From Rossellomorea aquimaris (lineage in GTDB: Bacteria; Bacillota; Bacilli; Bacillales; Bacillaceae_B): DNA of 64,000 nucleotides. A program made the position numbers and the translations under genes. Positions within the stretch are counted from its first letter, which is position 1. Every line of letters begins with the position of its first letter. The stretch is from NCBI RefSeq assembly GCF_008180865.1, contig NZ_VTEX01000001.1:313116-377115 (forward strand), given 5' to 3'. Shown here piece after piece: positions 1 to 64,000 of this stretch. The notes under the pieces are model-generated. The model worked only from the letters and a program-made list of their open reading frames with translations. It ran no database searches and was not told where the DNA came from.

Positions 1-24
1 TCATTACTGTTATTCTATAGAAGA

Positions 25-104
25 ATTATTTTTGTCCGGTATACGAGGGAAGAACAAGATTTGATTTTTCACCTGATATCGCAAGAATAGTAATACATTG
101 TGTG
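25..104 (+). promoter_or_regulatory. Cold-shock gene 5' leader: cold box plus second conserved motif
   Basis: The untranslated leader of the downstream csp gene. Positions 25-37 read ATTATTTTTGTCC, one base from the 13-base cold-shock box that I recall for B. subtilis csp leaders. Positions 81-104 carry GCAAGAATAGTAATACA followed by TTGTGTG. The same two elements, in the same order, precede the second csp gene on the minus strand near 12 kb. A role in cold-dependent mRNA stability or translation is inferred. Confidence 0.6.
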
Positions 105-129
105 TAAAGCACTTTAGGAGGCAACAAAC

Positions 130-330
130 ATGGAAAATGGTAAAGTAAAATGGTTTAACGCAGAAAAAGGTTTCGGATTCATCGAAGTAGAAGGTGGAGA
201 CGACGTATTCGTACACTTCTCAGCGATCCAAGGTGAAGGTTTCAAATCTCTTGACGAAGGTCAAGAAGTATCTTTCGACGTTGAACAAGGTGCTCGTGGA
301 CCACAAGCAGCTAACGTACGTAAAGCATAA
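130..330 (+). CDS. Cold-shock protein (CspA/CspB family)
   Basis: A 66-residue single cold-shock domain, the normal full length. It binds single-stranded RNA and DNA and acts as an RNA chaperone that keeps mRNAs translatable in the cold. Both RNA-binding motifs are intact: RNP1 as KGFGFIEV near residues 13-20 and RNP2 as VFVHFSAI near 26-33. A strong TTTAGGAGG lies just upstream of the ATG. The gene stands alone with its own terminator. It is a paralogue of the Csp at 11752-11952, differing mainly at the N-terminus and in the last third. Which Bacillus csp it corresponds to cannot be settled by eye, although the MENGKVKW start resembles CspD. Confidence 0.96.
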
Positions 331-350
331 TCTAACTTTACAACTCCAAA

Positions 351-379
351 AACAGACTCATTCGTGAGTCTGTTTTTTT
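351..379 (+). terminator. Intrinsic terminator of csp
   Basis: Arms AACAGACTCA and TGAGTCTGTT around a TTCG tetraloop, followed by a run of T. Confidence 0.92.
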
Positions 380-489
380 ATGGAGATATTTAAGTAACCG
401 GTGACATATTGAGAAATTTAAGGACGTCTTTCCAATATGTCTCAATTAAATCGGCCGCTATAAAAAGCAGCCTTCACATTCTCCAAAAT

Positions 490-615
490 TTATTTTCCTA
501 AATCCTTCTTCGTCACTTCACTGCGGATATTGAGTTCTTTCGAGAATTCAGTATCGCCTTTTTTATTGTTTGGGTATTTGTTCTTTCGTTCACGATTATC
601 ATTTTTATTAGTCAA
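490..615 (-). CDS. Small hydrophilic protein, 41 aa
   Basis: A short minus-strand gene of 41 codons. GGGAGG lies 7 nt before a TTG start at 615. An ATG at 630 is in frame but sits upstream of that ribosome binding site, so TTG is preferred. The product is rich in Lys, Asn, Asp and Glu, has no hydrophobic segment, and contains an EFSKEL stretch that loosely recalls small spore-protein signatures. I do not recognise a family. The start signal and the composition support a real gene, but no function can be assigned. Confidence 0.6.
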   Translation of the reverse strand: MTNKNDNRERKNKYPNNKKGDTEFSKELNIRSEVTKKDLGK

Positions 616-824
616 CGTTGTTCCTCCCATTTGTAAGTAGTCAGTACATTCTTATTCTTAACCTGTGAATCATCCTTATCCTTGGTAAGAAAGGGAAAGA
701 CACACACTTGGTGAGATATTTCCGCCTTGAAAGACTGGAATCATAATATCACCGTACATTCCTTTTTCCACCCATGATATAGTGAAGAAGCGGTAAATGA
801 TCAAAGGGAAATGGGAGAGAGTAG

Positions 825-1115
825 ATGAAACAAATGTATGAAAAAGTCATTGAGTTTAGGGATGAACGAAATTGGGATGCCAATCATAATGAAAAGGATC
901 TTGCCATTTCTATTTCATTAGAGGCAAATGAACTCCTGGAAAATTTCCAATGGAAAACAAGCCGGGAAGCAGTGGAAGCGACACGTCAAAATATTAAAGA
1001 AGAAATGGCTGATGTCCTGATTTATTTAGTCCAGCTGGCTGATAAAATGGATATCGACTTAGAAAAGGAAGTATATGAGAAGTTGGAAAAGAATGCACTG
1101 AAGTATCCGAAGTAA
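825..1115 (+). CDS. MazG-like nucleotide pyrophosphohydrolase
   Basis: A 96-residue all-alpha NTP-PPase of the MazG-like superfamily, predicted to hydrolyse non-canonical or excess (d)NTPs to the monophosphate and pyrophosphate. The metal-binding acidic residues are visible as EANELLE (about 32-38) and EEMADVLIYL (about 58-67), the ExxE and ExxD pairs of the family. A GGGAGAG ribosome binding site precedes the ATG. The protein ends at NALKYPK, while many homologues continue with a short basic tail after KYP, so this copy may be slightly shortened at the C-terminus. It is a single gene with its own terminator. Confidence 0.85.
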   Translation: MKQMYEKVIEFRDERNWDANHNEKDLAISISLEANELLENFQWKTSREAVEATRQNIKEEMADVLIYLVQLADKMDIDLEKEVYEKLEKNALKYPK

Positions 1116-1121
1116 TGATTG

Positions 1122-1155
1122 GGGACGGATCTCCTGAAAAGGTCCGTCCCTTTTT
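1122..1155. terminator. Terminator between mazG-like gene and rpiR
   Basis: Arms GGGACGGA (1122-1129) and TCCGTCCC (1143-1150), followed by five T. It lies between convergent genes and may serve both. Confidence 0.85.
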
Positions 1156-1159
1156 ACAA

Positions 1160-2017
1160 TTATATTTTCTTAATGGAAATCGCGTCACGCATTTTTTTCA
1201 GGGAAGATTTGGATAGATCTTTTCTCTTCATCATGGTGTTAACGTAGAGGGCATCGACAATACTAAGCTGACTGATTCTTGAAGCAAGTGCTTCAGATCG
1301 ATATTCGGTTTCTTGAGAAACTGTAAATAGAGGAATGTCGACCCCGATGCTTAAAGGTGATTTGGCAAAGTGAGTAATGGCGATGGTCGTTACCCGATTT
1401 TTCTTCGCTACGTCCAATACTTCCAATAAATCTTTGTTCGATCCTGAATGAGAGATAAAGACGATTACATCAGCATCGGTCAATTGTGAAGCGGAGATCA
1501 GCTGCATATGGGAATCGTTGTACGCAGTAGTGGTCATGCCTGTTCTGAGGAACTTATGATGCGCATCCATGGCAACAAACCCCGATCCACCCGTACCATA
1601 AAATTCTATTCTTCTGGCACTTATCATCCCTCGAATAGCTTTCGTAAACATTTCCTCGTTCAGCATGCTTAAAGAATCCTCTAATGTCCTGATATTGGAC
1701 CTGAACACTTTTTGGGCAATAACACCTTCAGAGTCCTCTTCATTGATTGTTTCATGAATATCTTTTATAGGTGTCACCAGGTCGGATGCAAGGGAAATCT
1801 TCATTGCCTGGTAGCCTTTAAAGCCCAGGCGTTTACAGAAACGGAAGACTGTAGCATCTGCAACGTTCAGTTCTTCTGCTACACCACTGATAGTGGAGTG
1901 GATAATTTTTTCTGGATTAGCAATAATAAAATCTGCAATCATCTTTTCTTTTTCACTGAATTGAGAGTAATAGGAACGGATACGAGGTAAACAATGCTGT
2001 ACTTTATCCTCTTTCAT
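1160..2017 (-). CDS. MurR/RpiR family transcriptional regulator
   Basis: A 285-residue regulator. The N-terminal HTH_6 domain (about 1-80) includes the helix-turn-helix around EELNVADATVFRFCKRLGFKG. A SIS sugar-isomerase domain (about 120-250) carries the phosphosugar-binding signatures FYGTGGSGFVA and FISHSGSNKD. Such proteins sense a phosphosugar and control sugar catabolism. The ATG at 2017 is preferred because AGGAGG lies 10 nt upstream of it, inside a longer open frame that begins at 2050. It is divergent from 6-phosphogluconate dehydrogenase, with palindromes between the two genes. This makes it a likely local regulator of gndA responding to a pentose- or gluconate-phosphate; that role is inferred. 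Confidence 0.88.
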   Translation of the reverse strand: MKEDKVQHCLPRIRSYYSQFSEKEKMIADFIIANPEKIIHSTISGVAEELNVADATVFRFCKRLGFKGYQAMKISLASDLVTPIKDIHETINEEDSEGVIAQKVFRSNIRTLEDSLSMLNEEMFTKAIRGMISARRIEFYGTGGSGFVAMDAHHKFLRTGMTTTAYNDSHMQLISASQLTDADVIVFISHSGSNKDLLEVLDVAKKNRVTTIAITHFAKSPLSIGVDIPLFTVSQETEYRSEALASRISQLSIVDALYVNTMMKRKDLSKSSLKKMRDAISIKKI

Positions 2018-2072
2018 GCAGGGGAAACCTCCTCTAAGCGAAATCTTCATGAAAATAATTTTAACCTACTTC

Positions 2073-2097
2073 ATGAAATAAAAAAATATTATTTCAT
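2073..2097. promoter_or_regulatory. Candidate RpiR operator, rpiR-gndA intergenic region
   Basis: A perfect 9-bp inverted repeat, ATGAAATAA and TTATTTCAT, separated by 7 nt. Similar GAAA/TTTC half-sites occur at 2051-2062 and 2111-2122. The position between divergent regulator and enzyme genes suggests binding by the RpiR protein. This is inference from position and symmetry. Confidence 0.5.
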
Positions 2098-2181
2098 AAA
2101 ATTCCACCACGGAAAATTATTTCGTATTATAATATATACGGTGAAAATATTATTACCCGAAGTGAAAGGAATGATAAATAT

Positions 2182-3594
2182 ATGAATAAACAACAAATAG
2201 GAGTAGCTGGTGTCGGAGTGATGGGGAAGAGTCTGGCTTTGAATTTCGAAAGCAGAGGCTATTCCGTTTCCATTTATGATGTGTCTGATGAGAAGGTAAG
2301 AGAAGTACTTGAAGAGCATCCAGATAAAAAAATGGTCGGTACTCACGATGTAAAAGAGTTTGTCCAGTCATTAGAAACACCACGAAAAATATTGATAATG
2401 GTTCCAGCCGGTAATATTACCGATAAAGCGATTGAATCATTGCTTCCTCATTTAGATCAGGGAGATATTCTAATTGATGGAGGAAACACATACTTTGAAG
2501 ATACGGTTCGCCGTAATAAGGAACTTGGTGAAAAAGGAATCAACTTCATCGGTGCAGGTGTCTCAGGTGGAGAAGAAGGCGCTTTATACGGTCCTGCTAT
2601 CATGCCGAGCGGTCAGAAGGAAGCATACGATTTAGTCGAGCCTTTCCTGACAGCAATTGCGGCAAAGGTAAAAGGCGATGCATGCAGTACATATATCGGT
2701 CCGGACGGATCTGGCCATTATGTGAAAATGGTCCATAATGGAATTGAGTACAGTGATATGCAGCTTATCTGTGAAGCGTATTATCTTATGAAAAATGTAT
2801 TGGGTTTAAGCGCAACAGAGCTACATGAGATATTTAAAGAATGGAACGCCGGGGAGCTAGACAGCTACCTGATTGAAATCACGGCGGATATTTTCACAAA
2901 GGTGGATGAAGAAACAGGAAAACCCCTTGTTGACGTAATCCTGGATACAGCAGGGCAGAAAGGAACAGGGAAATGGACGAGTATTTCTGCACTGGAGTTA
3001 GGTGTACCATTATCGATCATTACTGAATCTGTATTTGCCCGTTTCATCTCTGCCATGAAGGAAGAAAGAGTGAAGGCAAGTAAAATCTTAAGAGGACCAA
3101 GAAATAAGGAGTTCTCCGGTAACAAAGAAGAGTTTATCGAAATGATTCGCAAGGCGTTATATTTAAGCAAAATTTGCTCATATGCACAGGGTTTCGCCCA
3201 GCTCCAATCTGCTTCCGATGAATATAACTGGAACCTGAAGCCCGGCGAAATTTCCATGATCTTCAGAGGTGGGTGCATCATCCGTGCAGGCTTCCTGGAA
3301 GAAATCAAGAAAGCCTATGATCGTGAACCGGGATTGACGAATTTACTACTGGATCCATATTTCAAGGAAATCGTTGAAAACTATCAGGAGGAAGCGAGAG
3401 AAGTGGTGGCTACAGCCATTAAGTTAGGTATCCCTGTACCAGGTCTTGCGAGTGCTTTAGCGTATTATGACAGCTATCGCTCAGAGTCACTTCCTGCCAA
3501 CCTCCTTCAAGCCCAACGTGATTACTTTGGTGCTCATACGTATCAGCGTGTGGATAAAGAAGGAACATTCCATACAGATTGGTTATCTAAATAA
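2182..3594 (+). CDS. gndA: 6-phosphogluconate dehydrogenase, decarboxylating
   Basis: A 470-residue cytosolic enzyme of the oxidative pentose phosphate pathway that converts 6-phosphogluconate to ribulose 5-phosphate plus CO2 and reduced cofactor. The Rossmann domain starts with [13 protein letters not shown] (about 7-19). The substrate site is present as [21 protein letters not shown] (about 128-148), with the catalytic Lys and Asn in [12 protein letters not shown]. The family signature [12 protein letters not shown] follows near 255. Length matches NADP-dependent long-chain Gnd (YqjI/GndA type). GNTYF and the following residues suggest NADP use, but cofactor preference is not proven here. 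It is divergent from the RpiR regulator and followed by a strong hairpin. Confidence 0.95.
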
Positions 3595-3600
3595 GAAGAA

Positions 3601-3633
3601 CGAAAGCCCTGTGGGAATCCCACAGGGCTTTCG
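3601..3633. terminator. Strong hairpin after gndA
   Basis: A perfect 15-bp stem CGAAAGCCCTGTGGG with a 3-nt loop. The T-run is poor, so it may end transcription from both sides or protect the mRNA end. Confidence 0.75.
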
Positions 3634-3642
3634 ATTACCTTA

Positions 3643-3819
3643 TTATTCTTTGCTTGATGAGTCATCTTTCGTATGATGCTTATTTTTCTCGTCCCGCTGC
3701 TCTTTTTTTAAGTCATCGAGGGGAATTGGATCCACATTTTGTTCACTTTCATGCTGATCGAGAATGCCGTCATGATCTTTATTGATTTGTTCAGGGTTGT
3801 CATTGGTCCTCTTCGTCAT
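3643..3819 (-). CDS. Small charged protein, 58 aa
   Basis: A 58-codon minus-strand gene preceded by GGGAGG about 10 nt before the ATG. The product is very hydrophilic, rich in Asp, Glu, Lys, His and Asn, and lacks Cys and hydrophobic segments, so it is probably disordered. It sits convergent to gndA and is followed by the gndA hairpin. No family is recognised and no function is proposed. The start signal, the sense codon run and the distinct composition support expression. Confidence 0.65.
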   Translation of the reverse strand: MTKRTNDNPEQINKDHDGILDQHESEQNVDPIPLDDLKKEQRDEKNKHHTKDDSSSKE

Positions 3820-3900
3820 TTTCCATCATCCTCCCTTAATAATTCGTTGTTATACCATACCCTTTGTGAGCAGAGAAAAACATCTGGGGAATGGAACATA

Positions 3901-3930
3901 AGAAAGCCACCTATCTGCAGGTGGCTTTCT
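3901..3930 (-). terminator. Terminator of the SurA_N lipoprotein gene
   Basis: Arms AGAAAGCCACC and GGTGGCTTTCT around an 8-nt loop, just beyond the stop codon of the minus-strand gene at 3942. Confidence 0.8.
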
Positions 3931-3941
3931 TTGATGGAGCT

Positions 3942-4718
3942 TTAGATTTTAATATCAACTTTAGCATTTTTCTTTAAATCTTCTACATGTTGCACAAGTT
4001 TTTCTTGTTTTTTCTGTTGTTCTAACTGAGTCTTGATTTGAGGTTTAACTTCTTCAAATTTTGGTGCTTCTTTTGATTCGCCCTGACCTTGCTGACTTGC
4101 GTACTGATCGTAAAATTTCTTCATTTCATCTTCAGAGACTTGTTCTACTTTGATTTCTTTCTCAACGTAGTTTGTGTATTTGATGTTTTCAGCGATTTGA
4201 GTTTTTAACTCATCCATCGTGAATCCGGCTTTTTTCATTGCGTCTTCAAACTTCTTGTCATCGCCGTACTGCTTTTTAACTTCTTCCAGTTGTTTATTGA
4301 TTTCATCTTCTGATGCCTTATATCCTTTTTCATCAGCTTGCTGCATAAGAAGTGTTTGTCCAACCAGGCTATCAATTGTTTGTTCCTTGATTTTCTTTGC
4401 TGCATCTTTACTTGTTGGGTCTTGACCCATTTGTTGATATTGCATTTGTGATTGAGTCAATACGTTATTGAAATCTTCACCTTTAATTTTTTCGTCGTTT
4501 ACAATGGCAACGATCTTGTCTTTTTCAATCTTTTGCTCATCCATTTTCTTCTGCATTTCTTCCATTTGCTTCGCTTGCTCTTCCTGAGCCTGTCCATCGC
4601 TTTTTTCTTCTGTTTTCGCTTTATCGTCAGCTTGTTTTTGGCTCTCCTCGTTCGAACCGCAAGCGGCTAGTCCAATCGTTAATAAAGCTAATAGTAAAGT
4701 CGTAAATATTTTTTTCAT
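3942..4718 (-). CDS. SurA N-terminal-domain lipoprotein (PrsA-like chaperone without PPIase domain)
   Basis: A 258-residue predicted lipoprotein. The signal peptide is followed by a lipobox LAAC with Cys20, which would be lipidated and held on the outer face of the membrane. A charged linker rich in Lys, Glu and Gln (21-65) leads into a SurA_N-type chaperone fold starting IVAIVNDEKIKGEDFNNVL, and helical Lys/Glu-rich segments follow to the end. PrsA proteins share this N-terminal architecture but insert a parvulin PPIase domain, and I see none here. A role in extracytoplasmic protein folding is likely; clients are unknown. AAAGGAG precedes the ATG. The gene stands alone. Confidence 0.85.
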   Translation of the reverse strand: MKKIFTTLLLALLTIGLAACGSNEESQKQADDKAKTEEKSDGQAQEEQAKQMEEMQKKMDEQKIEKDKIVAIVNDEKIKGEDFNNVLTQSQMQYQQMGQDPTSKDAAKKIKEQTIDSLVGQTLLMQQADEKGYKASEDEINKQLEEVKKQYGDDKKFEDAMKKAGFTMDELKTQIAENIKYTNYVEKEIKVEQVSEDEMKKFYDQYASQQGQGESKEAPKFEEVKPQIKTQLEQQKKQEKLVQHVEDLKKNAKVDIKI

Positions 4719-5331
4719 AATAGACTCCTTTCAGAAGTAAGGTGTGATTTCAAAAAAATCACTTAATGCGCATTTTAAAGGAAAAGCCCGTAAAAAGAAA
4801 GTATTTAAACCAAAAAGTATAGATTGTAATGAGGTTGAAATACAGTGAATTACCAATATGGTCCCTTTTTCACTATTATGTATACGGTTACATTCGACTA
4901 TCAACTGCCGGACAGAAATGATAATGTAAAAAGACTTTCAACTGGTTTCTAAAAAAAGAGGCTGTTTAAATCGAGATCTTTTCCTCCATTTAAACAGCCT
5001 ATAAAAAATATTGGGGACCAAAGAATACTGTCAAACAACCTTCTATTTGAATTATAGAGAGTGGCTCCATTTTCTTCAACTAACATTTAGGGAGGTGTCG
5101 GCTGACTAGTGTCCTTTTGAAGGCAGTATTCAATATTCTTCTTGTCTTTTCATGAAAAATAATAATTATAAGCATATTTCAAAGGAAGGGTTTTCCTTCC
5201 TTTCGTTCAACATGTTACATCTCTTGACTTTAAGAGGGGAATAGAGTGATACTATTAGAAGATTTCACCTTCTAAACAAAGTGAATAGTTTCACTTGTAA
5301 ATTCGTTTTTAATCGTTTATGATGATACAGA
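4719..5331. other. Non-coding stretch with hairpins
   Basis: No convincing gene. It holds an inverted repeat at 4959-5001 (GGCTGTTTAAAT against ATTTAAACAGCC), a loose long-range pair GAATACTG (about 5024) with CAGTATTC (about 5124), and a hairpin AGGAAGG/CCTTCCT near 5184-5204. These resemble degenerate small repeats rather than a known RNA. The regulatory region of nrdAB follows directly. Confidence 0.5.
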
Positions 5332-5378
5332 ACACAACATTTTGTGTTCTGTTTAATTATTTAAACTATATATTGATT
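5332..5378 (+). promoter_or_regulatory. Candidate tandem NrdR boxes upstream of nrdAB
   Basis: Positions 5332-5347 read ACACAACATTTTGTGT and 5363-5378 read AAACTATATATTGATT. Against the NrdR box consensus (acaCwAtATaTwGtgt, from memory) they match at about 14 and 13 of 16 positions. Their starts are 31 bp apart, the three-turn spacing typical of paired NrdR boxes. They overlap the likely nrd promoter region, so they could mediate ATP/dATP-dependent repression. The first box is also a perfect hairpin (5327-5352), an alternative explanation for its symmetry. Confidence 0.6.
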
Positions 5379-5385
5379 ATAACCT

Positions 5386-5545
5386 GTGAATAGGGTGTCT
5401 GAATGGACTTAAAAGGGAATCCGGTGTGACTCCGGAGCTGTCCCCGCAACTGTAAGTGCTGACGAAATAAGGAACTGCCACTGTCATATACGATGGGAAG
5501 GCCTTAGAGTAGGGCGAAGCACGAGTCAGGAGACCTGCCTTGTTT
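5386..5545 (+). promoter_or_regulatory. Cobalamin (B12) riboswitch upstream of nrdAB
   Basis: The conserved parts of the adenosylcobalamin aptamer are readable. The core has GGGAATCCGGTG, then CTGTCCCCGCAACTGTAA, then GCCACTG (5477-5483) followed by GGGAAGG. The closing B12 box AGTCAGGAGACCTGCC lies at 5524-5539. It sits in the leader of nrdA and is followed by an intrinsic terminator, so B12 most likely switches off transcription of the reductase operon. Confidence 0.93.
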
Positions 5546-5631
5546 ATCACGTGTTATCTTCTTCGGGAATTGGGAGGATAAAGCGAGGATTGGAATAGGC
5601 CCTTTAGTCTATTCATATATCTTTCGTACAT

Positions 5632-5665
5632 AAAGCCCATCCGATTAATAGGATGGGCTTTTTTT
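5632..5665 (+). terminator. Riboswitch-controlled terminator in the nrdA leader
   Basis: AAAGCCCATCC and GGATGGGCTTT with an 8-nt loop and a T-run, placed between the B12 box and the nrdA start. This is the expression platform of the riboswitch. Confidence 0.88.
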
Positions 5666-5704
5666 GAATCCTTCCCACACTGTATAAATTTGGGAGGAAT
5701 GATG

Positions 5705-7951
5705 ATGTCAATCGTATCACAGGATCAAAGGATCACAATGGAAGCAAAAGCGGTTCTTACAAATCTCCACAGTCGCTTTCCACAACTTCATTTTAAAGAA
5801 TTCGATGAAAAGACTTTTAAGTATACAGAGGGTCAATCTGAATTGAGCAAAGAAAAGCTTTATCATTTCATGATCCTCACTGCAGTTGAACGTATCTCTG
5901 CCCATGAACCTGATTGGACGTATGTGGCAGCAGAATTATATTTAATGAAACTCTATCGTACGATCGCTTATTCAAGGGGAGTGGAAGAAAGCCTGTTGTA
6001 CAGTTCCCTTTATGAATTAATACAAGAATTGACGGAAAGGAAACTATATACGCCAGCACTATTGGAATCATATAGCAAAGATGAAATTGACTCTTTGGGG
6101 AGGATCATGGATTCATCTAAAGACCATCTGTTTACGTACATAGGGATCGTCACATTATCAGAGCGGTATTTAACTAAATCCCATGATGGTGAAATCCTTG
6201 AATTACCTCAGGAACGATTTCTGATCATCGCCATGACACTCTTTATGAACGAACCCCGTGATAAGCGACTGTCGCTTATTGAAGAAGCTTATTGGGCCCT
6301 GTCTAATTTGTATATGACGGTAGCAACTCCTACGTTTGCTAACGCCGGCAAAAGCCATGGTCAGTTATCCAGCTGCTTTATTGATACGGTAGCCGATGAT
6401 TTAAGAAGTATTTATGACAGTAATACAGATGTTTCCACACTAAGTAAAAACGGTGGCGGTCTCGGTATTTATCTGGGGAAGGTCCGGAGCAGGGGAAGTA
6501 ATATCAAAGGCTTCAAGGGAGTAAGTTCAGGTGTTATTCCATGGATGAAGCAATTAAATAACACAGCAGTATCCGTTGATCAATTAGGTCAACGTCAAGG
6601 AGCGATAGCTGTTTATTTGGATATATGGCATAAGGATATTTTTCCTTTTCTTGATACACGCTTAAATAATGGTGATGAAAGGCAGCGAACTCATGATCTT
6701 TTCACTGGAGTCAGCTTACCGGATTTATTCATGGAACAAGTGGAAAAGAGAGGGGATTGGTATCTATTTGATCCTCATGAAGTGAGGATGGTCATGGGAT
6801 ATTCCCTGGAAGATTTCTTTGATGAGCGTGAAGGAGAAGGTTCGTTCAGAGATAAGTATTGGGAGTGTGTAGAATGTCCCGGCCTTTCCAGGGAAGAGGT
6901 TCCGGCGATTGAAATTTTCAAGAGGATCATGATTTCCCAGCTCGAAACGGGAACGCCCTACATGTTTTACCGCGATACTGTCAATCGGCTAAATGCCAAT
7001 GGGCATAAGGGAATGATTTACTGTAGTAATTTATGTACGGAAATCTCCCAGAATATGAGTGCGACGGTCATGGAAGAAGAGGTCATAAAGGACGGGAAAA
7101 TCATTACCTATAAATCTCCCGGGGATTATGTCGTCTGTAATCTGGCATCTGTTTCTTTAGCCAAAACGATCATGGATGATGAGCTGGAAAGGGTCGTGTC
7201 CATAGGAGTGAGATTGCTTGATAATGTCATTGATATTAATAAACTTCCAGTCCTGCAAGCCCAACTGACAAACATGCGCTATAGAGGGATTGGATTAGGA
7301 ACCTTTGGATGGCATCATCTCCTTGCATTGAAAGGTTTGAAATGGGAGAGCGATGAAGCAGTTGATTATTGTGATTCACTGTACGAGGATGTTGCTTATT
7401 ACACGATCAAAGCCAGTCATGAATTAGCGGAAGAAAAGGGCTCCTATCCATATTACAGCGGCTCAGACTGGTCGACTGGAGAGTATTTTTCAAAGAAAGG
7501 ATATTCCGGACCGAGATGGGATTCACTCAGGGATGATGTCTCTTCAGGAGGAATCAGAAACGGATATTTAATGGCCGTTGCGCCCAATTCATCCACTTCA
7601 ATCATAGCCGGTTCTACAGCAAGTATTGATCCTTTATTCAGATTAGAGTACTCGGAAGAAAAGAAAGACTATAAGATTCCTGTTACAGCACCTGATTTAT
7701 CACCAAAGACGACCTGGTATTACAAAACGGCTTATAACGTAGATCAACACTGGAGTATTAAACAGAATGAGAAAAGACAGCGACATATAGATCAAGGAAT
7801 ATCTTTTAACTTGTATGTGCGGAATGATATCAAGGCGATAGAGTTGCTGTCTCTTCATTTAGATGCATGGAAGTCAGGATTGAAAACGACTTACTATGTG
7901 AGATCGACATCAGTTTCAAATTTCGATGAATGTGAAAGCTGCCATAGCTGA
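5705..7951 (+). CDS. nrdA: Class I ribonucleoside-diphosphate reductase, alpha subunit (no ATP cone)
   Basis: The 748-residue large subunit of an aerobic class I ribonucleotide reductase, which reduces ribonucleoside diphosphates to deoxy forms with radicals supplied by NrdB. Visible active-site residues are Asn442, the thiyl Cys444 and Glu446 (in YCSNLCTEI), and the redox pair Cys224 and Cys478. The C-terminal shuttle pair is Cys743 and Cys746. Three ATGs follow GGGAGG; the third, at 5705, has the best spacing. The N-terminus goes straight into the RNR_N helical domain and I see no ATP-cone, so overall activity control by dATP is probably missing from this subunit. It is the first gene of nrdAB, behind NrdR boxes and a B12 riboswitch. 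Confidence 0.95.
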   Translation: MSIVSQDQRITMEAKAVLTNLHSRFPQLHFKEFDEKTFKYTEGQSELSKEKLYHFMILTAVERISAHEPDWTYVAAELYLMKLYRTIAYSRGVEESLLYSSLYELIQELTERKLYTPALLESYSKDEIDSLGRIMDSSKDHLFTYIGIVTLSERYLTKSHDGEILELPQERFLIIAMTLFMNEPRDKRLSLIEEAYWALSNLYMTVATPTFANAGKSHGQLSSCFIDTVADDLRSIYDSNTDVSTLSKNGGGLGIYLGKVRSRGSNIKGFKGVSSGVIPWMKQLNNTAVSVDQLGQRQGAIAVYLDIWHKDIFPFLDTRLNNGDERQRTHDLFTGVSLPDLFMEQVEKRGDWYLFDPHEVRMVMGYSLEDFFDEREGEGSFRDKYWECVECPGLSREEVPAIEIFKRIMISQLETGTPYMFYRDTVNRLNANGHKGMIYCSNLCTEISQNMSATVMEEEVIKDGKIITYKSPGDYVVCNLASVSLAKTIMDDELERVVSIGVRLLDNVIDINKLPVLQAQLTNMRYRGIGLGTFGWHHLLALKGLKWESDEAVDYCDSLYEDVAYYTIKASHELAEEKGSYPYYSGSDWSTGEYFSKKGYSGPRWDSLRDDVSSGGIRNGYLMAVAPNSSTSIIAGSTASIDPLFRLEYSEEKKDYKIPVTAPDLSPKTTWYYKTAYNVDQHWSIKQNEKRQRHIDQGISFNLYVRNDIKAIELLSLHLDAWKSGLKTTYYVRSTSVSNFDECESCHS

Positions 7952-7970
7952 CTGGGAGGAAGATGATAAC

Positions 7971-9008
7971 ATGAATGGATTAAAGCAGCGAATCTTAATA
8001 GATTCTGAGGCACCAAATAAATCTACTGGAATTGTAAATGGACAAAGTTCGAATATATTAAACTGGGATGATGTCAGGTTCTCTTGGGCCTATCCAAAGT
8101 ATAAGAGAATGCTGGGGAATTTCTGGACGCCTTTTGAGATCAATATGGCAAAGGATATCAAGCAGTTTCCTACTCTTTCATCAAGTGAGCAGGAGTCCTT
8201 TTTGAAAATTATCGGCTTACTGGCTCTCCTTGATAGTGTGCAGACAGATTACGCCGGTAAAGTGGCTGACTACCTGACGGATTCCAGCCTCAATGCATTG
8301 ATGATCATTTTGGCACAGCAGGAGGTCGTCCATAACCACTCGTACAGTTACGTATTATCCAGTATCGTGTCAAAAAAGAAGCAGGATGAAGTGTTTGATT
8401 TCTGGAAGAACGATCCTATCTTGAAGAAACGGAACGAATTTATAACGAATGGATATAAAGGATTTGTAGAATCCCCCACCATTGAGAATCTTTTAAAGTC
8501 AATCATCTATGATGTCATTCTGGAAGGGTTGTTCTTTTACTCCGGTTTTGCCTTCTTCTACAATCTGGCCAGAAATCAAAAGATGGTGGCGACATCGACG
8601 ATGATTAATTATATCAATCGGGATGAACAGCTGCATGTCGGCTTGTTTGAAAAAATATATAAAGAAGTCCTTAATGAGAATCCGGCTTATCAAACGGATG
8701 AGCTCCGTGACTTTGGACAAGCTGCTTTCAAACAGGCAGCTATCCTTGAAATAGAGTGGGGAAGGGACATCATCGGATCTCAAGTTGAAGGGTTGTTAAT
8801 GAGCGACCTTGAAGATTATATTAAATTCATGGCGAATAAAAGAGCCAAACAGCTGGGGTTTGAAGAACCATTCGAAGGATTTAGGACCAACCCATTAAAA
8901 TGGATCATCGCCTATCAGGAAGTGGATAGAGGAAAGACCGATTTCTTTGAACAGAAATCAAGGCAATATACGAAGACATCGGATGCTAATGGGTTTGATG
9001 AGCTGTAA
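7971..9008 (+). CDS. nrdB: Class I ribonucleoside-diphosphate reductase, beta subunit
   Basis: The 345-residue ferritin-like radical-generating subunit that partners NrdA. The dinuclear metal ligands are all present: Asp88, Glu118, His121, Glu185, Glu219 and His222. The radical tyrosine is kept as Tyr125 in EVVHNHSYSY, spaced as in E. coli NrdB. The ATG at 7971, with GGGAGG about 10 nt upstream, is preferred over an upstream in-frame ATG that overlaps the end of nrdA. The gap to nrdA is 19 nt, so the two are co-transcribed. Iron or manganese as the native metal cannot be read from sequence, and no nrdI is present next to it. Confidence 0.95.
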   Translation: MNGLKQRILIDSEAPNKSTGIVNGQSSNILNWDDVRFSWAYPKYKRMLGNFWTPFEINMAKDIKQFPTLSSSEQESFLKIIGLLALLDSVQTDYAGKVADYLTDSSLNALMIILAQQEVVHNHSYSYVLSSIVSKKKQDEVFDFWKNDPILKKRNEFITNGYKGFVESPTIENLLKSIIYDVILEGLFFYSGFAFFYNLARNQKMVATSTMINYINRDEQLHVGLFEKIYKEVLNENPAYQTDELRDFGQAAFKQAAILEIEWGRDIIGSQVEGLLMSDLEDYIKFMANKRAKQLGFEEPFEGFRTNPLKWIIAYQEVDRGKTDFFEQKSRQYTKTSDANGFDEL

Positions 9009-9159
9009 AAATGAGGGCTGTGGTCCTTTTGGTCAGAGATCAGATCTCTCTAGTCGTAATAAGCAAGTTCGTCGTAATATTTTACGCTGGTGCATTTTTC
9101 TTTAAAAGCGGTTATTATTATCAGAATTTATACAACTGCATTAAAATCAACCCATAAGA

Positions 9160-9186
9160 AAAGCGAGTCATCATGACTCGCTTTTT
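9160..9186. terminator. Bidirectional terminator between nrdB and aldehyde dehydrogenase
   Basis: AAGCGAGTCAT and ATGACTCGCTT flanked by A and T runs. It lies between convergent genes. Confidence 0.85.
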
Positions 9187-9189
9187 GAC

Positions 9190-10656
9190 TTATTTCTTCT
9201 CAATAAAAGGACCATAACCTCTTCTCTTATGTTGAACGGCGACCCATTTAACCGTTGTGAATTCTTCAAGAGCCCATTCGCCATTGAAGCGGCCAAGGCC
9301 AGAATCCTTTTCACCTCCGAATGGCATATGCGGCTCATCATTCACAGGTTCATCATTAATATGAATCATCCCGGTCTTTACTTGGTGGGCCAAATTAGTC
9401 GCTCTCTCTATGGAGGAAGAGTGTACAGCTCCACTTAGGCCGTATGGATGTTCATTGGCCAAGCGGATCGCCTCATCGTCATCTTCAAACGGGATGATGG
9501 CTGCTACAGGTCCGAAGATTTCATTTTTTGCAATTGGCATTGAGTTGGTCACATGAGTCATTACGGTAGGGTGCAATAAATTTTTATCAGCTTTGCCTCC
9601 TAATACAACTTCCGCGCCTTGTTCCTTGCTGTCTTCAATATCCTTCAGAATGCGATCTACTTGATTTTCATCAATTAAGGGTCCGATATGGGTCGTTTTA
9701 TCTGAAGGGTCTCCTGTATTTAGTTCTTTTACACGAGATACAAAAGCTTCCACAAATTTATCGTACATCCCTTTATGAACCATGATTCGATTAATGGACA
9801 TGCAAATTTGTCCTTGATGATAAAATTTTCCGAAAAGGGCTGCTTCAACTGCCTGATCTAGATCTGCATCATCAAGTACGATAAAGACGTTGTTTCCGCC
9901 TAACTCAAGAGCAGTCTTCTTCAGGTTCTTTCCTGCGAGAGCCCCTATTCCACGTCCCACTTCAGTCGAACCGGTAAAGGAAATCAACCTGGGAATCGGG
10001 TGAGCAACGATATCATCACCAATTTCTGATCCCTTTCCGACGACTACATTTAACAATCCCTTCGGCAGTCCGGCTTCTTCAAAGATACTTGCAAATAATA
10101 GACCTCCTGTCACGGGAGTGTGTGTAGCTGGTTTAACAACGACACCGTTTCCGGTAGCTATAGCCGTTGCAATTGATCGTACAGCTAAGTGGAAGGGGAA
10201 GTTCCAGGGACTGATTACTCCCACAACTCCAAGCGGTTCTCTATAGACACGGTTTTCTTTGCCGGGCACTTGAGAAGGAAGGATTCTCCCTTCCATCCTG
10301 TAAGGGTAGGTTGCCGCTTCCTTCATACTATTAATGGAGACCTTCACTTCGCCTGCCGCTTTCATGTAAGTGCTGCCAGACTCTTTAATGAGCCAATCAA
10401 TGATCAATTCCTGATTGTTTTCAACAACTCGAACGGCTTTTTCCATCACTTCTCTTTTTACTTGAGGAAGTTCCTTCGCCCAGCTTTCTTGAGCTTGTTG
10501 TGCTGATTTATAAGCAGAGTCGAGATCCTCTTTACTGGCAGCTTTAATGGAACCAAGTTCTATATTATTGAATGGGTTTTTATTAGGAATCATATTCTCA
10601 CTGCTTCCTTTTACCCATTCTCCATTAATAAATAATTTATCAAATTGTGTATTCAT
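9190..10656 (-). CDS. NAD(P)-dependent aldehyde dehydrogenase (YfmT/benzaldehyde dehydrogenase-like)
   Basis: A 488-residue cytosolic enzyme of the aldehyde dehydrogenase superfamily that oxidises an aldehyde to the acid. The Rossmann region has GVISPWNFPFHLA, the cofactor motif FTGSTEVGRGIG, the general base Glu in LELGGNN and the catalytic Cys in HQGQICMS. GPVAAIIPF and the C-terminal oligomerisation strand are intact. AGGAGG precedes the ATG. The pattern resembles YfmT/vanillin-type aldehyde dehydrogenases of Bacillus, but substrate cannot be assigned from sequence. It is monocistronic. Confidence 0.92.
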   Translation of the reverse strand: MNTQFDKLFINGEWVKGSSENMIPNKNPFNNIELGSIKAASKEDLDSAYKSAQQAQESWAKELPQVKREVMEKAVRVVENNQELIIDWLIKESGSTYMKAAGEVKVSINSMKEAATYPYRMEGRILPSQVPGKENRVYREPLGVVGVISPWNFPFHLAVRSIATAIATGNGVVVKPATHTPVTGGLLFASIFEEAGLPKGLLNVVVGKGSEIGDDIVAHPIPRLISFTGSTEVGRGIGALAGKNLKKTALELGGNNVFIVLDDADLDQAVEAALFGKFYHQGQICMSINRIMVHKGMYDKFVEAFVSRVKELNTGDPSDKTTHIGPLIDENQVDRILKDIEDSKEQGAEVVLGGKADKNLLHPTVMTHVTNSMPIAKNEIFGPVAAIIPFEDDDEAIRLANEHPYGLSGAVHSSSIERATNLAHQVKTGMIHINDEPVNDEPHMPFGGEKDSGLGRFNGEWALEEFTTVKWVAVQHKRRGYGPFIEKK

Positions 10657-10828
10657 GATTAGTCCTCCTCATTATTCAGTGTTCACTCTATTGTTTACAC
10701 TCTGTAGAAAGTACTTAAACAAGAAGCAGAGAGTTTGAGATCCCATTACCAATAATATGAAATTATATGTTTAACTCTCCCAGTGGTGGGAATATACATA
10801 CTAGATTGAATGAGAGGAGAGGTTCTAC

Positions 10829-11158
10829 ATGGCAAATCATTCTACAGAAGAAAAAATGGAGTCCAAGGTGGACAAAACGTTAGATAATATGTCCCAGGAC
10901 AAAAAAGAGGATATATTATCTAACTTTGATCATTTCAAACAATACTTAGGTAATAAAGTTTCCTTGGCTGATAAGTTAGGGATGAATGAAGAGCAGCAGG
11001 CAAAGGCAGCCCAGAAGGTTGGGGATTATCTTGCGGCTCATGAGGAACCGAAGAATAGGGAAGAAAAGTTATTACATGAATTATGGAAAGCGGGCAACAA
11101 GGAAGAGCAGCATATGCTTGCCCATATGTTAGTGAAGCTTGTTCACGCTGAATCCTAA
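10829..11158 (+). CDS. DUF3243 family protein
   Basis: A 109-residue soluble protein. Residues about 30-105 match the DUF3243 pattern as I know it from B. subtilis YmfJ: FDHFKQYLGNKVSLADKLGM, then KVGDYLAAHEEPKNREEKLLHELWKAGNKEEQHMLAHMLVKL. The first 25 residues are a charged extension. Function is unknown for the family. AGGAGAGG lies upstream of the ATG. A CATACTA heptamer at 10797-10803 resembles a SigG -10 element but no matching -35 is evident. It is convergent with the OsmC gene. Confidence 0.82.
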   Translation: MANHSTEEKMESKVDKTLDNMSQDKKEDILSNFDHFKQYLGNKVSLADKLGMNEEQQAKAAQKVGDYLAAHEEPKNREEKLLHELWKAGNKEEQHMLAHMLVKLVHAES

Positions 11159-11162
11159 AAAA

Positions 11163-11184
11163 ATCGGGCATCTTTAGTGGATGC
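11163..11184. terminator. Terminator between DUF3243 and osmC-like genes
   Basis: A short stem GGGCATC/GATGCCC between convergent genes, with A and T tracts on either side. Confidence 0.6.
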
Positions 11185-11202
11185 CCTTTGCTTATGCCTT
11201 TT

Positions 11203-11646
11203 TTACATATGTATTTCCGGGTCTACCTTTACCGTCACATTCCCTTTGATGGCACGGGTGATCATGCAAGACTGCTCTGCTTTCACCAACAATTTCTTCG
11301 TAAGGGTTATGTCTTTTTCAGTAGTGGAGGGACCCAATGTCAGCACAGGGCGGTGAATGATTTCTTTATATGTAATGATCCCTTTTTCAACCTCCACAAT
11401 CCCTTCAGATGTCATCGATAAATCCGTTTTCTCAATATGACTTCGTTCAAGCATCGCTGCCAGGGTGATGATGTAACACGTAGCTGCTGCTCCAAGAAGC
11501 ATTTCATCAGGGTTTGTTCCTATTCCAGGCCCATCCATTTCAGTTGGAATGGATATTTTCGTATGAAAATTTTCCGAGCTTAAAGTACCTGTATCATTTC
11601 GCAACCCCGGCCAATCAGTAGATATATGAAAAGAGTGTCTAGCCAT
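11203..11646 (-). CDS. OsmC/Ohr family peroxidase-like protein
   Basis: A 147-residue OsmC-fold protein, a group of thiol peroxidases that reduce organic hydroperoxides. The two reactive cysteines are visible in AAATCYIITLA (about Cys57) and in KAEQSCMITRA (about Cys126), with the Arg-Leu-rich first strand GTLSSENFHTKISIP. Length is typical. AGGAGG precedes the ATG. B. subtilis YmaD is a likely relative. Substrate range cannot be told from the sequence. It is a single gene. Confidence 0.9.
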   Translation of the reverse strand: MARHSFHISTDWPGLRNDTGTLSSENFHTKISIPTEMDGPGIGTNPDEMLLGAAATCYIITLAAMLERSHIEKTDLSMTSEGIVEVEKGIITYKEIIHRPVLTLGPSTTEKDITLTKKLLVKAEQSCMITRAIKGNVTVKVDPEIHM

Positions 11647-11707
11647 TCAAATAAACCTCCTAACAAGCATGGTAAGGTTATTGTATCCACTTTTTAATGT
11701 GATGGCA

Positions 11708-11740
11708 AAAAAAAAGACCCTACAGAGTAGAGTCTTTCGA
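11708..11740 (-). terminator. Terminator of second csp gene
   Basis: On the minus strand, AAAGACTCTAC and GTAGGGTCTTT followed by a T-run of nine. Confidence 0.88.
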
Positions 11741-11751
11741 ATTAGCATGGA

Positions 11752-11952
11752 TTATGCTTTAGTAACGTTAGCAGCTTGGTCGCCACGGTTTCCTTGAACG
11801 ATTTCGAAAGAAACTTTTTGACCTTCTTCTAAAGTTTTGAATCCTTCGCCTTGAATAGCTGAGAAGTGTACGAACACGTCGTCTCCACCTTCGCGCTCGA
11901 TGAATCCGAAACCTTTTTCTGCGTTAAACCATTTAACTGTACCTTCTAACAT
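11752..11952 (-). CDS. Cold-shock protein (second CspB-like paralogue)
   Basis: A 66-residue cold-shock domain with intact RNP1 (KGFGFIER) and RNP2 (VFVHFSAI). The start MLEGTVKWF at 11952 follows GAGGAGG with 7-nt spacing; the open frame extends upstream but without a site. The MLEG start and FKTLEEGQ segment resemble CspB-type proteins. It differs from the Csp at 130-330 by an Arg in RNP1 and by [12 protein letters not shown] at the end. It carries the same leader elements, suggesting parallel cold regulation of the two genes. Confidence 0.96.
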
Positions 11953-11976
11953 AATGTTACCTCCTCGTGTGTTCTC

Positions 11977-12067
11977 CACACAATTGTATTACTATTCTTG
12001 CTCATGTAACTTCAAGGCGAAAAGCTTTAAAAACTTTGTCTATCCTTCCATTCCGAACAAAAATAAT
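11977..12067 (-). promoter_or_regulatory. 5' leader of second csp gene with cold box
   Basis: On the minus strand, positions 12067-12055 read ATTATTTTTGTTC, an exact match to the B. subtilis cold-shock box as I remember it. Positions 12001-11977 read GCAAGAATAGTAATACA followed by ATTGTGTG, the same motif as in the first csp leader. Confidence 0.65.
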
Positions 12068-12199
12068 TCTCTTACATAATATCAGGTAACCATTTAAAAG
12101 GCAACCCTTATAAATGAAGGAATTAAAAATAGGCAGAAAAATGTGTTAATTTCACTTTTACTATATGAGCCTCACAAAAAAATACATAATGCAAAGGGT

Positions 12200-13039
12200 T
12201 TACAGGTTCGTACGGACATTCCACAATTCAGGAAAGAACCGATGATCCAGTACCTTTTTTAAATAGCCAACGCCGCTTGATCCTCCCGTCCCCATTTTAT
12301 GACCGATGATCCGTTCCACGGTTTTCATATGTCTGAAGCGCCATTGCTGAAGCCAATCCTCAATATCGATCAATTTTTCCGCTAATTCGTATAAATCCCA
12401 ATACTGATCGGGATGCTTATAGACTTCTGTCCATGCATCCAAAACAGACTGATCTTCCGTGTAAGGCTTCTTATAATCCCGATTAAGTACATCTTCATGA
12501 ATGGGTAACCCTGCATTTGCTAGGGCAAGGATAGAAACATCATATAGGGAAGGGGCTTCGTGTGCCTCTTCAAGCTGGACTAATAACTCTGGATCCTTCT
12601 TGTAAATCTCCAATACATGTTTCGTTTTGTAGCCAAGGGCAAATTCGATCATTCTATATTGGTAGGATTGAAATCCTGAGGCTTGTCCCAGGCTGTCCCT
12701 GAATTGAACGTATTCTGATGGTGTAAGTGTGGAGAGTACATCCCAGGCATGAATGATTTGTGATTGAATCTTTGAAACACGTGCCAACATTTTAAATGCA
12801 GGAGAAAGCTCACCTTTTTGGATGGAAGTGATACTGGCTTTGATTTCATGCAGAATCAATTTCATCCATAACTCGCTTACTTGATGAATGATAATGAATA
12901 ACATTTCATCATGATGACCGGATAAACGTTTCTGACTATGGAGTAGTGTATCCAGGCCAAGATATTCACCATAGGTCATTTTATTAATAAAGTCGGTGTA
13001 TACATCTTCATTCCCCATTTTTTCCTTGTTATTTTCCAT
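12200..13039 (-). CDS. kynA: Tryptophan 2,3-dioxygenase
   Basis: A 279-residue haem enzyme that opens the indole ring of L-tryptophan to N-formylkynurenine, the first step of the kynurenine pathway. Family landmarks include [38 protein letters not shown] (with the substrate-site His), [16 protein letters not shown], and the C-terminal [28 protein letters not shown] with the haem-ligand His. The start at 13039 follows GGGAG at good spacing; the open frame runs 88 codons further upstream without homology. kynB and kynU, often adjacent in Bacillus, are absent here, so the gene stands alone and later steps must be encoded elsewhere or be missing. Confidence 0.94.
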
Positions 13040-13276
13040 TTCAATTCTCCCTTTCCTTTCGTCTGCTTCATACAGTGATGCAAGAAATTTTCTTTCTACT
13101 ATTGATTCTTGAATGGGAGGGAGAAATCCTTTATTAGTTTCGTGAATATTGCATGTTGTTTTTGAATTATCTTGTCTATTTGTCCAATAATGGCAGTCTT
13201 TCAGAATGAATTTATTGCTGACGCGGGAAATTATGTTAATATAAGAACAATTTATAGTGCATGTGGGGTGAATGAC

Positions 13277-13831
13277 ATGGAAAAGATTAATCTTTCTTCT
13301 CATTTATTTTTACGCAGGTTAAAGAAAGAAGATTGGAAGGACGTTCATACTTATGCGTCCCAAGAAACTGTTTCTCGGTATCAGGCATGGGGCCCGAATT
13401 CGGAAGTGGAAACATTAGCATATGTGGAAGATGTGCTGAAAGCTGAAAAGGTGATTCCACAAACAAGGTATGTTCAAGCCTTGGTCGATGAGGAAACCGG
13501 TCGTGTGATTGGTGCAGGAGAAATTATAATCAAAAGCTTCGTTCACCAGTCTGGAGAAATTGGATATGTTTTACATCCTGATTACTGGGGGAAGGGAATA
13601 GGAACTCTCATAGGAAATGCATTAGTGGAGAGGGGGTTTTCAGAGTTGAATTTGCATAAAATCTCAGCGACATGTGACCCTCAAAATATTCCCTCTCAGA
13701 AAGTGTTAACAAAAATCGGTATGACGTTAGAAGGAAGAATCCGTCATGCTTTGAAAATGAAAAATGGGTGGAGAGACTCCCTGCTTTTTGGTTTATTAAA
13801 GGATGAGTGGAGAAAAAGGAGTGTAGAATGA
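13277..13831 (+). CDS. GNAT family N-acetyltransferase (RimJ/RimL type)
   Basis: A 184-residue acetyl-CoA-dependent acetyltransferase. The acetyl-CoA loop is [26 protein letters not shown] (about 108-133), with the Asn-rich [17 protein letters not shown] segment that follows in RimJ-like enzymes. The ATG at 13277 was chosen over an upstream frame opening because GGGGTG precedes it and homology begins there. It is divergent from kynA. The target, whether a protein N-terminus, an antibiotic or a metabolite, cannot be inferred. Confidence 0.85.
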
Positions 13832-13935
13832 GGGTTAGAAAGGAAATATGATAATGCAAAGCTGTTCAAAAATGATTGAATTGTGCATGAAAGGGGAAAA
13901 TAAGAATATCTTTTCCTATTTAGGAGTTTAAAACC

Positions 13936-14748
13936 ATGAATATCTTACATCATTCAAAGAATGTGACAGTTCGGTTTTTTAAGGAACGTTTCTTCGATCA
14001 TTCTGCACAGTTGGCGTATTATTTATTGTTATCGATCTTTCCGTTTTTAATTTTTGTTTTTTCGTTGATTAGTTATCTGCCCATTTCGGAAACAAATGTG
14101 TTGCTACTGATTAAGCCTTTTGCACCTGATAAGTCGTACGCCATCATTCAAAATAATATAGATCGTATTCTGTATGACCAACGGGGGGATGTGTTGTCCA
14201 TTTCCATCTTCTTTACCTTCTGGCTTTCTTCAATGGCTGTACAGTCAATGGTGAGATCATTGAATAAAGCGTATAAAATCGAGAGGAAGAAACCCTTTCT
14301 GGTTGCGTTATTGTATGATCTATTATTGACAGTCGGTTTTATGTTCCTTATTTCATTTTCTCTTATTGTACCAGTGGTTGAGGAATATATCCGTCATGCA
14401 AGGTTCGCTGAAGGGAAGATTAACGGAGAATGGAGTCAAGCATGGGTTATTGGAAAATGGGGTTTAAGTTCGATTTTTATGTTTATACTCTTCCTGTTTC
14501 TGTATATGGTTGTTCCAAGTAAACGAATTTCTTTCCTACATGTCATTCCCGGTGCACTATTCGCGACCTTTGGCTGGCAAGGGGTTTCCTGGTTATATGG
14601 TACCTATGTTAAATTGAATGACTATTCTCAGTTTTATGGTCAGCTGGGCAGCGTCATTACGTTAGTTGTATGGTTTTACATTTCCTCCACGATATTATTG
14701 ATTGGTGGATTATTGAACGGGAGTGCAGCTGAGAAGAAGGTGAAATAG
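13936..14748 (+). CDS. YihY/BrkB family inner-membrane protein (YfkH-like)
   Basis: A 270-residue polytopic membrane protein with about six hydrophobic segments. The YihY signature QLAYYLLLSIFPFLIFVFSLIS lies near 24-45, and the family motif GQLGSVITLVVWFYISSTILLIGG near the C-terminus. The family was once called ribonuclease BN in error; its transport or envelope role is unresolved. TTAGGAGTTT precedes the ATG. The stop codon lies inside the following terminator stem. Confidence 0.9.
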   Translation: MNILHHSKNVTVRFFKERFFDHSAQLAYYLLLSIFPFLIFVFSLISYLPISETNVLLLIKPFAPDKSYAIIQNNIDRILYDQRGDVLSISIFFTFWLSSMAVQSMVRSLNKAYKIERKKPFLVALLYDLLLTVGFMFLISFSLIVPVVEEYIRHARFAEGKINGEWSQAWVIGKWGLSSIFMFILFLFLYMVVPSKRISFLHVIPGALFATFGWQGVSWLYGTYVKLNDYSQFYGQLGSVITLVVWFYISSTILLIGGLLNGSAAEKKVK

Positions 14749-14786
14749 GAAAACCGCTTGGCTTAATGCCCAGCAGCGGTTTTCCT
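14747..14786. terminator. Bidirectional terminator, yihY and dtpT
   Basis: AGGAAAACCGCT and AGCGGTTTTCCT around a 16-nt loop, between convergent genes. Confidence 0.82.
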
Positions 14787-14793
14787 ATTTCTA

Positions 14794-16185
14794 TTACGTT
14801 TGGTTTTCTTCCCTCATCATTAATACAAGCTTTTTCGAAATGGCAAGTAAGACGAAGCCAAGGATAATGGCGGTGGCACCGATGACAGCGAAGATTTCTA
14901 AATATCCCAGTGTGGCTGTCAGGGAGGCTAACTGTCCGGCAAGAAGACTTGCCACCCCTATGGCAGCCATCCAAACACCCATCAGCAAGGATGCGATTTT
15001 AACAGGTGCTACTTTACTGACCAGAGACAAACCGACAGGCGATAAGAAGAGTTCTCCCAGAGTGTGGAGAAGGTAAGTAAAGACGATAAACAGTAAGTTT
15101 GCCTTTATGGTGATATTCTGTTCATCCGAACCCGTTTGCATGACTGCGGGAATGAGGATCATAAATCCGAGTCCGAGGAGAATCATTCCGATTCCCATTT
15201 TTGTCGTCATGTTCAGGTCCCCTCTATTTGATCTTGAAAGCTTTAACCAGACACTTGATAGAATAGGTGCCAGAATTACAATGAACAAGGGGTTAACAGA
15301 TTGGAACCAGGCGACAGGTATTGTGTAGCCGAACACTTCTCGATCGATGAAGTTTTTCGTGTACAGAGTGAACGAGCTTCCTGCCTGTTCAAAGCCAGCC
15401 CAGAAGAAAACGACAAAGCAGGCTAGGATTAGAATGGCTCTTGTCCGCTGCTTTTCTTTCTTCGTCAGAGGAACATTCTGGTTCTCGTTCGCTTCTTCTG
15501 CCAATGCTTTATTGGGCCTTAATCCAACGTTTCCGAGATACTTATTATTTAATGTGCTAAAGATGATTTGTCCAGTAACCATTCCGATGGAGGATGCAAG
15601 GAAAGCCCATTTAAATCCATAGTGCATCGTACCATCCGCAAGTGTTTTCAGAAATAAATCCTCTGCGAGGAACCCTGCAATAAGCGGTGCGAATAATGCT
15701 CCCAAGTTAATTCCCATATAAAAGATCGTAAAGGCTGCATCCTTTCGTTTATCATGTCGTGGATAGAGCTCACCAACCAGGGTTGAGATATTCGGTTTGA
15801 AGAATCCATTTCCGATTACCAGAAGGGCTAATCCTGCATATAGCCCAGTTTGGGAGTGAGTAAGGAAGATTAAAAAATCCCCGCATGCCATTGTGATGCC
15901 CCCGATGGTAATCGCTCTTCTCAAACCTATATAGCGGTCTGTCATCCACCCTCCGAATATTGGTGTGAAATATACACTTCCTGTATAAATTCCATAAATG
16001 GATAATGCCTTGGCAGGATCCACACCCAATCCCCCGCTTACAAATGCAGTTGTTAGATAGAGGACGAGAAGAGCCCTCATGCCATAGTAACTGTACCGTT
16101 CCCATAATTCTGTGAAGAATAAGAGATATAACCCTTTCGGATGTTTCTTACCTTGAGGTAAATTGTCCAGTGTTGAAGAGTTCAC
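14794..16185 (-). CDS. dtpT: POT/PTR family proton-dependent di/tripeptide transporter
   Basis: A 463-residue major facilitator superfamily protein with about 14 hydrophobic segments. The proton-coupling ExxERFxYY motif appears as ELWERYSYYG (about 27-36). The POT signatures GGWMTDRYIGLRRAITIGG and FTIFYMGINLGALFAPLIAG follow. It imports di- and tripeptides driven by the proton gradient. GTG is the start, with CAGGAG 7 nt upstream. It is single and resembles B. subtilis DtpT (YclF). Confidence 0.93.
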   Translation of the reverse strand: MNSSTLDNLPQGKKHPKGLYLLFFTELWERYSYYGMRALLVLYLTTAFVSGGLGVDPAKALSIYGIYTGSVYFTPIFGGWMTDRYIGLRRAITIGGITMACGDFLIFLTHSQTGLYAGLALLVIGNGFFKPNISTLVGELYPRHDKRKDAAFTIFYMGINLGALFAPLIAGFLAEDLFLKTLADGTMHYGFKWAFLASSIGMVTGQIIFSTLNNKYLGNVGLRPNKALAEEANENQNVPLTKKEKQRTRAILILACFVVFFWAGFEQAGSSFTLYTKNFIDREVFGYTIPVAWFQSVNPLFIVILAPILSSVWLKLSRSNRGDLNMTTKMGIGMILLGLGFMILIPAVMQTGSDEQNITIKANLLFIVFTYLLHTLGELFLSPVGLSLVSKVAPVKIASLLMGVWMAAIGVASLLAGQLASLTATLGYLEIFAVIGATAIILGFVLLAISKKLVLMMREENQT

Positions 16186-16305
16186 TATATCACTCCTGTT
16201 TCTTTGATGTTTTTTAATGTGTATTGATTAGTGGCTACAGTAAACTTCCTACAAATCCATTCATAGTATTCCCGTTCCCTTCATAGGCATGTACAAAAAG
16301 GGGCG

Positions 16306-16557
16306 GTGGAAAATATGGGGGGTAATGGTTGTTTATATTGTGGTCACCCGGATCTGACGGAAAGTGAAATATTCTTGAGAGAAGAATATGGTGATGGACT
16401 TACGATTTTGCCTCATGGACAAAAGGTTAAGGGGAATATTGGCTTTTACTGCTGTGAGAACTGTGGGTATATTCATCCGTTTCAAAAAGAGAAAAGAAAG
16501 AAGTTTGAAAGAGAAGCGATTAAAAAATCTAAGCGTATTAGGTGGAATATTCGGTAA
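16306..16557 (+). CDS. Small zinc-ribbon-like protein
   Basis: An 83-residue protein with two Cys pairs, CLYCGH (about 9-14) and CCENCGY (about 49-55), the layout of a zinc ribbon. The segment between them is acidic, and the C-terminal 25 residues are strongly basic (KEKRKKFEREAIKKSKRIRW), suggesting nucleic-acid or ribosome contact. Start is uncertain: GTG at 16306 or ATG at 16315, both near a GGGGCGGTGG stretch. I do not recognise a named family. It precedes the M42 peptidase gene by 57 nt and may share its transcript. Confidence 0.7.
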   Translation: MENMGGNGCLYCGHPDLTESEIFLREEYGDGLTILPHGQKVKGNIGFYCCENCGYIHPFQKEKRKKFEREAIKKSKRIRWNIR

Positions 16558-16614
16558 ACAACATTTGTAGTAAGCTTCCAATTGACGGTATAATACGATA
16601 AGGGAGGGAGTCAA

Positions 16615-17670
16615 TTGAATACATATCCAAATACGAAGAAAACACTTGAAATAATTAAGGAGCTTGTTGAAATTCCAAGTCCTTCAGGAAACACTAATAA
16701 GATAATGAATTTTGTTGAGGATTATCTATCAGACTTAGATGTAGAAATGAAAAGAAACCGAAAAGGTGCACTGATCATTACGCTGCCTGGCGAAGATACA
16801 GGAAGGCATCGTATGCTGACGGCCCATGTGGATGCCCTTGGTGCCATGGTCAAGGAAATCAAGGGGGATGGACGTTTGCGTTTATCCATGATAGGTGGAT
16901 TCAGATGGAATGCAGTCGAAGGGGAGTATTGTCAGATCGAAACCTCTTTAGGCAGAACTTACAGTGGAACCATTCTCATGCATCAAACATCCGTACATGT
17001 ATACAAAAATGCGGGTGAGGCGAAAAGGGACGAAACAAATATAGAAGTCCGCATTGATGAAAAAGTCCAAAATGCAAAGGAAGTAAGGGAACTTGGCATA
17101 GAGGTTGGTGACTTTGTTTCCTTTGATCCGCGCGCTGAAATTACAGAAAGCGGGTTTATTAAGTCCCGCCACTTAGATGATAAGGCAAGTGTGGGTATGC
17201 TACTACGCTTAATTCACCAAATCAAATCAGAAGGAATCACACTTCCTTATACGACCCACTTCTTAATATCCAATAACGAAGAAATAGGATATGGGGGGAA
17301 TTCCAATATTCCTGAAGAAACCATTGAATATCTGGCGGTGGATATGGGAGCAATCGGTGATGGACAATCAACGGATGAATACACCGTTTCTATTTGTGCG
17401 AAGGACTCGAGTGGACCCTATCATTACGAATTGCGTAAACACTTAGTCTCATTAGCTGAAGAAAACGGGATCGAATATAAGGTCGATATTTATCCTTACT
17501 ATGGTTCCGATGCATCAGCCGCGATCCGTGCAGGCTTTGACATCGTTCATGGACTGATCGGTGCGGGCATCGATGCTTCTCATGCATATGAGCGAACGCA
17601 TGAATCCTCGATCCTCAATACGGAAAAATTACTTTGGCACTATGTTCAATCAAAGATGGTTGTGGAGTAA
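16615..17670 (+). CDS. M42 family metallopeptidase (glutamyl aminopeptidase type)
   Basis: A 351-residue co-catalytic di-zinc aminopeptidase of the M42 family (YsdC/PepA/FrvX). Metal and catalytic residues are visible in TAHVDALGAMV, RHLDDKASVG, SNNEEIGYGGNSNI (catalytic Glu-Glu), AVDMGA and the final SHAYERTH. These enzymes form large tetrahedral assemblies that trim peptides in the cytosol. TTG is the start, with AGGGAGGGAG upstream. B. subtilis carries several such paralogues, so the exact orthologue is left open. Confidence 0.92.
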   Translation: MNTYPNTKKTLEIIKELVEIPSPSGNTNKIMNFVEDYLSDLDVEMKRNRKGALIITLPGEDTGRHRMLTAHVDALGAMVKEIKGDGRLRLSMIGGFRWNAVEGEYCQIETSLGRTYSGTILMHQTSVHVYKNAGEAKRDETNIEVRIDEKVQNAKEVRELGIEVGDFVSFDPRAEITESGFIKSRHLDDKASVGMLLRLIHQIKSEGITLPYTTHFLISNNEEIGYGGNSNIPEETIEYLAVDMGAIGDGQSTDEYTVSICAKDSSGPYHYELRKHLVSLAEENGIEYKVDIYPYYGSDASAAIRAGFDIVHGLIGAGIDASHAYERTHESSILNTEKLLWHYVQSKMVVE

Positions 17671-17674
17671 AGTG

Positions 17675-17719
17675 AAGTCTTTGGTCACCCTGATTATTGG
17701 TGTGATCAAAGACTTTTTT
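17675..17719 (+). terminator. Terminator after the M42 peptidase gene
   Basis: AAGTCTTTG and CAAAGACTT outer arms with an inner GTCACC/GGTGTGAT pairing, followed by a T-run. Confidence 0.85.
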
Positions 17720-17856
17720 GTTTTAGCCATCGTGAATGGGGGTATGGTGACATTTGTGTGAGAAAAGTTTGTTTTGATTATAGGAGGTATTTCTCTTATC
17801 AAAGCGAAGATGATAAGATAAAATAGATACAATATTAATACAAAAGAGGTAAGCAA

Positions 17857-19332
17857 ATGATTACATATAATCTATTAGACAGCATTAAATTAAAAACCAT
17901 TTACGGTGAATTGCCTTCAGAAATAAACGAAATTCATGTCGATTCCAGAAAAGTGACAGAAGGAAGCATGTTTGTGTGTACAAGAGGCTACACAGTGGAT
18001 GGACATGATTATGCACATATGGCCGTTGAAAAAGGAGCCACCCTGATCATAGCAGAAAAACAATTAGACATCGATTTAAATAAAGCAGCATTAGTCGTAG
18101 TTAAAGACTCATTCAAAGCCTTGTCTCAATTATCCAATAAGTATTATGATTACCCTTCCAAGAAGTTAACGGTTTTCGGCGTAACGGGAACCAATGGTAA
18201 GACTACAGTGAGTAACCTGATCCACTCCATTCTGAAAAATGACAGCCGGAGTTCTGCATTATCCGGTACAATCGGCTTTAATTTAGATGGAGAGTTACTC
18301 CCGAGTGAAAACACAACCTGTGACAACTTAACGAACCAGCAGATGCTGCAAAGAGCGATAAATCGTGATATTCAGAATTTCACCCTTGAAGTATCCTCAC
18401 ACGGACTCGCGTTGGGTAGGCTTTGGGGAATCGACTTTGATGTGGTGGCTTTCACCAACTTAAGTCATGATCATTTGGATTATCACGGAACGATGGAACA
18501 CTATGGCTATGCCAAAGGATTATTGTTTTCTCAACTAGGTCAGGACCTTCAAGAACCAAAATACGCTGTTCTAAATGCAGATGACGAATGGTATGAGCGC
18601 TACAGCTATATGACTCCTCATGAAGTGATCAGCTATGGACTTGAAGGGCACGCAGACTTCAAAGCAGAAAATGTAGAATATTTTAATGATCTAACAAAGT
18701 TTACACTTGTATCTCCTCAAGGAAGCTTTGAGGTAGAAATGAAGTTATTAGGGAAGTTCAATGTTTACAATGTACTGACAGCCATGGCATGTTTGTATGC
18801 GAAGGGGATGGAAGTATCCAGACTAGTGGAAATTGTACGCGATCTCCCACCTGTAAGTGGGAGAATGGAGAAGGTTGAAATGGAAGCACCTCTATCCGTT
18901 TACATCGATTATGCACATACGCCTGATGCAATCGAAAATGCCATTCAATCCGTCCTGCCGTTTAAAGAAAACAAGATCATTTTCCTCGTTGGTACAGGAG
19001 GAAATCGTGATAAGACAAAACGTCCTACGATGGCAGAAAAGGCATCACTAGCAGACTATGTGATTTTAACAACAGACGACCCGCGATATGAAGAATACGA
19101 TAGCATTCTAAAAGATCTTGAAAAAGGAATGCAGCATGAACAATACGCTTTAATCGGGGATCGCGCCGAAGCGGTTAAGCATGCAGTGGAGGTAAGTGAA
19201 CCGGGGGATATCATCATCTTTGCCGGTAAAGGTCATGAGGATTATCAAATCATCGAAAATACGAAATATCCTCATAGTGACAAGAATATTGCGATAGAAG
19301 AAAGCAAGTTGAAGTACGGTGTAACTGAATAA
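17857..19332 (+). CDS. murE: Stand-alone MurE-type UDP-MurNAc-tripeptide ligase
   Basis: A 491-residue Mur ligase, complete in three domains. The ATP loop is VTGTNGKTTVSNLIH (about 109-123). The carbamylated Lys lies in GTMEHYGYAKGLLF, and NLSHDHLDYHG is the family hallmark. The third-amino-acid recognition loop reads TTDDPRYEEYDSI; DNPR is the usual meso-diaminopimelate signature, so DDPR keeps the Arg that binds DAP. The enzyme adds the third residue of the peptidoglycan stem peptide. It is outside any division/cell-wall cluster, which suggests a second copy beside the usual dcw murE. Substrate is probably DAP but not certain. Confidence 0.88.
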   Translation: MITYNLLDSIKLKTIYGELPSEINEIHVDSRKVTEGSMFVCTRGYTVDGHDYAHMAVEKGATLIIAEKQLDIDLNKAALVVVKDSFKALSQLSNKYYDYPSKKLTVFGVTGTNGKTTVSNLIHSILKNDSRSSALSGTIGFNLDGELLPSENTTCDNLTNQQMLQRAINRDIQNFTLEVSSHGLALGRLWGIDFDVVAFTNLSHDHLDYHGTMEHYGYAKGLLFSQLGQDLQEPKYAVLNADDEWYERYSYMTPHEVISYGLEGHADFKAENVEYFNDLTKFTLVSPQGSFEVEMKLLGKFNVYNVLTAMACLYAKGMEVSRLVEIVRDLPPVSGRMEKVEMEAPLSVYIDYAHTPDAIENAIQSVLPFKENKIIFLVGTGGNRDKTKRPTMAEKASLADYVILTTDDPRYEEYDSILKDLEKGMQHEQYALIGDRAEAVKHAVEVSEPGDIIIFAGKGHEDYQIIENTKYPHSDKNIAIEESKLKYGVTE

Positions 19333-19345
19333 TTTTCTACGGAGT

Positions 19346-19382
19346 AACAGACCAATATGAATGATGTTGGTCTGTTTTTTTA
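19346..19382 (+). terminator. Terminator after murE
   Basis: AACAGACCAA and TTGGTCTGTT with an 11-nt loop and a seven-T run. Confidence 0.9.
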
Positions 19383-19445
19383 TATGTACATAGACGGCTT
19401 TCATAAACTTTGGTAAATTTAAACTATATATTAAATGATGAGAGA

Positions 19446-20513
19446 ATGAAGCTTATGAGATTTTCGTTGTACTTGAATGATTACGAAACTGAGAAGTTGT
19501 TTTCTACTTTGAGGTGGCTATTTGTTGTGATAGCTACTCTCATATTTTACGTACCGCCCTTTTCTGATAATATCACTACCAATAAAACGTTCTTTCCCTA
19601 TTTATTAGTATCCGGGGTCATCTATATGCTTGTGACTCAAATTGCACTTATTCGGGCAAGGGATGATAAAAAAAGTCTCCAATTCATCTTAAAAGCCGGG
19701 ATAATATTCGATTTCCTGGCATTGATCTGGCTGATGTATTTATCAGAAGGGATACATAGTCCGCTTTATCCAATTTCCATATTGTTTGTCATGCATGCAA
19801 CCATTTATTGGAGAACCAAAGGGGCCCTCATTTCTCTTGCAGTATTTAGTCTTGCATACCTTTTGATGGGAATCTTGACCGTCAACTTAACAGATTTCCA
19901 ACATTATTTCACTCTTTCTTTAAATTTGTTTTTCCTTTGGATCATTGGCCTTTTCGGTGCTCTGATCATGCTCCGTGAGCGAGCTCATTATGCGCAAAAA
20001 GAAGCCTATCATCATCTCGCACATAGAGATTATTTATCTGGCTTGTTCAATCAACTATCGTTTCAGGAGAAGTTTAAACGGAAAGTGGATGCGAATGAAT
20101 CTTTCACCTTACTCCTTGGTGACATCGATGATTTCAAAAAGGTGAATGATGATTACGGGCATTTAACCGGGGATGAAGTGATTCGAAAGGTTGGGGAAGT
20201 ATTTCGTACTATCACGGAGCCCTATAAGGGACAGGCATTTCGATATGGAGGGGAAGAATTTGTCATCTTACTGCCTCAAATGGATGACCATGTTATCCAC
20301 CTGTTTTTAAAGGACTTGTATTACCGCTTGGAGGCTCTAACGCCTATTGCGATTTCCATGAGTTTTGGCCAGGCTGAAACAACGGAAGCCAATGACCCGG
20401 AAAAGCTAATCGCACTTGCCGATCAAAGGCTTTATGTAGCTAAGAAAGCGGGAAAGGGAAGGACCTGCCTTGCAAATGATGAGCTTTACATTCCATCAGC
20501 AGTCTATAGATGA
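19446..20513 (+). CDS. Membrane-bound diguanylate cyclase (GGDEF)
   Basis: A protein of about 355 residues that makes cyclic di-GMP from two GTP. The N-terminal half has about six hydrophobic segments (5TM/7TM-like sensor). The GGDEF domain begins at HRDYLSGLFNQLSF and shows GDIDDFKKVNDDYGHLTGD and the active site RYGGEEF. No RxxD inhibitory site lies at the usual place before the motif, so product inhibition may be absent. The start is uncertain: ATG at 19446 or 19455 fits a GAGAGA site better than the frame opening at 19410. It is separated from the convergent nucleoside transporter gene by a palindrome. The EAL protein 3.6 kb downstream could oppose it. Confidence 0.9.
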   Translation: MKLMRFSLYLNDYETEKLFSTLRWLFVVIATLIFYVPPFSDNITTNKTFFPYLLVSGVIYMLVTQIALIRARDDKKSLQFILKAGIIFDFLALIWLMYLSEGIHSPLYPISILFVMHATIYWRTKGALISLAVFSLAYLLMGILTVNLTDFQHYFTLSLNLFFLWIIGLFGALIMLRERAHYAQKEAYHHLAHRDYLSGLFNQLSFQEKFKRKVDANESFTLLLGDIDDFKKVNDDYGHLTGDEVIRKVGEVFRTITEPYKGQAFRYGGEEFVILLPQMDDHVIHLFLKDLYYRLEALTPIAISMSFGQAETTEANDPEKLIALADQRLYVAKKAGKGRTCLANDELYIPSAVYR

Positions 20514-20516
20514 AAA

Positions 20517-20542
20517 GAAGCTGTCCACATGTGGACAGCTTC
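20517..20542. terminator. Perfect palindromic bidirectional terminator
   Basis: A 26-bp perfect palindrome centred on CACATGTG, between convergent genes. It lies 4 nt after the GGDEF stop codon. Confidence 0.88.
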
Positions 20543-20559
20543 CTTTATAATCATATATA

Positions 20560-21777
20560 TTATACGAACATACCAGCAATTGCCGCACTTAGTAACGAAG
20601 CGAGTGCACCGGCAATGACGGCTTTTAATCCTAAGCGGGCGATATCTCCTCTGCGGTCAGGGGCAAGGTTACCAAGTCCACCAAGTAAAATACCTAATGA
20701 AGAAAGGTTGGCAAATCCGCATAGTGCGAAGGAGATGATAGCTACCGCTTTATCCGATAAGTTCCCGATTTCAGGAGCAAACGCGGAATAAGCAACGAAT
20801 TCGTTGATGACAAGCTTTTGTCCAATGAAGTTTCCGGCGATGACTGCCTCACTCCAAGGTACTCCAATAGCAAAAGCAAGTGGAGCAAAGGCGTAACCAA
20901 GGATAAGTTCCAGTGAAAGGCTGTCCATACCGAACAAGCCGCCTACTAAGCCAAGCAATCCGTTGATCATCGCGACAAGTGCGATAAAGGCCAGTAGCAT
21001 TGCACCGATATTTAAAGCTAATTGAAGCCCGACGCTGGCCCCTTTAGCCGCTGCATCGATGACATTTGCAGAATCAGAATCCGCTTCCATATCAAGCTCT
21101 TTTGGTTCTGGTGTATTATCTGTCTCAGGTACAAATAATTTTGCCAACACAAGTCCTGCAGGAGCAGCCATGAAGCTTGCTGCCAGTAAGTATTCCAAAG
21201 GAACCCCTAATAAGGAATATCCGACTAATACAGACCCTGCAACAGAAGCAAGTCCACCCGTCATGACTGCGAAAAGTTCCGATTCAGTCATTCTGGATAG
21301 ATAAGGTCTTACTACTAACGGAGCCTCAGTTTGGCCGACGAAAATATTCGCTGCTGCAGAAAGCGACTCCGCCTTTCTTGTTCCTAACAGCTTTGCCAGT
21401 CCGCCACCTAAAATTTTGATGAAAAATTGCATGATTTTAAGATAGTAAAGGACTGAAATTAAAGCTGAAAAGAAAATAACGACAGGAAGGACATTAAACG
21501 CAAAAATAAACGCTATATTGGATTCTTCCGTATAAAGTCCTCCAAAAAGGAAGGTGATCCCTTCATTTGAATAATTGATAATAGCGTTTACAACTTGAGT
21601 CAATCCTTTTAGAGAATTCTGACCCCAAGAAGTTTCTAACACGATAAAAGCGAAAAATAACTGTATAGCTAGTCCTCCAAGGACGGTTCTGAAATTAATA
21701 CGCTTTTTGTTCGTAGAAAATGCAAAAGCAATTCCCAGAACGACAATAATACCCATGATACCCCATAAATATTGCAC
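20560..21777 (-). CDS. NupC-type concentrative nucleoside transporter
   Basis: A 405-residue CNT-family symporter for nucleosides with about ten membrane segments. Family motifs are present: FVGQTEAPLVVRPYLSRMTESELFAVMTGG (about 145-175) and the second repeat near GNFIGQKLVINEFVAYSAF. The GTG at 21777 lies 6 nt after AGAGGTG; an earlier GTG overlaps that site, so the shorter form is preferred. B. subtilis has NupC, NupG and YutK; which one this equals is not clear. It is monocistronic, with no purine riboswitch seen upstream. Confidence 0.9.
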   Translation of the reverse strand: MQYLWGIMGIIVVLGIAFAFSTNKKRINFRTVLGGLAIQLFFAFIVLETSWGQNSLKGLTQVVNAIINYSNEGITFLFGGLYTEESNIAFIFAFNVLPVVIFFSALISVLYYLKIMQFFIKILGGGLAKLLGTRKAESLSAAANIFVGQTEAPLVVRPYLSRMTESELFAVMTGGLASVAGSVLVGYSLLGVPLEYLLAASFMAAPAGLVLAKLFVPETDNTPEPKELDMEADSDSANVIDAAAKGASVGLQLALNIGAMLLAFIALVAMINGLLGLVGGLFGMDSLSLELILGYAFAPLAFAIGVPWSEAVIAGNFIGQKLVINEFVAYSAFAPEIGNLSDKAVAIISFALCGFANLSSLGILLGGLGNLAPDRRGDIARLGLKAVIAGALASLLSAAIAGMFV

Positions 21778-21949
21778 TTCTTTCACCTCTTCGAAATTTA
21801 AGTTTGTAACTTGATGCTTTCGGTTTTTTATTTTACAATTCTTTCAGACGTCTGACAACCTACAATTACACGATTTTCTTAAAGTTGTACGGACAACATC
21901 GTCATTAGTATGCGCCAATAAAGCGTTTTCATGAAAGGGGATACACATT

Positions 21950-22183
21950 TTGAAGATCAGAAAAAATTTTTTGGAAGGCATGGAACAAAAAGTATATATC
22001 TATGAAAACAAGAAGGATGAGTTCATATTGATTGCAGTCCCGGATATTCAATGGTCTTATTCTTTCACCTATGATGAAGATAATATACAAACTAAAATAC
22101 TGGAATCATTACAGGGAAGGGTTTCAAAAGAAACAGCAGGAACATTAAGTTCCCGGATTGTTCAATGGACAAGTGAAATGTAA
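21950..22183 (+). CDS. YueH-like small protein
   Basis: A 77-residue protein starting at TTG with GGGG 10 nt upstream. The pattern of an N-terminal KIRKNFLEG, then VYIYENKKDEFILIAVPDIQWSYSFTYDED, and a final RIVQWTSEM resembles the YueH family of Bacillus, as far as I recall it. It is soluble, predicted alpha/beta, with no known activity. It sits alone upstream of prfC. Confidence 0.65.
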   Translation: MKIRKNFLEGMEQKVYIYENKKDEFILIAVPDIQWSYSFTYDEDNIQTKILESLQGRVSKETAGTLSSRIVQWTSEM

Positions 22184-22364
22184 GTGTCCTTAAAGCCATT
22201 TTGATGAATACTGTATGGGCGTGATAGTGAAAATGCAAAATTCATACCAATAGGAAATGATGTGTGAAACATCCCTGATTTACTAAGGTATTGATTCTTT
22301 GTTGCATTGTCACTTTAGAACGAATATGATGAGAAAGTGAGAATGACGAGAAAGGATTTTATGA

Positions 22365-23933
22365 ATGAAAATTGACTTTATACAGGAAGTTCAGTCAAGA
22401 CGGACTTTCGCTATTATTTCCCACCCGGATGCCGGGAAAACAACATTAACTGAGCAGCTTCTTCTCTTTGGAGGGGCGATTCGGGCAGCTGGGACTGTAA
22501 AAGGTAAGAAATCAGGAAAGTTCGCTACATCTGATTGGATGGAAATTGAGAAGCAGAGAGGGATTTCAGTCACTTCTTCTGTTATGGCTTTCGACTATGA
22601 TGATTATCGGGTGAATATCCTGGATACACCTGGTCACCAGGACTTTTCTGAAGATACTTATAGAACATTGATGGCTGTTGATAGTGCGGTTATGATCATT
22701 GATTCAGCCAAAGGGATTGAAGCACAAACCTTAAAGCTTTTCAAAGTTTGCCGAATGAGAGGCATACCGATCTTCACATTCATTAATAAGCTCGATCGTC
22801 AAGGCCGTGAACCATTGGAATTATTGGAAGAGCTTGAAGAAGTACTTGGAATTCAATCTTATCCGATGAATTGGCCGATAGGAATGGGGAAAGAATTCTT
22901 AGGTATCTATGATCGCTTCCATAATCGAATTGAGCAATTCCGCGTGGAGGATGAAGATCGTTTCATTCCTTTAAACGATGAAGGTGAAATCGAGGGAGAA
23001 CACCCACTGAAGGAAAGCAACCTATATGATCAGACCCTTGAAGATGTGTTGCTTCTGAACGAAGCGGGAAACCAGTTTTCACGTGAGAGAATAGCGAATG
23101 GAGAGCTTTCTCCCGTTTTCTTCGGTAGTGCATTGACGAATTTCGGTGTTCAAACGTTTCTTGAAACGTATTTACAATTTGCACCATCTCCTCAGCCAAG
23201 GAATTCCGACGCAGGAGAAATTGAGCCGACGGCAGAGGAGTTCTCTGGTTTCGTGTTCAAGATTCAAGCCAATATGAATCCAGCTCACCGTGACCGGATT
23301 GCATTTCTCCGCATTTGTTCTGGGCAATTCGAAAGAGGGATGACGGTTAATCTTTCCCGCACAGGTAAATCGATTAAGCTTGCTCAATCCACACAATTTC
23401 TTGCAGACGATCGAAGCACTGTAAACGAAGCAGTAAGTGGGGATATTATCGGGGTTTATGACACGGGTACGTATCAAATAGGTGATACGCTTGTTCAAGG
23501 AAAGCAGAGCTTCCAATATGAAAAGCTCCCTCAATTTACACCTGAACTTTTTGTTCGTGTTACAGCTAAGAACGTAATGAAACAGAAGCATTTTCAAAAA
23601 GGGATTCTTCAACTGGTTCAAGAAGGGGCCATCCAATACTATAAGACCCGCACGGAAGATATTATACTTGGTGCAGTCGGACAGCTACAGTTTGAAGTAT
23701 TCGAGCACAGAATGAAAAATGAGTATAATGTTGATGTGAAAATGGAACCGATTGGATCAAAAATAGCCAGATGGATTGAAAATGAAGAAGATGTTAAGGA
23801 AACAATGTCAAGCTCTCGAAGCATGCTGGTGAAAGACCGTCATGATAACCTGGTATTCTTGTTTGAAAATGATTTTGCCATGAGATGGTTCAATGATAAA
23901 AATCCGGATATTCGATTATATAGTTTGATGTAA
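22365..23933 (+). CDS. prfC: Peptide chain release factor 3
   Basis: A 522-residue translational GTPase that recycles RF1/RF2 from terminating ribosomes. GTPase motifs are complete: G1 [14 protein letters not shown] (about 19-32), G2 in [12 protein letters not shown]3 [15 protein letters not shown]4 [11 protein letters not shown]. The RF3-specific C-terminal domain follows ([19 protein letters not shown]). An AGGA site lies before the ATG. RF3 is present in some Bacillaceae but, as I recall, not in B. subtilis. It is single, with a terminator. Confidence 0.96.
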
Positions 23934-23941
23934 AGATCGTG

Positions 23942-23982
23942 AACACCCCTCAAGGATTGGACTTGGAGGGGTGTTTTTTTGT
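23942..23982 (+). terminator. Terminator of prfC
   Basis: AACACCCCTC and GAGGGGTGTT with a 14-nt loop and a seven-T run. Confidence 0.92.
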
Positions 23983-24140
23983 AGTCGGAATGGAGGGTGT
24001 CATCTGGATATAATTGAACTTTTTACCATTATTAAGTGAATTTATCCTAGAATATATGTATATTAGTAGCATTGTTTAGGTGAAAAGTCTTAGTATATAC
24101 ATATAGGTAAAATTTTAATAATAAAGGGAGATAGTGGAGA

Positions 24141-25169
24141 ATGAACATATCGTGTGCAAATTGTGCAGTAACCATGGAGTATCATGATGCAGGGTACTTT
24201 TTCTTACATAATGATCATCATCATACCTTGCCGTTGAAGGGATATTCTTCGCAATTAGAAGATGGTACATATGTTTTTCCATATGAAAATCTGAATGTAC
24301 TATATGAAAAGCTTGTTAGAGAAGAGAAATTTTTGGAAGAGGGTGGATGGACGTGCAGCATTAATTGTATCGACCATCCGGGTTCATTCATGGAAGTAGG
24401 CAAATTCATATTGTTAATGAAACATAGAGAGATGGTAGAGATGATTCAGGATGGGGAATTCATCAGTCACCTTCAGCCGATCATTGATTTAAGCGACTAT
24501 AGTCTCTTGGGTTATGAATCTCTTTTACGGACAGCTGAACAATCAAAAAAGATTAATCCGGGAAAATTATTTGAAATTGCCGCCATAACAGGCTTTCATT
24601 CCATGTTAGACCAGAAAGCAAGGAAATCAGCGATTGAATGCCGTGTAGGTCAGGTGAAACCCGGTTTTAAAAGTTTCATTAATTTCCTTCCTTCTACGAT
24701 TTATAATCCTGAATTTTGTTTACGCCATACCTTTCAAATCGTGAACGAATTAGGTTTAAATCCTGAGGATCTTGTATTCGAAGTGGTGGAGACAGAGAAA
24801 ATTGGGGATGTGGAGCATTTAAAATCCGTCCTTGATGTATATAAGCGTGAAGGAATGAAAGTGGCGCTTGATGATGTTGGTTCCGGTTTTGCCACTGTCG
24901 AAATGCTGACTCTCCTTAAGCCAGACTATGTGAAAATTGACCGTTCTTTTATCAATCATTGTGATAGCGTTCCAGAGAACCAGGAGTTCTTACATAAGGT
25001 CATGAAGATTGCAACGGAGTTGAACATCCTTGTATTAGCAGAAGGGATTGAGAGGAAAGAAGAATTGCTATTCTGTAAAAAAATCGGTGTTCATTATGCA
25101 CAAGGCTACTTCATAGGAAAGCCGGCTCTTGAAGCAAAAGAACCATTTGTCCAATCCCTGTTTGTATAG
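24141..25169 (+). CDS. EAL-domain c-di-GMP phosphodiesterase with Cys/His-rich N-terminus
   Basis: A 342-residue protein. The EAL domain (about 100-335) keeps catalytic and metal residues: YESLLR (EAL equivalent), FINFLPST (Asn), EVVETE (Glu), DDVGSG (Asp-Asp), KIDRSF (Lys), AEGIE (Glu) and AQGYFIG (Gln). It should therefore hydrolyse c-di-GMP. The first 85 residues have CANC near the start, a run of His and Asp (HNDHHH) and a later CSINCIDH, looking like a metal-binding sensor rather than PAS or REC. There is no membrane segment. GGGAGATAG precedes the ATG. It is a single gene with a terminator. Confidence 0.9.
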   Translation: MNISCANCAVTMEYHDAGYFFLHNDHHHTLPLKGYSSQLEDGTYVFPYENLNVLYEKLVREEKFLEEGGWTCSINCIDHPGSFMEVGKFILLMKHREMVEMIQDGEFISHLQPIIDLSDYSLLGYESLLRTAEQSKKINPGKLFEIAAITGFHSMLDQKARKSAIECRVGQVKPGFKSFINFLPSTIYNPEFCLRHTFQIVNELGLNPEDLVFEVVETEKIGDVEHLKSVLDVYKREGMKVALDDVGSGFATVEMLTLLKPDYVKIDRSFINHCDSVPENQEFLHKVMKIATELNILVLAEGIERKEELLFCKKIGVHYAQGYFIGKPALEAKEPFVQSLFV

Positions 25170-25176
25170 CCGAAAT

Positions 25177-25208
25177 GACCTCTCTTCTTACAAAGAGGGG
25201 TATTTTTT
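25177..25208 (+). terminator. Terminator after the EAL gene
   Basis: ACCTCT and AGAGGGGT arms with a T-rich tail. Confidence 0.8.
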
Positions 25209-25269
25209 AATGAAAATCATTGACATATTTCAATACGATGATAAAATACTACTATAATTACTTTAGTGC

Positions 25270-25617
25270 TTAAAAGCGTTTAAGAGCGAAAGAGGATAAT
25301 GTCCTTGCGAGCTCTTAGCGATTAGATTAAATATTTTTGTCTTGAGCAACGCAGTAGGAAATAAGTGGACAGCAATCAGAGACTGGGCGGCAGGTGAGAG
25401 CCCAGGTCCATTATTTCTGAATTACATTGCTTATAAATCCTCTAAGTAAATGAGGCTTTATCCAGGGACAAACCTTTATGAAGTGGGAATAAACTACCTG
25501 TCAACTATTCATGAATAGTAGTGAATGAATAGTGGGAATGTATGACAATAGGTTTATTCCAATTAGGGTGGTAACGCGGAGAACTCTTCGTCCCTATTCG
25601 GGATGGAGAGTTCTTTT
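25270..25617 (+). promoter_or_regulatory. T-box leader, predicted tRNA-Tyr specificity
   Basis: The T-box sequence AGGGTGGTAACGCGG lies at 25565-25579 and the competing terminator at about 25579-25617 (GAGAACTCT against AGAGTTC and a T-run). In Stem I, the AGTA of the S-turn is at 25353-25356. GGAAATAA pairs with TTATTTC, and the descending strand reads GAATTACA, placing the specifier codon TAC at 25423-25425 in the usual GAA-N-codon-A context. This predicts control by uncharged tRNA-Tyr. An extra hairpin (AAGAGC/GCTCTT, about 25281-25317) precedes Stem I. Confidence 0.9.
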
Positions 25618-25672
25618 TGTTGTTCTTTCTGTTCCAATTCATCAATTTCAACTTAGAGAAGGAAGTGTTACT

Positions 25673-27079
25673 ATGTTAAACATCCAAAGCGTAAACAAAC
25701 CAAACGTTATAGAAGCATCAGTGATATTGATCGCTGTACTGGGGATTATCAGTGGCAGTATTATTGGGCTCGAATCAGTCCCCCATATTCCTATCATCAT
25801 ATCGCTCTTCTTTTTGATGGTGTATGGGCTTAGTCGTAAAGTGAAATTCAAAGAGATTGAACAAGGGATGATTGTTGGGGCACAAGGTGGATTAGGAGCA
25901 ATATTACTCTTTTTCTTTATTGGTCTTCTTGTGAGCAGTTGGTTACTCAGTGGAACCATTCCCACTTTGATGTTTTATGGATTTGAATTTGTATCACCCA
26001 ATCATTTTTATGCGATTGCCTTTTTGCTTACTTCCTTGAGCGGCATCGTGATTGGAAGTTCATTGACGACGGCGGCTACCATAGGGGTGGCACTTATCGG
26101 AATCGGTGAGGCGATGGGACTGTCCATGAGTATCACAGCAGGCGCGATTGTTTCAGGAGCTTTTTTTGGAGATAAGATGTCGCCATTATCAGACACAACG
26201 AACCTTGCTTCCTCTATTGTGAAAGTAGATTTATTTACTCATATTCGTAATATGGCCTGGACAACTGTCCCTGCATTCATTATTACACTCATCGTTTTTG
26301 GATTTTTATCACCGGAAACAAGCGATGTCAATTTAACACAGCTGAAATCGTTACAGGATGGCTTGGATCAAACAGGTCTGATTCATTGGTACAGTCTTGT
26401 TCCTGTATTATTACTAATTGTTCTCATCGTATTTAAGACCCCTGCACTCCTAACGCTTGCGATCAATATAGTTGCCTCAATCGGCCTTTCGTTCTTACAT
26501 GGATCTTTGAAGCTGAATGAACTTTTTCAGGTGTTATTTTCGGGATTTGAATCCAAAACAGGGGTGGAATCCATCGACTCACTTTTAACTAGAGGAGGAG
26601 TGAACAGCATGATGTTTACGATTTCACTTGTCATTCTCTCTTTAAGCCTCGGTGGATTATTATTTAAACTTGGTATTATTCCTGTATTGCTTAATAAAGT
26701 TTCAACGATCCTTCAATCAGGAAGAAGAACGATTCTTTCAACGGCTCTATCGGCCATTGGTATAAATCTGGTTGTAGGGGAGCAGTATCTGTCCATCCTA
26801 TTAACGGGAGAAGCCTTTCAATCCCAATATAAGAAGCTTGGATTACATCCCAAAAACTTATCACGTACGTTAGAAGATGCTGGGACGGTCATTAACCCGT
26901 TAGTACCATGGAGTGTATGTGGTATATTCTTAACTGATGTATTAGGTGTCGCCACAGTAGAGTATTTACCGTTTGCAATCTTTTGTCTCATATCTCCCGT
27001 CATAACGATTCTTTATGGATTTACCGGCTGGACCATTGAAAAAGAACAAACTGAATCTAATCCAGTTATATCAAATTAA
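25673..27079 (+). CDS. NhaC-family transporter, probable tyrosine transporter (YheL-like)
   Basis: A 468-residue membrane protein with about 11 segments, of the NhaC Na+/H+ antiporter family. Motifs include GSSLTTAATIGVALIGIGEAMG, GAFFGDKMSPLSDTTNLASS and a final EDAGTVINPLVPWSVCG. The ATG at 25673 follows GAAGGAAG; the open frame running back into the T-box is not coding. The tyrosine-type T-box in its leader says the gene responds to tyrosine shortage, fitting an amino-acid carrier better than a pH-homeostasis antiporter. From memory, T-box surveys made the same proposal for YheL relatives. Tyrosine transport is an inference. Confidence 0.88.
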   Translation: MLNIQSVNKPNVIEASVILIAVLGIISGSIIGLESVPHIPIIISLFFLMVYGLSRKVKFKEIEQGMIVGAQGGLGAILLFFFIGLLVSSWLLSGTIPTLMFYGFEFVSPNHFYAIAFLLTSLSGIVIGSSLTTAATIGVALIGIGEAMGLSMSITAGAIVSGAFFGDKMSPLSDTTNLASSIVKVDLFTHIRNMAWTTVPAFIITLIVFGFLSPETSDVNLTQLKSLQDGLDQTGLIHWYSLVPVLLLIVLIVFKTPALLTLAINIVASIGLSFLHGSLKLNELFQVLFSGFESKTGVESIDSLLTRGGVNSMMFTISLVILSLSLGGLLFKLGIIPVLLNKVSTILQSGRRTILSTALSAIGINLVVGEQYLSILLTGEAFQSQYKKLGLHPKNLSRTLEDAGTVINPLVPWSVCGIFLTDVLGVATVEYLPFAIFCLISPVITILYGFTGWTIEKEQTESNPVISN

Positions 27080-27139
27080 TATTTAATAAGAAGCTCCTTT
27101 TTTGTAAAGTTTGTTGTTTTAAAACATTAGTTTTGCTTG

Positions 27140-27231
27140 GGCTCTGTCAATATGAGTGTGAGTTGGATGGTGAGGGGAACTGCTCCGCTTGCAACTCCCC
27201 TCACCATTTTATGGATATATGTGACAGAGCC
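27140..27231. repeat. Dispersed hairpin repeat (element A, full copy)
   Basis: A 92-bp imperfect inverted repeat. GGCTCTGTCA and TGACAGAGCC form the ends, with GGTGAGGGGA and TCCCCTCACC inside. A partial copy of the left half occurs at 60839-60883 on the other strand. There is no ORF. It looks like a small non-autonomous (MITE-like) or structured RNA element. Confidence 0.75.
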
Positions 27232-27320
27232 AAATGGTTAAAAAAAAACAAGGTAATTCCCAAGTGGGTAATACCGGAGTTATTTTTTTGCTCCTTTTAA
27301 TCCCAAAAGGGAGCCAAAAT

Positions 27321-27462
27321 GTAGAAGCACAGAGTGGATTGTAGCGGAAGGCACTTGACTCCTGCGGGAATAGCTGGACAGGTGAGACCCCGGAGGCGCA
27401 GCCGAAAAGGCTCACGGCCCAGCCCCGCGGAAGCAAGTGCCAGGAGCGGAAAGGAACGGTCC
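27321..27462 (+). repeat. Dispersed GC-rich Bacillaceae repeat (element B, copy 1)
   Basis: About 142 bp, richer in GC than its surroundings. It starts at GTAGAAGCACAGAGTGG, continues through GGCACTTGACTCCTGCGGG and ends AGTGCCAGGAGCGGAAAGG. A second copy lies at 60492-60643 in the opposite orientation, identical over about 45 bp at one end. Short open frames across it read CCTGCGGGAATAGC-type repeats and are not genes. I recall the same sequence as a very common intergenic repeat in Bacillaceae genomes. Confidence 0.82.
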
Positions 27463-27575
27463 CTATTTCTTCCTACAATCAACAATGAGATAGCGACAAA
27501 CTTTACACAAAGAGCCTGTATGAAAATAATGAGGACTGTCCTGGTCATTCATCGAATTTTTTTCTAAAAGATGAA

Positions 27576-28448
27576 TTATCCAGAGGGCAGTCCTTTTCGT
27601 GTGATTTCAACATAATTTGGGAAATGATGATTGTAAAAATATCCGCCTATTGAAATCACTGAAAAATGAAAAAGGGGAAGAACCATCATCATGAGTGGAT
27701 TCTTTAATAGCAACACACCTTCTTGGACCATGAATACTTCTATTGTTAACAGGAAAAGGATGGTCAACAGTGCATATTGCTTATCCTTATTTCTAAAGAA
27801 GATAACCAGTGCATAAAAGTAGGTGGTAAACCAAATGTACATTGCATTTCCTGCAATCAAGTCCCGTGTAGGATTAGAGAAATGATGCAATGGGAGGATA
27901 TATAGTTCCAAAAGGGATGAAAGAATCCAGGCAAATGAAAGGGAGACGGTTGATAGTGCAAAAAACAAGGTAATGAACAGTACATAGTGATTAGGAGTAT
28001 TTTCAAGCAGCTTCCACCACACTTTAGACAGCATGACAGAAAGGATTAAGAAAAATGATGTGTAATACGATTGCCACCAATGGTGTTCGTAAAAATTTGA
28101 ATAGGTGAACCATGTTTCTATGAGAAAGAATAAACCAATGATCAAGGCAATCCTGGTTGATCTTAAATGATAGACAACAATATACGTCAGCGCGATTGGC
28201 ACTGAAAAGGCCTGGGAACTAATCGATCCCAACACACTGTCATTGTAATTATTCGATAAAATATGGGGATGATACGTATAGCTGTTAAATAATACAAAGA
28301 TGATATATTCGAATACATAAGCTAAACCGGAAATGAAAAGCCAAAATAATAAAATCCGAGCAGATATATGACGGTTCTTAACGACAATTATGACCAACAG
28401 GATAATGCTGATAAGACTAAGGGATACAAATGGAACCCAATTCGCCAT
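27576..28448 (-). CDS. Polytopic membrane protein of unknown function
   Basis: A 290-residue protein with about eight hydrophobic segments covering nearly the whole chain. TTAGGAG lies before the ATG. It has many aromatic and His residues in loops (for example YEHHWWQSYY near 120 and YNHHFPNY near the end). I do not recognise a named family with confidence; it loosely resembles the CBO0543-type membrane protein at 38824-39348. Its 3' end overlaps an inverted repeat, AGGACTG/CAGTCCT (27532-27593). No function can be given. Confidence 0.8.
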   Translation of the reverse strand: MANWVPFVSLSLISIILLVIIVVKNRHISARILLFWLFISGLAYVFEYIIFVLFNSYTYHPHILSNNYNDSVLGSISSQAFSVPIALTYIVVYHLRSTRIALIIGLFFLIETWFTYSNFYEHHWWQSYYTSFFLILSVMLSKVWWKLLENTPNHYVLFITLFFALSTVSLSFAWILSSLLELYILPLHHFSNPTRDLIAGNAMYIWFTTYFYALVIFFRNKDKQYALLTILFLLTIEVFMVQEGVLLLKNPLMMMVLPLFHFSVISIGGYFYNHHFPNYVEITRKGLPSG

Positions 28449-28644
28449 GCTAATGCTCCTAACGTTTCAGTATAAAAATAGTGTTTACAGATTAGGTGTA
28501 ATTATTTATCAAGGTGATTAATTTGTGAACATTTTCTCTAGTAGAAGCTTTAATATTGAAGGATTTTCCTGAAGAGACTATAGTTAACATTAACTGCTTC
28601 CGATCCGTAGTGAACAATATAGATATAGAAAGGGGAGCGTCCGT

Positions 28645-31600
28645 TTGAAAATCAGTGATTTTTCCATACGCCGTCCTGTATTCACCATTGTCACAATGCT
28701 ACTCATTCTTATTCTTGGAGGGGTGTCCCTCCTCCGAATACCTTTAAAGCTCATTCCTGATCTAAACCCTCCAGTTGGGGTCGTCGTAACCAATTATCCG
28801 GGCGCCAGTCCTGAAGAAGTAGTGGAAAAGTTGACAAAGCCACTCGAGGAAAGCTTGTCAACTTTACCAGGAATGAAAAATATCCAATCTACTTCCAGGG
28901 AAGGTTCAAACTTCATTCTCCTTGAATTTTCATGGACAACTTCCATTGATGAGATAGAAAATGATGTTCTTCAAAGAATCGATCAAACTCCACTTCCAGA
29001 TGGGGCGGATAATCCAAGGTTTCTCAAGTTTGATCCTGCCCAATTCCCAATCATTCAATTCTCATTACGTGAAGAGGGGAAGGAAAGCAATTTAAAGACG
29101 TTATCCGAGAATTTGAAATTGGAATTAACCCGGGTTGAAGGAGTGGCCAATGTAAACGTTTCTGGTTCACTCAAGGATGAAGTGGTCATTGAATTAAATC
29201 AACAAGCGCTGAAAGATAATCGTCTAAGTCAATCTGACGTTATTAACACGATCAGAGCAAATAATGTAACATCACCTGGGGATACCATAGAAACTGATGG
29301 ACAAACCTTAACCACCCGGGTTATGAGTGAATTACAGTCCGTTGAAGAAATGGAAAAATTGGTGCTTCAAGTGAACCCTCAAAATGGTAAGAAGATTACC
29401 CTTGGGGAAGTGGCGGCTGTTGAGAAGAAGCAGCAGGACACGAATACGATCACTCGTGCCAATCAGGAATCTGCCATCCTCTTTAGTGTGTTACAACAAT
29501 CCGACGCAAACACGGCTTCTGTTTCAAAAGCATTCCAAGATGAGCTGGATCGTCTACTTCAACAAGACCAATACAAATCAATCAAAGCAGACATTCTCTT
29601 TGATCAGGGGGACTACATTACCCAAGCGATAGGTAATATTGCAAACTCCCTAATCATTGGCGGGGCTTTTGCCATGCTTGTTCTATTCCTATTCTTAAAG
29701 AATGTAAAGAGTCCGTTAATCATTGGTGTGGCGATTCCATACTCTGTCATCGTTACATTTGTCTTAATGTTCTTTGCTGATTTCGCTTTGAATATTATGA
29801 CTCTCGGAGCACTTGCCCTTGGAATTGGAATGCTTGTGGATAATGCCATTGTTGTAATTGAAAATATTTATCGGCATCTTTCTCTTGGAAAAACACCAAG
29901 AGAGGCTGCGAGTGTCGGAGCCAAAGAAGTGGGTGGAGCCATTACGGCATCTACTTTAACAACAGTTGCAGTGTTTTTACCTGTTGTCTTTATTTCAGGT
30001 TTGCTCGGTGAATTGTTTACCGAATTTGCCCTGACCATTTCTTTTAGCTTATTAGCATCGCTCGTTGTAGCCTTAACGGTCATCCCGATGTTAGCAAGCA
30101 GATTATTGAAGAAGCCTAAAGGAAATCTCGAAGCGAAGCGCAGGCGCTCAAAAAGCAGAAAAACATTTGCCAGGTCTGTCAAGTGGGCTCTTCGTCACCG
30201 ATTCATCGTCCTGTTTATTACGGCTCTCACTCTGGTCGCAGGCGGTTTCGGCTTAACGACAGTAGGAACACAGTTTTTACCTCCAACGGATGAAGGGTTT
30301 TTCAATATGAGAGTCGAATTAGATAATGGAGCATCCGTGGAAGAGACGAATAAAGTTGTAAATGCAATTGAAGATAGGCTGGAAAAGGAGAAAGATGTTG
30401 ATGTTTTTGTAAGCCTGGTCGGTACAACTCAGGAAGAGTCCTTTAGAGGAAGTTCAAAAGGGAATATTGCTGAAGTGTATGTAAAAATGAAGCCTTTGGA
30501 TGATCGTGGGAGATCCATATTCACTTTTGCAGATGAAGTAAAACCTGAGATAGAAAAAGCTGCGAAAAAGGTAAATGATTCATCGGAAGTTTCTTTTAAC
30601 CTTCAGTCAACATCAGGTTCCAGCCCTCAAACCCTGACGTTCAATTTAAGAGATACAGATCCAAAACGATTGGATCAATCTGTCGATGCATTATTCAATT
30701 CTTTGAAGGGTATGAAAAACGTATCAGAAGTGACGACGGATCAAATGGAAACGGTCAAAGAAGTCCAAATGAAAGTGAACCGTGACAAAGCTCTCGAACA
30801 AGGGTTGGCACCAGCTCAGATAGGCACCCTTGTACAGGATGTAACACGAGGTGTATTGGCGACACAAATGGTTACAGAGACGTCTGATGTCATAAATGTC
30901 CTCGTACAATATGACCGTAATATTACTGAGAATCTGGACTCTCTGAAAAAACTACTTATTCCTAACGGACAAGGAAAGTATATTCAATTAAATTCTGTAG
31001 TGGATTTTTCGATAGAAGATGGTCCTGTCAGTATACAAAGGATCGATCAGCAGCACGCGGTTCAATTCACTATGAAGTATTCATCGTCCACCAATCTCGG
31101 GGCAATCTCGAAAGCTGTGGATGAGAAGATAGAATCCTTGGAACTTCCGAATGAGACTTTGGTTTCCTTCAGTGGTGACAGGGAGTTGCTTGAAGACTCC
31201 ATTGACGATATGGCACTTGCACTTGGACTCGCGATTGTACTTGTCTATATGGTCATGGCTGCACAGTTTGAATCATTTAAGTATCCATTCGTCATTATGT
31301 TTACAGTGCCGCTCATGGTCATCGGGGTCGCAATAGCGCTGGCGGTAACTCAAACACCTATAAGCATTTCAGCGATTATAGGTGTCATTGTCCTGGCAGG
31401 CATAGTTGTAAACAATGCGATTGTGATCGTCGATTACATCAACCAGCGTAAAGAATCAGGAATCAATAGCTTTGATAGTATTGTTGAAGCAGTTCAGGAT
31501 CGGGCACGGCCGATATTAATGACCGCATTGACCACTATACTTGGCTTGTTACCTCTTGCCCTTGGACTCGGGGAAGGTACTGAGATCAATCAGCCGATGG

Positions 31601-31734
31601 GTATAGCCGTAATTGGTGGGTTAATAAGCAGTACACTGTTGACGATTTATGTCATTCCGATTGTATATAGCTTTTTTGATAAAGAAACGAGAAGAATGAA
31701 GAGAAATCGTGAAGCATACGGTAATAAAGAATAG
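28645..31734 (+). CDS. swrC: RND-family efflux transporter (SwrC/AcrB type)
   Basis: A 1029-residue proton-driven RND pump of the hydrophobe/amphiphile efflux family. Twelve membrane segments sit in two repeats, each followed by a large extracellular porter domain. Signatures include the N-terminal SIRRPVFTIVTMLLILILGG, the proton-relay Asp region LALGIGMLVDNAIVVIENI (about 392-410) and the second-half GVIVLAGIVVNNAIVIVDYIN. TTG is the start, 8 nt after AGGGGAG. B. subtilis SwrC (YerP) exports surfactin and supports swarming; the best match is by length and architecture. No membrane-fusion partner is adjacent, as expected in Gram-positives. Confidence 0.9.
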   Translation: MKISDFSIRRPVFTIVTMLLILILGGVSLLRIPLKLIPDLNPPVGVVVTNYPGASPEEVVEKLTKPLEESLSTLPGMKNIQSTSREGSNFILLEFSWTTSIDEIENDVLQRIDQTPLPDGADNPRFLKFDPAQFPIIQFSLREEGKESNLKTLSENLKLELTRVEGVANVNVSGSLKDEVVIELNQQALKDNRLSQSDVINTIRANNVTSPGDTIETDGQTLTTRVMSELQSVEEMEKLVLQVNPQNGKKITLGEVAAVEKKQQDTNTITRANQESAILFSVLQQSDANTASVSKAFQDELDRLLQQDQYKSIKADILFDQGDYITQAIGNIANSLIIGGAFAMLVLFLFLKNVKSPLIIGVAIPYSVIVTFVLMFFADFALNIMTLGALALGIGMLVDNAIVVIENIYRHLSLGKTPREAASVGAKEVGGAITASTLTTVAVFLPVVFISGLLGELFTEFALTISFSLLASLVVALTVIPMLASRLLKKPKGNLEAKRRRSKSRKTFARSVKWALRHRFIVLFITALTLVAGGFGLTTVGTQFLPPTDEGFFNMRVELDNGASVEETNKVVNAIEDRLEKEKDVDVFVSLVGTTQEESFRGSSKGNIAEVYVKMKPLDDRGRSIFTFADEVKPEIEKAAKKVNDSSEVSFNLQSTSGSSPQTLTFNLRDTDPKRLDQSVDALFNSLKGMKNVSEVTTDQMETVKEVQMKVNRDKALEQGLAPAQIGTLVQDVTRGVLATQMVTETSDVINVLVQYDRNITENLDSLKKLLIPNGQGKYIQLNSVVDFSIEDGPVSIQRIDQQHAVQFTMKYSSSTNLGAISKAVDEKIESLELPNETLVSFSGDRELLEDSIDDMALALGLAIVLVYMVMAAQFESFKYPFVIMFTVPLMVIGVAIALAVTQTPISISAIIGVIVLAGIVVNNAIVIVDYINQRKESGINSFDSIVEAVQDRARPILMTALTTILGLLPLALGLGEGTEINQPMGIAVIGGLISSTLLTIYVIPIVYSFFDKETRRMKRNREAYGNKE

Positions 31735-31747
31735 TCAAATTTAAACG

Positions 31748-31816
31748 AGCTAACCTTATAGCTAAGTAGTCACCTCCTTAAATCGAGCAGGTACCTTACT
31801 GCAGGTTAGCTTTTTT
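31748..31816 (+). terminator. Terminator after swrC
   Basis: AGCTAACC and GGTTAGCT arms with a long internal loop and a six-T tail. Confidence 0.65.
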
Positions 31817-31855
31817 ACCCATTTTGAAAGAAGTCCTTGGCGGGGGTGAAGCGAT

Positions 31856-32944
31856 ATGAAGAAAGGGATATATTTAATCACGGGTTTTCCAGGTTTTTTA
31901 AGTCGTAATATTGTGGAAGAATTAATTAGTCAAGAGAAGGCATCATCGATTTACTTGCTTCATTTAGACACTATAACTAAAGAAGCAGAGGAATTAGCCG
32001 GGAAGCTTGCAGGAAACAAAGGAACCGATCTCATTTTAGTGAAAGGAGATATTACACAACCTGATCTTGGAATGTCAGAAGAGAAAATAGGTGAAATACG
32101 CGAAACAGTGGAGTATGTCTGGCACTTGGCTGCCATCTATGATCTTGCCGTCCCTGAAAATCTTGCATATAAAGTAAACGTCGAGGGAACAAGCCATGTT
32201 AATAGTTTCTGTAAAACACTTCACCGATTAAAGAGATATGTCTATTTCTCTACTGCGTTTGTAGCCGGTACACGTAAAGGGGAAGTTTATGAGAAGGAGC
32301 TTGTATATCCGGACAGCTTTAATAATTTCTACGAACAGACAAAGTATGAAGCAGAGGTATACGTTGCGGAACTGAAGGAAATCCTGCCGATTACGATCAT
32401 CCGTCCCGGTATCGTTAAAGGAAGTTCCAAGACGGGTGAGACAGTTAAGTTTGATGGTCCGTATTTTATTATGAATATGTTTAAACGATTATCGTTTTTA
32501 CCTTGGATACCCTTTCTGGGAGAAGGTGATGCCTTCATCAATATCGTACCCGTCGAATATGTCGTCCGAGCTTCTATATACCTCGGCCACGCAGGGATCG
32601 GAAAAGGGAAAACCTATCATCTTACCGATCCACACCCAGTGACGGTAAAGGAAGTGTATGAACAGATTCTATGGCATATGTACAAGAAACAGCCGCGGGG
32701 AAGGGTTCCCCTTTCTCTTTCCAATTGGGCACTGGGCTTTCGGTTTGTACGCAGATATTTAAAGGTTGAACGTGAAGCACTTGACTATTTTACACTTGAA
32801 GGAAGGTTCAATTGTCAATATGCCCAAGAAGACTTGAGAGGGTCCCATATTCAATGCCCTACCCTCTCAAGCCAAATTGAAAAAATGGTCGAATTTTATC
32901 TTGAACATTATTCTAACGAAAAATTACATGTGAAGATTAATTAA
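31856..32944 (+). CDS. NAD(P)-dependent SDR, male-sterility/thioester-reductase type
   Basis: A 362-residue extended short-chain dehydrogenase. The nucleotide loop is ITGFPGFLSRNIVEEL (about 8-23), followed by VWHLAAIYDL, the VNVEGT of the NAD_binding_4 family and a Ser-Tyr-Lys site in YFSTAFVAG and FYEQTKYEAEV. IIRPGIVKGSS completes the fold. Homologues reduce acyl thioesters to aldehydes or act on lipids and sterols, but no carrier domain is fused here. GGGGGTG precedes the ATG. The substrate is unknown. Confidence 0.86.
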   Translation: MKKGIYLITGFPGFLSRNIVEELISQEKASSIYLLHLDTITKEAEELAGKLAGNKGTDLILVKGDITQPDLGMSEEKIGEIRETVEYVWHLAAIYDLAVPENLAYKVNVEGTSHVNSFCKTLHRLKRYVYFSTAFVAGTRKGEVYEKELVYPDSFNNFYEQTKYEAEVYVAELKEILPITIIRPGIVKGSSKTGETVKFDGPYFIMNMFKRLSFLPWIPFLGEGDAFINIVPVEYVVRASIYLGHAGIGKGKTYHLTDPHPVTVKEVYEQILWHMYKKQPRGRVPLSLSNWALGFRFVRRYLKVEREALDYFTLEGRFNCQYAQEDLRGSHIQCPTLSSQIEKMVEFYLEHYSNEKLHVKIN

Positions 32945-33047
32945 GGATGTTTTCATGAAAATTGTTAGATAGTGTCTTAATCCTCGTAATAATTGGGAGG
33001 GAAATGGTAAAAATAATGGGAGAAGCATCAATAGGAGGATTCTCGAG

Positions 33048-33134
33048 ATGTCATTTTCCCTTACGCAAGATCCGACCCGGTACATACATCCTTTAATTCA
33101 TTCACTTCATCGCCAATTGCTGGGATGCCCATGA
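33048..33134 (+). CDS. 28-aa leader ORF coupled to a membrane-protein gene
   Basis: A short frame with a near-perfect AGGAGG 9 nt before the ATG at 33048. Its TGA stop at 33132-33134 overlaps the ATG at 33131 of the next gene as ATGA. The peptide begins MSFSLTQDPTRYIHP and is not hydrophobic. The downstream gene lacks a good ribosome binding site of its own, so translation of this ORF probably drives it. No family is recognised. It could instead be a remnant. Confidence 0.55.
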   Translation: MSFSLTQDPTRYIHPLIHSLHRQLLGCP

Positions 33135-33592
33135 AAACTTCTATTACAAAATTAGAAGGAATTCTATGGAGCATTGCTCTTCCTGGTTTTCCGCAATTAT
33201 TGGTTGGACTTTGGTTTAAGGGAACTTTATTTGTGCTTCTTGAGATTATCATCAATGTCCAAAGTAATTTCAATCAAGGGATCATGTATAGTTTTTTAGG
33301 GGAAACCCATAAAGCAGCTTCTGTAATCGATTATCAATGGTTGATGTTTTATCCTTGTCTTTATATGTTTGCCATGTGGGATGCTTATAAGCTTGCTCAA
33401 ACAAAGGAAGAACCTTATATATTTTTACCTTTTGTCATGTCTGCTTATATGGTGACCGTTGGCTTGATGTACTCTCCGAAGGTATATTTATTTGGTGAAT
33501 TTATCGGACCTGTCTTTTTGCCGATGTTGTTTGTGATTCCAGGAGTGGTACTTGGGCTGATCATTCGATCAATCCTAATCCGGATCCACTAA
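33131..33592 (+). CDS. Small polytopic membrane protein
   Basis: A 153-residue protein with about four hydrophobic segments (10-30, 55-75, 85-110, 120-150). I chose the ATG at 33131, which overlaps the stop of a short upstream ORF; an ATG two codons earlier is possible. The segment LEGILWSIALPGFPQLLVGLWFKG resembles an N-terminal motif seen in small Bacillus membrane proteins, but I cannot name the family. No function is proposed. Confidence 0.72.
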   Translation: MKTSITKLEGILWSIALPGFPQLLVGLWFKGTLFVLLEIIINVQSNFNQGIMYSFLGETHKAASVIDYQWLMFYPCLYMFAMWDAYKLAQTKEEPYIFLPFVMSAYMVTVGLMYSPKVYLFGEFIGPVFLPMLFVIPGVVLGLIIRSILIRIH

Positions 33593-33654
33593 GTTTTATC
33601 TCTTTACGAAACGTCATTCATGAGGTAAGATATGGCTATACAACTTAAACGTTT

Positions 33655-33756
33655 TCTACCTGTCAAAGGGGAGTAGCTATAGGTGACATACCTAAACAAA
33701 GTCGTCAGTTCATGGATTATTCCATCGGCTTTGTTGGCATAATGATTATGCTCAGC
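33655..33756 (+). promoter_or_regulatory. yybP-ykoY manganese riboswitch
   Basis: The conserved aptamer is readable: AAAGGGGAGTAGCTA at 33665, then GTCGTCAGTTCATGG and CCATCGGCTTTGTTGGCA. It lies directly upstream of a ykoY-type TerC gene, its classic context. Mn2+ binding turns such genes on, by preventing the terminator that follows. Confidence 0.95.
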
Positions 33757-33794
33757 AAGACCTTTGCCTTATTTAGGCAAGGGTCTTTTTATTT
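33757..33794 (+). terminator. Riboswitch-linked terminator before ykoY
   Basis: AAGACCTTTGCC and GGCAAGGGTCTT with a short loop and T-run, forming the expression platform. Confidence 0.9.
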
Positions 33795-33851
33795 TATAAA
33801 AATCCTTGCCTATTGGAAAACTAACTGTGTAAATAGGAGGGACTTACATTA

Positions 33852-34637
33852 ATGGATGCTTCAATGTTATTGGAATATGGTTGGGTACTGCTCATCCTTG
33901 TCGGTCTTGAAGGAATTCTGGCTGCTGATAATGCAGTTGTTATGGCGGTCATGGTTAAACATCTGCCGGTAGAACAAAGAAAGAAAGCACTCTTTTATGG
34001 TCTGTTAGGAGCATTTGTATTTAGATTTGCTGCACTATTTCTCATCTCGTTCTTAGTGAATGTATGGCAGGTGCAAGCCATCGGGGCAATCTATTTATTC
34101 TATGTGTCGATTCATCATTTTGTTAAAAAGAGGAAAGACACGGGAATTGTTGAGTCAGAGTCAAACAAGGGCTCAGGTTTCTGGACGACGGTATTGAAGG
34201 TGGAGCTTGCAGACATCGCCTTTGCAGTTGACTCCATGTTAGCTGCCGTAGCTTTAGCGGTTACTTTGCAGCCAACCGGATGGTTTGATGTCGGTGGAAT
34301 TGACGGTGGTCAGTTTATCGTCATGTTCCTTGGTGGAATCATCGGCCTGGTGATCATGCGATTTGCTGCAACATGGTTTGTGAAGCTATTGGAGAAATAT
34401 CCTACATTGGAATCAGCGGCGTTTTTAATCGTCGGTTGGGTAGGGGTTAAGCTTGCTGTGTTTACGCTTGCTCATCCAGATGTGGCGATCCTGGATCACC
34501 ATTTCCCTGAATCAAAGCCATGGAAGCTCGTCTTCTGGACCGTTTTAATCCTTTTATCAGTTGGAGGATATTTATTATCCAGAAAGAAAGCAAAGCAAGA
34601 AGAAATCAAAGAAGAAGCCAGAGCAAAAGCGGAATAA
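33852..34637 (+). CDS. ykoY: TerC family Mn2+ exporter-like membrane protein
   Basis: A 261-residue integral membrane protein with about seven segments. TerC signatures LEGILAADNAVVMAVMVKHLP (about 19-39) and ELADIAFAVDSMLAAVALA (about 119-137) carry the acidic metal-site residues. The gene sits behind a Mn2+ riboswitch, as does B. subtilis ykoY, and family members are thought to export Mn2+ or help metallate secreted proteins. GGAGGG precedes the ATG. The Lys/Glu-rich tail is cytoplasmic. It is followed by a perfect terminator and then sigI, the B. subtilis order. Confidence 0.94.
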   Translation: MDASMLLEYGWVLLILVGLEGILAADNAVVMAVMVKHLPVEQRKKALFYGLLGAFVFRFAALFLISFLVNVWQVQAIGAIYLFYVSIHHFVKKRKDTGIVESESNKGSGFWTTVLKVELADIAFAVDSMLAAVALAVTLQPTGWFDVGGIDGGQFIVMFLGGIIGLVIMRFAATWFVKLLEKYPTLESAAFLIVGWVGVKLAVFTLAHPDVAILDHHFPESKPWKLVFWTVLILLSVGGYLLSRKKAKQEEIKEEARAKAE

Positions 34638-34647
34638 TGATAAATGT

Positions 34648-34682
34648 AAAGCTAACGTGTGAATTCACACGTTAGCTTTTTT
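34648..34682 (+). terminator. Terminator of ykoY
   Basis: A perfect 32-bp palindrome around GTGAATTCAC, ending in a T-run. Confidence 0.93.
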
Positions 34683-34985
34683 GATTTGTTAATTCTGACA
34701 GTATTTTAACTCCCCATCATCTTTTAATTTTTATATTAACCCCCTCAAAATAAGAATTCATAACGTAACTCCTTTAATAAGGCGATCGATCGGCCAAACA
34801 ATAAATTGACTTCGGAGGTGTACATATGACGATATATAAATGAAAACAATCTTTGCTGTCTTAATTGCGGTATCTGAACAGGTTTAAATACTACCTTTAT
34901 ATCTTTTGGTGGAACTCCTCCTCTCTATTATCTTTTAAATTTAACTTCTAATGAGTATAATAGTGTGCAGGATGGAGTGAGATTG
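34683..34985. other. sigI upstream region with tiny overlapping ORFs
   Basis: No ordinary gene. It contains AACCCCC at about 34738-34744, which resembles the ACCCC-type -35 box of SigI promoters as I recall it, but the following CGTAAC is only a partial match to CGAA. A TATAAT at 34956-34961 could be a SigA -10 box with a weak -35. Behind CGGAGGTG lie a 5-codon ORF (34826-34843) and, overlapping it by ATGA, a 15-codon ORF (34840-34887). Confidence 0.45.
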
Positions 34986-35735
34986 ATGCTAAATGTATTA
35001 CTATTTTTGATAGCCAAAAAGAAAAAAACTTTAGAGAATATGGCGATTCAAATACAAAACGGGGATGAGCAATTACTGAACGAAGTCCTCGAAGACTATA
35101 AACCATTCGTTAAAAAGACGGTATCTTCAGTCTGTAAACGATATATCTATGAAAATGATGATGAATTTAGCATCGGTCTTATCGCGTTTCATGACGCTAT
35201 CTTAAAATATAATCATCAGCGAGGGTCATCCATCATCAGTTTTTCTGAAGTGATCATCAAACGGAAAGTAATTGATTATATCAGAAAAAACGGGAAGTAT
35301 CAGGATGTAAGCATCGACAAGAGTCTGGTTGAGGACGATGAAGAGACCCCAAATTTAACTATCGAGCAAATCGTCTCTGTTGATGAATATGGAAAACAGC
35401 AAGAGGGTAAGAAGAGGCGGGAAGAGATCATCTCTTTCCAAGAACATCTTTCTCAATTCAAATTATCCTTCAATGAGCTGGTCGAACAATCACCTAAGCA
35501 TGAAGATGCCAGACTGAATGCCATTGACATTGCTAAAACGGTAGTGAATTCCATAGAATTATTGGACTACCTCCTTGAAAAAAAACGATTACCCATAAAA
35601 AAATTAGAGAAACAGGTAAACGTTAGTAGAAAAACTATTGAGAGAAATAGAAAATATATTATTGCCATTACTCTTATTCTTATAGGAGATTATGTGTATT
35701 TACGGGATTACTTAAAAGGGCGGTTAGAGATATGA
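34986..35735 (+). CDS. sigI: RNA polymerase sigma factor SigI
   Basis: A 249-residue alternative sigma factor of the SigI group, linked to heat and cell-envelope stress in Bacillus. Region 2 is visible around LNEVLEDYKPFVKKTVSSVCKRY and FSIGLIAFHDAILKYNHQRGSSIISFSEVIIKRKVIDYIR. The C-terminal DNA-binding domain ends with KKLEKQVNVSRKTIERNRKYIIAITLILIGDY. The ATG at 34986 follows GGAG at 8 nt. Its stop overlaps the rsgI start (ATGA), so the anti-sigma factor is translationally coupled. Probably autoregulated; that is inferred from the family. Confidence 0.95.
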   Translation: MLNVLLFLIAKKKKTLENMAIQIQNGDEQLLNEVLEDYKPFVKKTVSSVCKRYIYENDDEFSIGLIAFHDAILKYNHQRGSSIISFSEVIIKRKVIDYIRKNGKYQDVSIDKSLVEDDEETPNLTIEQIVSVDEYGKQQEGKKRREEIISFQEHLSQFKLSFNELVEQSPKHEDARLNAIDIAKTVVNSIELLDYLLEKKRLPIKKLEKQVNVSRKTIERNRKYIIAITLILIGDYVYLRDYLKGRLEI

Positions 35736-36892
35736 AAAAAGGGATCATTATGGAAATCAAGAGTGATATCCTCGTTATGATGACGTCAGAAGGGGAATTT
35801 CTGACTGGAAGAAAGCAGCCCAATCAAAAGTATGATATTGGGGAGGAGATACCATTTTTTCCAATGCGTAACGAACCTGCTTCGGCCAAACGATTTGTTA
35901 AATGGAATTGGAAAGTGTCAACTGCATTATTAACATCTATAATCGTCATTCTCACCCTATTTTCAAGTGCATTTTTACAGAGTAATCAGGCATATGCCTA
36001 TGTGTCTGTCGATATCAATCCAAGTATGGAATTGACATTGAATGAAAAACAACAGGTGATAAAGATTACACCTTACAATCAAGATGCCAAATTGCTTCTA
36101 GAAGAGTTGGATGGCTGGGGAAACATGGATGTAAGTGAAGTGACAGAGGAAATCTTCTTCTTATGTGAAGAAATGGGATTTTTAAAGGAGAATCAAAATG
36201 TTCTCATCACCTCTTCATTTATTGAGGATTCAAATGATCAGCGGGAAGATGATTTTGTTGCTGAAATAAATAAGTTTGTTCAAGAATATAGCACAGATCA
36301 CAACATGAACATCACCGTGAAAGAAACATCGCAGGAAATGAGAGAAGAAGCTTCTGATAAAGGAATGACTGCAGGGTCCTTATTACGGGAAACTGAAAAA
36401 GCTGAAACACCTAAATCCCTCGAGGATACAAAAAGAGAGAAAAAAGACGAAGACGTCCTCAATGAGGGAATAAAGAAAGAGAAGAGTTCTAGGGTTGAGA
36501 ATCAAAAGGTGGAATTACCTTCTGTGGAGAAGAAGCAGAAACCAGAGGGTACTGAGAATCTTCAAAAAAATGATAAAAACCATTCAAATCAAAAAAAGGA
36601 CCCAGAAAAGCCTGTGCAGACTGAACGGAAAAATAATACTTCTGATTATCAGCATCGGGACTCCAATGGTCATTCTAATCGTGATAAAGACAATTATAGA
36701 GGAAATGCAAAATGGCATAATCCTAAAAATAGTAAAGAAGAAAATGAAAGAGATCAAGACAGAAAAGAAGAAAAGAAACGAAATCATAACGATTGGAATG
36801 AAGAAAAGAAACGAGATCATCAAGACAGGAAAGATGAAAAGAAAAGGGATCACCAAGAACGAAAAGATAACAGAAACTATAAAGATGATTAA
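35732..36892 (+). CDS. rsgI: Membrane anti-sigma factor RsgI
   Basis: A 386-residue single-pass protein that holds SigI inactive. The cytoplasmic N-terminal domain (about 1-58) binds SigI, a membrane segment lies at about 62-82, and the outer domain opens with AYAYVSVDINPSMELTLN. The Asn-Pro in DINPS is the site reported for autocleavage in RsgI proteins. From about residue 215 the tail is low complexity, rich in Lys, Glu, Asp, Arg and His. The end is a run of imperfect repeats of the type EEKKRDHQDRKD. The tail is not conserved and may contact the wall. The overlap with sigI indicates coupled expression. Confidence 0.94.
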   Translation: MKKGIIMEIKSDILVMMTSEGEFLTGRKQPNQKYDIGEEIPFFPMRNEPASAKRFVKWNWKVSTALLTSIIVILTLFSSAFLQSNQAYAYVSVDINPSMELTLNEKQQVIKITPYNQDAKLLLEELDGWGNMDVSEVTEEIFFLCEEMGFLKENQNVLITSSFIEDSNDQREDDFVAEINKFVQEYSTDHNMNITVKETSQEMREEASDKGMTAGSLLRETEKAETPKSLEDTKREKKDEDVLNEGIKKEKSSRVENQKVELPSVEKKQKPEGTENLQKNDKNHSNQKKDPEKPVQTERKNNTSDYQHRDSNGHSNRDKDNYRGNAKWHNPKNSKEENERDQDRKEEKKRNHNDWNEEKKRDHQDRKDEKKRDHQERKDNRNYKDD

Positions 36893-36897
36893 AAAAA

Positions 36898-36925
36898 AGC
36901 GGCCCATTTGCAAAAATGGGTCGTT
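36898..36925 (+). terminator. Terminator of sigI-rsgI
   Basis: GGCCCATTT and AAATGGGTC arms after an A-tract. The T-run is modest. Confidence 0.6.
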
Positions 36926-36937
36926 CTCAATTATAAG

Positions 36938-36962
36938 GGGTAGCTGGTGAATCCAGCTACCC
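36938..36962 (-). terminator. Hairpin after the SASP gene
   Basis: A perfect inverted repeat GGGTAGCTGG/CCAGCTACCC with a 5-nt loop, just beyond the SASP stop codon. Confidence 0.75.
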
Positions 36963-36971
36963 AAGCCAATA

Positions 36972-37172
36972 TTATTTAGTTTGTTGTCCGGAAAGTTGAG
37001 ATTGAGCTTGTTTAACGAGTCGTTTTGTAATTTCTCCTCCAACGGATCCGTTAGAGCGAGCTACTGTATCTGATCCAAGTGTCACACCAAACTCTTGAGC
37101 GATTTCATATTTCACTTGATCAAGGTATTGTTCAACACCAGGAACGAGTAATTTATTACTGCTTCTAGCCAT
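36972..37172 (-). CDS. sspD: Alpha/beta-type small acid-soluble spore protein
   Basis: A 66-residue SASP that coats spore DNA and protects it from UV and heat, and is degraded at germination by GPR. The GPR cleavage context is YEIAQEFGV (about 23-31). The DNA-binding signatures [22 protein letters not shown] match the family. The ATG at 37172 follows AAGGAGG. The name sspD rests on position, because B. subtilis sspD also follows sigI-rsgI; paralogues are nearly identical. Expression by SigG in the forespore is expected, but I could not identify a convincing SigG promoter. Confidence 0.93.
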
Positions 37173-37438
37173 GGTTGTTTCCTCCTTAGTAGTAGACTTG
37201 AAACAATGATGTTTCTGTAGTACTATTATTTGTCTTATTTCTTCGAACATGAATGGTAATATTTCGCCGAAATTGTATAGTTTGTATGAGGATGGAATGG
37301 ATCAGTCATACTTGGTGGTTTAAGCTGCTTTTGTTAAAGAAAGAATAAACATATAGGAAATTATCCATTTTTCCTTTCATTCTTTGTACATATTCATTAA
37401 GATAGAGAAGGAAATAACCTTGAAAGGGAAATACATAT

Positions 37439-38791
37439 ATGTGGTATAAACTTAGATTAAATTTAAATAAATTGACACCAGCTCAAGTCATTGTGTCCTT
37501 CTATCTTATCGCTGTAACAGTGGCAACGATTCTTTTGAGTTTACCATTTGCCCATAAACCGGGGGCGGAGTGGAGTTTCATTGATGCTATTTTCACTTCT
37601 GTTAGTGCTGTAAGTGTCACCGGTTTAACCGTTGTAAGTACGGCGGATACGTTTAACACAGCAGGAATTTTCTTATTGATATTTGTTTTGCAGTTCGGTG
37701 GAATTGGTATCATGACTCTGGGAACTTTTTTCTGGCTTTTAGTAGGTAAGAAAATAGGCTTGAAAGAACGGCGGTTGATCATGACGGATCAAAATCAAAC
37801 CAATCTGTCCGGTCTTGTTCACCTATTAAAACAAATTTTATTGCTTATCATTGTAATTGAATTGGTGGGGGCATTTATTTTAGGGGTATATTTCCTGAGC
37901 TACTATCCAAGCTGGCAGGAAGCATTTATACAAGGGCTCTTTGCCTCAGTGAGTGCTACTACTAACGCGGGCTTTGATATAACCGGTCAGTCACTTATCC
38001 CATTTAAAGATGACTATTTTGTTCAATTTATTACTATTATATTGCTCACTCTGGGGGCAATTGGATTTCCTGTCTTGATCGAGACAAAAGACTATTTAAT
38101 GAACAAGCAAAGAAGCAAGCATCATTTTTCATTATTCACAAAAATTACAACGATCACATTCGCCATATTATTAATTTCCGGTACCTTAGTTATATGGTTG
38201 TTCGAATACGATCATTTTTTTGCAGGCATGGCTTGGCATGAATCATTCTTTTATTCACTCTTTCAATCATCATCGACGAGGAGTGGTGGTCTTGCAACCA
38301 TGAATGTAGCTGAGTTTTCAACTCCTACGTTGCTGGTTTTGAGTGCGCTAATGTTTATTGGGGCATCTCCCAGCTCAGTGGGTGGTGGAATCAGAACAAC
38401 AACATTTGCCCTGAATATCTTGTTCTTATTTCACTTTGCCAGAGGAAATCAAACGATCAAGGTTTTTAGACGAGAAGTACACGAACAGGATATCATTAAA
38501 TCGTTAGTCGTTACGATGGTAGCGGTTCTTATGTGTTTTGTGTCAGTCGTTATCTTAACGATTACAGAAGATCACAGTCTTATTGAAATAATCTTTGAAG
38601 TTGCTTCTGCCTTTGGAACAACAGGTTTATCTTTAGGGATTACATCAGATCTATCATCTATAGGGAAATGCGTTATCATTGCCTTGATGTTTATCGGTCG
38701 TGTCGGAATTCTATCCTTCCTGTTTATGATAGGAGGAAAAGAGAAAACCACCAAATATCATTATCCTAAAGAAAGAGTTATCATTGGATAG
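37439..38791 (+). CDS. ktrD: Ktr potassium uptake system membrane subunit KtrD
   Basis: A 450-residue TrkH/KtrB-type K+ channel-like transporter built of four pore repeats. The selectivity-filter loops are visible as SVSAVSVTGLTVV, SVSATTNAGFD, SSSTRSGGLAT and SAFGTTGLSLG. It imports potassium with a cytoplasmic RCK partner (KtrC/KtrA) that is not in the window. AAAGGGA precedes the ATG. The position after sigI-rsgI-SASP matches B. subtilis ktrD (ykrM). Confidence 0.93.
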   Translation: MWYKLRLNLNKLTPAQVIVSFYLIAVTVATILLSLPFAHKPGAEWSFIDAIFTSVSAVSVTGLTVVSTADTFNTAGIFLLIFVLQFGGIGIMTLGTFFWLLVGKKIGLKERRLIMTDQNQTNLSGLVHLLKQILLLIIVIELVGAFILGVYFLSYYPSWQEAFIQGLFASVSATTNAGFDITGQSLIPFKDDYFVQFITIILLTLGAIGFPVLIETKDYLMNKQRSKHHFSLFTKITTITFAILLISGTLVIWLFEYDHFFAGMAWHESFFYSLFQSSSTRSGGLATMNVAEFSTPTLLVLSALMFIGASPSSVGGGIRTTTFALNILFLFHFARGNQTIKVFRREVHEQDIIKSLVVTMVAVLMCFVSVVILTITEDHSLIEIIFEVASAFGTTGLSLGITSDLSSIGKCVIIALMFIGRVGILSFLFMIGGKEKTTKYHYPKERVIIG

Positions 38792-38793
38792 AT

Positions 38794-38827
38794 AAAAAAA
38801 CGATGCTAAATCCGCATCGTTTTTTAT
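38794..38827. terminator. Bidirectional terminator, ktrD and the CBO0543-like gene
   Basis: AAACGATGC and GCATCGTTT with a 7-nt loop, flanked by A and T runs. Confidence 0.9.
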
Positions 38828-39348
38828 TTGAGTACAGAATAGGGAACATCGAAATAGATCCATAGGAAGAAAATGATGGGGAGGGATACGATCCATCCTA
38901 TAATTGGATTTTTATGATGGATGATGAGAACGGTTAACATCATGATATTAAATAGGATGTCCCAGCCAAAATGCCAGCCATTGTGATAAGTCATCATTCC
39001 AAAGATATGAGAAAGGCCTTCAGTCACTCCGTAAATGCACGTCCACAACATAACCCAGATTACTTTTCCCCGGAAAGTCGAAGGCAATCTGCCGATAAAG
39101 ATCGCAATGGTTGCCGTGTATTGCACAACCATTTTACTCAATGAGATGATCGTATGATTCAGGTTGATGTGGTCTCCTAATGCGGTAACCGTTTGGAACT
39201 GCCACATTGAATAGTCGTATAAAAGATACTGGGAGAGTAGATCTCCAATAATAAAAAACAATAATGTTGGATAATAGCTGTAAAAATCTTTCCAATTCCC
39301 GAATTTCCATCCAAGTAGAGCATAACAAAGTAAGAAGGCAAGTATCAT
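38824..39348 (-). CDS. CBO0543-type membrane protein
   Basis: A 174-residue protein with about five hydrophobic segments. The arrangement LLSQYLLYDYSMWQFQ, then the FGMMTYHNGWHFGWDILFNIMML segment and HHKNP matches the pattern I associate with the CBO0543 family found in spore-formers, function unknown. GAGGA lies 6 nt before the ATG. Its stop lies within the shared terminator. The family name is a moderate-confidence call. Confidence 0.72.
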   Translation of the reverse strand: MILAFLLCYALLGWKFGNWKDFYSYYPTLLFFIIGDLLSQYLLYDYSMWQFQTVTALGDHINLNHTIISLSKMVVQYTATIAIFIGRLPSTFRGKVIWVMLWTCIYGVTEGLSHIFGMMTYHNGWHFGWDILFNIMMLTVLIIHHKNPIIGWIVSLPIIFFLWIYFDVPYSVLK

Positions 39349-39516
39349 TGCATATCCTCATTTAGCATTTTTACTTAGTTTCTGGTTAAATGCTTCATTT
39401 ATTCAGACTTTTTCTTCTAGTATTGGAATACCTTTCGCAGTGGAAATCATATGTCTTTTGGAATGGAAAGAGAACCGAGTGGGGAAAGTAAGGTTACAAA
39501 GGAGATGAGATACATT

Positions 39517-39675
39517 ATGAAAAGAAAAGCCCAATATAATGCTGCTGAAAAGAATAATCAAACACCTTTAAAGAATAAGCAAGAGGCAGAATTCTCCGCT
39601 GAATTCACTCAAGGAGAAGATCCTGCTAAGGGAAAGAATAGAAACTCTTCAAAAGGTATGAAGGGTAGAAGCTGA
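39517..39675 (+). CDS. Small hydrophilic protein with EFSAEF motif
   Basis: A 52-residue, Lys/Asn/Gln-rich protein. The ATG at 39517 has AAAGGAG 12 nt upstream; longer in-frame starts exist but lack a site. It contains EAEFSAEFTQGED, loosely like the FxxEF segments of gamma-type SASP. Its stop overlaps the next start (TGATG), so the two small genes form a coupled pair. A spore role is a guess from composition and neighbourhood. Confidence 0.65.
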   Translation: MKRKAQYNAAEKNNQTPLKNKQEAEFSAEFTQGEDPAKGKNRNSSKGMKGRS

Positions 39676-39800
39676 TGAAGGATAAAAAACAATCATTTCG
39701 TGAAGAGTTTGGTCAGGAATTTGGAGATGTTAATGCAGCCAAGATTCTGGAAGTGACACAAAAACAGCCGAAAGCAAAAAATGACAAGAAAAAATGTTAA
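39675..39800 (+). CDS. Small hydrophilic protein with FREEFGQEFG motif
   Basis: A 41-residue protein. The ATG at 39675 shares one base with the preceding stop codon. The N-terminus SFREEFGQEFGDVNAAK is followed by a basic tail ending in Cys. The FxEEFGxEFG segment again recalls SASP-like proteins. The stop codon lies in the terminator stem. Not recognised as a named family. Confidence 0.62.
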   Translation: MKDKKQSFREEFGQEFGDVNAAKILEVTQKQPKAKNDKKKC

Positions 39801-39822
39801 GCGATCCGCTTAACATTTTCTC
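39791..39822. terminator. Bidirectional terminator after the small-gene pair
   Basis: AAAATGTTAAGCG and CGCTTAACATTTT with a 3-nt loop. Confidence 0.88.
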
Positions 39823-39826
39823 TTGT

Positions 39827-41557
39827 CTATAGTGAAACAGATTGTCGGCCAAACTCAAATACGGTAGATTGACCTGTGGCAGGTTCAAAGTAAGCTAAAA
39901 CATACTGATCTTGTCCATCCTTCGACTGAATGGTTTCAAGGAGTGTATGCTTATACAATTCCTTTTCATTTAAGTTTAGCCGAGCGAAAGCTTCACCTGC
40001 TATGGTTGGTTGTGCCAGCAAGGATTGGTAAATAGCAGACCTTTCTTCTTTCGTCAGTTCATGTGTCCACCAAGGCTTTCTTGGTTTGTACTTCTGATTC
40101 TCTAAATAATCCAGTTTCATTAGGCCTTCAATAATCGACATGTTGTAGCTTGTCTCAGTATATAAAAACTCATGCAGTCTTTTAAACAAATCCTCCAGTT
40201 GATGTCCGATTCTTGACCAACCACGGTTTTCCCAGTAGGAACCGAATAGTTGGAAGAAATCAAATGGTGTTTCAAAGCATTCGGTCACCAGATATTCAAT
40301 CGTCCTATCCATACGATGATCGTTCCAATACTTTTCTAATACATCTTCAACCTGTTTGATTCTAACGATATCATCAAAGGATAATACATTGTTCCCGAGG
40401 ATCTCATAGGGTGAATGGTCCATGTACGTATATTGATGGTCGTTGGCACGAATCCTTAAGCCCGTTCCGCGAAGCATCTTCAGAAATCCTAATTGAAGTT
40501 CCTCTGGTCGCAGTTCAAATACATCATTGAAAGTTTTCCGGAATGAATTGTAATCCTCTTCAGGCAGACCGGCAATCAAATCCAGATGCTGATCGATCTT
40601 TCCTCCATCCTTGACCATCGTAACGGTTCTTGTCAGTTTGGAGTAATTTTGTTTTCTCATCACAAGATCATTCGTTTCGTCATTTGTTGATTGGATTCCA
40701 ATCTCAAAGCGAAATAATCCTGCTGGGGCATTTTCGTTCAGAAATTCAATGACTTCCGGTCTCATGATGTCTGCTGTGATTTCAAATTGAAAGACAGTTC
40801 CAGGCAAATGTTCGTCGATTAGGAATTGAAACATTTCCATGGCATAGCTTCGGCTGATATTGAACGTACGATCCACAAATTTAATTGTTTTTGCGCCATT
40901 TTTCATTAAGAATCGAATGTCATCTTTTACCTTTTCTCTGTCAAAGTAACGTACACCTACTTCGATTGAAGAAAGGCAGAATTGACAACGGAATGGACAA
41001 CCTCTGCTTGTCTCTATATACGTAACCCTTTTACCCAATTGAGGCAGGTCTTCTTGAAAGCGGAATGGTGAGGGGACTTCTCTTAAATCTATTTTATTCT
41101 GCTGAGGCTTGATGACCGGTTTTCCATCTGCTAAGTAAGCCACTCCATGGACCTCAGAAAAGTCCCTATCACCATTCAGTTCATCCAATAACTGCTTAAA
41201 GGATTCTTCCCCTTCACCGATAACGATAAAGTCAACGTCTTCCAACCGCTCCAGCCAATAGGGAACATCATATGTGACTTCTGGTCCCCCCAAGACGATG
41301 GTTACTTCAGGCAGGATTTTTCGAAGGATCTTGATCACTTTGATCGTCTCTTCGATATTCCAAATGTAACAGCTGAATCCTATAATATCAGGTTTTTTCG
41401 AGAACAAGTCACTAGCGATGTTAAGGGTGGGATCCTTAATGGTGTATTCAGCCAATTCTATCTCATGTTCAGGCTCTGCAAAGGCCTTAAGACAACGAAT
41501 GGCCAGATTGGTGTGAATATATTTTGCATTTAACGTACTTAAAACGACTTTCTTCAT
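39827..41557 (-). CDS. B12-binding-domain radical SAM protein (DUF4080 type)
   Basis: A 576-residue protein. An N-terminal cobalamin-binding Rossmann-like domain (about 1-140, with GFSCYIWNIEE and VLGGPEVTYDVP) precedes a radical SAM core whose 4Fe-4S ligands are in RGCPFRCQFC (about Cys185, 189, 192). The C-terminal 200 residues fit the DUF4080 extension as I know it. Such enzymes often methylate unreactive carbons or form C-C bonds, but the substrate here is unknown. The canonical DxHxxG base-off motif is not evident in the N-terminal domain, so cobalamin binding is uncertain. AAAAGGAG precedes the ATG. It is a single gene. Confidence 0.88.
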   Translation of the reverse strand: MKKVVLSTLNAKYIHTNLAIRCLKAFAEPEHEIELAEYTIKDPTLNIASDLFSKKPDIIGFSCYIWNIEETIKVIKILRKILPEVTIVLGGPEVTYDVPYWLERLEDVDFIVIGEGEESFKQLLDELNGDRDFSEVHGVAYLADGKPVIKPQQNKIDLREVPSPFRFQEDLPQLGKRVTYIETSRGCPFRCQFCLSSIEVGVRYFDREKVKDDIRFLMKNGAKTIKFVDRTFNISRSYAMEMFQFLIDEHLPGTVFQFEITADIMRPEVIEFLNENAPAGLFRFEIGIQSTNDETNDLVMRKQNYSKLTRTVTMVKDGGKIDQHLDLIAGLPEEDYNSFRKTFNDVFELRPEELQLGFLKMLRGTGLRIRANDHQYTYMDHSPYEILGNNVLSFDDIVRIKQVEDVLEKYWNDHRMDRTIEYLVTECFETPFDFFQLFGSYWENRGWSRIGHQLEDLFKRLHEFLYTETSYNMSIIEGLMKLDYLENQKYKPRKPWWTHELTKEERSAIYQSLLAQPTIAGEAFARLNLNEKELYKHTLLETIQSKDGQDQYVLAYFEPATGQSTVFEFGRQSVSL

Positions 41558-41845
41558 AAATAAGCTCCTTTTATACTAAGCTCACCTGATGGACCACGTG
41601 AACCATTGTAAACCATATTTTCCAACATATACGAGTTGTTCGTACGTCTAATCCAAACCGTACTGATTATCATTTTATCTAAGGAAGAGAGAAAGCTCAA
41701 TGTTTGTATAGAATGAATTTAAATTTATTGTAAGTATTAGAAGGATTTTAAGGAAAAGTTACGAATAGTATAATAAAATAAATAGTTTTTTGAAAATTGT
41801 GTAGAAGATGATCAATATATACTTTAAGAGAATAGGTGCTCATGA
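41558..41845. other. AT-rich intergenic gap
   Basis: It holds the upstream region of the radical SAM gene. I see no ORF with a start signal, no conserved RNA and no repeat shared with other parts of the window. Confidence 0.5.
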
Positions 41846-41885
41846 AAAGGGACTGACCCGTGTCTGTTATTGGGTCAGCCCTTTC
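41846..41885 (-). terminator. Terminator of ykrP
   Basis: AAAGGGACTGACCC and GGGTCAGCCCTTT arms, just beyond the minus-strand stop codon. Confidence 0.82.
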
Positions 41886-41894
41886 TAGTGAGGT

Positions 41895-42920
41895 TTATCT
41901 TGTTTTCATTTCTCTTTTTGAAAGAAGTTTCTGGAGTTTGGTTGATTTAAACTCCACTATCGGTTGCGTTATGCTTGTGAAAAACTTTGTCGAGAAAATC
42001 ATTGTCAGCACCCATGATACACCAAGTAAGATTAATAAACTCGTAGTGGGATCAATTGTATCCTTCAGCTGGCTTTCCCGGAATAAACGGATAAGAAAGC
42101 CGTGCAGCAAGTATACATATAGCGTATTTTTGCCCCATTTAGTGAAGAACCTTCTCTTAGTAGGGACAAAGGTAAAGAAGCTAAAGATCATCACAACGTT
42201 CAGCATGTAAACAAACGCCCTGACAGCTAAACTTATGGCGTTGTTCCCTTCGAAGTCTCCATAGGGCTTAGAGCCAAGTAACCATTTATCGGAGAATTCA
42301 GGGATGAAATACATTCCTAAAAATACGAGAATAAATAAAGTACCTGCCACTATACGTGCTTTACTCGTTTTAAAATATTCGAAGTGCTCCTTCTCCAAAT
42401 AATAGCCCATCAGGAAAATCGGAAAGAAAACAAATGTTCTGGACAGGCTAAGATAGTTTGAAATCACATCAGCAAATCCTACAAGCAGCCCAATGGAGAA
42501 AGCGATTGTCAATCCGATGCCGGGCTTGAACTTAAACCACTTGATGAAAACATACAATAATGCGTTCCAACAGAATAAGCTGATGAGGAACCATAATGAC
42601 CAGTGTGGATTAAGGGGATCGACTTCAAATGTTGATTTTTGATAAAGAAAATAGTAATACACCGTGTAGATCAATTGAAACACAATGTAAGGAAGTATTA
42701 ATTTTTTCGCCAGTTTCTGAATATATCCTTTTTTATAAAATCCTTTTGCGAAAAACCCTGCCACAAGAATAAAGGCTGGCATGTGGAAGGTGTAAATCGT
42801 TTTGTACAAAGAAAGGATAAATGGATCGCTTTCTATATAGGACCGGATCAAATGTCCAAATACAACCAGGAAGATCAAAATGAATTTGGCATTGTCGAAG
42901 TAATAGTCACGCTGTTTCAT
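41895..42920 (-). CDS. ykrP: Acyltransferase family 3 membrane protein
   Basis: A 341-residue protein with about ten membrane segments, of the acyltransferase 3 family that moves acetyl or acyl groups onto sugars or wall polymers at the membrane. The N-terminal YYFDNAKFILIFLVVFGHLIR contains the conserved catalytic His, and FHMPAFILVAGFFA is the second family landmark. GGTGAAG precedes the ATG. It lies divergent from kinE, the B. subtilis position of ykrP. The acceptor is unknown. Confidence 0.87.
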   Translation of the reverse strand: MKQRDYYFDNAKFILIFLVVFGHLIRSYIESDPFILSLYKTIYTFHMPAFILVAGFFAKGFYKKGYIQKLAKKLILPYIVFQLIYTVYYYFLYQKSTFEVDPLNPHWSLWFLISLFCWNALLYVFIKWFKFKPGIGLTIAFSIGLLVGFADVISNYLSLSRTFVFFPIFLMGYYLEKEHFEYFKTSKARIVAGTLFILVFLGMYFIPEFSDKWLLGSKPYGDFEGNNAISLAVRAFVYMLNVVMIFSFFTFVPTKRRFFTKWGKNTLYVYLLHGFLIRLFRESQLKDTIDPTTSLLILLGVSWVLTMIFSTKFFTSITQPIVEFKSTKLQKLLSKREMKTR

Positions 42921-43090
42921 ATCTTCACCATCTCTTAGAATAGATTTATCCTAATTCATTCTTACCCTAGGATACAATGAGTAAAACATGAATTTCACTG
43001 TTAATTATCACCAAAAGCATGGGAAGCTATGCGAACTCTATAATGACCTGAGCCAATAGTCGTCTTTTAAAATAGTAAGGGGATGAGGAA

Positions 43091-45244
43091 ATGACTAATA
43101 GTAGTAAATTGCAGAAAGAGCTGAATAAGGAAGAATGTCATCCCGTCGATAGGGAAATTTGCTTAGCATCACCCATGCCGATGTTCGTGATCAATAAAGA
43201 GTTGAAAATTGTCTTTGCAAATGGAGAAGCATGTGAAACACTGCAGACTACGAAAGAAAGGGTTGTAGGCACACTGTTCAGTAACTTCTTTTCTTCTGTT
43301 CCGGCCCCGATTGTAGCTCATTATAAGGAAGTTATGGAAACCGGAAAGAACCTTGAAGATGAAACCTTAATGAATGTTAATGATAAGAAAATCATCCATA
43401 TTGAATTATTGCTTAAAAAATCGACCATTTCTCCTAATGCCTATTTGTACTTCAAAGATGTAACGGCACTAAAGGAAAAAGAGCGGAAAGACCATATGAA
43501 TGTCCATTTATTATCGAATATTTTTCAAAATGCATCAGAAGGAATCGTTCTATTTGATATTGAAGGAAATATTAACGACGTGAATCAGGCGTTCAGTTCA
43601 CAAGTCGGATTGGAAAAGGATGAAATCACAAACAGGAACATAAGCTCATTTATCCCTGAAAGTGCGCATTATAAGGTTGAAAAGATAAAAGAACTGATTT
43701 CTCAAAACAAAAAAGCCCGTGGGGAAATTCCAATAAAAAAATCACACAGCATTTCAATTGTGGAATTTACGACAAGTCCGTATGTGCATCATAAGCTACA
43801 TATGGCTATTCTTAGGGATGTGACCGAGAAGAGGCAGATGGAAATACAATTAAAACGAAACGAAGAGTTGTTCAAAGGTTTATTTGAAGAAGCGATTGAT
43901 GCAATCGTGCTATGGGATCAAGATGGCAGAGTACTTAAAGCGAACTCTTCTGCCCTGAAGATCTTTGAATGCTCCCTTTCAGAGCTTCTTTCGAAGAAGA
44001 TACGTGACTTTGTATATCCTCTTGAAAGCCAAAAGTTTGATTTAGTCATGGAACAGTTAAACAGGAGCGGTGCAGTAAGGGATGAAGTGCTGTTTCTAAT
44101 GCCAAACAATCAGTTGAAGCATTTGGAATTCACTTCTAAACTTCATTCCGTTGATGGGTATAACATGACGATCTTCCGGAATGTCAGTGAGCGTTATCAA
44201 ATGGAAAAAGAACTACGGGAAAGCGAGGAGAGGTTCAGGAAGATTTTCGAAGGTTCACTGGACGGCCTGATTCTTACCAATCATAATTATGTTGTCGTAG
44301 ACGCAAATCCTGAAGTGAGTAGGATCATTGGTATCGAGAAAGATCACTTAATCGGTAAAGATGTACGTGAAATATTGAATATAGAACCCGGTGAAGAATC
44401 ATATGATGAATACTTACAACAATTGAAAGAAGATGGGCAGGCGACGTTTTTACAAACGTTGACTTCTCAAAGGGAGAAGGTCCAATACATTGAGCTTTCA
44501 TCCAAGTACAATTTACTCTCTAATTTAAATTTAACGATCATTCGTGACATTACAGAACAGATTGAAATGCAGGAGCAGTTGAGAAAGTCAGATACATTGA
44601 GTGTAGTTGGGGAGCTTGCTGCAGGGATTGCACATGAAATCAGAAATCCAATGACCGCCCTTAAAGGCTTTATTCAATTGTTGGAAAATAGTGTGGGTCA
44701 AGATCATGAGATGTATTTTAATGTGATTACTTCTGAGTTTCAGCGAATTGAATCCATCATTACAGAGTTCCTCGTATTGGCAAAGCCACAAGCGATTCAA
44801 TATCAAGAAACGAATTTAATCAGGATCATGAAAGATACCGTTGAACTACTAAGCGCTCAGGCAGTCATGCACAATGTACAGTACGAGGAGAGTTACCAAG
44901 CGGATCTCCCAACCATCATAGCAGAGCCAAATCAGTTGAAGCAGGTATTCATAAATGTCATCAAGAATGCGATTGAAGTCATGACGGACGGTGGATTCAT
45001 TTCCATCCGGATCCAAGAGACGGATGATGAAATGATTCACATTCGCATAAAAGACCAGGGTGGCGGGATTTCAAAGGATAAGATTAAAAAGCTTGGTGAA
45101 CCTTTTTACACAACGAAGGAACGGGGAACTGGACTTGGTTTGATGGTAAGCTTTAAAATAATTAAAGAGCATAAAGGAAGCGTTCAGGTTGAGAGTATCG
45201 TCGGGGAAGGGACCATCTTCCACATTTATCTCCCTAAATCGTAA
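43091..45244 (+). CDS. kinE: Sporulation-type sensor histidine kinase KinE
   Basis: A 717-residue soluble kinase with four PAS-type sensor domains (about 25-130, 140-250, 260-375, 380-500) and then the transmitter. The phosphoacceptor is His515 in ELAAGIAHEIRNPMTALKG. N-box NQLKQVFINVIKNAIEVM, G1 DQGGGIS and G2 GTGLGLMVS complete the ATP domain. There is no membrane segment. KinE feeds the Spo0F-Spo0B-Spo0A phosphorelay in B. subtilis; the assignment rests on architecture and on the ykrP-kinE-ogt-mtn order. The ogt gene follows after 14 nt in the same operon. Confidence 0.9.
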   Translation: MTNSSKLQKELNKEECHPVDREICLASPMPMFVINKELKIVFANGEACETLQTTKERVVGTLFSNFFSSVPAPIVAHYKEVMETGKNLEDETLMNVNDKKIIHIELLLKKSTISPNAYLYFKDVTALKEKERKDHMNVHLLSNIFQNASEGIVLFDIEGNINDVNQAFSSQVGLEKDEITNRNISSFIPESAHYKVEKIKELISQNKKARGEIPIKKSHSISIVEFTTSPYVHHKLHMAILRDVTEKRQMEIQLKRNEELFKGLFEEAIDAIVLWDQDGRVLKANSSALKIFECSLSELLSKKIRDFVYPLESQKFDLVMEQLNRSGAVRDEVLFLMPNNQLKHLEFTSKLHSVDGYNMTIFRNVSERYQMEKELRESEERFRKIFEGSLDGLILTNHNYVVVDANPEVSRIIGIEKDHLIGKDVREILNIEPGEESYDEYLQQLKEDGQATFLQTLTSQREKVQYIELSSKYNLLSNLNLTIIRDITEQIEMQEQLRKSDTLSVVGELAAGIAHEIRNPMTALKGFIQLLENSVGQDHEMYFNVITSEFQRIESIITEFLVLAKPQAIQYQETNLIRIMKDTVELLSAQAVMHNVQYEESYQADLPTIIAEPNQLKQVFINVIKNAIEVMTDGGFISIRIQETDDEMIHIRIKDQGGGISKDKIKKLGEPFYTTKERGTGLGLMVSFKIIKEHKGSVQVESIVGEGTIFHIYLPKS

Positions 45245-45258
45245 AGGAGTCCTGGATA

Positions 45259-45720
45259 ATGTCATATGATTCTATTGTAATGAAGAGTCCGATTGGAATG
45301 TTAGAACTTCAAGCGGATCAGAGCCATCTAATTTTGGTGCAATTTTTAGAAAATGATTCACGAGCGGATTTTCACACCGAGAATCCAATATTACTAAGAG
45401 CACAAGAACAGATCACAGAATTCTTTAAGGGGGAGAGAACAGAATTTGATCTCCCCCTGAAGATAGAGGGAACGTCTTTTCAGAAGGACGTATGGAACAC
45501 CCTGCAACAGATTCCGTTTGGTGAAACCAGGTCATATCAGGATGTTGCCGAAGCGATTCAAAGACCTAAAGCTGTCAGGGCAGTAGGGCAAGCGAATAAA
45601 GCCAACCGATTCCCCATCATCATTCCATGTCACCGTGTCATTGGAAAGAATAAAACACTTACAGGCTATGCCGGTAAGCAGGTGGATAAGAAAGAAACCT
45701 TATTGTTATTAGAAAAATAG
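45259..45720 (+). CDS. ogt: Methylated-DNA-[protein]-cysteine S-methyltransferase
   Basis: A 153-residue suicide repair protein that takes methyl groups off O6-methylguanine. The acceptor is Cys124 in IIPCHRVIG. The helix-turn-helix and Arg finger lie in YQDVAEAIQRPKAVRAVGQANKANRFP. The N-terminal domain is short, as in Ogt. AAAGGAG precedes the ATG. It is co-transcribed with kinE, an arrangement also known from B. subtilis. Confidence 0.95.
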   Translation: MSYDSIVMKSPIGMLELQADQSHLILVQFLENDSRADFHTENPILLRAQEQITEFFKGERTEFDLPLKIEGTSFQKDVWNTLQQIPFGETRSYQDVAEAIQRPKAVRAVGQANKANRFPIIIPCHRVIGKNKTLTGYAGKQVDKKETLLLLEK

Positions 45721-45727
45721 AATGAAT

Positions 45728-45763
45728 AACAGGCATTCTCCCTAGGGAGGATGCCTGTTTTTT
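45728..45763 (+). terminator. Terminator of kinE-ogt
   Basis: AACAGGCAT and ATGCCTGTT with further pairing CTCCC/GGGAGG and a T-run. Confidence 0.92.
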
Positions 45764-45785
45764 AAAATTACTGATTGATTCCTTT

Positions 45786-45829
45786 ATCTATTTAGATTAT
45801 CATCTAATTAGATAGTAATCTAATTAGAG
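45786..45829 (+). promoter_or_regulatory. Three-copy palindromic operator array before the ArsR/DUF2087 gene
   Basis: Three near-identical 12-bp palindromes start at 45786, 45802 and 45818: ATCTATTTAGAT, ATCTAATTAGAT and ATCTAATTAGAG. They repeat every 16 bp and end just before the ribosome binding site. Autoregulation by the ArsR-type protein encoded immediately downstream is the simplest reading. This is an inference. Confidence 0.72.
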
Positions 45830-45839
45830 AGGAGGAGAC

Positions 45840-46439
45840 ATGTTGCAATTAAGTAAACAGGTGGCTTTCCATAAAACGATGGGGGATCCGACGCGGATAA
45901 AAATTGTCTATTTGCTGGCATCAGAAAGCTTGCATGTAGGAGCAATTGCGGGAAAACTTGGACTCACCGCCCCGACAATATCCCACCACCTAACGAAACT
46001 CAAAGAGTGCAATCTTGTTTATTCACGAAGAGAGAAGAACACTGTTTACTACTATTTGAATAAAAAAGTCCTGAGTCATCATGGAAATGTCCTTCATCAG
46101 TTTGCTCAGGGAGAGGAAGGGGAAAGTGTGATGTCAGAGAATTTATTGAAAGAAAAACAAAAGGTGATGAATAATTTCCTGGAGAAGAATGGACGGATTA
46201 AAACGATTCCTTCTCAACAAAAGAAGAAATTATTTATTTTGGAACATATGGTGGAAGGATTAAAGGTGGGAGAAAAATATAAGGAAAAAGATTTGAATGA
46301 ATATATTCAGCAATTCCATGAAGACTTTGCGACCTTAAGAAGAGAATTTATCATTCATCAGTTCATGTACCGGGAAAATAGCATTTATGAAGTGAATCCG
46401 AGGGAAATGTGGGCGTCGACAAAGTTATTTGTGGAATAA
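45840..46439 (+). CDS. ArsR-type HTH regulator with DUF2087 domain
   Basis: A 199-residue regulator. The winged helix (about 5-80) has the ArsR-like KTMGDPTRIKIVYLLASESLHVGAIAGKLGLTAPTISHHLTKLKE; the usual metal-binding CVC is absent. A DUF2087 domain follows (about 110-195), ending IHQFMYRENSIYEVNPREMW. GGAGG precedes the ATG. No other gene follows in the transcript, so its target may be itself or a distant locus. The signal sensed is unknown. Confidence 0.87.
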   Translation: MLQLSKQVAFHKTMGDPTRIKIVYLLASESLHVGAIAGKLGLTAPTISHHLTKLKECNLVYSRREKNTVYYYLNKKVLSHHGNVLHQFAQGEEGESVMSENLLKEKQKVMNNFLEKNGRIKTIPSQQKKKLFILEHMVEGLKVGEKYKEKDLNEYIQQFHEDFATLRREFIIHQFMYRENSIYEVNPREMWASTKLFVE

Positions 46440-46445
46440 TGTGAA

Positions 46446-46483
46446 AGCCAAAAGAAGAGCAGGAGGAAGTTCTTCTTTTGGCT
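46446..46483. terminator. Bidirectional terminator, ArsR gene and mtnA
   Basis: AGCCAAAAGAAGA and TCTTCTTTTGGCT around an 11-12 nt loop, between convergent genes. Confidence 0.85.
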
Positions 46484-46484
46484 A

Positions 46485-47537
46485 TTATTTAATACCTATG
46501 GTTTGTTGAATACTTTCTTCGAAGCGAGGGTACAGGACACCTTTTTCCGTGATGATGCCGGTAATCAGTTCATGAGAAGTAACATCGAATGCAGGGTTAT
46601 AAACAGGAACGTTTCCTGGCGCAATCAACGTCCCGCCGAGCGTTGTAATCTCCTCCCGGTTTCGCTCTTCAATGGGAATATCATTTCCATTGGAGCTGGA
46701 TAAATCGAAAGTGGAAGAAGGAGCTGCGACATAAAAAGGTATATTGAAATGTTTACACAAAATGGCAAGCATGGACGTTCCGATTTTATTTGCAGTATCC
46801 CCGTTGGCAGAAATCCGGTCAGCCCCGACAATCACGGCTTCTATACCTTTTTCTTTCATGGTATGGGCAGCCATGCTATCTGTGATGAGAGTGACATTTA
46901 CTCCTGATTGCTGTAACTCCCAAGTTGTCAGGCGGGCTCCTTGCAGAACGGGCCTTGTCTCACAAGCATAAACCTGAAACGCTTTTCCTTTTTCTCTTCC
47001 TAAATGAAAAGGTGCCAATGCGGTACCGTATTTACTCGTTGCAATGGACCCGGCATTACAGATGGTCATAACGACTTGTTTATCCTTCAATACACTCAAA
47101 CCATTTTCTCCTATAAGACGGCAGACTGCCTCGTCTTCTGCATGAAGCTGGATGGCAGCATGGAGTAAGTTGGTTTTAGCTTCATTAACTGAAGAAACAT
47201 TCTCTAACACCTTTTCTAAATGGTTCAAAGCCCAAACCAGGTTGACTGCTGTAGGGCGTGAATCTGCGAGATATTTTTTGTCACGTTGAAACAGGTCGAT
47301 AAATTCCTCTAGCGTTTTTACTTCATACTGACATGCAGACTGGGCTAAGCCGTAAGCAGCCGTGATGCCAATGGCAGGTGCACCTCTCACTTTTAGTGTG
47401 ATAATCGCATCATAATAGTCTTCAATGGTCGTCAGTTTAATGTACTCCACTATGTTAGGCAGTTTTTGTTGGTTAAGGATCAATAAATAATCTTCATGCC
47501 ACTCTAGTGAAGTTGGTATGGTCAATGTTTGTGTCAT
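46485..47537 (-). CDS. mtnA: S-methyl-5-thioribose-1-phosphate isomerase
   Basis: A 350-residue enzyme that isomerises methylthioribose-1-phosphate to methylthioribulose-1-phosphate in methionine salvage. Family motifs include [13 protein letters not shown] (about 51-63), the catalytic Cys in [19 protein letters not shown] and the Asp in [27 protein letters not shown] precedes the ATG. It lies 16 nt after mtnK, so mtnK-mtnA form one transcript behind an S-box. Confidence 0.95.
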
Positions 47538-47553
47538 GATAAACTCCTTTTGG

Positions 47554-48738
47554 TTATTCAGAATGGGATTTTAATATGGACAGAAGCTTTTCAATTGAAA
47601 AGATCTGTTTTCGTTTTATTATCAGTTCCTTACCGAGTGTCAAGCAGGTCCGCTTTGCCTGTAATCTTCGTGCTTTATCCGGTATGCCATCCAGATCTTC
47701 TACATGAGCGAGGCCGATCGTTCTTCTGATGCATTCGCATCCTGCAAAACCGATGCTGTCTTGAAAGCTCTTCTCCAATACAAATTCAAGGTAGCCATTC
47801 ACTTTCGTGTAGGCGTCTCCGCTTTCCTTCCAATGCTTGGAGAACGCAGTGGAGAAGACGTTCCAGGTATTCTCAATGTGATAGAGAATCGTTTCCTTCT
47901 TTTCAGGTTTTGAAATGGCCAGGAAAATAAGGTTGGCAATGAACTGTCCAATATCAAAGCCAATCGGTCCATAAAAGGCAAACTCGGGATCAATTACTTT
48001 CGTTTGATTCTTATCTACAAAGATGCTTCCCGTATGAAGATCTCCATGAAGAAGTGCTTCTCCTTCAGTAAGAAAGCTCTTTTTCAATTTGGCCACTTCA
48101 AGCTTCAAGGTGAAATCATCCCATAGATGTTGGACATCCTGGGAAAGCTCTTCTTCAAAATCGTTGGTTTCACTGTTGAAAAAAGGGTCCGTGAATACTA
48201 GGTCCTCAGTGATTTTACACAACTCAGGATTTGAAAATTCTTTCACGTACTCCTTTTTCTTAAAAGGATGAAGGGCATAATCAGAGGTGAAATATAAGGT
48301 ATTAGCTAAAAATGTTCCAATGTCATGGGAGAGCCTGGGATACACTTCTCCTTTGATAAGGCCTGCCCGGGCAATGGTCAGTGCACTCAAGTCTTCCATG
48401 ACTGTAATCGCAAGTGTCGGATCAGAGTAGTACACTTCAGGAACGAGGTCCCCTACAAATGATTGCTGAAGCTTAAGGGCACTCGCTTCTATTCTTGCCC
48501 GTTCGATTGTCAACGGCCAGCTTTCGCCTACAACCTTCGCATATGGAAGGGCTTGTTTGATGATGATTCCTTTTCCTGTTTCCTGTTCTAATACTCGAAA
48601 GACCAGATTTAAATTCCCGTCTCCAATTTCTTCACACGTTAAGAGAGTGCCGTCCTCAAAAATTCGTAAGCCAATCGCCAGTGCAATTGCCGCCTGTTCA
48701 GTTAGTGGTTGATATGCATTGAGTTTCGTAATTGCCAT
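47554..48738 (-). CDS. mtnK: Methylthioribose kinase
   Basis: A 394-residue APH-fold kinase that phosphorylates 5-methylthioribose at C1 with ATP. The catalytic loop is [13 protein letters not shown] (about 229-241) and the metal Asp is in [20 protein letters not shown]. The N-terminal lobe has [16 protein letters not shown]. Two ATGs follow GGAGGAACG; the second, at 48738, has better spacing. It is the first gene of mtnKA, under SAM-riboswitch control. Confidence 0.95.
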
Positions 48739-48802
48739 CATCGTTCCTCCTTATAGTACAGACTTATGAAAGACTGTGTTGTGGAGGCTTTTCCGTGGCA
48801 TA

Positions 48803-48834
48803 AGAAAAGCCTCTTTCATGTTCGAAAGAGGCTT
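48803..48834 (-). terminator. S-box terminator before mtnK
   Basis: On the minus strand, AAGCCTCTTTC and GAAAGAGGCTT followed by TTTTC. It forms the off-state hairpin of the SAM riboswitch. Confidence 0.88.
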
Positions 48835-48854
48835 GAAGAAGGTATCTTCGTCGC

Positions 48855-49011
48855 CTCTTATCTCTCAGAAAGACTATCTTTCTGTTGGAATTAGCACCGT
48901 GCCTTACTGGATCATTCAATCCGGCGCATGCTGCGCCCCGTTATACAACGGTATTATGGTCGGTTGCTGGGCTTCATAGGGCCAAATCCCTCAGCCAGCT
49001 CTTGATAAGAG
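48855..49011 (-). promoter_or_regulatory. SAM riboswitch (S-box) controlling mtnK-mtnA
   Basis: Reading the minus strand: the P1 arm CTCTTATC, AAGAGCTGGCTGAGGGA, then CCCTATGAAGCCCAGCAACC and GGCACGGTGCTAATTCC, closed by GATAAGAG. All S-box landmarks are present. SAM binding favours the terminator, so the operon is expressed when SAM is low. Confidence 0.95.
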
Positions 49012-49112
49012 TTGCGTTAACTATTTAATTAAACTTTCAGAATGTTTCATTTGATTTGAATAGTACCATCGAAGTATTTTCCATGTCAACGTTTTTTTGA
49101 AAAATAACCTTT

Positions 49113-49895
49113 TTAATAAAAATCCGGTCTTCGATCCTGGAATATCGGAATTTTATTTCGGACCTTTTCTACTTCCTGTAAATTGATTTCAGCTGTAACC
49201 AATTCTTCCGCTTGCGATCCTTTTGAAAGAACTTCTCCCCATGGATCAATGATGAGGGAACAACCGCCGAATTCATTGTTCGGGTCACTTCCCACCCGGT
49301 TGCAGGCAATCACGAAGCATTGGTTTTCAATCGCTCTTGCCTTTAAGAGGGTCTGCCAATGATCAATTCGTGCTGCCGGCCACTCTGCTACGACAAAAAC
49401 AACCTTGGCACCTAAAAGAACTTGTTTTCTGAACCATTCCGGGAAACGGATGTCGTAACAAATCAATCCGGCCATTTCTGTGTCTTGAAGGGTGAAGATG
49501 CCATCTTCATGCCCAGGAAGTAAATAATGATGTTCATCCATTAATTTAAACAAGTGAAGCTTCGAATACTTTTTCACCAACTCGCCTTTTGAATTCGTAA
49601 CTAGGAGTGTATTGGACACCCCCTCCTGGGATTTCTGCGCAACAGAACCACCTACAATGTGAATGGAATATTTCTTCGATAGTGCAGAAAGGAAGGAGGT
49701 AGAGTCTTTTGCTCCTTCATCAGCGATTTCATCCATTCTCGTAAGGTCATATCCAGTCGTCCACAGCTCAGGAAGCACAACGGTATTACAGCCGTCGTCA
49801 CTTGCTTTTTTAACCCATTCTTCTACTTTTTGCTTGTTTTTTTCGGGATTCCCGAACACAATATCAATTTGTGCAAGACCTATCTTTTGAATCAT
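49113..49895 (-). CDS. mtnU: Carbon-nitrogen hydrolase, omega-amidase of methionine salvage
   Basis: A 260-residue nitrilase-superfamily amidase. The catalytic Glu-Lys-Cys triad is visible in VLPELWTTG, KYSKLHLF and LICYDIRFPEWF. MtnU (YkrU) is proposed to hydrolyse 2-oxoglutaramate, made when MtnE uses glutamine as amino donor, pulling the transamination forward. The ATG at 49895 lies 6 nt after GAGGTG; a longer GTG start overlaps that site. It is divergent from mtnE, as expected for the pairing. Confidence 0.92.
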   Translation of the reverse strand: MIQKIGLAQIDIVFGNPEKNKQKVEEWVKKASDDGCNTVVLPELWTTGYDLTRMDEIADEGAKDSTSFLSALSKKYSIHIVGGSVAQKSQEGVSNTLLVTNSKGELVKKYSKLHLFKLMDEHHYLLPGHEDGIFTLQDTEMAGLICYDIRFPEWFRKQVLLGAKVVFVVAEWPAARIDHWQTLLKARAIENQCFVIACNRVGSDPNNEFGGCSLIIDPWGEVLSKGSQAEELVTAEINLQEVEKVRNKIPIFQDRRPDFY

Positions 49896-50017
49896 TTCTT
49901 TCACCTCATTAATGACTTTTTGGAATTTATTCCTTTACATTCTTTATTTTCCGTTATATCATTTGTGACTAGAATTTGAAAGTAATTAATTTTCAAAAAA
50001 ATGTAGTAGGTGAGCAA

Positions 50018-51202
50018 ATGAAAACCTTTAGTAAAGCAAAGCGATTAGATTTATTACCTGAACAATTTTTCGCATCCCTCGCCAAAACAGTGAATGCTGT
50101 GGTCAAAGAGGGACATGATGTCATTAATTTGGGCCAGGGAAATCCGGATCAACCGACTCCTCAACATATTGTGGAAAAACTGACAGAAGCCGCAGCTTCG
50201 CCGTCCAATCATAAGTATCCTCCATTTCGTGGCTTATCGTCCTTTAAAGAGGCGATCTCTGCTTTCTACCTTCGTGAATATGGTGTGGAATTAGATCCGG
50301 AAACAGAGATCGCTGTGCTGTTCGGAGGAAAGGCGGGGTTAGTTGAAATCCCTCAATGTTTATTGAATCCTGGTGATGGGGTATTGGTGCCCGATCCCGG
50401 TTATCCCGATTATTTATCAGGGGTAGCATTGGCAGGTGCACGTATGATTAAAATGCCTCTACGTGAGGAGAATGGCTTTCTGCCTGATTATAGTGAACAC
50501 TCCCGTAATGAGCTGGAAAATGCAAAGTTGATGTTTCTGAACTACCCGAATAATCCTACTGGAGCGACTGCCACAAAATCATTCTTTGAAGAAACAGTCA
50601 CTCTTGCCAATCAGCATGATATTTGTGTTGTACATGATTTTGCCTATGGAGCGATAGGGTTTGATGGAAATAAGCCAATAAGTTTCTTGGAAACAGATGG
50701 AGCAAAGGATGTGGGGATTGAGATATATACATTATCGAAAACGTATAATATGGCTGGCTGGAGAGTGGGGTTTGCTGTAGGGAATAAGAGTGTCATAGAA
50801 GCGATCAACCTCCTTCAAGACCACTTATACGTGAGTCTGTTCGGTGCTATTCAAGAAGCGGCTGCCACAGCCCTTTTAAGTTCCCAGGAATGTGTGCATG
50901 CACTGGTAGCAACATACGAAGAAAGAAGAAAACTATTAATCTCCGGACTTCAGGAAATAGGGTGGGACGTAAAAGCTCCACAAGGTTCCTTCTTCGCCTG
51001 GCTGAAAGTACCTGAGGGGTTCACCTCTGTAGAGTTCTCTACTTATTTACTTGAAGAAATCAAAGTCGCTGTAGCCCCGGGGGTAGGTTTTGGTGAATTC
51101 GGTGAAGGGTATGTGCGCGTAGGACTATTAACCACAAATGAGCGGATAAAAGAAGCGATTTCACGTATAGAAAATTTAGAATTATTCCACAAAAGGGATT
51201 GA
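50018..51202 (+). CDS. mtnE: Methionine-regenerating aminotransferase MtnE
   Basis: A 394-residue class I PLP aminotransferase that converts 4-methylthio-2-oxobutanoate to methionine, the last step of the salvage cycle. The PLP Lys is in TLSKTYNMAGWRVGF (about 230-245). NLGQGNPDQPTP, FLNYPNNPTGATA and the phosphate-binding Arg are in place. The ATG at 50018 follows GTAGGTGAG; the frame extends upstream without homology. It is transcribed before the second S-box and so lacks an obvious riboswitch of its own. Confidence 0.93.
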   Translation: MKTFSKAKRLDLLPEQFFASLAKTVNAVVKEGHDVINLGQGNPDQPTPQHIVEKLTEAAASPSNHKYPPFRGLSSFKEAISAFYLREYGVELDPETEIAVLFGGKAGLVEIPQCLLNPGDGVLVPDPGYPDYLSGVALAGARMIKMPLREENGFLPDYSEHSRNELENAKLMFLNYPNNPTGATATKSFFEETVTLANQHDICVVHDFAYGAIGFDGNKPISFLETDGAKDVGIEIYTLSKTYNMAGWRVGFAVGNKSVIEAINLLQDHLYVSLFGAIQEAAATALLSSQECVHALVATYEERRKLLISGLQEIGWDVKAPQGSFFAWLKVPEGFTSVEFSTYLLEEIKVAVAPGVGFGEFGEGYVRVGLLTTNERIKEAISRIENLELFHKRD

Positions 51203-51251
51203 CAGAAGGTGAAATTGGTGCAATAATCCAACTGAAATAATGAATAATGAA

Positions 51252-51356
51252 ATTCTTATCAAGAGCAGGCGGAGGGACCAGCCCTATGAAGCCCGGCAAC
51301 CGACTTATTCAAGCACGGTGCTAATTCTTGCAGCTATTAAGCTGACAGATAAGAAA
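51252..51356 (+). promoter_or_regulatory. SAM riboswitch (S-box) controlling mtnWXBD
   Basis: ATTCTTATC (P1), AAGAGCAGGCGGAGGGA, CCCTATGAAGCCCGGCAACC, GCACGGTGCTAATTC and the closing GATAAGAA are all present. A terminator follows at 51371-51402. Confidence 0.95.
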
Positions 51357-51370
51357 GAGCGAAATTATCA

Positions 51371-51402
51371 AACCTCTTCTTATTTGGAAGAGGTTCTTTG
51401 TT
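51371..51402 (+). terminator. S-box terminator before mtnW
   Basis: AACCTCTTC and GAAGAGGTT with a 7-nt loop and a T-rich tail. Confidence 0.88.
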
Positions 51403-51466
51403 TGCCCAGGCCTATGAAATCAACTTGCGGCTAAGAATAGCATTTTCAAAAGGAGGAAGGACAACA

Positions 51467-52681
51467 ATGAGTGAAGTGATAGCCACATATGAAATAAAAG
51501 GAAAGAGTGGTTCGTTCGATAAAAAGGCAGAGGGGATCGCCCTGGGATTGACGGTCGGTTCATGGACGGACTTACCGCTCCTGGAACAGGATCAATTGCG
51601 CAAGTACAAGGGGAGGGTCGTTTCCGTGAAGGAGTGGGAAGAGGAAGATGGCCCCAGAGGCAAGGTTCAAATTGGCTATCCCGGTCATAATTATTCAAAT
51701 GATATCCCAGCTATCCTTACTACGGTATTCGGCAAGCTTTCCCTGGATGGTGAAGTGAAATTAGTAGATGTAGAGTTTTCCAGTGACTTAAAAAAAGCCT
51801 ATCCTGGACCACGGTTTGGAATAGAAGGAATCAGGAAGCTAACGGGTGTACAAGACAGACCCTTGTTAATGAGCATCTTTAAAGGTGTAATCGGAAGGGA
51901 CCTTCCCTACCTTGAAACCCAATTAAGGGCACAGGCTCTTGGGGGAGTTGACGTAGTAAAAGACGATGAAATTCTCTTTGATAATTCACTGACTCCTTTC
52001 ACTGAGAGGATCAATATCGGGAAAAGAGTGTTACACGAGCTGTTTGAAGAGACAGGTAAGAAAACGATGTATGCTGTAAACCTGACTGGAAGGACTTCAG
52101 AATTACGTGATAAAGCAAGAAAAGCACGTGATCTAGGAGCCCATGCCCTTTTATTCAATGTATTTTCTTACGGGCTGGATGTTCTACAGGAATTAAGGGA
52201 GGACCCTGAGATCAGGCTGCCGATTATGGCCCATCCTGCATTCGCAGGTGCTGTTGCTTCATCTCCTGCATATGGTGTGAGCTATTCTTTATGGTTAGGG
52301 AAATTCCTGCGAATGGCCGGAGCTGATTTTTCTTTATTTCCATCTCCATACGGAAGTGTCGCACTAGAGAAAAGCAAAGCTCTATCCGTAAGCCATGAGT
52401 TAACGAAGGATGACGACCATCTAAGAAGAGTATTGCCCGTGCCGTCAGCAGGCATTCATCCTGCGCTTGTCCCGCTTTTGATGAAGGATTTTGGTGTAGA
52501 TTGTGTCATTAATGCAGGTGGTGGCATCCACGGTCACCCAGATGGGGCAATTGGAGGGGGAAAGGCATTCGTCCAAGCAATTGATGCAGTTTTAAGAGAT
52601 GAGTCCCTGACTGATGCTTCAGATTCCCATGATGAGCTTCGTAAAGCACTATCCCTATGGGGAGAGGAGGTAAAGGTATAA
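51467..52681 (+). CDS. mtnW: 2,3-diketo-5-methylthiopentyl-1-phosphate enolase (RuBisCO-like protein)
   Basis: A 404-residue RuBisCO-like protein that enolises the diketone phosphate in methionine salvage; it does not fix CO2. The loops [45 protein letters not shown] (the position of the metal carbamate site) and the C-terminal [20 protein letters not shown] are typical. The ATG at 51467 follows AGGAGGAAGG. Its TAA overlaps the mtnX start by one base, so the two are coupled. Confidence 0.94.
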
Positions 52682-53343
52682 TGACGCGTCCGATCATTTT
52701 CTGTGATTTTGATGGAACAATTACAGAAACGGATAATATCATTTCGTTGATGAAAACCTTTGCTCCTCCAGAATGGGAACCTGTCAAAGACGACATCTTA
52801 AATAAGTCGTTGTCCATTAAAGAAGGAGTCAGCAAGCTGTTTTCACTCATTCCTTCATCACAGAAAGAGGAAATGATTCAGTATCTATTAGACACAGCAG
52901 TCATACGTAAAGGGTTTAAGGAATTTGTAGATTATACAAAGGAACAGGAGATTCCTTTGTATATCGTTAGCGGTGGAATTGACTTTTTTGTTCATCCTTT
53001 ACTAAAAGAATTTGGGCCTTTTAATGGGGTTTATTGTAATGAAGCAAGCTTTAACGACTCAACCATAGTGATTCATTGGCCACATCCATGTGATGATCAC
53101 TGTGAAAGTAAAGGTTGTGGATGCTGCAAGCCTTCCATCTTGAGGATGTTGTCTTTAACAGAAGATACGGAGGTCATTGTGATAGGGGATTCTGTCACAG
53201 ATATCGAAATGGCAAAGCTTGGAGATACTGTGATCGCCAGAGATTATTTGGCACATACATGCGAAGAAAAAGGAATCCCCTATCATCCGTTTGAATCCTT
53301 TCACGATTGCATGGAAGTCATTAAAAAAGGAGTGAAAATATGA
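52681..53343 (+). CDS. mtnX: 2-hydroxy-3-keto-5-methylthiopentenyl-1-phosphate phosphatase
   Basis: A 220-residue HAD-superfamily phosphatase of methionine salvage. The nucleophile motif is [13 protein letters not shown] (about 7-19), motif II lies in [10 protein letters not shown] and motif III/IV in [19 protein letters not shown] Cys/His cluster ([13 protein letters not shown], near 140) matches MtnX relatives. The ATG at 52681 follows GAGGAGG inside the end of mtnW. It overlaps mtnB by ATGA. Confidence 0.94.
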
Positions 53344-53987
53344 ATTCCTATCAATCTCAATGGGAAGAACTCGCTGATATCAAAAGGGAACTGGCAGAAA
53401 GGGATTGGTTTATGGGAACGAGCGGGAATCTTGCCATACGAGTGAATTCTATACCTGCTGCGTTCCTGGTTACGGCAAGTGGAAAGGATAAAAGGAAGCA
53501 AACCAATGAAGATTTCCTGCTCGTAAATGCTCACGGTGAGGCCATCGAGGATACTACTGCACGACCATCGGCCGAAACATTGCTGCACAGTCATGTTTTC
53601 ACAGAAAGCACAGCAGGATGCAGCTTACATGTCCATACTGTGGCGAATAATGTAATCAGTGAACTGTATGGGGATGAAGGTGTCGTCACATTTAGAAACC
53701 AAGAATTAATAAAAGCGTGGGATAAATGGGAGGAAGATGATTCTTTATCCATTCCAATCATTCGTAATCATGCACATATCCCGACGCTTGCCCGGGAGTT
53801 TCAATCCTTTATTAAAGAAGACAAAGGGGCGGTGCTCATTCGCAACCACGGTATAACGGTATGGGGAAGAACCGGTTTTGAAGCTAAGAAACTATTGGAA
53901 GCTTGTGAGTTTTTATTTCAATATCAACTCACTCTTTTATCTTTAACGAATTCGAGACCAATTACTAAAGGAGGAGTCAGATTATGA
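53340..53987 (+). CDS. mtnB: Methylthioribulose-1-phosphate dehydratase
   Basis: A 215-residue class II aldolase-fold Zn enzyme that dehydrates methylthioribulose-1-phosphate. The substrate loop is [11 protein letters not shown] (about 23-33). Zn ligands are in [12 protein letters not shown] and the late RNHGITVWG, with the acid in [10 protein letters not shown]. Its start overlaps the mtnX stop, and its own stop overlaps mtnD, giving tight translational coupling. Confidence 0.94.
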
Positions 53988-54496
53988 CGACAATTAAAAT
54001 TCAAGGGAAAAACCAAGTCATTGACAACCAAGAAGAAGTAGTGAAGTATTTAAGTGAACAAGGAGTCATTTATGAACATTGGAATATCGAAAAGCTCGTA
54101 GAAGGTCTAAGGGACCAATATGCTTTAACCGAAGAGGATAAAGCGGAAATTCTGTCTACTTTTAAAGATGAAATAGAGGATATTTCAGAGAGAAGAGGAT
54201 ATCAGGCTTGGGATGTGATCTCCCTTTCCGAGCGCACACCAAATCTTGAAGAGCTTTTAAGGAATTTTCAACAGGAGCATCATCACACTGATGATGAAGT
54301 CCGTTTTATTGTAAACGGCCATGGAGTATTTGTCATTCAAGGAAGTAATGGTGATTTCTTTGAAGTGCATCTAAACCCGGGTGACTTAATTTCAGTCCCT
54401 GAAAACATCCGCCATTATTTTACATTAAGCGAAGATAAGCAAGTAGTTGCCGTCCGTATTTTCGTCACGCAGGAGGGATGGGTACCAATCTATTAA
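53984..54496 (+). CDS. mtnD: Acireductone dioxygenase
   Basis: A 170-residue cupin dioxygenase that oxidises acireductone to 4-methylthio-2-oxobutanoate and formate (Fe form), or off-pathway products (Ni form). Metal ligands lie in [13 protein letters not shown] and in the later ENIRHYFTL. It is the last gene of mtnWXBD; an AAAGGAGG site precedes the start within the end of mtnB. A terminator follows. Confidence 0.94.
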
Positions 54497-54507
54497 AATA
54501 TTTTTCA

Positions 54508-54550
54508 GGATAGACAAAGAGTAGAATCGATTGTCTATCCTTTTGTTTTT
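54508..54550 (+). terminator. Terminator of mtnWXBD
   Basis: GGATAGACAA and TTGTCTATCC with a 13-nt loop and a T-rich tail. Confidence 0.9.
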
Positions 54551-54711
54551 ATCAGGGGAGATATTTGACGGAAAATGTCTAATTAAGAAACATTACTAGT
54601 TATTTTGTCTTGTTTTGCGAATCTATTTACTTTTCTGATAATACTTGCGATAATGCTCAAGTAACGATTTAACTTAATAAAGGCTAGGAGCTAAAAAGGA
54701 GTTTATTAGAA

Positions 54712-54957
54712 ATGGGTCGTCTACTAAAACAGAAGTGGTTATTAATGAGAATTAATCAAAAACGTTCAGAAATGATTGGGTTGGGAGAGAGTTTAGGATT
54801 ATGTGCAGCGGAGACAATCAAATGCAGTCAGCAATTAGATCAGCTTTTGAACGACTATGAAAAGTGCACAAATAAGATTGTATCAATAACCCTCCAAGAA
54901 ACATCAAACGAATTTGGGCAATACATTAAGAACTTATTAAAACGAACTGCTTCTTGA
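54712..54957 (+). CDS. Spo0E family Asp-phosphatase (sporulation)
   Basis: An 81-residue small helical protein. The core matches the Spo0E family: INQKRSEMIGLGESLGLCAAETIKCSQQLDQLLNDY, where SQQLD is the variant of the SQELD phosphatase motif. Such proteins remove phosphate from Spo0A~P and delay sporulation. AAGGAG lies 10 nt before the ATG, giving a basic 11-residue extension before the core. B. subtilis spo0E also lies shortly after mtnD. A second family member is at 62391-62570. Confidence 0.85.
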   Translation: MGRLLKQKWLLMRINQKRSEMIGLGESLGLCAAETIKCSQQLDQLLNDYEKCTNKIVSITLQETSNEFGQYIKNLLKRTAS

Positions 54958-55206
54958 GACTATTCATCAAGTTCTTCCCTCACCATTAAAGGTTTATCAG
55001 AAAAAACAAATCTGCAACAAAATCCACACTTATATCAAAACAATCAACTTAATTTGTCGTTATTTAATAAACGAGGGACGGTGCGCAATATGCAAACCGT
55101 CCTTCGTTTATTGTATACTGAGGGGTCTATCGTATTTGACAATAACAGCTTTTATTTGTATAATATTTTGAAACTGAGATATTTAATTTTTAAAGGAATG
55201 AATGCC

Positions 55207-55656
55207 ATGATCGAACCTCAGGATACAAAACAATCATTAAAGCTTTTCATTGTCTTGTCAAGAGCTTTCAAAGCCTTAAATGAAGAGATAAATAAAAACA
55301 TTCAGGAGAACGGTTTGAATCCTACTGAATTTGCCGTCCTGGAGCTTCTTTATCATAAGGGAGATCAGCCTTTGCAACAAATTGGCGGTAAGATTCTATT
55401 AGCTTCCGGCAGCATAACGTACGTGGTGGATAAGCTTGAACAAAAGGGCTACCTGAAGCGCAATGCTTGTCCCAAGGACCGTCGTGTTACGTATGCTCAA
55501 ATAACAGAAAGCGGCAGAAAGTTAATTGATGAGATATTCCCCAATCACGAAAATCGGATTCATGAACTGATGTCAGCTCTATCTCCTGATGAGAAGAAAG
55601 AAACGATAGAAATGCTGAAGAAATTAGGATTATCGATTAAAGACTTGTCGTACTGA
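55207..55656 (+). CDS. MarR family regulator (MhqR-like)
   Basis: A 149-residue winged-helix repressor. The wHTH runs from about 45 to 115, with PTEFAVLELLYHKGDQPLQQIGGKILLASGSITYVVDKLEQKGYLKRNACPKDRRVTYAQITESG. The single Cys in that wing is notable for a redox or quinone sensor. The ATG at 55207 follows AAAGGA; the open frame starts 51 codons earlier without homology. B. subtilis mhqR (ykvE) lies near ykvI, so this is probably that orthologue, but the name is left open. Confidence 0.85.
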   Translation: MIEPQDTKQSLKLFIVLSRAFKALNEEINKNIQENGLNPTEFAVLELLYHKGDQPLQQIGGKILLASGSITYVVDKLEQKGYLKRNACPKDRRVTYAQITESGRKLIDEIFPNHENRIHELMSALSPDEKKETIEMLKKLGLSIKDLSY

Positions 55657-55671
55657 GTCGATCTTCCTGTA

Positions 55672-55698
55672 CCCCGTCTTTCACGAGACGGGGCTTTT
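55672..55698 (+). terminator. Terminator of the MarR gene
   Basis: CCCCGTCT and AGACGGGG with a 6-nt loop and a T-run. Confidence 0.88.
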
Positions 55699-55836
55699 AT
55701 TTTGTATAAAAGCACGTCTCTTCTCTATCGATTCCATTATTTCTATTTCTTGAAATTCGATATTACAATAAACAGGAGATTTTCTATCATAAGTCGAATT
55801 ACTATAATCGGGATTATATTAAGAGGAGGCACTAGT

Positions 55837-57531
55837 ATGAAGTTTGATCAGTTTACATATGAAAGGCCAAATTTAGAAGAGATTAAACCTGTTTTTCAAC
55901 AATTACTTGATAAATTCAAGTCTGCATCCAATGTTCAAAAACAGGTGGAAGCCATGAAGGAACTGAATGATATACGTTTGAACATCGATACCATGCAAAA
56001 TATTTGCTATATCCGGCATTCAATCGATACCAATGATGAGTTTTACAAAAAAGAGCAGGATCATATCGATGAAATGATGCCTGAGGTTCACGGGATGGTG
56101 ACGGAATATTACAAAGAACTCGTAAACTCTCCTTATCGTAAAGAAGTAGAAGAAAAGTGGGGAAAGCAGCTATTCGCTCTGGCAGAAAGCGAAATGAAGA
56201 CTTTTTCTCCTGACATCGTGACTCTACTACAGAAGGAAAATAAGTTATCTTCTCAATATACAAAACTGATGGCGTCTGCCAAGATTCCATTTGAGGGGGA
56301 AGAAAGAACATTGGCTCAGATGGGCCCATTCACACAATCTGTCAATCGGGAAACAAGAAGAGAGGCCGCTCAAGCGACCGTTGCTTTCTTTGAAGAGAAT
56401 CAAGAAGAATTAGATCGTCTATTTGATGAGTTAGTCAAGGTGCGTCACACGATTGCTACTACTCTAGGGTATAAGAACTTTGTTGAACTCGGTTACTATC
56501 GCATGACGAGAACAGATTATACGCCTGATATGGTAAAGGTTTTCCGCGATCAAGTGAAGAAGCATATCGTTCCTCTGGCTACTGAACTTAAAGAAAGACA
56601 AGAAAAGCGCATCGGGATAGATTCAATGAAGTTTTATGACGAAGGCTTTAAGTTCACTTCCGGCAATGCGGTTCCTAAGGGAAGTCCTCAGTGGATCATT
56701 GATAATGGCAAAAAGATGTACGAAGAACTGTCTCATGAAACAAAGGAATTCTTTGATTTCATGATTGAGCATGATCTCATGGATCTGGAAGCGAAGAAAG
56801 GAAAAGCTGGAGGAGGTTACTGCACGTACATTGCAAACCATGAGTCTCCATACATTTTCTCGAACTTCAATGGAACCTCAGGGGATATCGATGTTTTGAC
56901 CCATGAAGCAGGTCATGCGTTCCAGGTATACTCCAGCAGAGGGTTCGATATCCCGGAATATATTTGGCCAACGTATGAAGCGTGTGAAATTCATTCCATG
57001 AGCATGGAGTTCTTCACGTGGCCGTGGATGAATTATTTCTTCGAAGAGGATACAGACAAGTATCAATTTTCCCATTTAAGTGAAGCACTGCAATTTCTTC
57101 CTTACGGTGTGGCAGTTGATGAGTTCCAGCATTTTGTGTATGAGAACCCTGAAGCTTCCCCGTCTGAACGGAATGCCGCATGGAGAAAAATTGAAATGGA
57201 ATACCTTCCCCATAAGGACTACGATCATATTTCGTATTTAGAAAATGGGGGATTCTGGCAGCGCCAATCCCATATTTATAATTCTCCATTCTATTATATC
57301 GATTATACATTGGCTCAAATTTGCGCATTCCAATTCTGGAAGAAAATGAATCTTAATCGTGAGGAAGCGTGGAATGACTATGTTGACCTTTGTAAACTCG
57401 GGGGAAGCCTTTCATTCACAGGGCTTGTAGAAGCAGCCAAGCTCGATTCTCCGTTCCAGGAGGGGACAGTGGAGAAAGTCATTGAACCGATAAGACAATG
57501 GTTAAATGGAATAGATGATCAATCTTTATAA
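55837..57531 (+). CDS. M3 family oligoendopeptidase (PepF-like)
   Basis: A 564-residue zinc endopeptidase that degrades medium-length peptides in the cytosol. The zinc site is His356-Glu357-Ala-Gly-His360 in LTHEAGHAFQVY, with the third ligand Glu in YEACEIHSMSMEF. FNGTSGDIDV and the C-terminal HIYNSPFYYIDYTLAQICAFQFWK are M3B landmarks. The ATG at 55837 follows AGAGGAGG; the frame opens 45 codons earlier without a site. Confidence 0.94.
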   Translation: MKFDQFTYERPNLEEIKPVFQQLLDKFKSASNVQKQVEAMKELNDIRLNIDTMQNICYIRHSIDTNDEFYKKEQDHIDEMMPEVHGMVTEYYKELVNSPYRKEVEEKWGKQLFALAESEMKTFSPDIVTLLQKENKLSSQYTKLMASAKIPFEGEERTLAQMGPFTQSVNRETRREAAQATVAFFEENQEELDRLFDELVKVRHTIATTLGYKNFVELGYYRMTRTDYTPDMVKVFRDQVKKHIVPLATELKERQEKRIGIDSMKFYDEGFKFTSGNAVPKGSPQWIIDNGKKMYEELSHETKEFFDFMIEHDLMDLEAKKGKAGGGYCTYIANHESPYIFSNFNGTSGDIDVLTHEAGHAFQVYSSRGFDIPEYIWPTYEACEIHSMSMEFFTWPWMNYFFEEDTDKYQFSHLSEALQFLPYGVAVDEFQHFVYENPEASPSERNAAWRKIEMEYLPHKDYDHISYLENGGFWQRQSHIYNSPFYYIDYTLAQICAFQFWKKMNLNREEAWNDYVDLCKLGGSLSFTGLVEAAKLDSPFQEGTVEKVIEPIRQWLNGIDDQSL

Positions 57532-57539
57532 AGTAATAG

Positions 57540-57570
57540 GGCAGCCGTATTTTTATGGCTGCCTCTTTTG
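57540..57570 (+). terminator. Terminator of the M3 peptidase gene
   Basis: GGCAGCC and GGCTGCC around a T-rich 10-nt loop, ending in T. Confidence 0.78.
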
Positions 57571-57669
57571 TTTGGGTTCTTATACAATTCCGGAAGAATT
57601 ATGTTCTTTTGCTTCTGATTTTCTCTGCTTGTACATATGGTGAAGTAGAAGGTTGTCAGAGGTGATGGT

Positions 57670-58701
57670 ATGAAAAAATTAGCTGGGTCGTTTCAAATCG
57701 CTGCAGTATATGTTGGTACCGTTATAGGAGCCGGATTTGCAACGGGAAGGGAAATTGTAGAGTTTTTCACCCGGTTTGGCTTTGTCGGGTTTATTGCGAT
57801 TTTATTAAGCGGGTACTTATTTATTACAATGGGAACGAAGATTATGCTTAAGTCCCATGATATCAAAGCAAAGTCCTTTGAAGAATTTAATGAATATCTA
57901 TTTGGAAAATGGTTTTCTAAGTTTATGAATATCGTCATGATGATTATGCTGATTGGGGTTTCCGCGGTAATGCTTTCAGGAGCGGGGGCTGTTTTTCAAG
58001 AGCAGCTTTTGCTACCCAAGCAATTAGGGATACTGCTGACGATCGGACTTGGATTCATCACGATGATGGTTGGGATCAAAGGGCTTTTTGCAGTCAATAC
58101 GTTCGTTGTTCCTCTTATGATTGTCTTTAATCTTTTCTTGATGGTTTATTCTGTTCGAAACGCAGCTTTTTTAGAAGCATTTCTTATGATACCGCATGCA
58201 GAGGATGGGTGGAAATCCGTAGTAGCGCCATTTTCATACGTGGCCTTTAATCTGGCCATGGCTCAGGCTGTGCTCGTTCCCGTTGCCGGAGAAGTGAAAG
58301 ACCGGGAGACCATTAAGTATGGAGGATATCTTGGTGGTTTTTTCCTTACACTGATCCTTATTTCAAGTCATATAACTTTAGTCTTGATCCCGGATGTGAC
58401 ACAATACCAAATTCCAATGGCTGTGGTGATGAAATCCTTTGTAGCCGGCTTTTATATTATTTATATCATCATCATTTATGGTGAGATCTTCACATCGGTG
58501 ATAGGGGGGGTATTTGGTCTGGAGAAACAATTAACGAATTACTGGAAGGGCTCTTCGTTAATGACTTTTACGGGTATCTTTTTGGTGATTTATTCGTTAA
58601 GCTTTTTTGAATACAGTGAACTTTTATCGTACTTATACCCTCTTTTTGGGTATATGAGCTTATTATTCATCATTCTTCTTTGGATGAAACCCAATAAATA
58701 A
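57670..58701 (+). CDS. ykvI: YkvI-type membrane transporter (APC-like fold)
   Basis: A 343-residue protein with about ten membrane segments. The N-terminus AAVYVGTVIGAGFATGREIVEFFTRFG is a family hallmark with the unwound helix of LeuT-fold carriers. FNLAMAQAVLVPVAGEVKDRETIKYGG marks the second repeat. Substrate unknown. AGAGGTG precedes the ATG. The same gene follows the mhqR-mot-clpE region in B. subtilis; mot and clpE are not here. Confidence 0.88.
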   Translation: MKKLAGSFQIAAVYVGTVIGAGFATGREIVEFFTRFGFVGFIAILLSGYLFITMGTKIMLKSHDIKAKSFEEFNEYLFGKWFSKFMNIVMMIMLIGVSAVMLSGAGAVFQEQLLLPKQLGILLTIGLGFITMMVGIKGLFAVNTFVVPLMIVFNLFLMVYSVRNAAFLEAFLMIPHAEDGWKSVVAPFSYVAFNLAMAQAVLVPVAGEVKDRETIKYGGYLGGFFLTLILISSHITLVLIPDVTQYQIPMAVVMKSFVAGFYIIYIIIIYGEIFTSVIGGVFGLEKQLTNYWKGSSLMTFTGIFLVIYSLSFFEYSELLSYLYPLFGYMSLLFIILLWMKPNK

Positions 58702-58773
58702 TCACCTAGGTGAGAGTAAAATGCGGTTCTGCTGCTCATGTTAATAGAGACAAATGAAAAAGGAGTGGCGAAC

Positions 58774-58893
58774 ATGACGCAATCAAAACACGAAAAAGAA
58801 AGACAGTGGAATGTAAGAAAGCAGGAACAGCATCCTCATGGCAAAGTTTCATCCTTCAAAGAGCTTTCAGAAGGAAAAAAAGAAAAAGAATAA
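58774..58893 (+). CDS. Small basic protein, 39 aa (possibly DUF6254)
   Basis: A 39-codon gene with AAAGGAG 8 nt before the ATG. The product starts MTQSKHEKERQWNVRKQEQ, has a central HPHGKVSSF and ends in Lys/Glu. It resembles the small DUF6254 proteins of Bacillus as I remember them. It is followed directly by a strong terminator, supporting a real transcript. No function is known. Confidence 0.66.
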   Translation: MTQSKHEKERQWNVRKQEQHPHGKVSSFKELSEGKKEKE

Positions 58894-58894
58894 G

Positions 58895-58931
58895 AAAAAA
58901 CGGATGCTTCGCTTCGGGCATCCGTTTTTTC
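58895..58931. terminator. Bidirectional terminator, small gene and DUF2254 gene
   Basis: AAAAAACGGATGC and GCATCCGTTTTTT with a 10-nt loop. Confidence 0.92.
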
Positions 58932-58941
58932 TTGGTTCCAA

Positions 58942-60327
58942 TCACTCTTCTTTCTTATGATGGTAAGAGTCGCTTGTCTTATATTGTTCGGGGAAATATT
59001 TATTTCTCACTTCATCCTTATCCCAATTTGTTTGCATGCAAGCAGCAGCCAGTTCATCCAGATGCCTCATGATGTACTGCATATCGAGATTTTGGAGGCT
59101 GTCGTAATCGATTCCTTCCAGTATGTAGTCTTTAAATGTCCACACCATACGCTTCGTTTCTTCACTATTATTTTCCCCTATCATTCTCAGAGAACGCAGA
59201 ATTTCGGCAATTATGGATATGTCCTGCTTTCCGTAATGTCTCAACTGGTAAAAGCTCTTGTATAGATAATCACCAAAGGTCGGCTGTTCCAAAATAATTC
59301 GAACATTGTTTTCTTCATCTGATAAATATGAGCTTGGAAGCTTGTGTTTAGCAAGCTTAGATAGAATGATCCCGATTTCTTCTATGCAGTTTTTTGCCGT
59401 GTTAGGGTCATTAATGGCGGGGGAAATGGCTCTTAAGGCTATTTCAACCAGCTTTCTTATCCCTAGTTCAATGTCTTCCATGGGCTCTTTATCAGGCCCA
59501 AAAACGAGGTATTCCAAGTAATCTTCTACATCTATGTCTTTATTCGTCGTCCATGCTGTCATGACAGGGGTACCTTGAAGTAAGTATTCACCAGGTGTTT
59601 TCACCATGCGGATAACTGCTTCATCACTAGCAGCTTTAGTGAGCATTCCTTCAATATTAATCTGTTGTAAGTACCCCGATTGTTCACTATATACCAAAAT
59701 AGGCTCCGTATCTTCAAAGAGCGCCTCATTAAAGGTTGAAGGCTGTTCATTAATGGCATTCTTTCTATATAAATAACTATTATCGATTTTTTGATTCGTT
59801 TTGATTGTTATATTATGTATTAAATTACTTACCTTCACCCAATTTGAAACATGATGAACAAAGTAGACAAAAACAAATAAACAAATAATCGCTACTATAC
59901 CGGCAAAGGCCGAAGAAATATATAATTTTTGTCCGGACTCGTCCTGAAGGAGAACCAATAAAGTGATACAGTACACCACACCTGACACAAAAATGGCTAG
60001 AACCCGTTGAGTAGGACGATCATTAATGAAGTTCTGAAGGGTCCTTGGTGAATATTGGGATAAAAAGGTGGTTAACACGACCATAATCGTTGAAAAGGTA
60101 ATCGTGGTCATGGTCATGATCGAAGAAGCTATCGTACTGATGATGGTCATGGATAAATCAAAATTGGAAAACAGTACCTTAGGGAACAAAGGATAATCAT
60201 GCTGACTCAACCACCAATCAAAATAGAAGGTGATGAGAGCAAGAACTAATGAGATGAGTGAAAATAAAAATGGTACAAACCAAAAACTTTTCCTGGCTTT
60301 GTTAATAATGTGAATATTTAAATTCAT
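58942..60327 (-). CDS. DUF2254 domain membrane protein
   Basis: A 461-residue protein with four hydrophobic segments in the first 180 residues (about 15-38, 60-85, 105-125, 130-150) and a long soluble C-terminal part. MTTITFSTIMVVLTTFLSQYSPRTLQNFINDRPTQRVLA and AISPAINDPNTAKNCIEEI are signatures of the DUF2254 family. Role unknown. The ATG at 60327 lies 8 nt after AAGGTGG; an upstream GTG overlaps that site and is less likely. Confidence 0.88.
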   Translation of the reverse strand: MNLNIHIINKARKSFWFVPFLFSLISLVLALITFYFDWWLSQHDYPLFPKVLFSNFDLSMTIISTIASSIMTMTTITFSTIMVVLTTFLSQYSPRTLQNFINDRPTQRVLAIFVSGVVYCITLLVLLQDESGQKLYISSAFAGIVAIICLFVFVYFVHHVSNWVKVSNLIHNITIKTNQKIDNSYLYRKNAINEQPSTFNEALFEDTEPILVYSEQSGYLQQINIEGMLTKAASDEAVIRMVKTPGEYLLQGTPVMTAWTTNKDIDVEDYLEYLVFGPDKEPMEDIELGIRKLVEIALRAISPAINDPNTAKNCIEEIGIILSKLAKHKLPSSYLSDEENNVRIILEQPTFGDYLYKSFYQLRHYGKQDISIIAEILRSLRMIGENNSEETKRMVWTFKDYILEGIDYDSLQNLDMQYIMRHLDELAAACMQTNWDKDEVRNKYFPEQYKTSDSYHHKKEE

Positions 60328-60491
60328 GATGGGGTCCACCTTGCGCTACAGTATGCTATAAGAGTATCCTTAATGGCATTTCCGTAAACCTTTCTCTTGT
60401 TTAAGAGTTCAATTTAATAGGCACTTTTCGTAAACACAGTAGTTATTTACAAACAGTTTTGTCTTTTGTATGAGTTGTAATGTGAAAACAT

Positions 60492-60643
60492 GGACCGTTC
60501 CTTTCCGCTCCAGGCACAAGATTCTCCGGGGAGGAAGTCGAGCCTCCTCGGGCTTTGCCCTGAGGGGTCTCGACCTTTCCTCTATTTCCCGCAGGAGTCA
60601 AGTGCCTTCCGCTACAATCCACTCTGTGCTACTACATTCTACA
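60492..60643 (-). repeat. Dispersed GC-rich Bacillaceae repeat (element B, copy 2)
   Basis: Reverse-complement copy of the 27321-27462 element. The end with AGCACAGAGTGGATTGTAGC and the following GGCACTTGACTCCTGCGGG is identical over about 45 bp. The other end, TGGAGCGGAAAGGAACGG, differs by one base. The middle diverges but keeps complementary GC-rich arms. Confidence 0.82.
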
Positions 60644-60838
60644 TGCCTATCAGATTAGATAGAAAAAAACAAAAAAGCTTCTATTGTTTGTCCATGCAGG
60701 CAGCATCGAGCACAAAGGAATAAGTAACAAAATATTTATCGCAATGCTGTCTATATTTGTAGAAAGTCTTTTTTCCTTCACAGTAAATAATCTTTTGTAA
60801 AAAGAGGGGTGGTCCTTTTTCTAAGATTGTTTTGTCAC

Positions 60839-60883
60839 CGAAGCAGTTCCCTCACCATCCAGCACATAATGATTGATAGAGCC
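60839..60883 (-). repeat. Dispersed hairpin repeat (element A, partial copy)
   Basis: On the minus strand it reads GGCTCTATCAATCATTATG and then GGATGGTGAGGGAACTGCTTC, matching the left arm of the full copy at 27140-27187 with a few changes. The right arm is missing. Confidence 0.65.
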
Positions 60884-60937
60884 GAGGAAGACCTTTTGTT
60901 TAAAAACATCAATCATTGCAAAAAAAGCCATATAAAA

Positions 60938-60960
60938 AGGTGGAGTTTCGTTCTCCACCT
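60938..60960 (-). terminator. Terminator of ykvS
   Basis: AGGTGGAG and CTCCACCT with a 7-nt loop. On the minus strand a T-run follows. Confidence 0.85.
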
Positions 60961-60974
60961 GTTAGAAAATCATA

Positions 60975-61154
60975 CTATGCTTCAATTATTTTATAGTTTT
61001 TATGATTAACGACTGTTTTTTCTTCAAGTTCAAGGTCCCGATAATTTTTCATATACGTTAGATCAACGATAACCGAGTTTTCATTTACTTTCTCTACAAT
61101 GCCTTTTAAACCTTCTCTAAATTCAATCACATTTCCAATTTCTGCTTTTTTCAT
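60975..61154 (-). CDS. ykvS: YkvS/DUF2187 family protein
   Basis: A 59-residue protein beginning MKKAEIGNVIEFREGLKG and continuing IVEKVNENSVIVDLTYMKNY. This matches the DUF2187/YkvS family, small KOW/SH3-like beta-barrels of unknown role in Bacillus. GGGGCG lies 8 nt before the ATG. It has its own terminator. It is too short to stand out among longer frames but is clearly coding. B. subtilis has ykvS next to ykvT as well. Confidence 0.88.
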   Translation of the reverse strand: MKKAEIGNVIEFREGLKGIVEKVNENSVIVDLTYMKNYRDLELEEKTVVNHKNYKIIEA

Positions 61155-61320
61155 CAGAGGTCGCCCCTTTTTGCCAAAATTCTACAAACAATTACTAATA
61201 TTTTGACGTAAACTCAAGAAAAGGTAAAGAGTTTTCTAAAAATTTCATCAAAAAAAATTATTCTTGAGGTTTACATCCTTTTAAACCTACAATAGAGTCA
61301 TTCAGGATGGAGGTTTGGAT

Positions 61321-61515
61321 ATGAGTGAAACAGAAATTCTTGAACAACTACAATTATTGCGTACAAGAGAAGTGGAAGAAATAAGAGTGATGAAAGAAGA
61401 CTTTCTCACCTTTCGATCTGTGCTCGTTATACAAGAGGATTTTAAACAGTTTCGTGGAGTGGCTCAGCATGGCGGTAATATTCTTTATCACTATTTAGAT
61501 ACACCACGAAGTTAG
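61321..61515 (+). CDS. Small hypothetical protein, 64 aa
   Basis: A 64-residue soluble protein with GGAGG 7 nt before the ATG at 61321. It is helical and acidic at first (SETEILEQLQLLRTREVEEIRVMKED), then carries VAQHGGNILYHYLDTPRS. I do not recognise the family. It is divergent from ykvS and ends in a strong terminator. Confidence 0.68.
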   Translation: MSETEILEQLQLLRTREVEEIRVMKEDFLTFRSVLVIQEDFKQFRGVAQHGGNILYHYLDTPRS

Positions 61516-61520
61516 AAGAA

Positions 61521-61547
61521 GCGGGGGTGAGATCCCCCGTTTTTTTC
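61521..61547 (+). terminator. Terminator after the 64-aa gene
   Basis: GCGGGGG and CCCCCGT arms with a seven-T run. Confidence 0.9.
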
Positions 61548-61692
61548 TGGTTCATATCCAATATATGTAGCACTATGGTTATTTAGAATGTATTGCCAAG
61601 GTAGAAGGTAAGGCCGGTGGAAACCATTACCTGATGAAATTCAGTATATTCGTTGTTATCTTAGTGAGGAGCGCTAATTAGGAGGTAGAAAT

Positions 61693-62283
61693 ATGATTAA
61701 GAAAAGCTTACTAGTGGGGATTGCAGCACTTTCGATTGTTTCATTCTCTACTCAAACTATTGCAGCTAAGGGAGTTCACATTGTAGAAAATGGTGAGTCT
61801 CTTTGGGATATAGGTAAGGAGAAATCTGTATCTGTCCTTCAACTAAAAAAAGTGAACGATTTGAAATCGAATGAAATTCATCCAGGTCAAACTTTAGCAA
61901 TACCAGAAAATGAAGTAACGAATGAAGATCGTGAGTTACTTGCAAAACTGGTTCATGCAGAAGCTAAAGGAGAGCCATATGCTGGTAAAGTGGCTGTGGC
62001 AACCGTTGTTTTAAACCGAGTGGATTCCACTGAATTCCCTGGCTCTATTAAAGAAGTAATCTACCAGGTAGCAAACGGTCATTATGCCTTTTCACCCGTT
62101 CAAAACGGGGAAATCAACCAAGCGCCTTCTCAGGAATCGAGAGACGCGGTTCAAGAGGCTTTGGCTTTCAGAGGTCAGGGACAAGGTTCCCTCTTCTTCT
62201 ATAATCCAGTCACATCTACAAGCGATTGGATTACCAATAGAGACACATTGCTAACCATTGGAAAACACCGCTTCGCAAAATAA
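61693..62283 (+). CDS. ykvT: Secreted LysM + SleB-type cell wall hydrolase
   Basis: A 196-residue exported protein. A signal peptide (about 1-25, cut after TIAA) is followed by one LysM peptidoglycan-binding domain (HIVENGESLWDIGKEKSVSVLQLKKVN, to about 75). A hydrolase_2/SleB domain follows (LAKLVHAEAKGEPYAGKVAVATVVLNRV, to the end) with the catalytic Glu in HAEAKGE. SleB enzymes are lytic transglycosylases acting on spore cortex or wall. AGGAGG precedes the ATG. Architecture and position match B. subtilis YkvT. Confidence 0.91.
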   Translation: MIKKSLLVGIAALSIVSFSTQTIAAKGVHIVENGESLWDIGKEKSVSVLQLKKVNDLKSNEIHPGQTLAIPENEVTNEDRELLAKLVHAEAKGEPYAGKVAVATVVLNRVDSTEFPGSIKEVIYQVANGHYAFSPVQNGEINQAPSQESRDAVQEALAFRGQGQGSLFFYNPVTSTSDWITNRDTLLTIGKHRFAK

Positions 62284-62390
62284 TCATTACGCAGGATTTC
62301 ATATAATATCAAAATAGCGTTCTGATACTTTTTACTTTTCTCTACGTGAAATTAATAGTAAAATAGAGTAAAGAAAAAGAGGTGATGTTG

Positions 62391-62570
62391 GTGAATGGGA
62401 CCATTGTGACTCGAATTGAAACGGTAAGATGGAAGATGATACAGTCAGGCGTCCGTTTTGGACTCAGCAGTCCAGCCACCATTCAACTTAGTAAAGAGCT
62501 GGATGCTTTAATCAATATTCATCAGCGTAATGATATTAATAAAACGACAAAAAATAAGATAGTACAATAA
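62391..62570 (+). CDS. Second Spo0E family Asp-phosphatase
   Basis: A protein of about 59 residues. IQSGVRFGLSSPATIQLSKELDALIN holds the Spo0E core with an SKELD motif. Start uncertain: GTG at 62391 or TTG at 62388, both behind AGAGGTG, are likelier than the GTG/ATG that overlap that site. It could dephosphorylate Spo0A~P or another response regulator. Confidence 0.8.
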   Translation: MNGTIVTRIETVRWKMIQSGVRFGLSSPATIQLSKELDALINIHQRNDINKTTKNKIVQ

Positions 62571-62572
62571 AT

Positions 62573-62624
62573 AAAAGGATTAATCTTGGAATGTCCCGGC
62601 ATTTCCAAAGGTTAATCCTTTTCT
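62573..62624 (+). terminator. Terminator of the second spo0E-like gene
   Basis: AAAAGGATTAA and TTAATCCTTTT with inner pairing TTGGAAT/ATTTCCAA. Confidence 0.85.
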
Positions 62625-62729
62625 ATTGTCTGGGAGAGGGTTTTAGGCAATGGGGAAGGGGTATGCTTATTAGGGAGAATGAACAGTGAATCGCGAATGG
62701 AAATATTTAGATAAAGGGAGATGACAAGA

Positions 62730-63467
62730 TTGAAAGATAAAATTGTTTGCATAACAGGAGGAGCGAATGGGATCGGTAAAACGCTTGTTGAAGAATTTGC
62801 AAAGCAAGGCGCAGTTGTTGAATTTATGGACATGGATGTGAATCAAGGGGAGGGATTATCCCTGCAACTCAATTCAGAAGGTTATTCAACACGGTTTCAT
62901 GAAGTGAATGTGGGAGTATATCAACAGGTAAAAGATGTCTTTTCAAAGATAAAAGAAGATCATGGCGTGGTGGACGTACTTATTAATAATGCAGGTGTTA
63001 CGAAGTTCATTTCCTTTTGGGAGATGGACCATGAAGAATGGGACAGCATTCTATCGTCAAACTTAAGTAGCGTCTACTATTGCAGTAGGGAAGGGGCCGC
63101 TTTAATGAAGAACCGGGGTGGTTGCATTATTAATATGGCTTCTACCAGAGCTTCAATGTCAGAACCGGATACGGAAGCCTACTCTGCAACAAAAGGAGGC
63201 ATTGTGAGTTTGACTCATTCAATGGCCGTCACACTGAGTGATGTGGGCATACGGGTGAATTCAATAAGTCCGGGGTGGATTCAAACAGAAGATTATGATT
63301 CATTACGGGACAGGGACCATGACCAGCATCCTTCGGGCAGAGTCGGAAAACCCGAAGACATAGCAAGGGCGTGCTTGTTTCTCGCTCATCCTGATAATGA
63401 TTTCATTACAGGAGAAAACCTAGTGGTGGATGGTGGAATGACAAGGAAGATGATCTATGAGCATTAA
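62730..63467 (+). CDS. Classical SDR oxidoreductase
   Basis: A 245-residue short-chain dehydrogenase. The cofactor loop is ITGGANGIGKTLVEEF (about 8-23), with LINNAGVTKF, the catalytic Ser in NMASTRASM, YSATKGG (Tyr and Lys) and RVNSISPGWIQT. Asp after the second strand (FMDMDVN) favours NAD(H). TTG at 62730 lies 9 nt after GGGAG, while an ATG three codons earlier overlaps that site. The substrate is unknown; B. subtilis ykvO is an SDR in a nearby block but equivalence is not shown. Confidence 0.9.
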   Translation: MKDKIVCITGGANGIGKTLVEEFAKQGAVVEFMDMDVNQGEGLSLQLNSEGYSTRFHEVNVGVYQQVKDVFSKIKEDHGVVDVLINNAGVTKFISFWEMDHEEWDSILSSNLSSVYYCSREGAALMKNRGGCIINMASTRASMSEPDTEAYSATKGGIVSLTHSMAVTLSDVGIRVNSISPGWIQTEDYDSLRDRDHDQHPSGRVGKPEDIARACLFLAHPDNDFITGENLVVDGGMTRKMIYEH

Positions 63468-63696
63468 AATGATCCAGATTGATCAAGGGATTTTCCTAGC
63501 TCATGCTTCACACTCTCTTTCTCTTTGTAAACAACTGTAATCTGGTAAAAAAGAGCCTATCACACACCAACACGGTGAAAGTGGTCGGCTTTTTGTATGA
63601 AAAGGGATAATTTAACAACGAATTATGATAGAATTAGAAAAGTTATATTTTTCTGAAATTCAATTAATATTGTTGAATGTAAAGAGGGGGAAAAAG

Positions 63697-64000
63697 ATGA
63701 ATCCATTAGATTCAATAAAAAGAGAAATGAACAAAGTGCTAGTGGGGAAAGACAAAGAGATAGACCTATTAATGATTGCATTACTTCAAGAAGGGCATGT
63801 TCTGTTGGAAAGTGTGCCCGGTACAGGCAAAACACTGCTAGCCAAAACATTCAGTCATTGTATTGATGGGGCATTTAAAAGAATTCAATTCACTCCTGAC
63901 GTGTTACCGAGTGATGTAACAGGAATACAATTTTTTAATCCAAAAACACAAGAATTCGAATTAAGAACGGGACCGGTTGTCACGAACGTCTTACTGGCTG
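63697..64000 (+). CDS. MoxR family AAA+ ATPase (cut by window end)
   Basis: The first 101 codons of an AAA+ ATPase, running off the window. AGAGGGGG precedes the ATG. The N-terminus MNPLDSIKREMNKVLVGKD is typical of MoxR proteins, with Walker A in LLESVPGTGKTLLAKTF (about 37-53), followed by IQFTPDVLPSDVTGIQFF, the MoxR signature. MoxR ATPases act as chaperones, usually with VWA/DUF58 genes downstream; these would lie beyond the window. Confidence 0.9.
   Translation, partial: MNPLDSIKREMNKVLVGKDKEIDLLMIALLQEGHVLLESVPGTGKTLLAKTFSHCIDGAFKRIQFTPDVLPSDVTGIQFFNPKTQEFELRTGPVVTNVLLA

Follow-up and report, generated by a model that had tools for sequence, protein, structure and literature searches.

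The nrdAB operon of this Rossellomorea genome is, on the evidence of its own sequence and that of its relatives, very probably a class I ribonucleotide reductase operon controlled through two gates, a cobalamin riboswitch and NrdR. When adenosylcobalamin is plentiful, the riboswitch aptamer would fold, its loop L13 would dock on loop L5 and the P13 hairpin would form, leaving the terminator arm free, so that transcription would end before nrdA. With nrdAB off, the B12-dependent class II reductase NrdJ would supply deoxynucleotides. Under B12 scarcity, the P13/L13 strand would pair with the terminator arm as an antiterminator and nrdAB would be read. Independently of the riboswitch, plentiful deoxynucleotides would place NrdR, with dATP plus ATP or ADP, on a pair of boxes in the same leader, where it would block initiation or early elongation; binding of NrdR with these nucleotides is described in PMC12176259. 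nrdAB would accordingly be made only when both B12 and dATP are low.

The riboswitch and its expression platform

Coordinates refer to the window, the whole 64,000-nucleotide stretch that was analysed. The operon comprises nrdA, for the large subunit (5705-7951, + strand), and nrdB, for the small subunit (7971-9008, + strand), whose products match NF006665 (1277.7 bits) and NF007184 (409 bits), both over the NCBIfam cut-off, which bears out the class I assignment of the initial annotation. The nrdA frame as listed begins with TTG at 5690 and the nrdB frame with ATG at 7926. The true NrdA start is probably the ATG at 5705, with a Shine-Dalgarno GGGAGG at 5692-5697, and that of NrdB probably lies at 7971, since the alignment to its best PDB match (2rcc, E 1.8e-148) begins at residue 16. 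The Pfam domains of NrdA are lgN and lgC only. Class Ia enzymes with ATP-cone activity control carry the cone in NrdA or NrdB; a domain search (E up to 0.001) found it in neither, and we therefore claim no class I subclass. A stem search places a terminator-like stem 3' of nrdB (9158-9186, + strand).

The cobalamin aptamer that the initial annotation had read before nrdAB matches RF00174 over its full length (5376-5556, + strand; model positions 1-189 of 189), scoring 127.6 bits where the gathering score is 31.5 (E 1.1e-31). Its conservation was followed in 110 leaders, made up of 30 Rossellomorea loci (of 36 genomes) and 80 named loci (the best of 253); the two sets share species, and 89 of the 110 upstream regions are distinct. 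The B12 box AGTCAGGAGACCTGCC (5524-5539, + strand) matches the pattern of this element, which occurs with at most two mismatches in 110/110 leaders, the riboswitches of the 80 named loci having been called by B12 box pattern and not by covariance model. The L5 loop CCCG (5443-5446, + strand) forms part of a conserved CCCGC, present in all 110 leaders in the 80-nt stretch expected to contain L5. Its proposed kissing partner is the L13 loop UUCGGG of the P13 hairpin (5554-5581, + strand), which is found in 105 of the 110. The complementary bases are thus CCCG (110/110) and CGGG (105/110), without covariation signal, L13 being nearly invariant; since L5 is wholly invariant, the contact offers no covariation test.

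The terminator noted earlier in the leader is an intrinsic one (5632-5666, + strand), in which the arms AAAGCCCATCC and GGATGGGCTTT flank the loop of an 11-pair stem with six GC pairs (5632-5661), with a U-run on the 3' side. The proposed antiterminator strand, CGGGAAUUGGG (5564-5574, + strand), lies inside the P13/L13 stretch and would pair with the 5' arm of the terminator. A strict terminator test is passed by 85 of the 110 leaders and failed by 25. Once those 25 and duplicates are excluded, 71 distinct leaders are left; in 64 of them the 5' arm and the P13/L13 stretch can pair, against 65 of 710 shuffles (9%), and the other seven fail. Between groups of leaders the partner bases change in concert. 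By folding, the expression platform appears to be coupled to P13/L13.

Many cobalamin riboswitches act on translation, and the riboswitch could in theory hide the nrdAB ribosome-binding site, with the hairpin incidental. The frequency of that mode and the 25 leaders that fail the strict test lend this some weight. However, the Shine-Dalgarno sequence in the window sits roughly 30 nt downstream of the terminator stem, and the prevalence of both the strict terminator and its pairing with P13/L13 makes translational control very unlikely.

NrdR-like boxes and a probable promoter

Scored against the general NrdR box consensus, the two palindromes (neither assigned a strand) are the two best + strand matches within the 64-kb window. 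Box 1 (ACACAACATTTTGTGT, 5332-5347; 14/16) is the core of a longer palindrome (5327-5352), and box 2 (AAACTATATATTGATT, 5363-5378; 13/16) abuts the aptamer. Their starts are 31 bp apart, as the initial annotation had it, with a 15 bp spacer. Such a predicted pair, near an nrd promoter, fits the 15-16 bp norm for NrdR given in PMC12051234.

It could be argued that the riboswitch alone matters at nrdAB and that the palindromes are not operators, since the boxes are predictions and box 2 fits the outer consensus positions poorly. Three observations make this extremely improbable. Of 89 distinct homologous leaders, 78 have a box pair with a 30-32 bp period and a score of at least 24, as against none of 890 shuffles (the other 11 leaders score below 24), and the spacing of the best pair is 31 in 54 leaders, 32 in 28 and 30 in seven. 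A pair scoring at least 24 is also kept in 13 of 19 nrdA leaders that have no riboswitch. Conversely, 22 leaders in which a solo B12 riboswitch precedes a thioesterase gene score only 17-20, so the box pair goes with nrd genes. The genome has one gene for NrdR itself (TIGR00244, 236.9 bits; Zn ribbon and ATP cone, PF22811 and PF03477).

The probable promoter has a -35 TTGTAA (5295-5300) and a -10 TATGAT (5318-5323) separated by 17 bp on the + strand, with 9 of 12 consensus matches. With duplicates and leaders of box-pair score below 22 excluded, 65 of 87 distinct leaders have a promoter-like pair of at least 9/12 in the 62 nt preceding box 1, compared with 15.9% of 870 shuffles; the other 22 score lower. 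Because this consensus match at 5295-5323 is the likely promoter, the NrdR-like boxes would be located at the transcription start or immediately downstream of it, an arrangement for which a literature search found no published account. An alternative in which box 2 contains the -10 hexamer was dropped in favour of the better match upstream.

Paired NrdR-like boxes can also be picked out by eye upstream of nrdJ, and none of the five cobalamin riboswitch matches in the genome is on the nrdJ contig. It thus seems that nrdJ is under NrdR control, with no riboswitch involved.

NrdJ and the riboswitch among relatives

The initial annotation predicted a class II reductase elsewhere in the genome, and held that a genome with neither nrdJ nor nrdR would speak against its reading. 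One NrdJ is found (NF005991, 1720 bits) alongside the single NrdR; with both genes present, this objection does not arise. A same-strand riboswitch lies upstream of nrdA in 36/36 Rossellomorea genomes, with aptamers of 116-135 bits. All 36 have NrdJ as a cross-hit, though in one (G010) only as a contig-end piece, and in the 12 that fall within the order sample it is matched directly. NrdJ is likewise over the cut-off in 50/50 searched relatives in which a B12 box precedes nrdA (50 of 56 loci selected). An apparent intein in the nrdJ of one relative was dropped, as the insert is a separate frame that by eye resembles an HNH endonuclease.

Genomes without NrdJ provide a natural control. A riboswitch at nrdA is found in 0/12 NrdJ-negative genomes versus 11/18 NrdJ-positive genomes of related families (Fisher p = 6e-4, relatedness ignored). 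NrdJ-negative here means NrdA over the cut-off with a best NF005991 E-value of 1e-84 or weaker; the 12 genomes were read by eye, and they include one that is 83% complete (G202), one with a further large-subunit-like frame of 908 aa (G280) and two from a family without a control (f37). The 18 NrdJ-positive genomes were hand-picked from four families (f9, f14, f35 and f41). Both nrdA copies of G304 were checked for a riboswitch. Seven of the 18 NrdJ-positive genomes have none at nrdA, so NrdJ does not require the riboswitch; among the genomes examined, nrdA bears a B12 switch only where NrdJ is also encoded. The interpretation of the initial annotation is supported, and the predicted link between riboswitch and NrdJ holds in this control.

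The class I enzyme might instead always serve as the principal reductase, with the B12 switch minor or a decayed relic; the enzyme does occur without the riboswitch in those seven controls and in the 12/12 NrdJ-negative genomes of the order. Against this, NrdJ accompanies the riboswitch in the genomes checked, both in the genus and beyond it, and the nrdA aptamers still score highly across the genus, which leaves this explanation most unlikely. A literature search found no published account of the natural control with NrdJ-negative genomes, which turns single-genome reports into a rule.

Possible wider B12 control and known systems

In this genome metE is also under a riboswitch. Across the genomes examined, a gene for a hot-dog acyl-CoA thioesterase either has its own B12 riboswitch or comes first in the nrdAB operon. 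It is possible, although doubtful, that the B12 switch covers this thioesterase as a third backup besides nrdAB and metE. In this reading nrdAB would stand in for NrdJ and metE for a B12-dependent methionine synthase; the dedicated thioesterase would hydrolyse propionyl-, methylmalonyl- or isobutyryl-CoA, sparing free CoA, when these substrates pile up because B12-dependent mutases (MutAB, fused IcmF type) are idle. The methylmalonyl-CoA mutase family is present in 36/36 Rossellomorea genomes. If this is true, a shortage of B12 would simultaneously bring in a stand-in for every major B12 enzyme. A literature search found no published link of the thioesterase to a B12 riboswitch, either of its own or as first gene of an nrdAB operon.

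The class I nrdABS operon of Streptomyces coelicolor carries a B12 riboswitch, and NrdJ is encoded as well (PMC4991794); Streptomyces NrdR binds class Ia and class II promoters (PMC4009431). The likeness thus covers both the riboswitch on the class I operon and NrdR on the class Ia and class II operons, but Streptomyces belongs to a different phylum and the Rossellomorea locus has no third gene after nrdB on the + strand. For Bacillus methanolicus, (AdoCbl)-nrdAB and (AdoCbl)-metE are listed from RNA-seq (PMC4342826), both as in the Rossellomorea genome, whereas the available part of that account does not treat NrdR boxes and names no thioesterase. The B12 regulon of Priestia megaterium comprises metE, nrdEF and cob operons (PMC8390425): a B12-independent reductase and methionine synthase are similarly under cobalamin riboswitches beside NrdJ, MetH and MutAB, but the reductase is annotated nrdEF and B12 synthesis operons share the control. 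Listeria monocytogenes nrdABI, also a class I nrd operon, is controlled through four NrdR boxes arranged in pairs, with spacers of 15-16 bp (PMC12051234); in Listeria the proximal pair overlaps the polymerase site, and the word 'riboswitch' is absent from the text of that paper.

The analysis of the Rossellomorea leader specifies which bases would compete in the proposed nrdAB control, and offers the Bacillaceae as a setting where repressor and riboswitch are separable on one leader. The nrdAB find is genuine, though it belongs to a known kind, since both controls are known and their pairing recurs in relatives: the combined B12 and NrdR logic is already known in Streptomyces, and the riboswitch half in Bacillus methanolicus.

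The nrdAB leader and its conservation

The initial annotation had read, before nrdAB, a cobalamin aptamer with a terminator and, upstream, two NrdR-like palindromes exactly 31 bp apart, and each of these elements was recovered. The covariance-model search that it suggested placed a full-length aptamer at 5376–5556 (+) (RF00174, 127.6 bits against a gathering score of 31.5), with an intrinsic terminator (5632–5661) 3′ of the aptamer. The NrdR-like boxes, matched to an NrdR-box consensus, lie upstream of the aptamer at 5332–5347 and 5363–5378, 31 bp apart from start to start, and are the best two + strand matches to that consensus in the 64 kb window. The order is thus NrdR boxes, aptamer, terminator, nrdA and nrdB; both gene products score above NCBIfam cut-offs, and Pfam finds no ATP cone in either. 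A candidate promoter, TTGTAA-17-TATGAT, occupies 5295–5323. Of 87 distinct homologous leaders, 65 have a promoter match of at least 9/12 no more than 62 nt upstream of box 1; the rate in 870 shuffles is 15.9%. This likely promoter would put both boxes at or just past the transcript start. Box 1 is also the core of a longer palindrome (5327–5352), which could double as an RNA hairpin at the very 5′ end of the transcript. Elsewhere, the window holds two SAM riboswitches, one Mn2+ riboswitch and two cspA-type leaders (51253–51355 (+), 48855–49011 (−), 33656–33753 (+), 1–379 (+) and 11709–12077 (−)).

The family of the source genome is represented in this data set by a single genus, Rossellomorea, and all 36 of its genomes carry the riboswitch (116–135 bits) upstream of nrdA on the same strand; the NrdA match lies 124–225 nt away in 30 genomes and 650–871 nt away in six. 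For finer comparison, 110 leaders were assembled from 30 genus loci and the best 80 of 253 named loci, the two sets overlapping in species. A B12 box is recognisable by pattern in all 110 and a strict terminator in 85, whilst an NrdR box pair (score at least 24, spacing 30–32) is present in 78 of 89 distinct leaders vs none of 890 shuffles.

Class II reductase and the presence of the riboswitch

As had been predicted, the genome also encodes a B12-dependent class II reductase. A class I/II barrel family search returned two proteins, the window NrdA and an 856-aa NrdJ (NF005991, 1720 bits) encoded on a different contig, with two NrdR-like boxes discernible by eye upstream of nrdJ. The nrdR gene, whose presence was likewise in question, occurs once in this genome, its product combining a Zn ribbon with an ATP cone. 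The NrdA model cross-hits NrdJ in all 36 genus genomes (in G010 only as a piece at a contig end), and NrdJ scores above cut-off in all 50 other-named relatives searched, in some as split pieces only.

The nrdJ frame is split in nine of the 36 genus genomes. Insertions in nrdJ use three sites (profile positions about 264, 481 and 652). Group I introns (RF00028, above gathering score) were found in four of nine interrupted nrdJ loci of relatives that were searched (L181:1734–2043, L182:2654–2979, L183:927–1308 and L189:1037–1408); the match in L185 stays below gathering at 39.8 bits. In L184 and L186, nrdJ is interrupted at profile position 481 by about 240 nt in which an Rfam search up to E 0.1 finds nothing, and an HNH-endonuclease-like frame lies, by eye, inside another interruption (L187:2317–3159). 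Second NrdJ-like copies occur at G024:C2:126442–128398 and G027:C9:398493–400091.

A natural control is provided by the order sample of 299 genomes, in which NrdA is above cut-off in 229 and NrdJ in 256. Twelve genomes, judged by eye, have NrdA and no real NrdJ match (one, G202, is 83% complete, and another, G280, has a further large-subunit-like frame), and a cobalamin riboswitch at nrdA is absent from all 12, including both nrdA copies of G304. Of 18 hand-picked NrdJ-positive controls, which represent four of the five families concerned, 11 have the riboswitch, always on the nrdA strand (Fisher P = 6e-4, relatedness ignored). Thus, in the genomes examined, the riboswitch is found at nrdA only where NrdJ exists, yet is not obligatory there. 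An NrdR pair scoring at least 24 is kept in 13 of the 19 riboswitch-less leaders (9/12 NrdJ-negative, 4/7 NrdJ-positive); 11 of these 13 pairs lie no more than 270 nt from the end of the scanned stretch, and those of the 11 riboswitch-bearing leaders lie 407–512 nt from it. The riboswitch thus behaves like a module placed between NrdR boxes and gene. A literature search, mostly short of full texts, found no such natural control based on NrdJ presence or absence. One riboswitch-less nrdA has a c-di-GMP-I riboswitch upstream on the opposite strand (L148:1106–1190 (−)). Some genomes of the order sample (e.g. G089, G092, G102 and G122) have NrdJ above cut-off and no class I NrdA beyond the NrdJ cross-hit, so, on these class I and class II searches, they may be B12-dependent for ribonucleotide reduction.

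A possible switch mechanism and a riboswitch-linked thioesterase

With the 3′ arm of the terminator omitted from folding, its 5′ arm pairs with the P13/L13 stretch, which lies just 3′ of the B12 box; 64 of 71 distinct leaders do so vs 65 of 710 shuffles. The proposed antiterminator pairs UUGGG with CCCA in Rossellomorea and UGAGAAGAU with AUCC.CUCA in Geobacillus-type leaders, so the partner bases co-change between groups. In the window the antiterminator strand is 5564–5574 and its target about 5636–5644. L13 is UUCGGG in 105 of 110 leaders and the L5 stretch contains CCCGC in all 110; the two are complementary but nearly invariant. With B12 present, L13 would dock on L5 and set the terminator arm free; with B12 absent, the same P13/L13 strand would build the antiterminator. 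NrdR, whose binding requires dATP plus ATP or ADP (PMC12176259), would work separately, at the promoter end of the leader.

The genome has five cobalamin riboswitches, preceding nrdAB, metE (L191:2567–4867, gene named by eye), a btuF-like gene (by eye), a cobalamin adenosyltransferase gene followed by a second btuF-like gene, and a hot-dog thioesterase gene (PF03061). Orthologues of this acyl-CoA thioesterase (at least 68% identity) occur in 29 of 36 genus genomes, the other seven having only weaker paralogues (at most 59%). The gene is linked to a cobalamin riboswitch (examples at L004:1841–2314 and L192:703–1176), alone or as the first gene of the nrdAB operon: 22 of the 29 have their own riboswitch 142–157 nt upstream, six lie between riboswitch and nrdA, and that of G023 has its nearest upstream riboswitch 1929 nt away. 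No NrdR pair was found in the 22 solo leaders with riboswitch (best scores 17–20), and the six nrdAB-linked leaders have one (scores 25–27). Among the 110 leaders, 18 have the thioesterase between riboswitch and nrdA (L009–L011, L013–L015, L051, L052, L054–L059, L061, L062, L064 and L065), 12 of them named loci from Rossellomorea, Mesobacillus, Peribacillus alkalitolerans or Bacillus species. Proteins of the methylmalonyl-CoA mutase family are encoded in all 36 genus genomes; the typical set is two proteins of about 725 and 611 aa, which we take to be MutAB, plus a fused form of 1093–1123 aa, presumably IcmF. We propose as a putative role that the thioesterase drains acyl-CoAs while the mutases lack B12. 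No link between a B12 riboswitch and an acyl-CoA thioesterase was found in the literature, searched mostly short of full texts; one paper does mention cobalamin riboswitch, thioesterase and Bacillus together. Neither ‘thioesterase’ nor ‘nrd’ occurs in the main text of one regulon survey (PMC3766115).

Relation to known systems

The NrdR box spacer given as the common one is 15–16 bp (PMC12051234). The same riboswitch–nrdAB arrangement is listed for Bacillus methanolicus (PMC4342826), and a riboswitch–nrdEF arrangement is described for Priestia megaterium (PMC8390425). B12 control of class I nrd genes in Streptomyces was, as the initial annotation stated, already known: a riboswitch controls nrdABS alongside NrdJ (PMC4991794), and NrdR acts there on both class Ia and class II promoters (PMC4009431). 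The nrdAB leader in the window is thus a well supported case of a kind already described.
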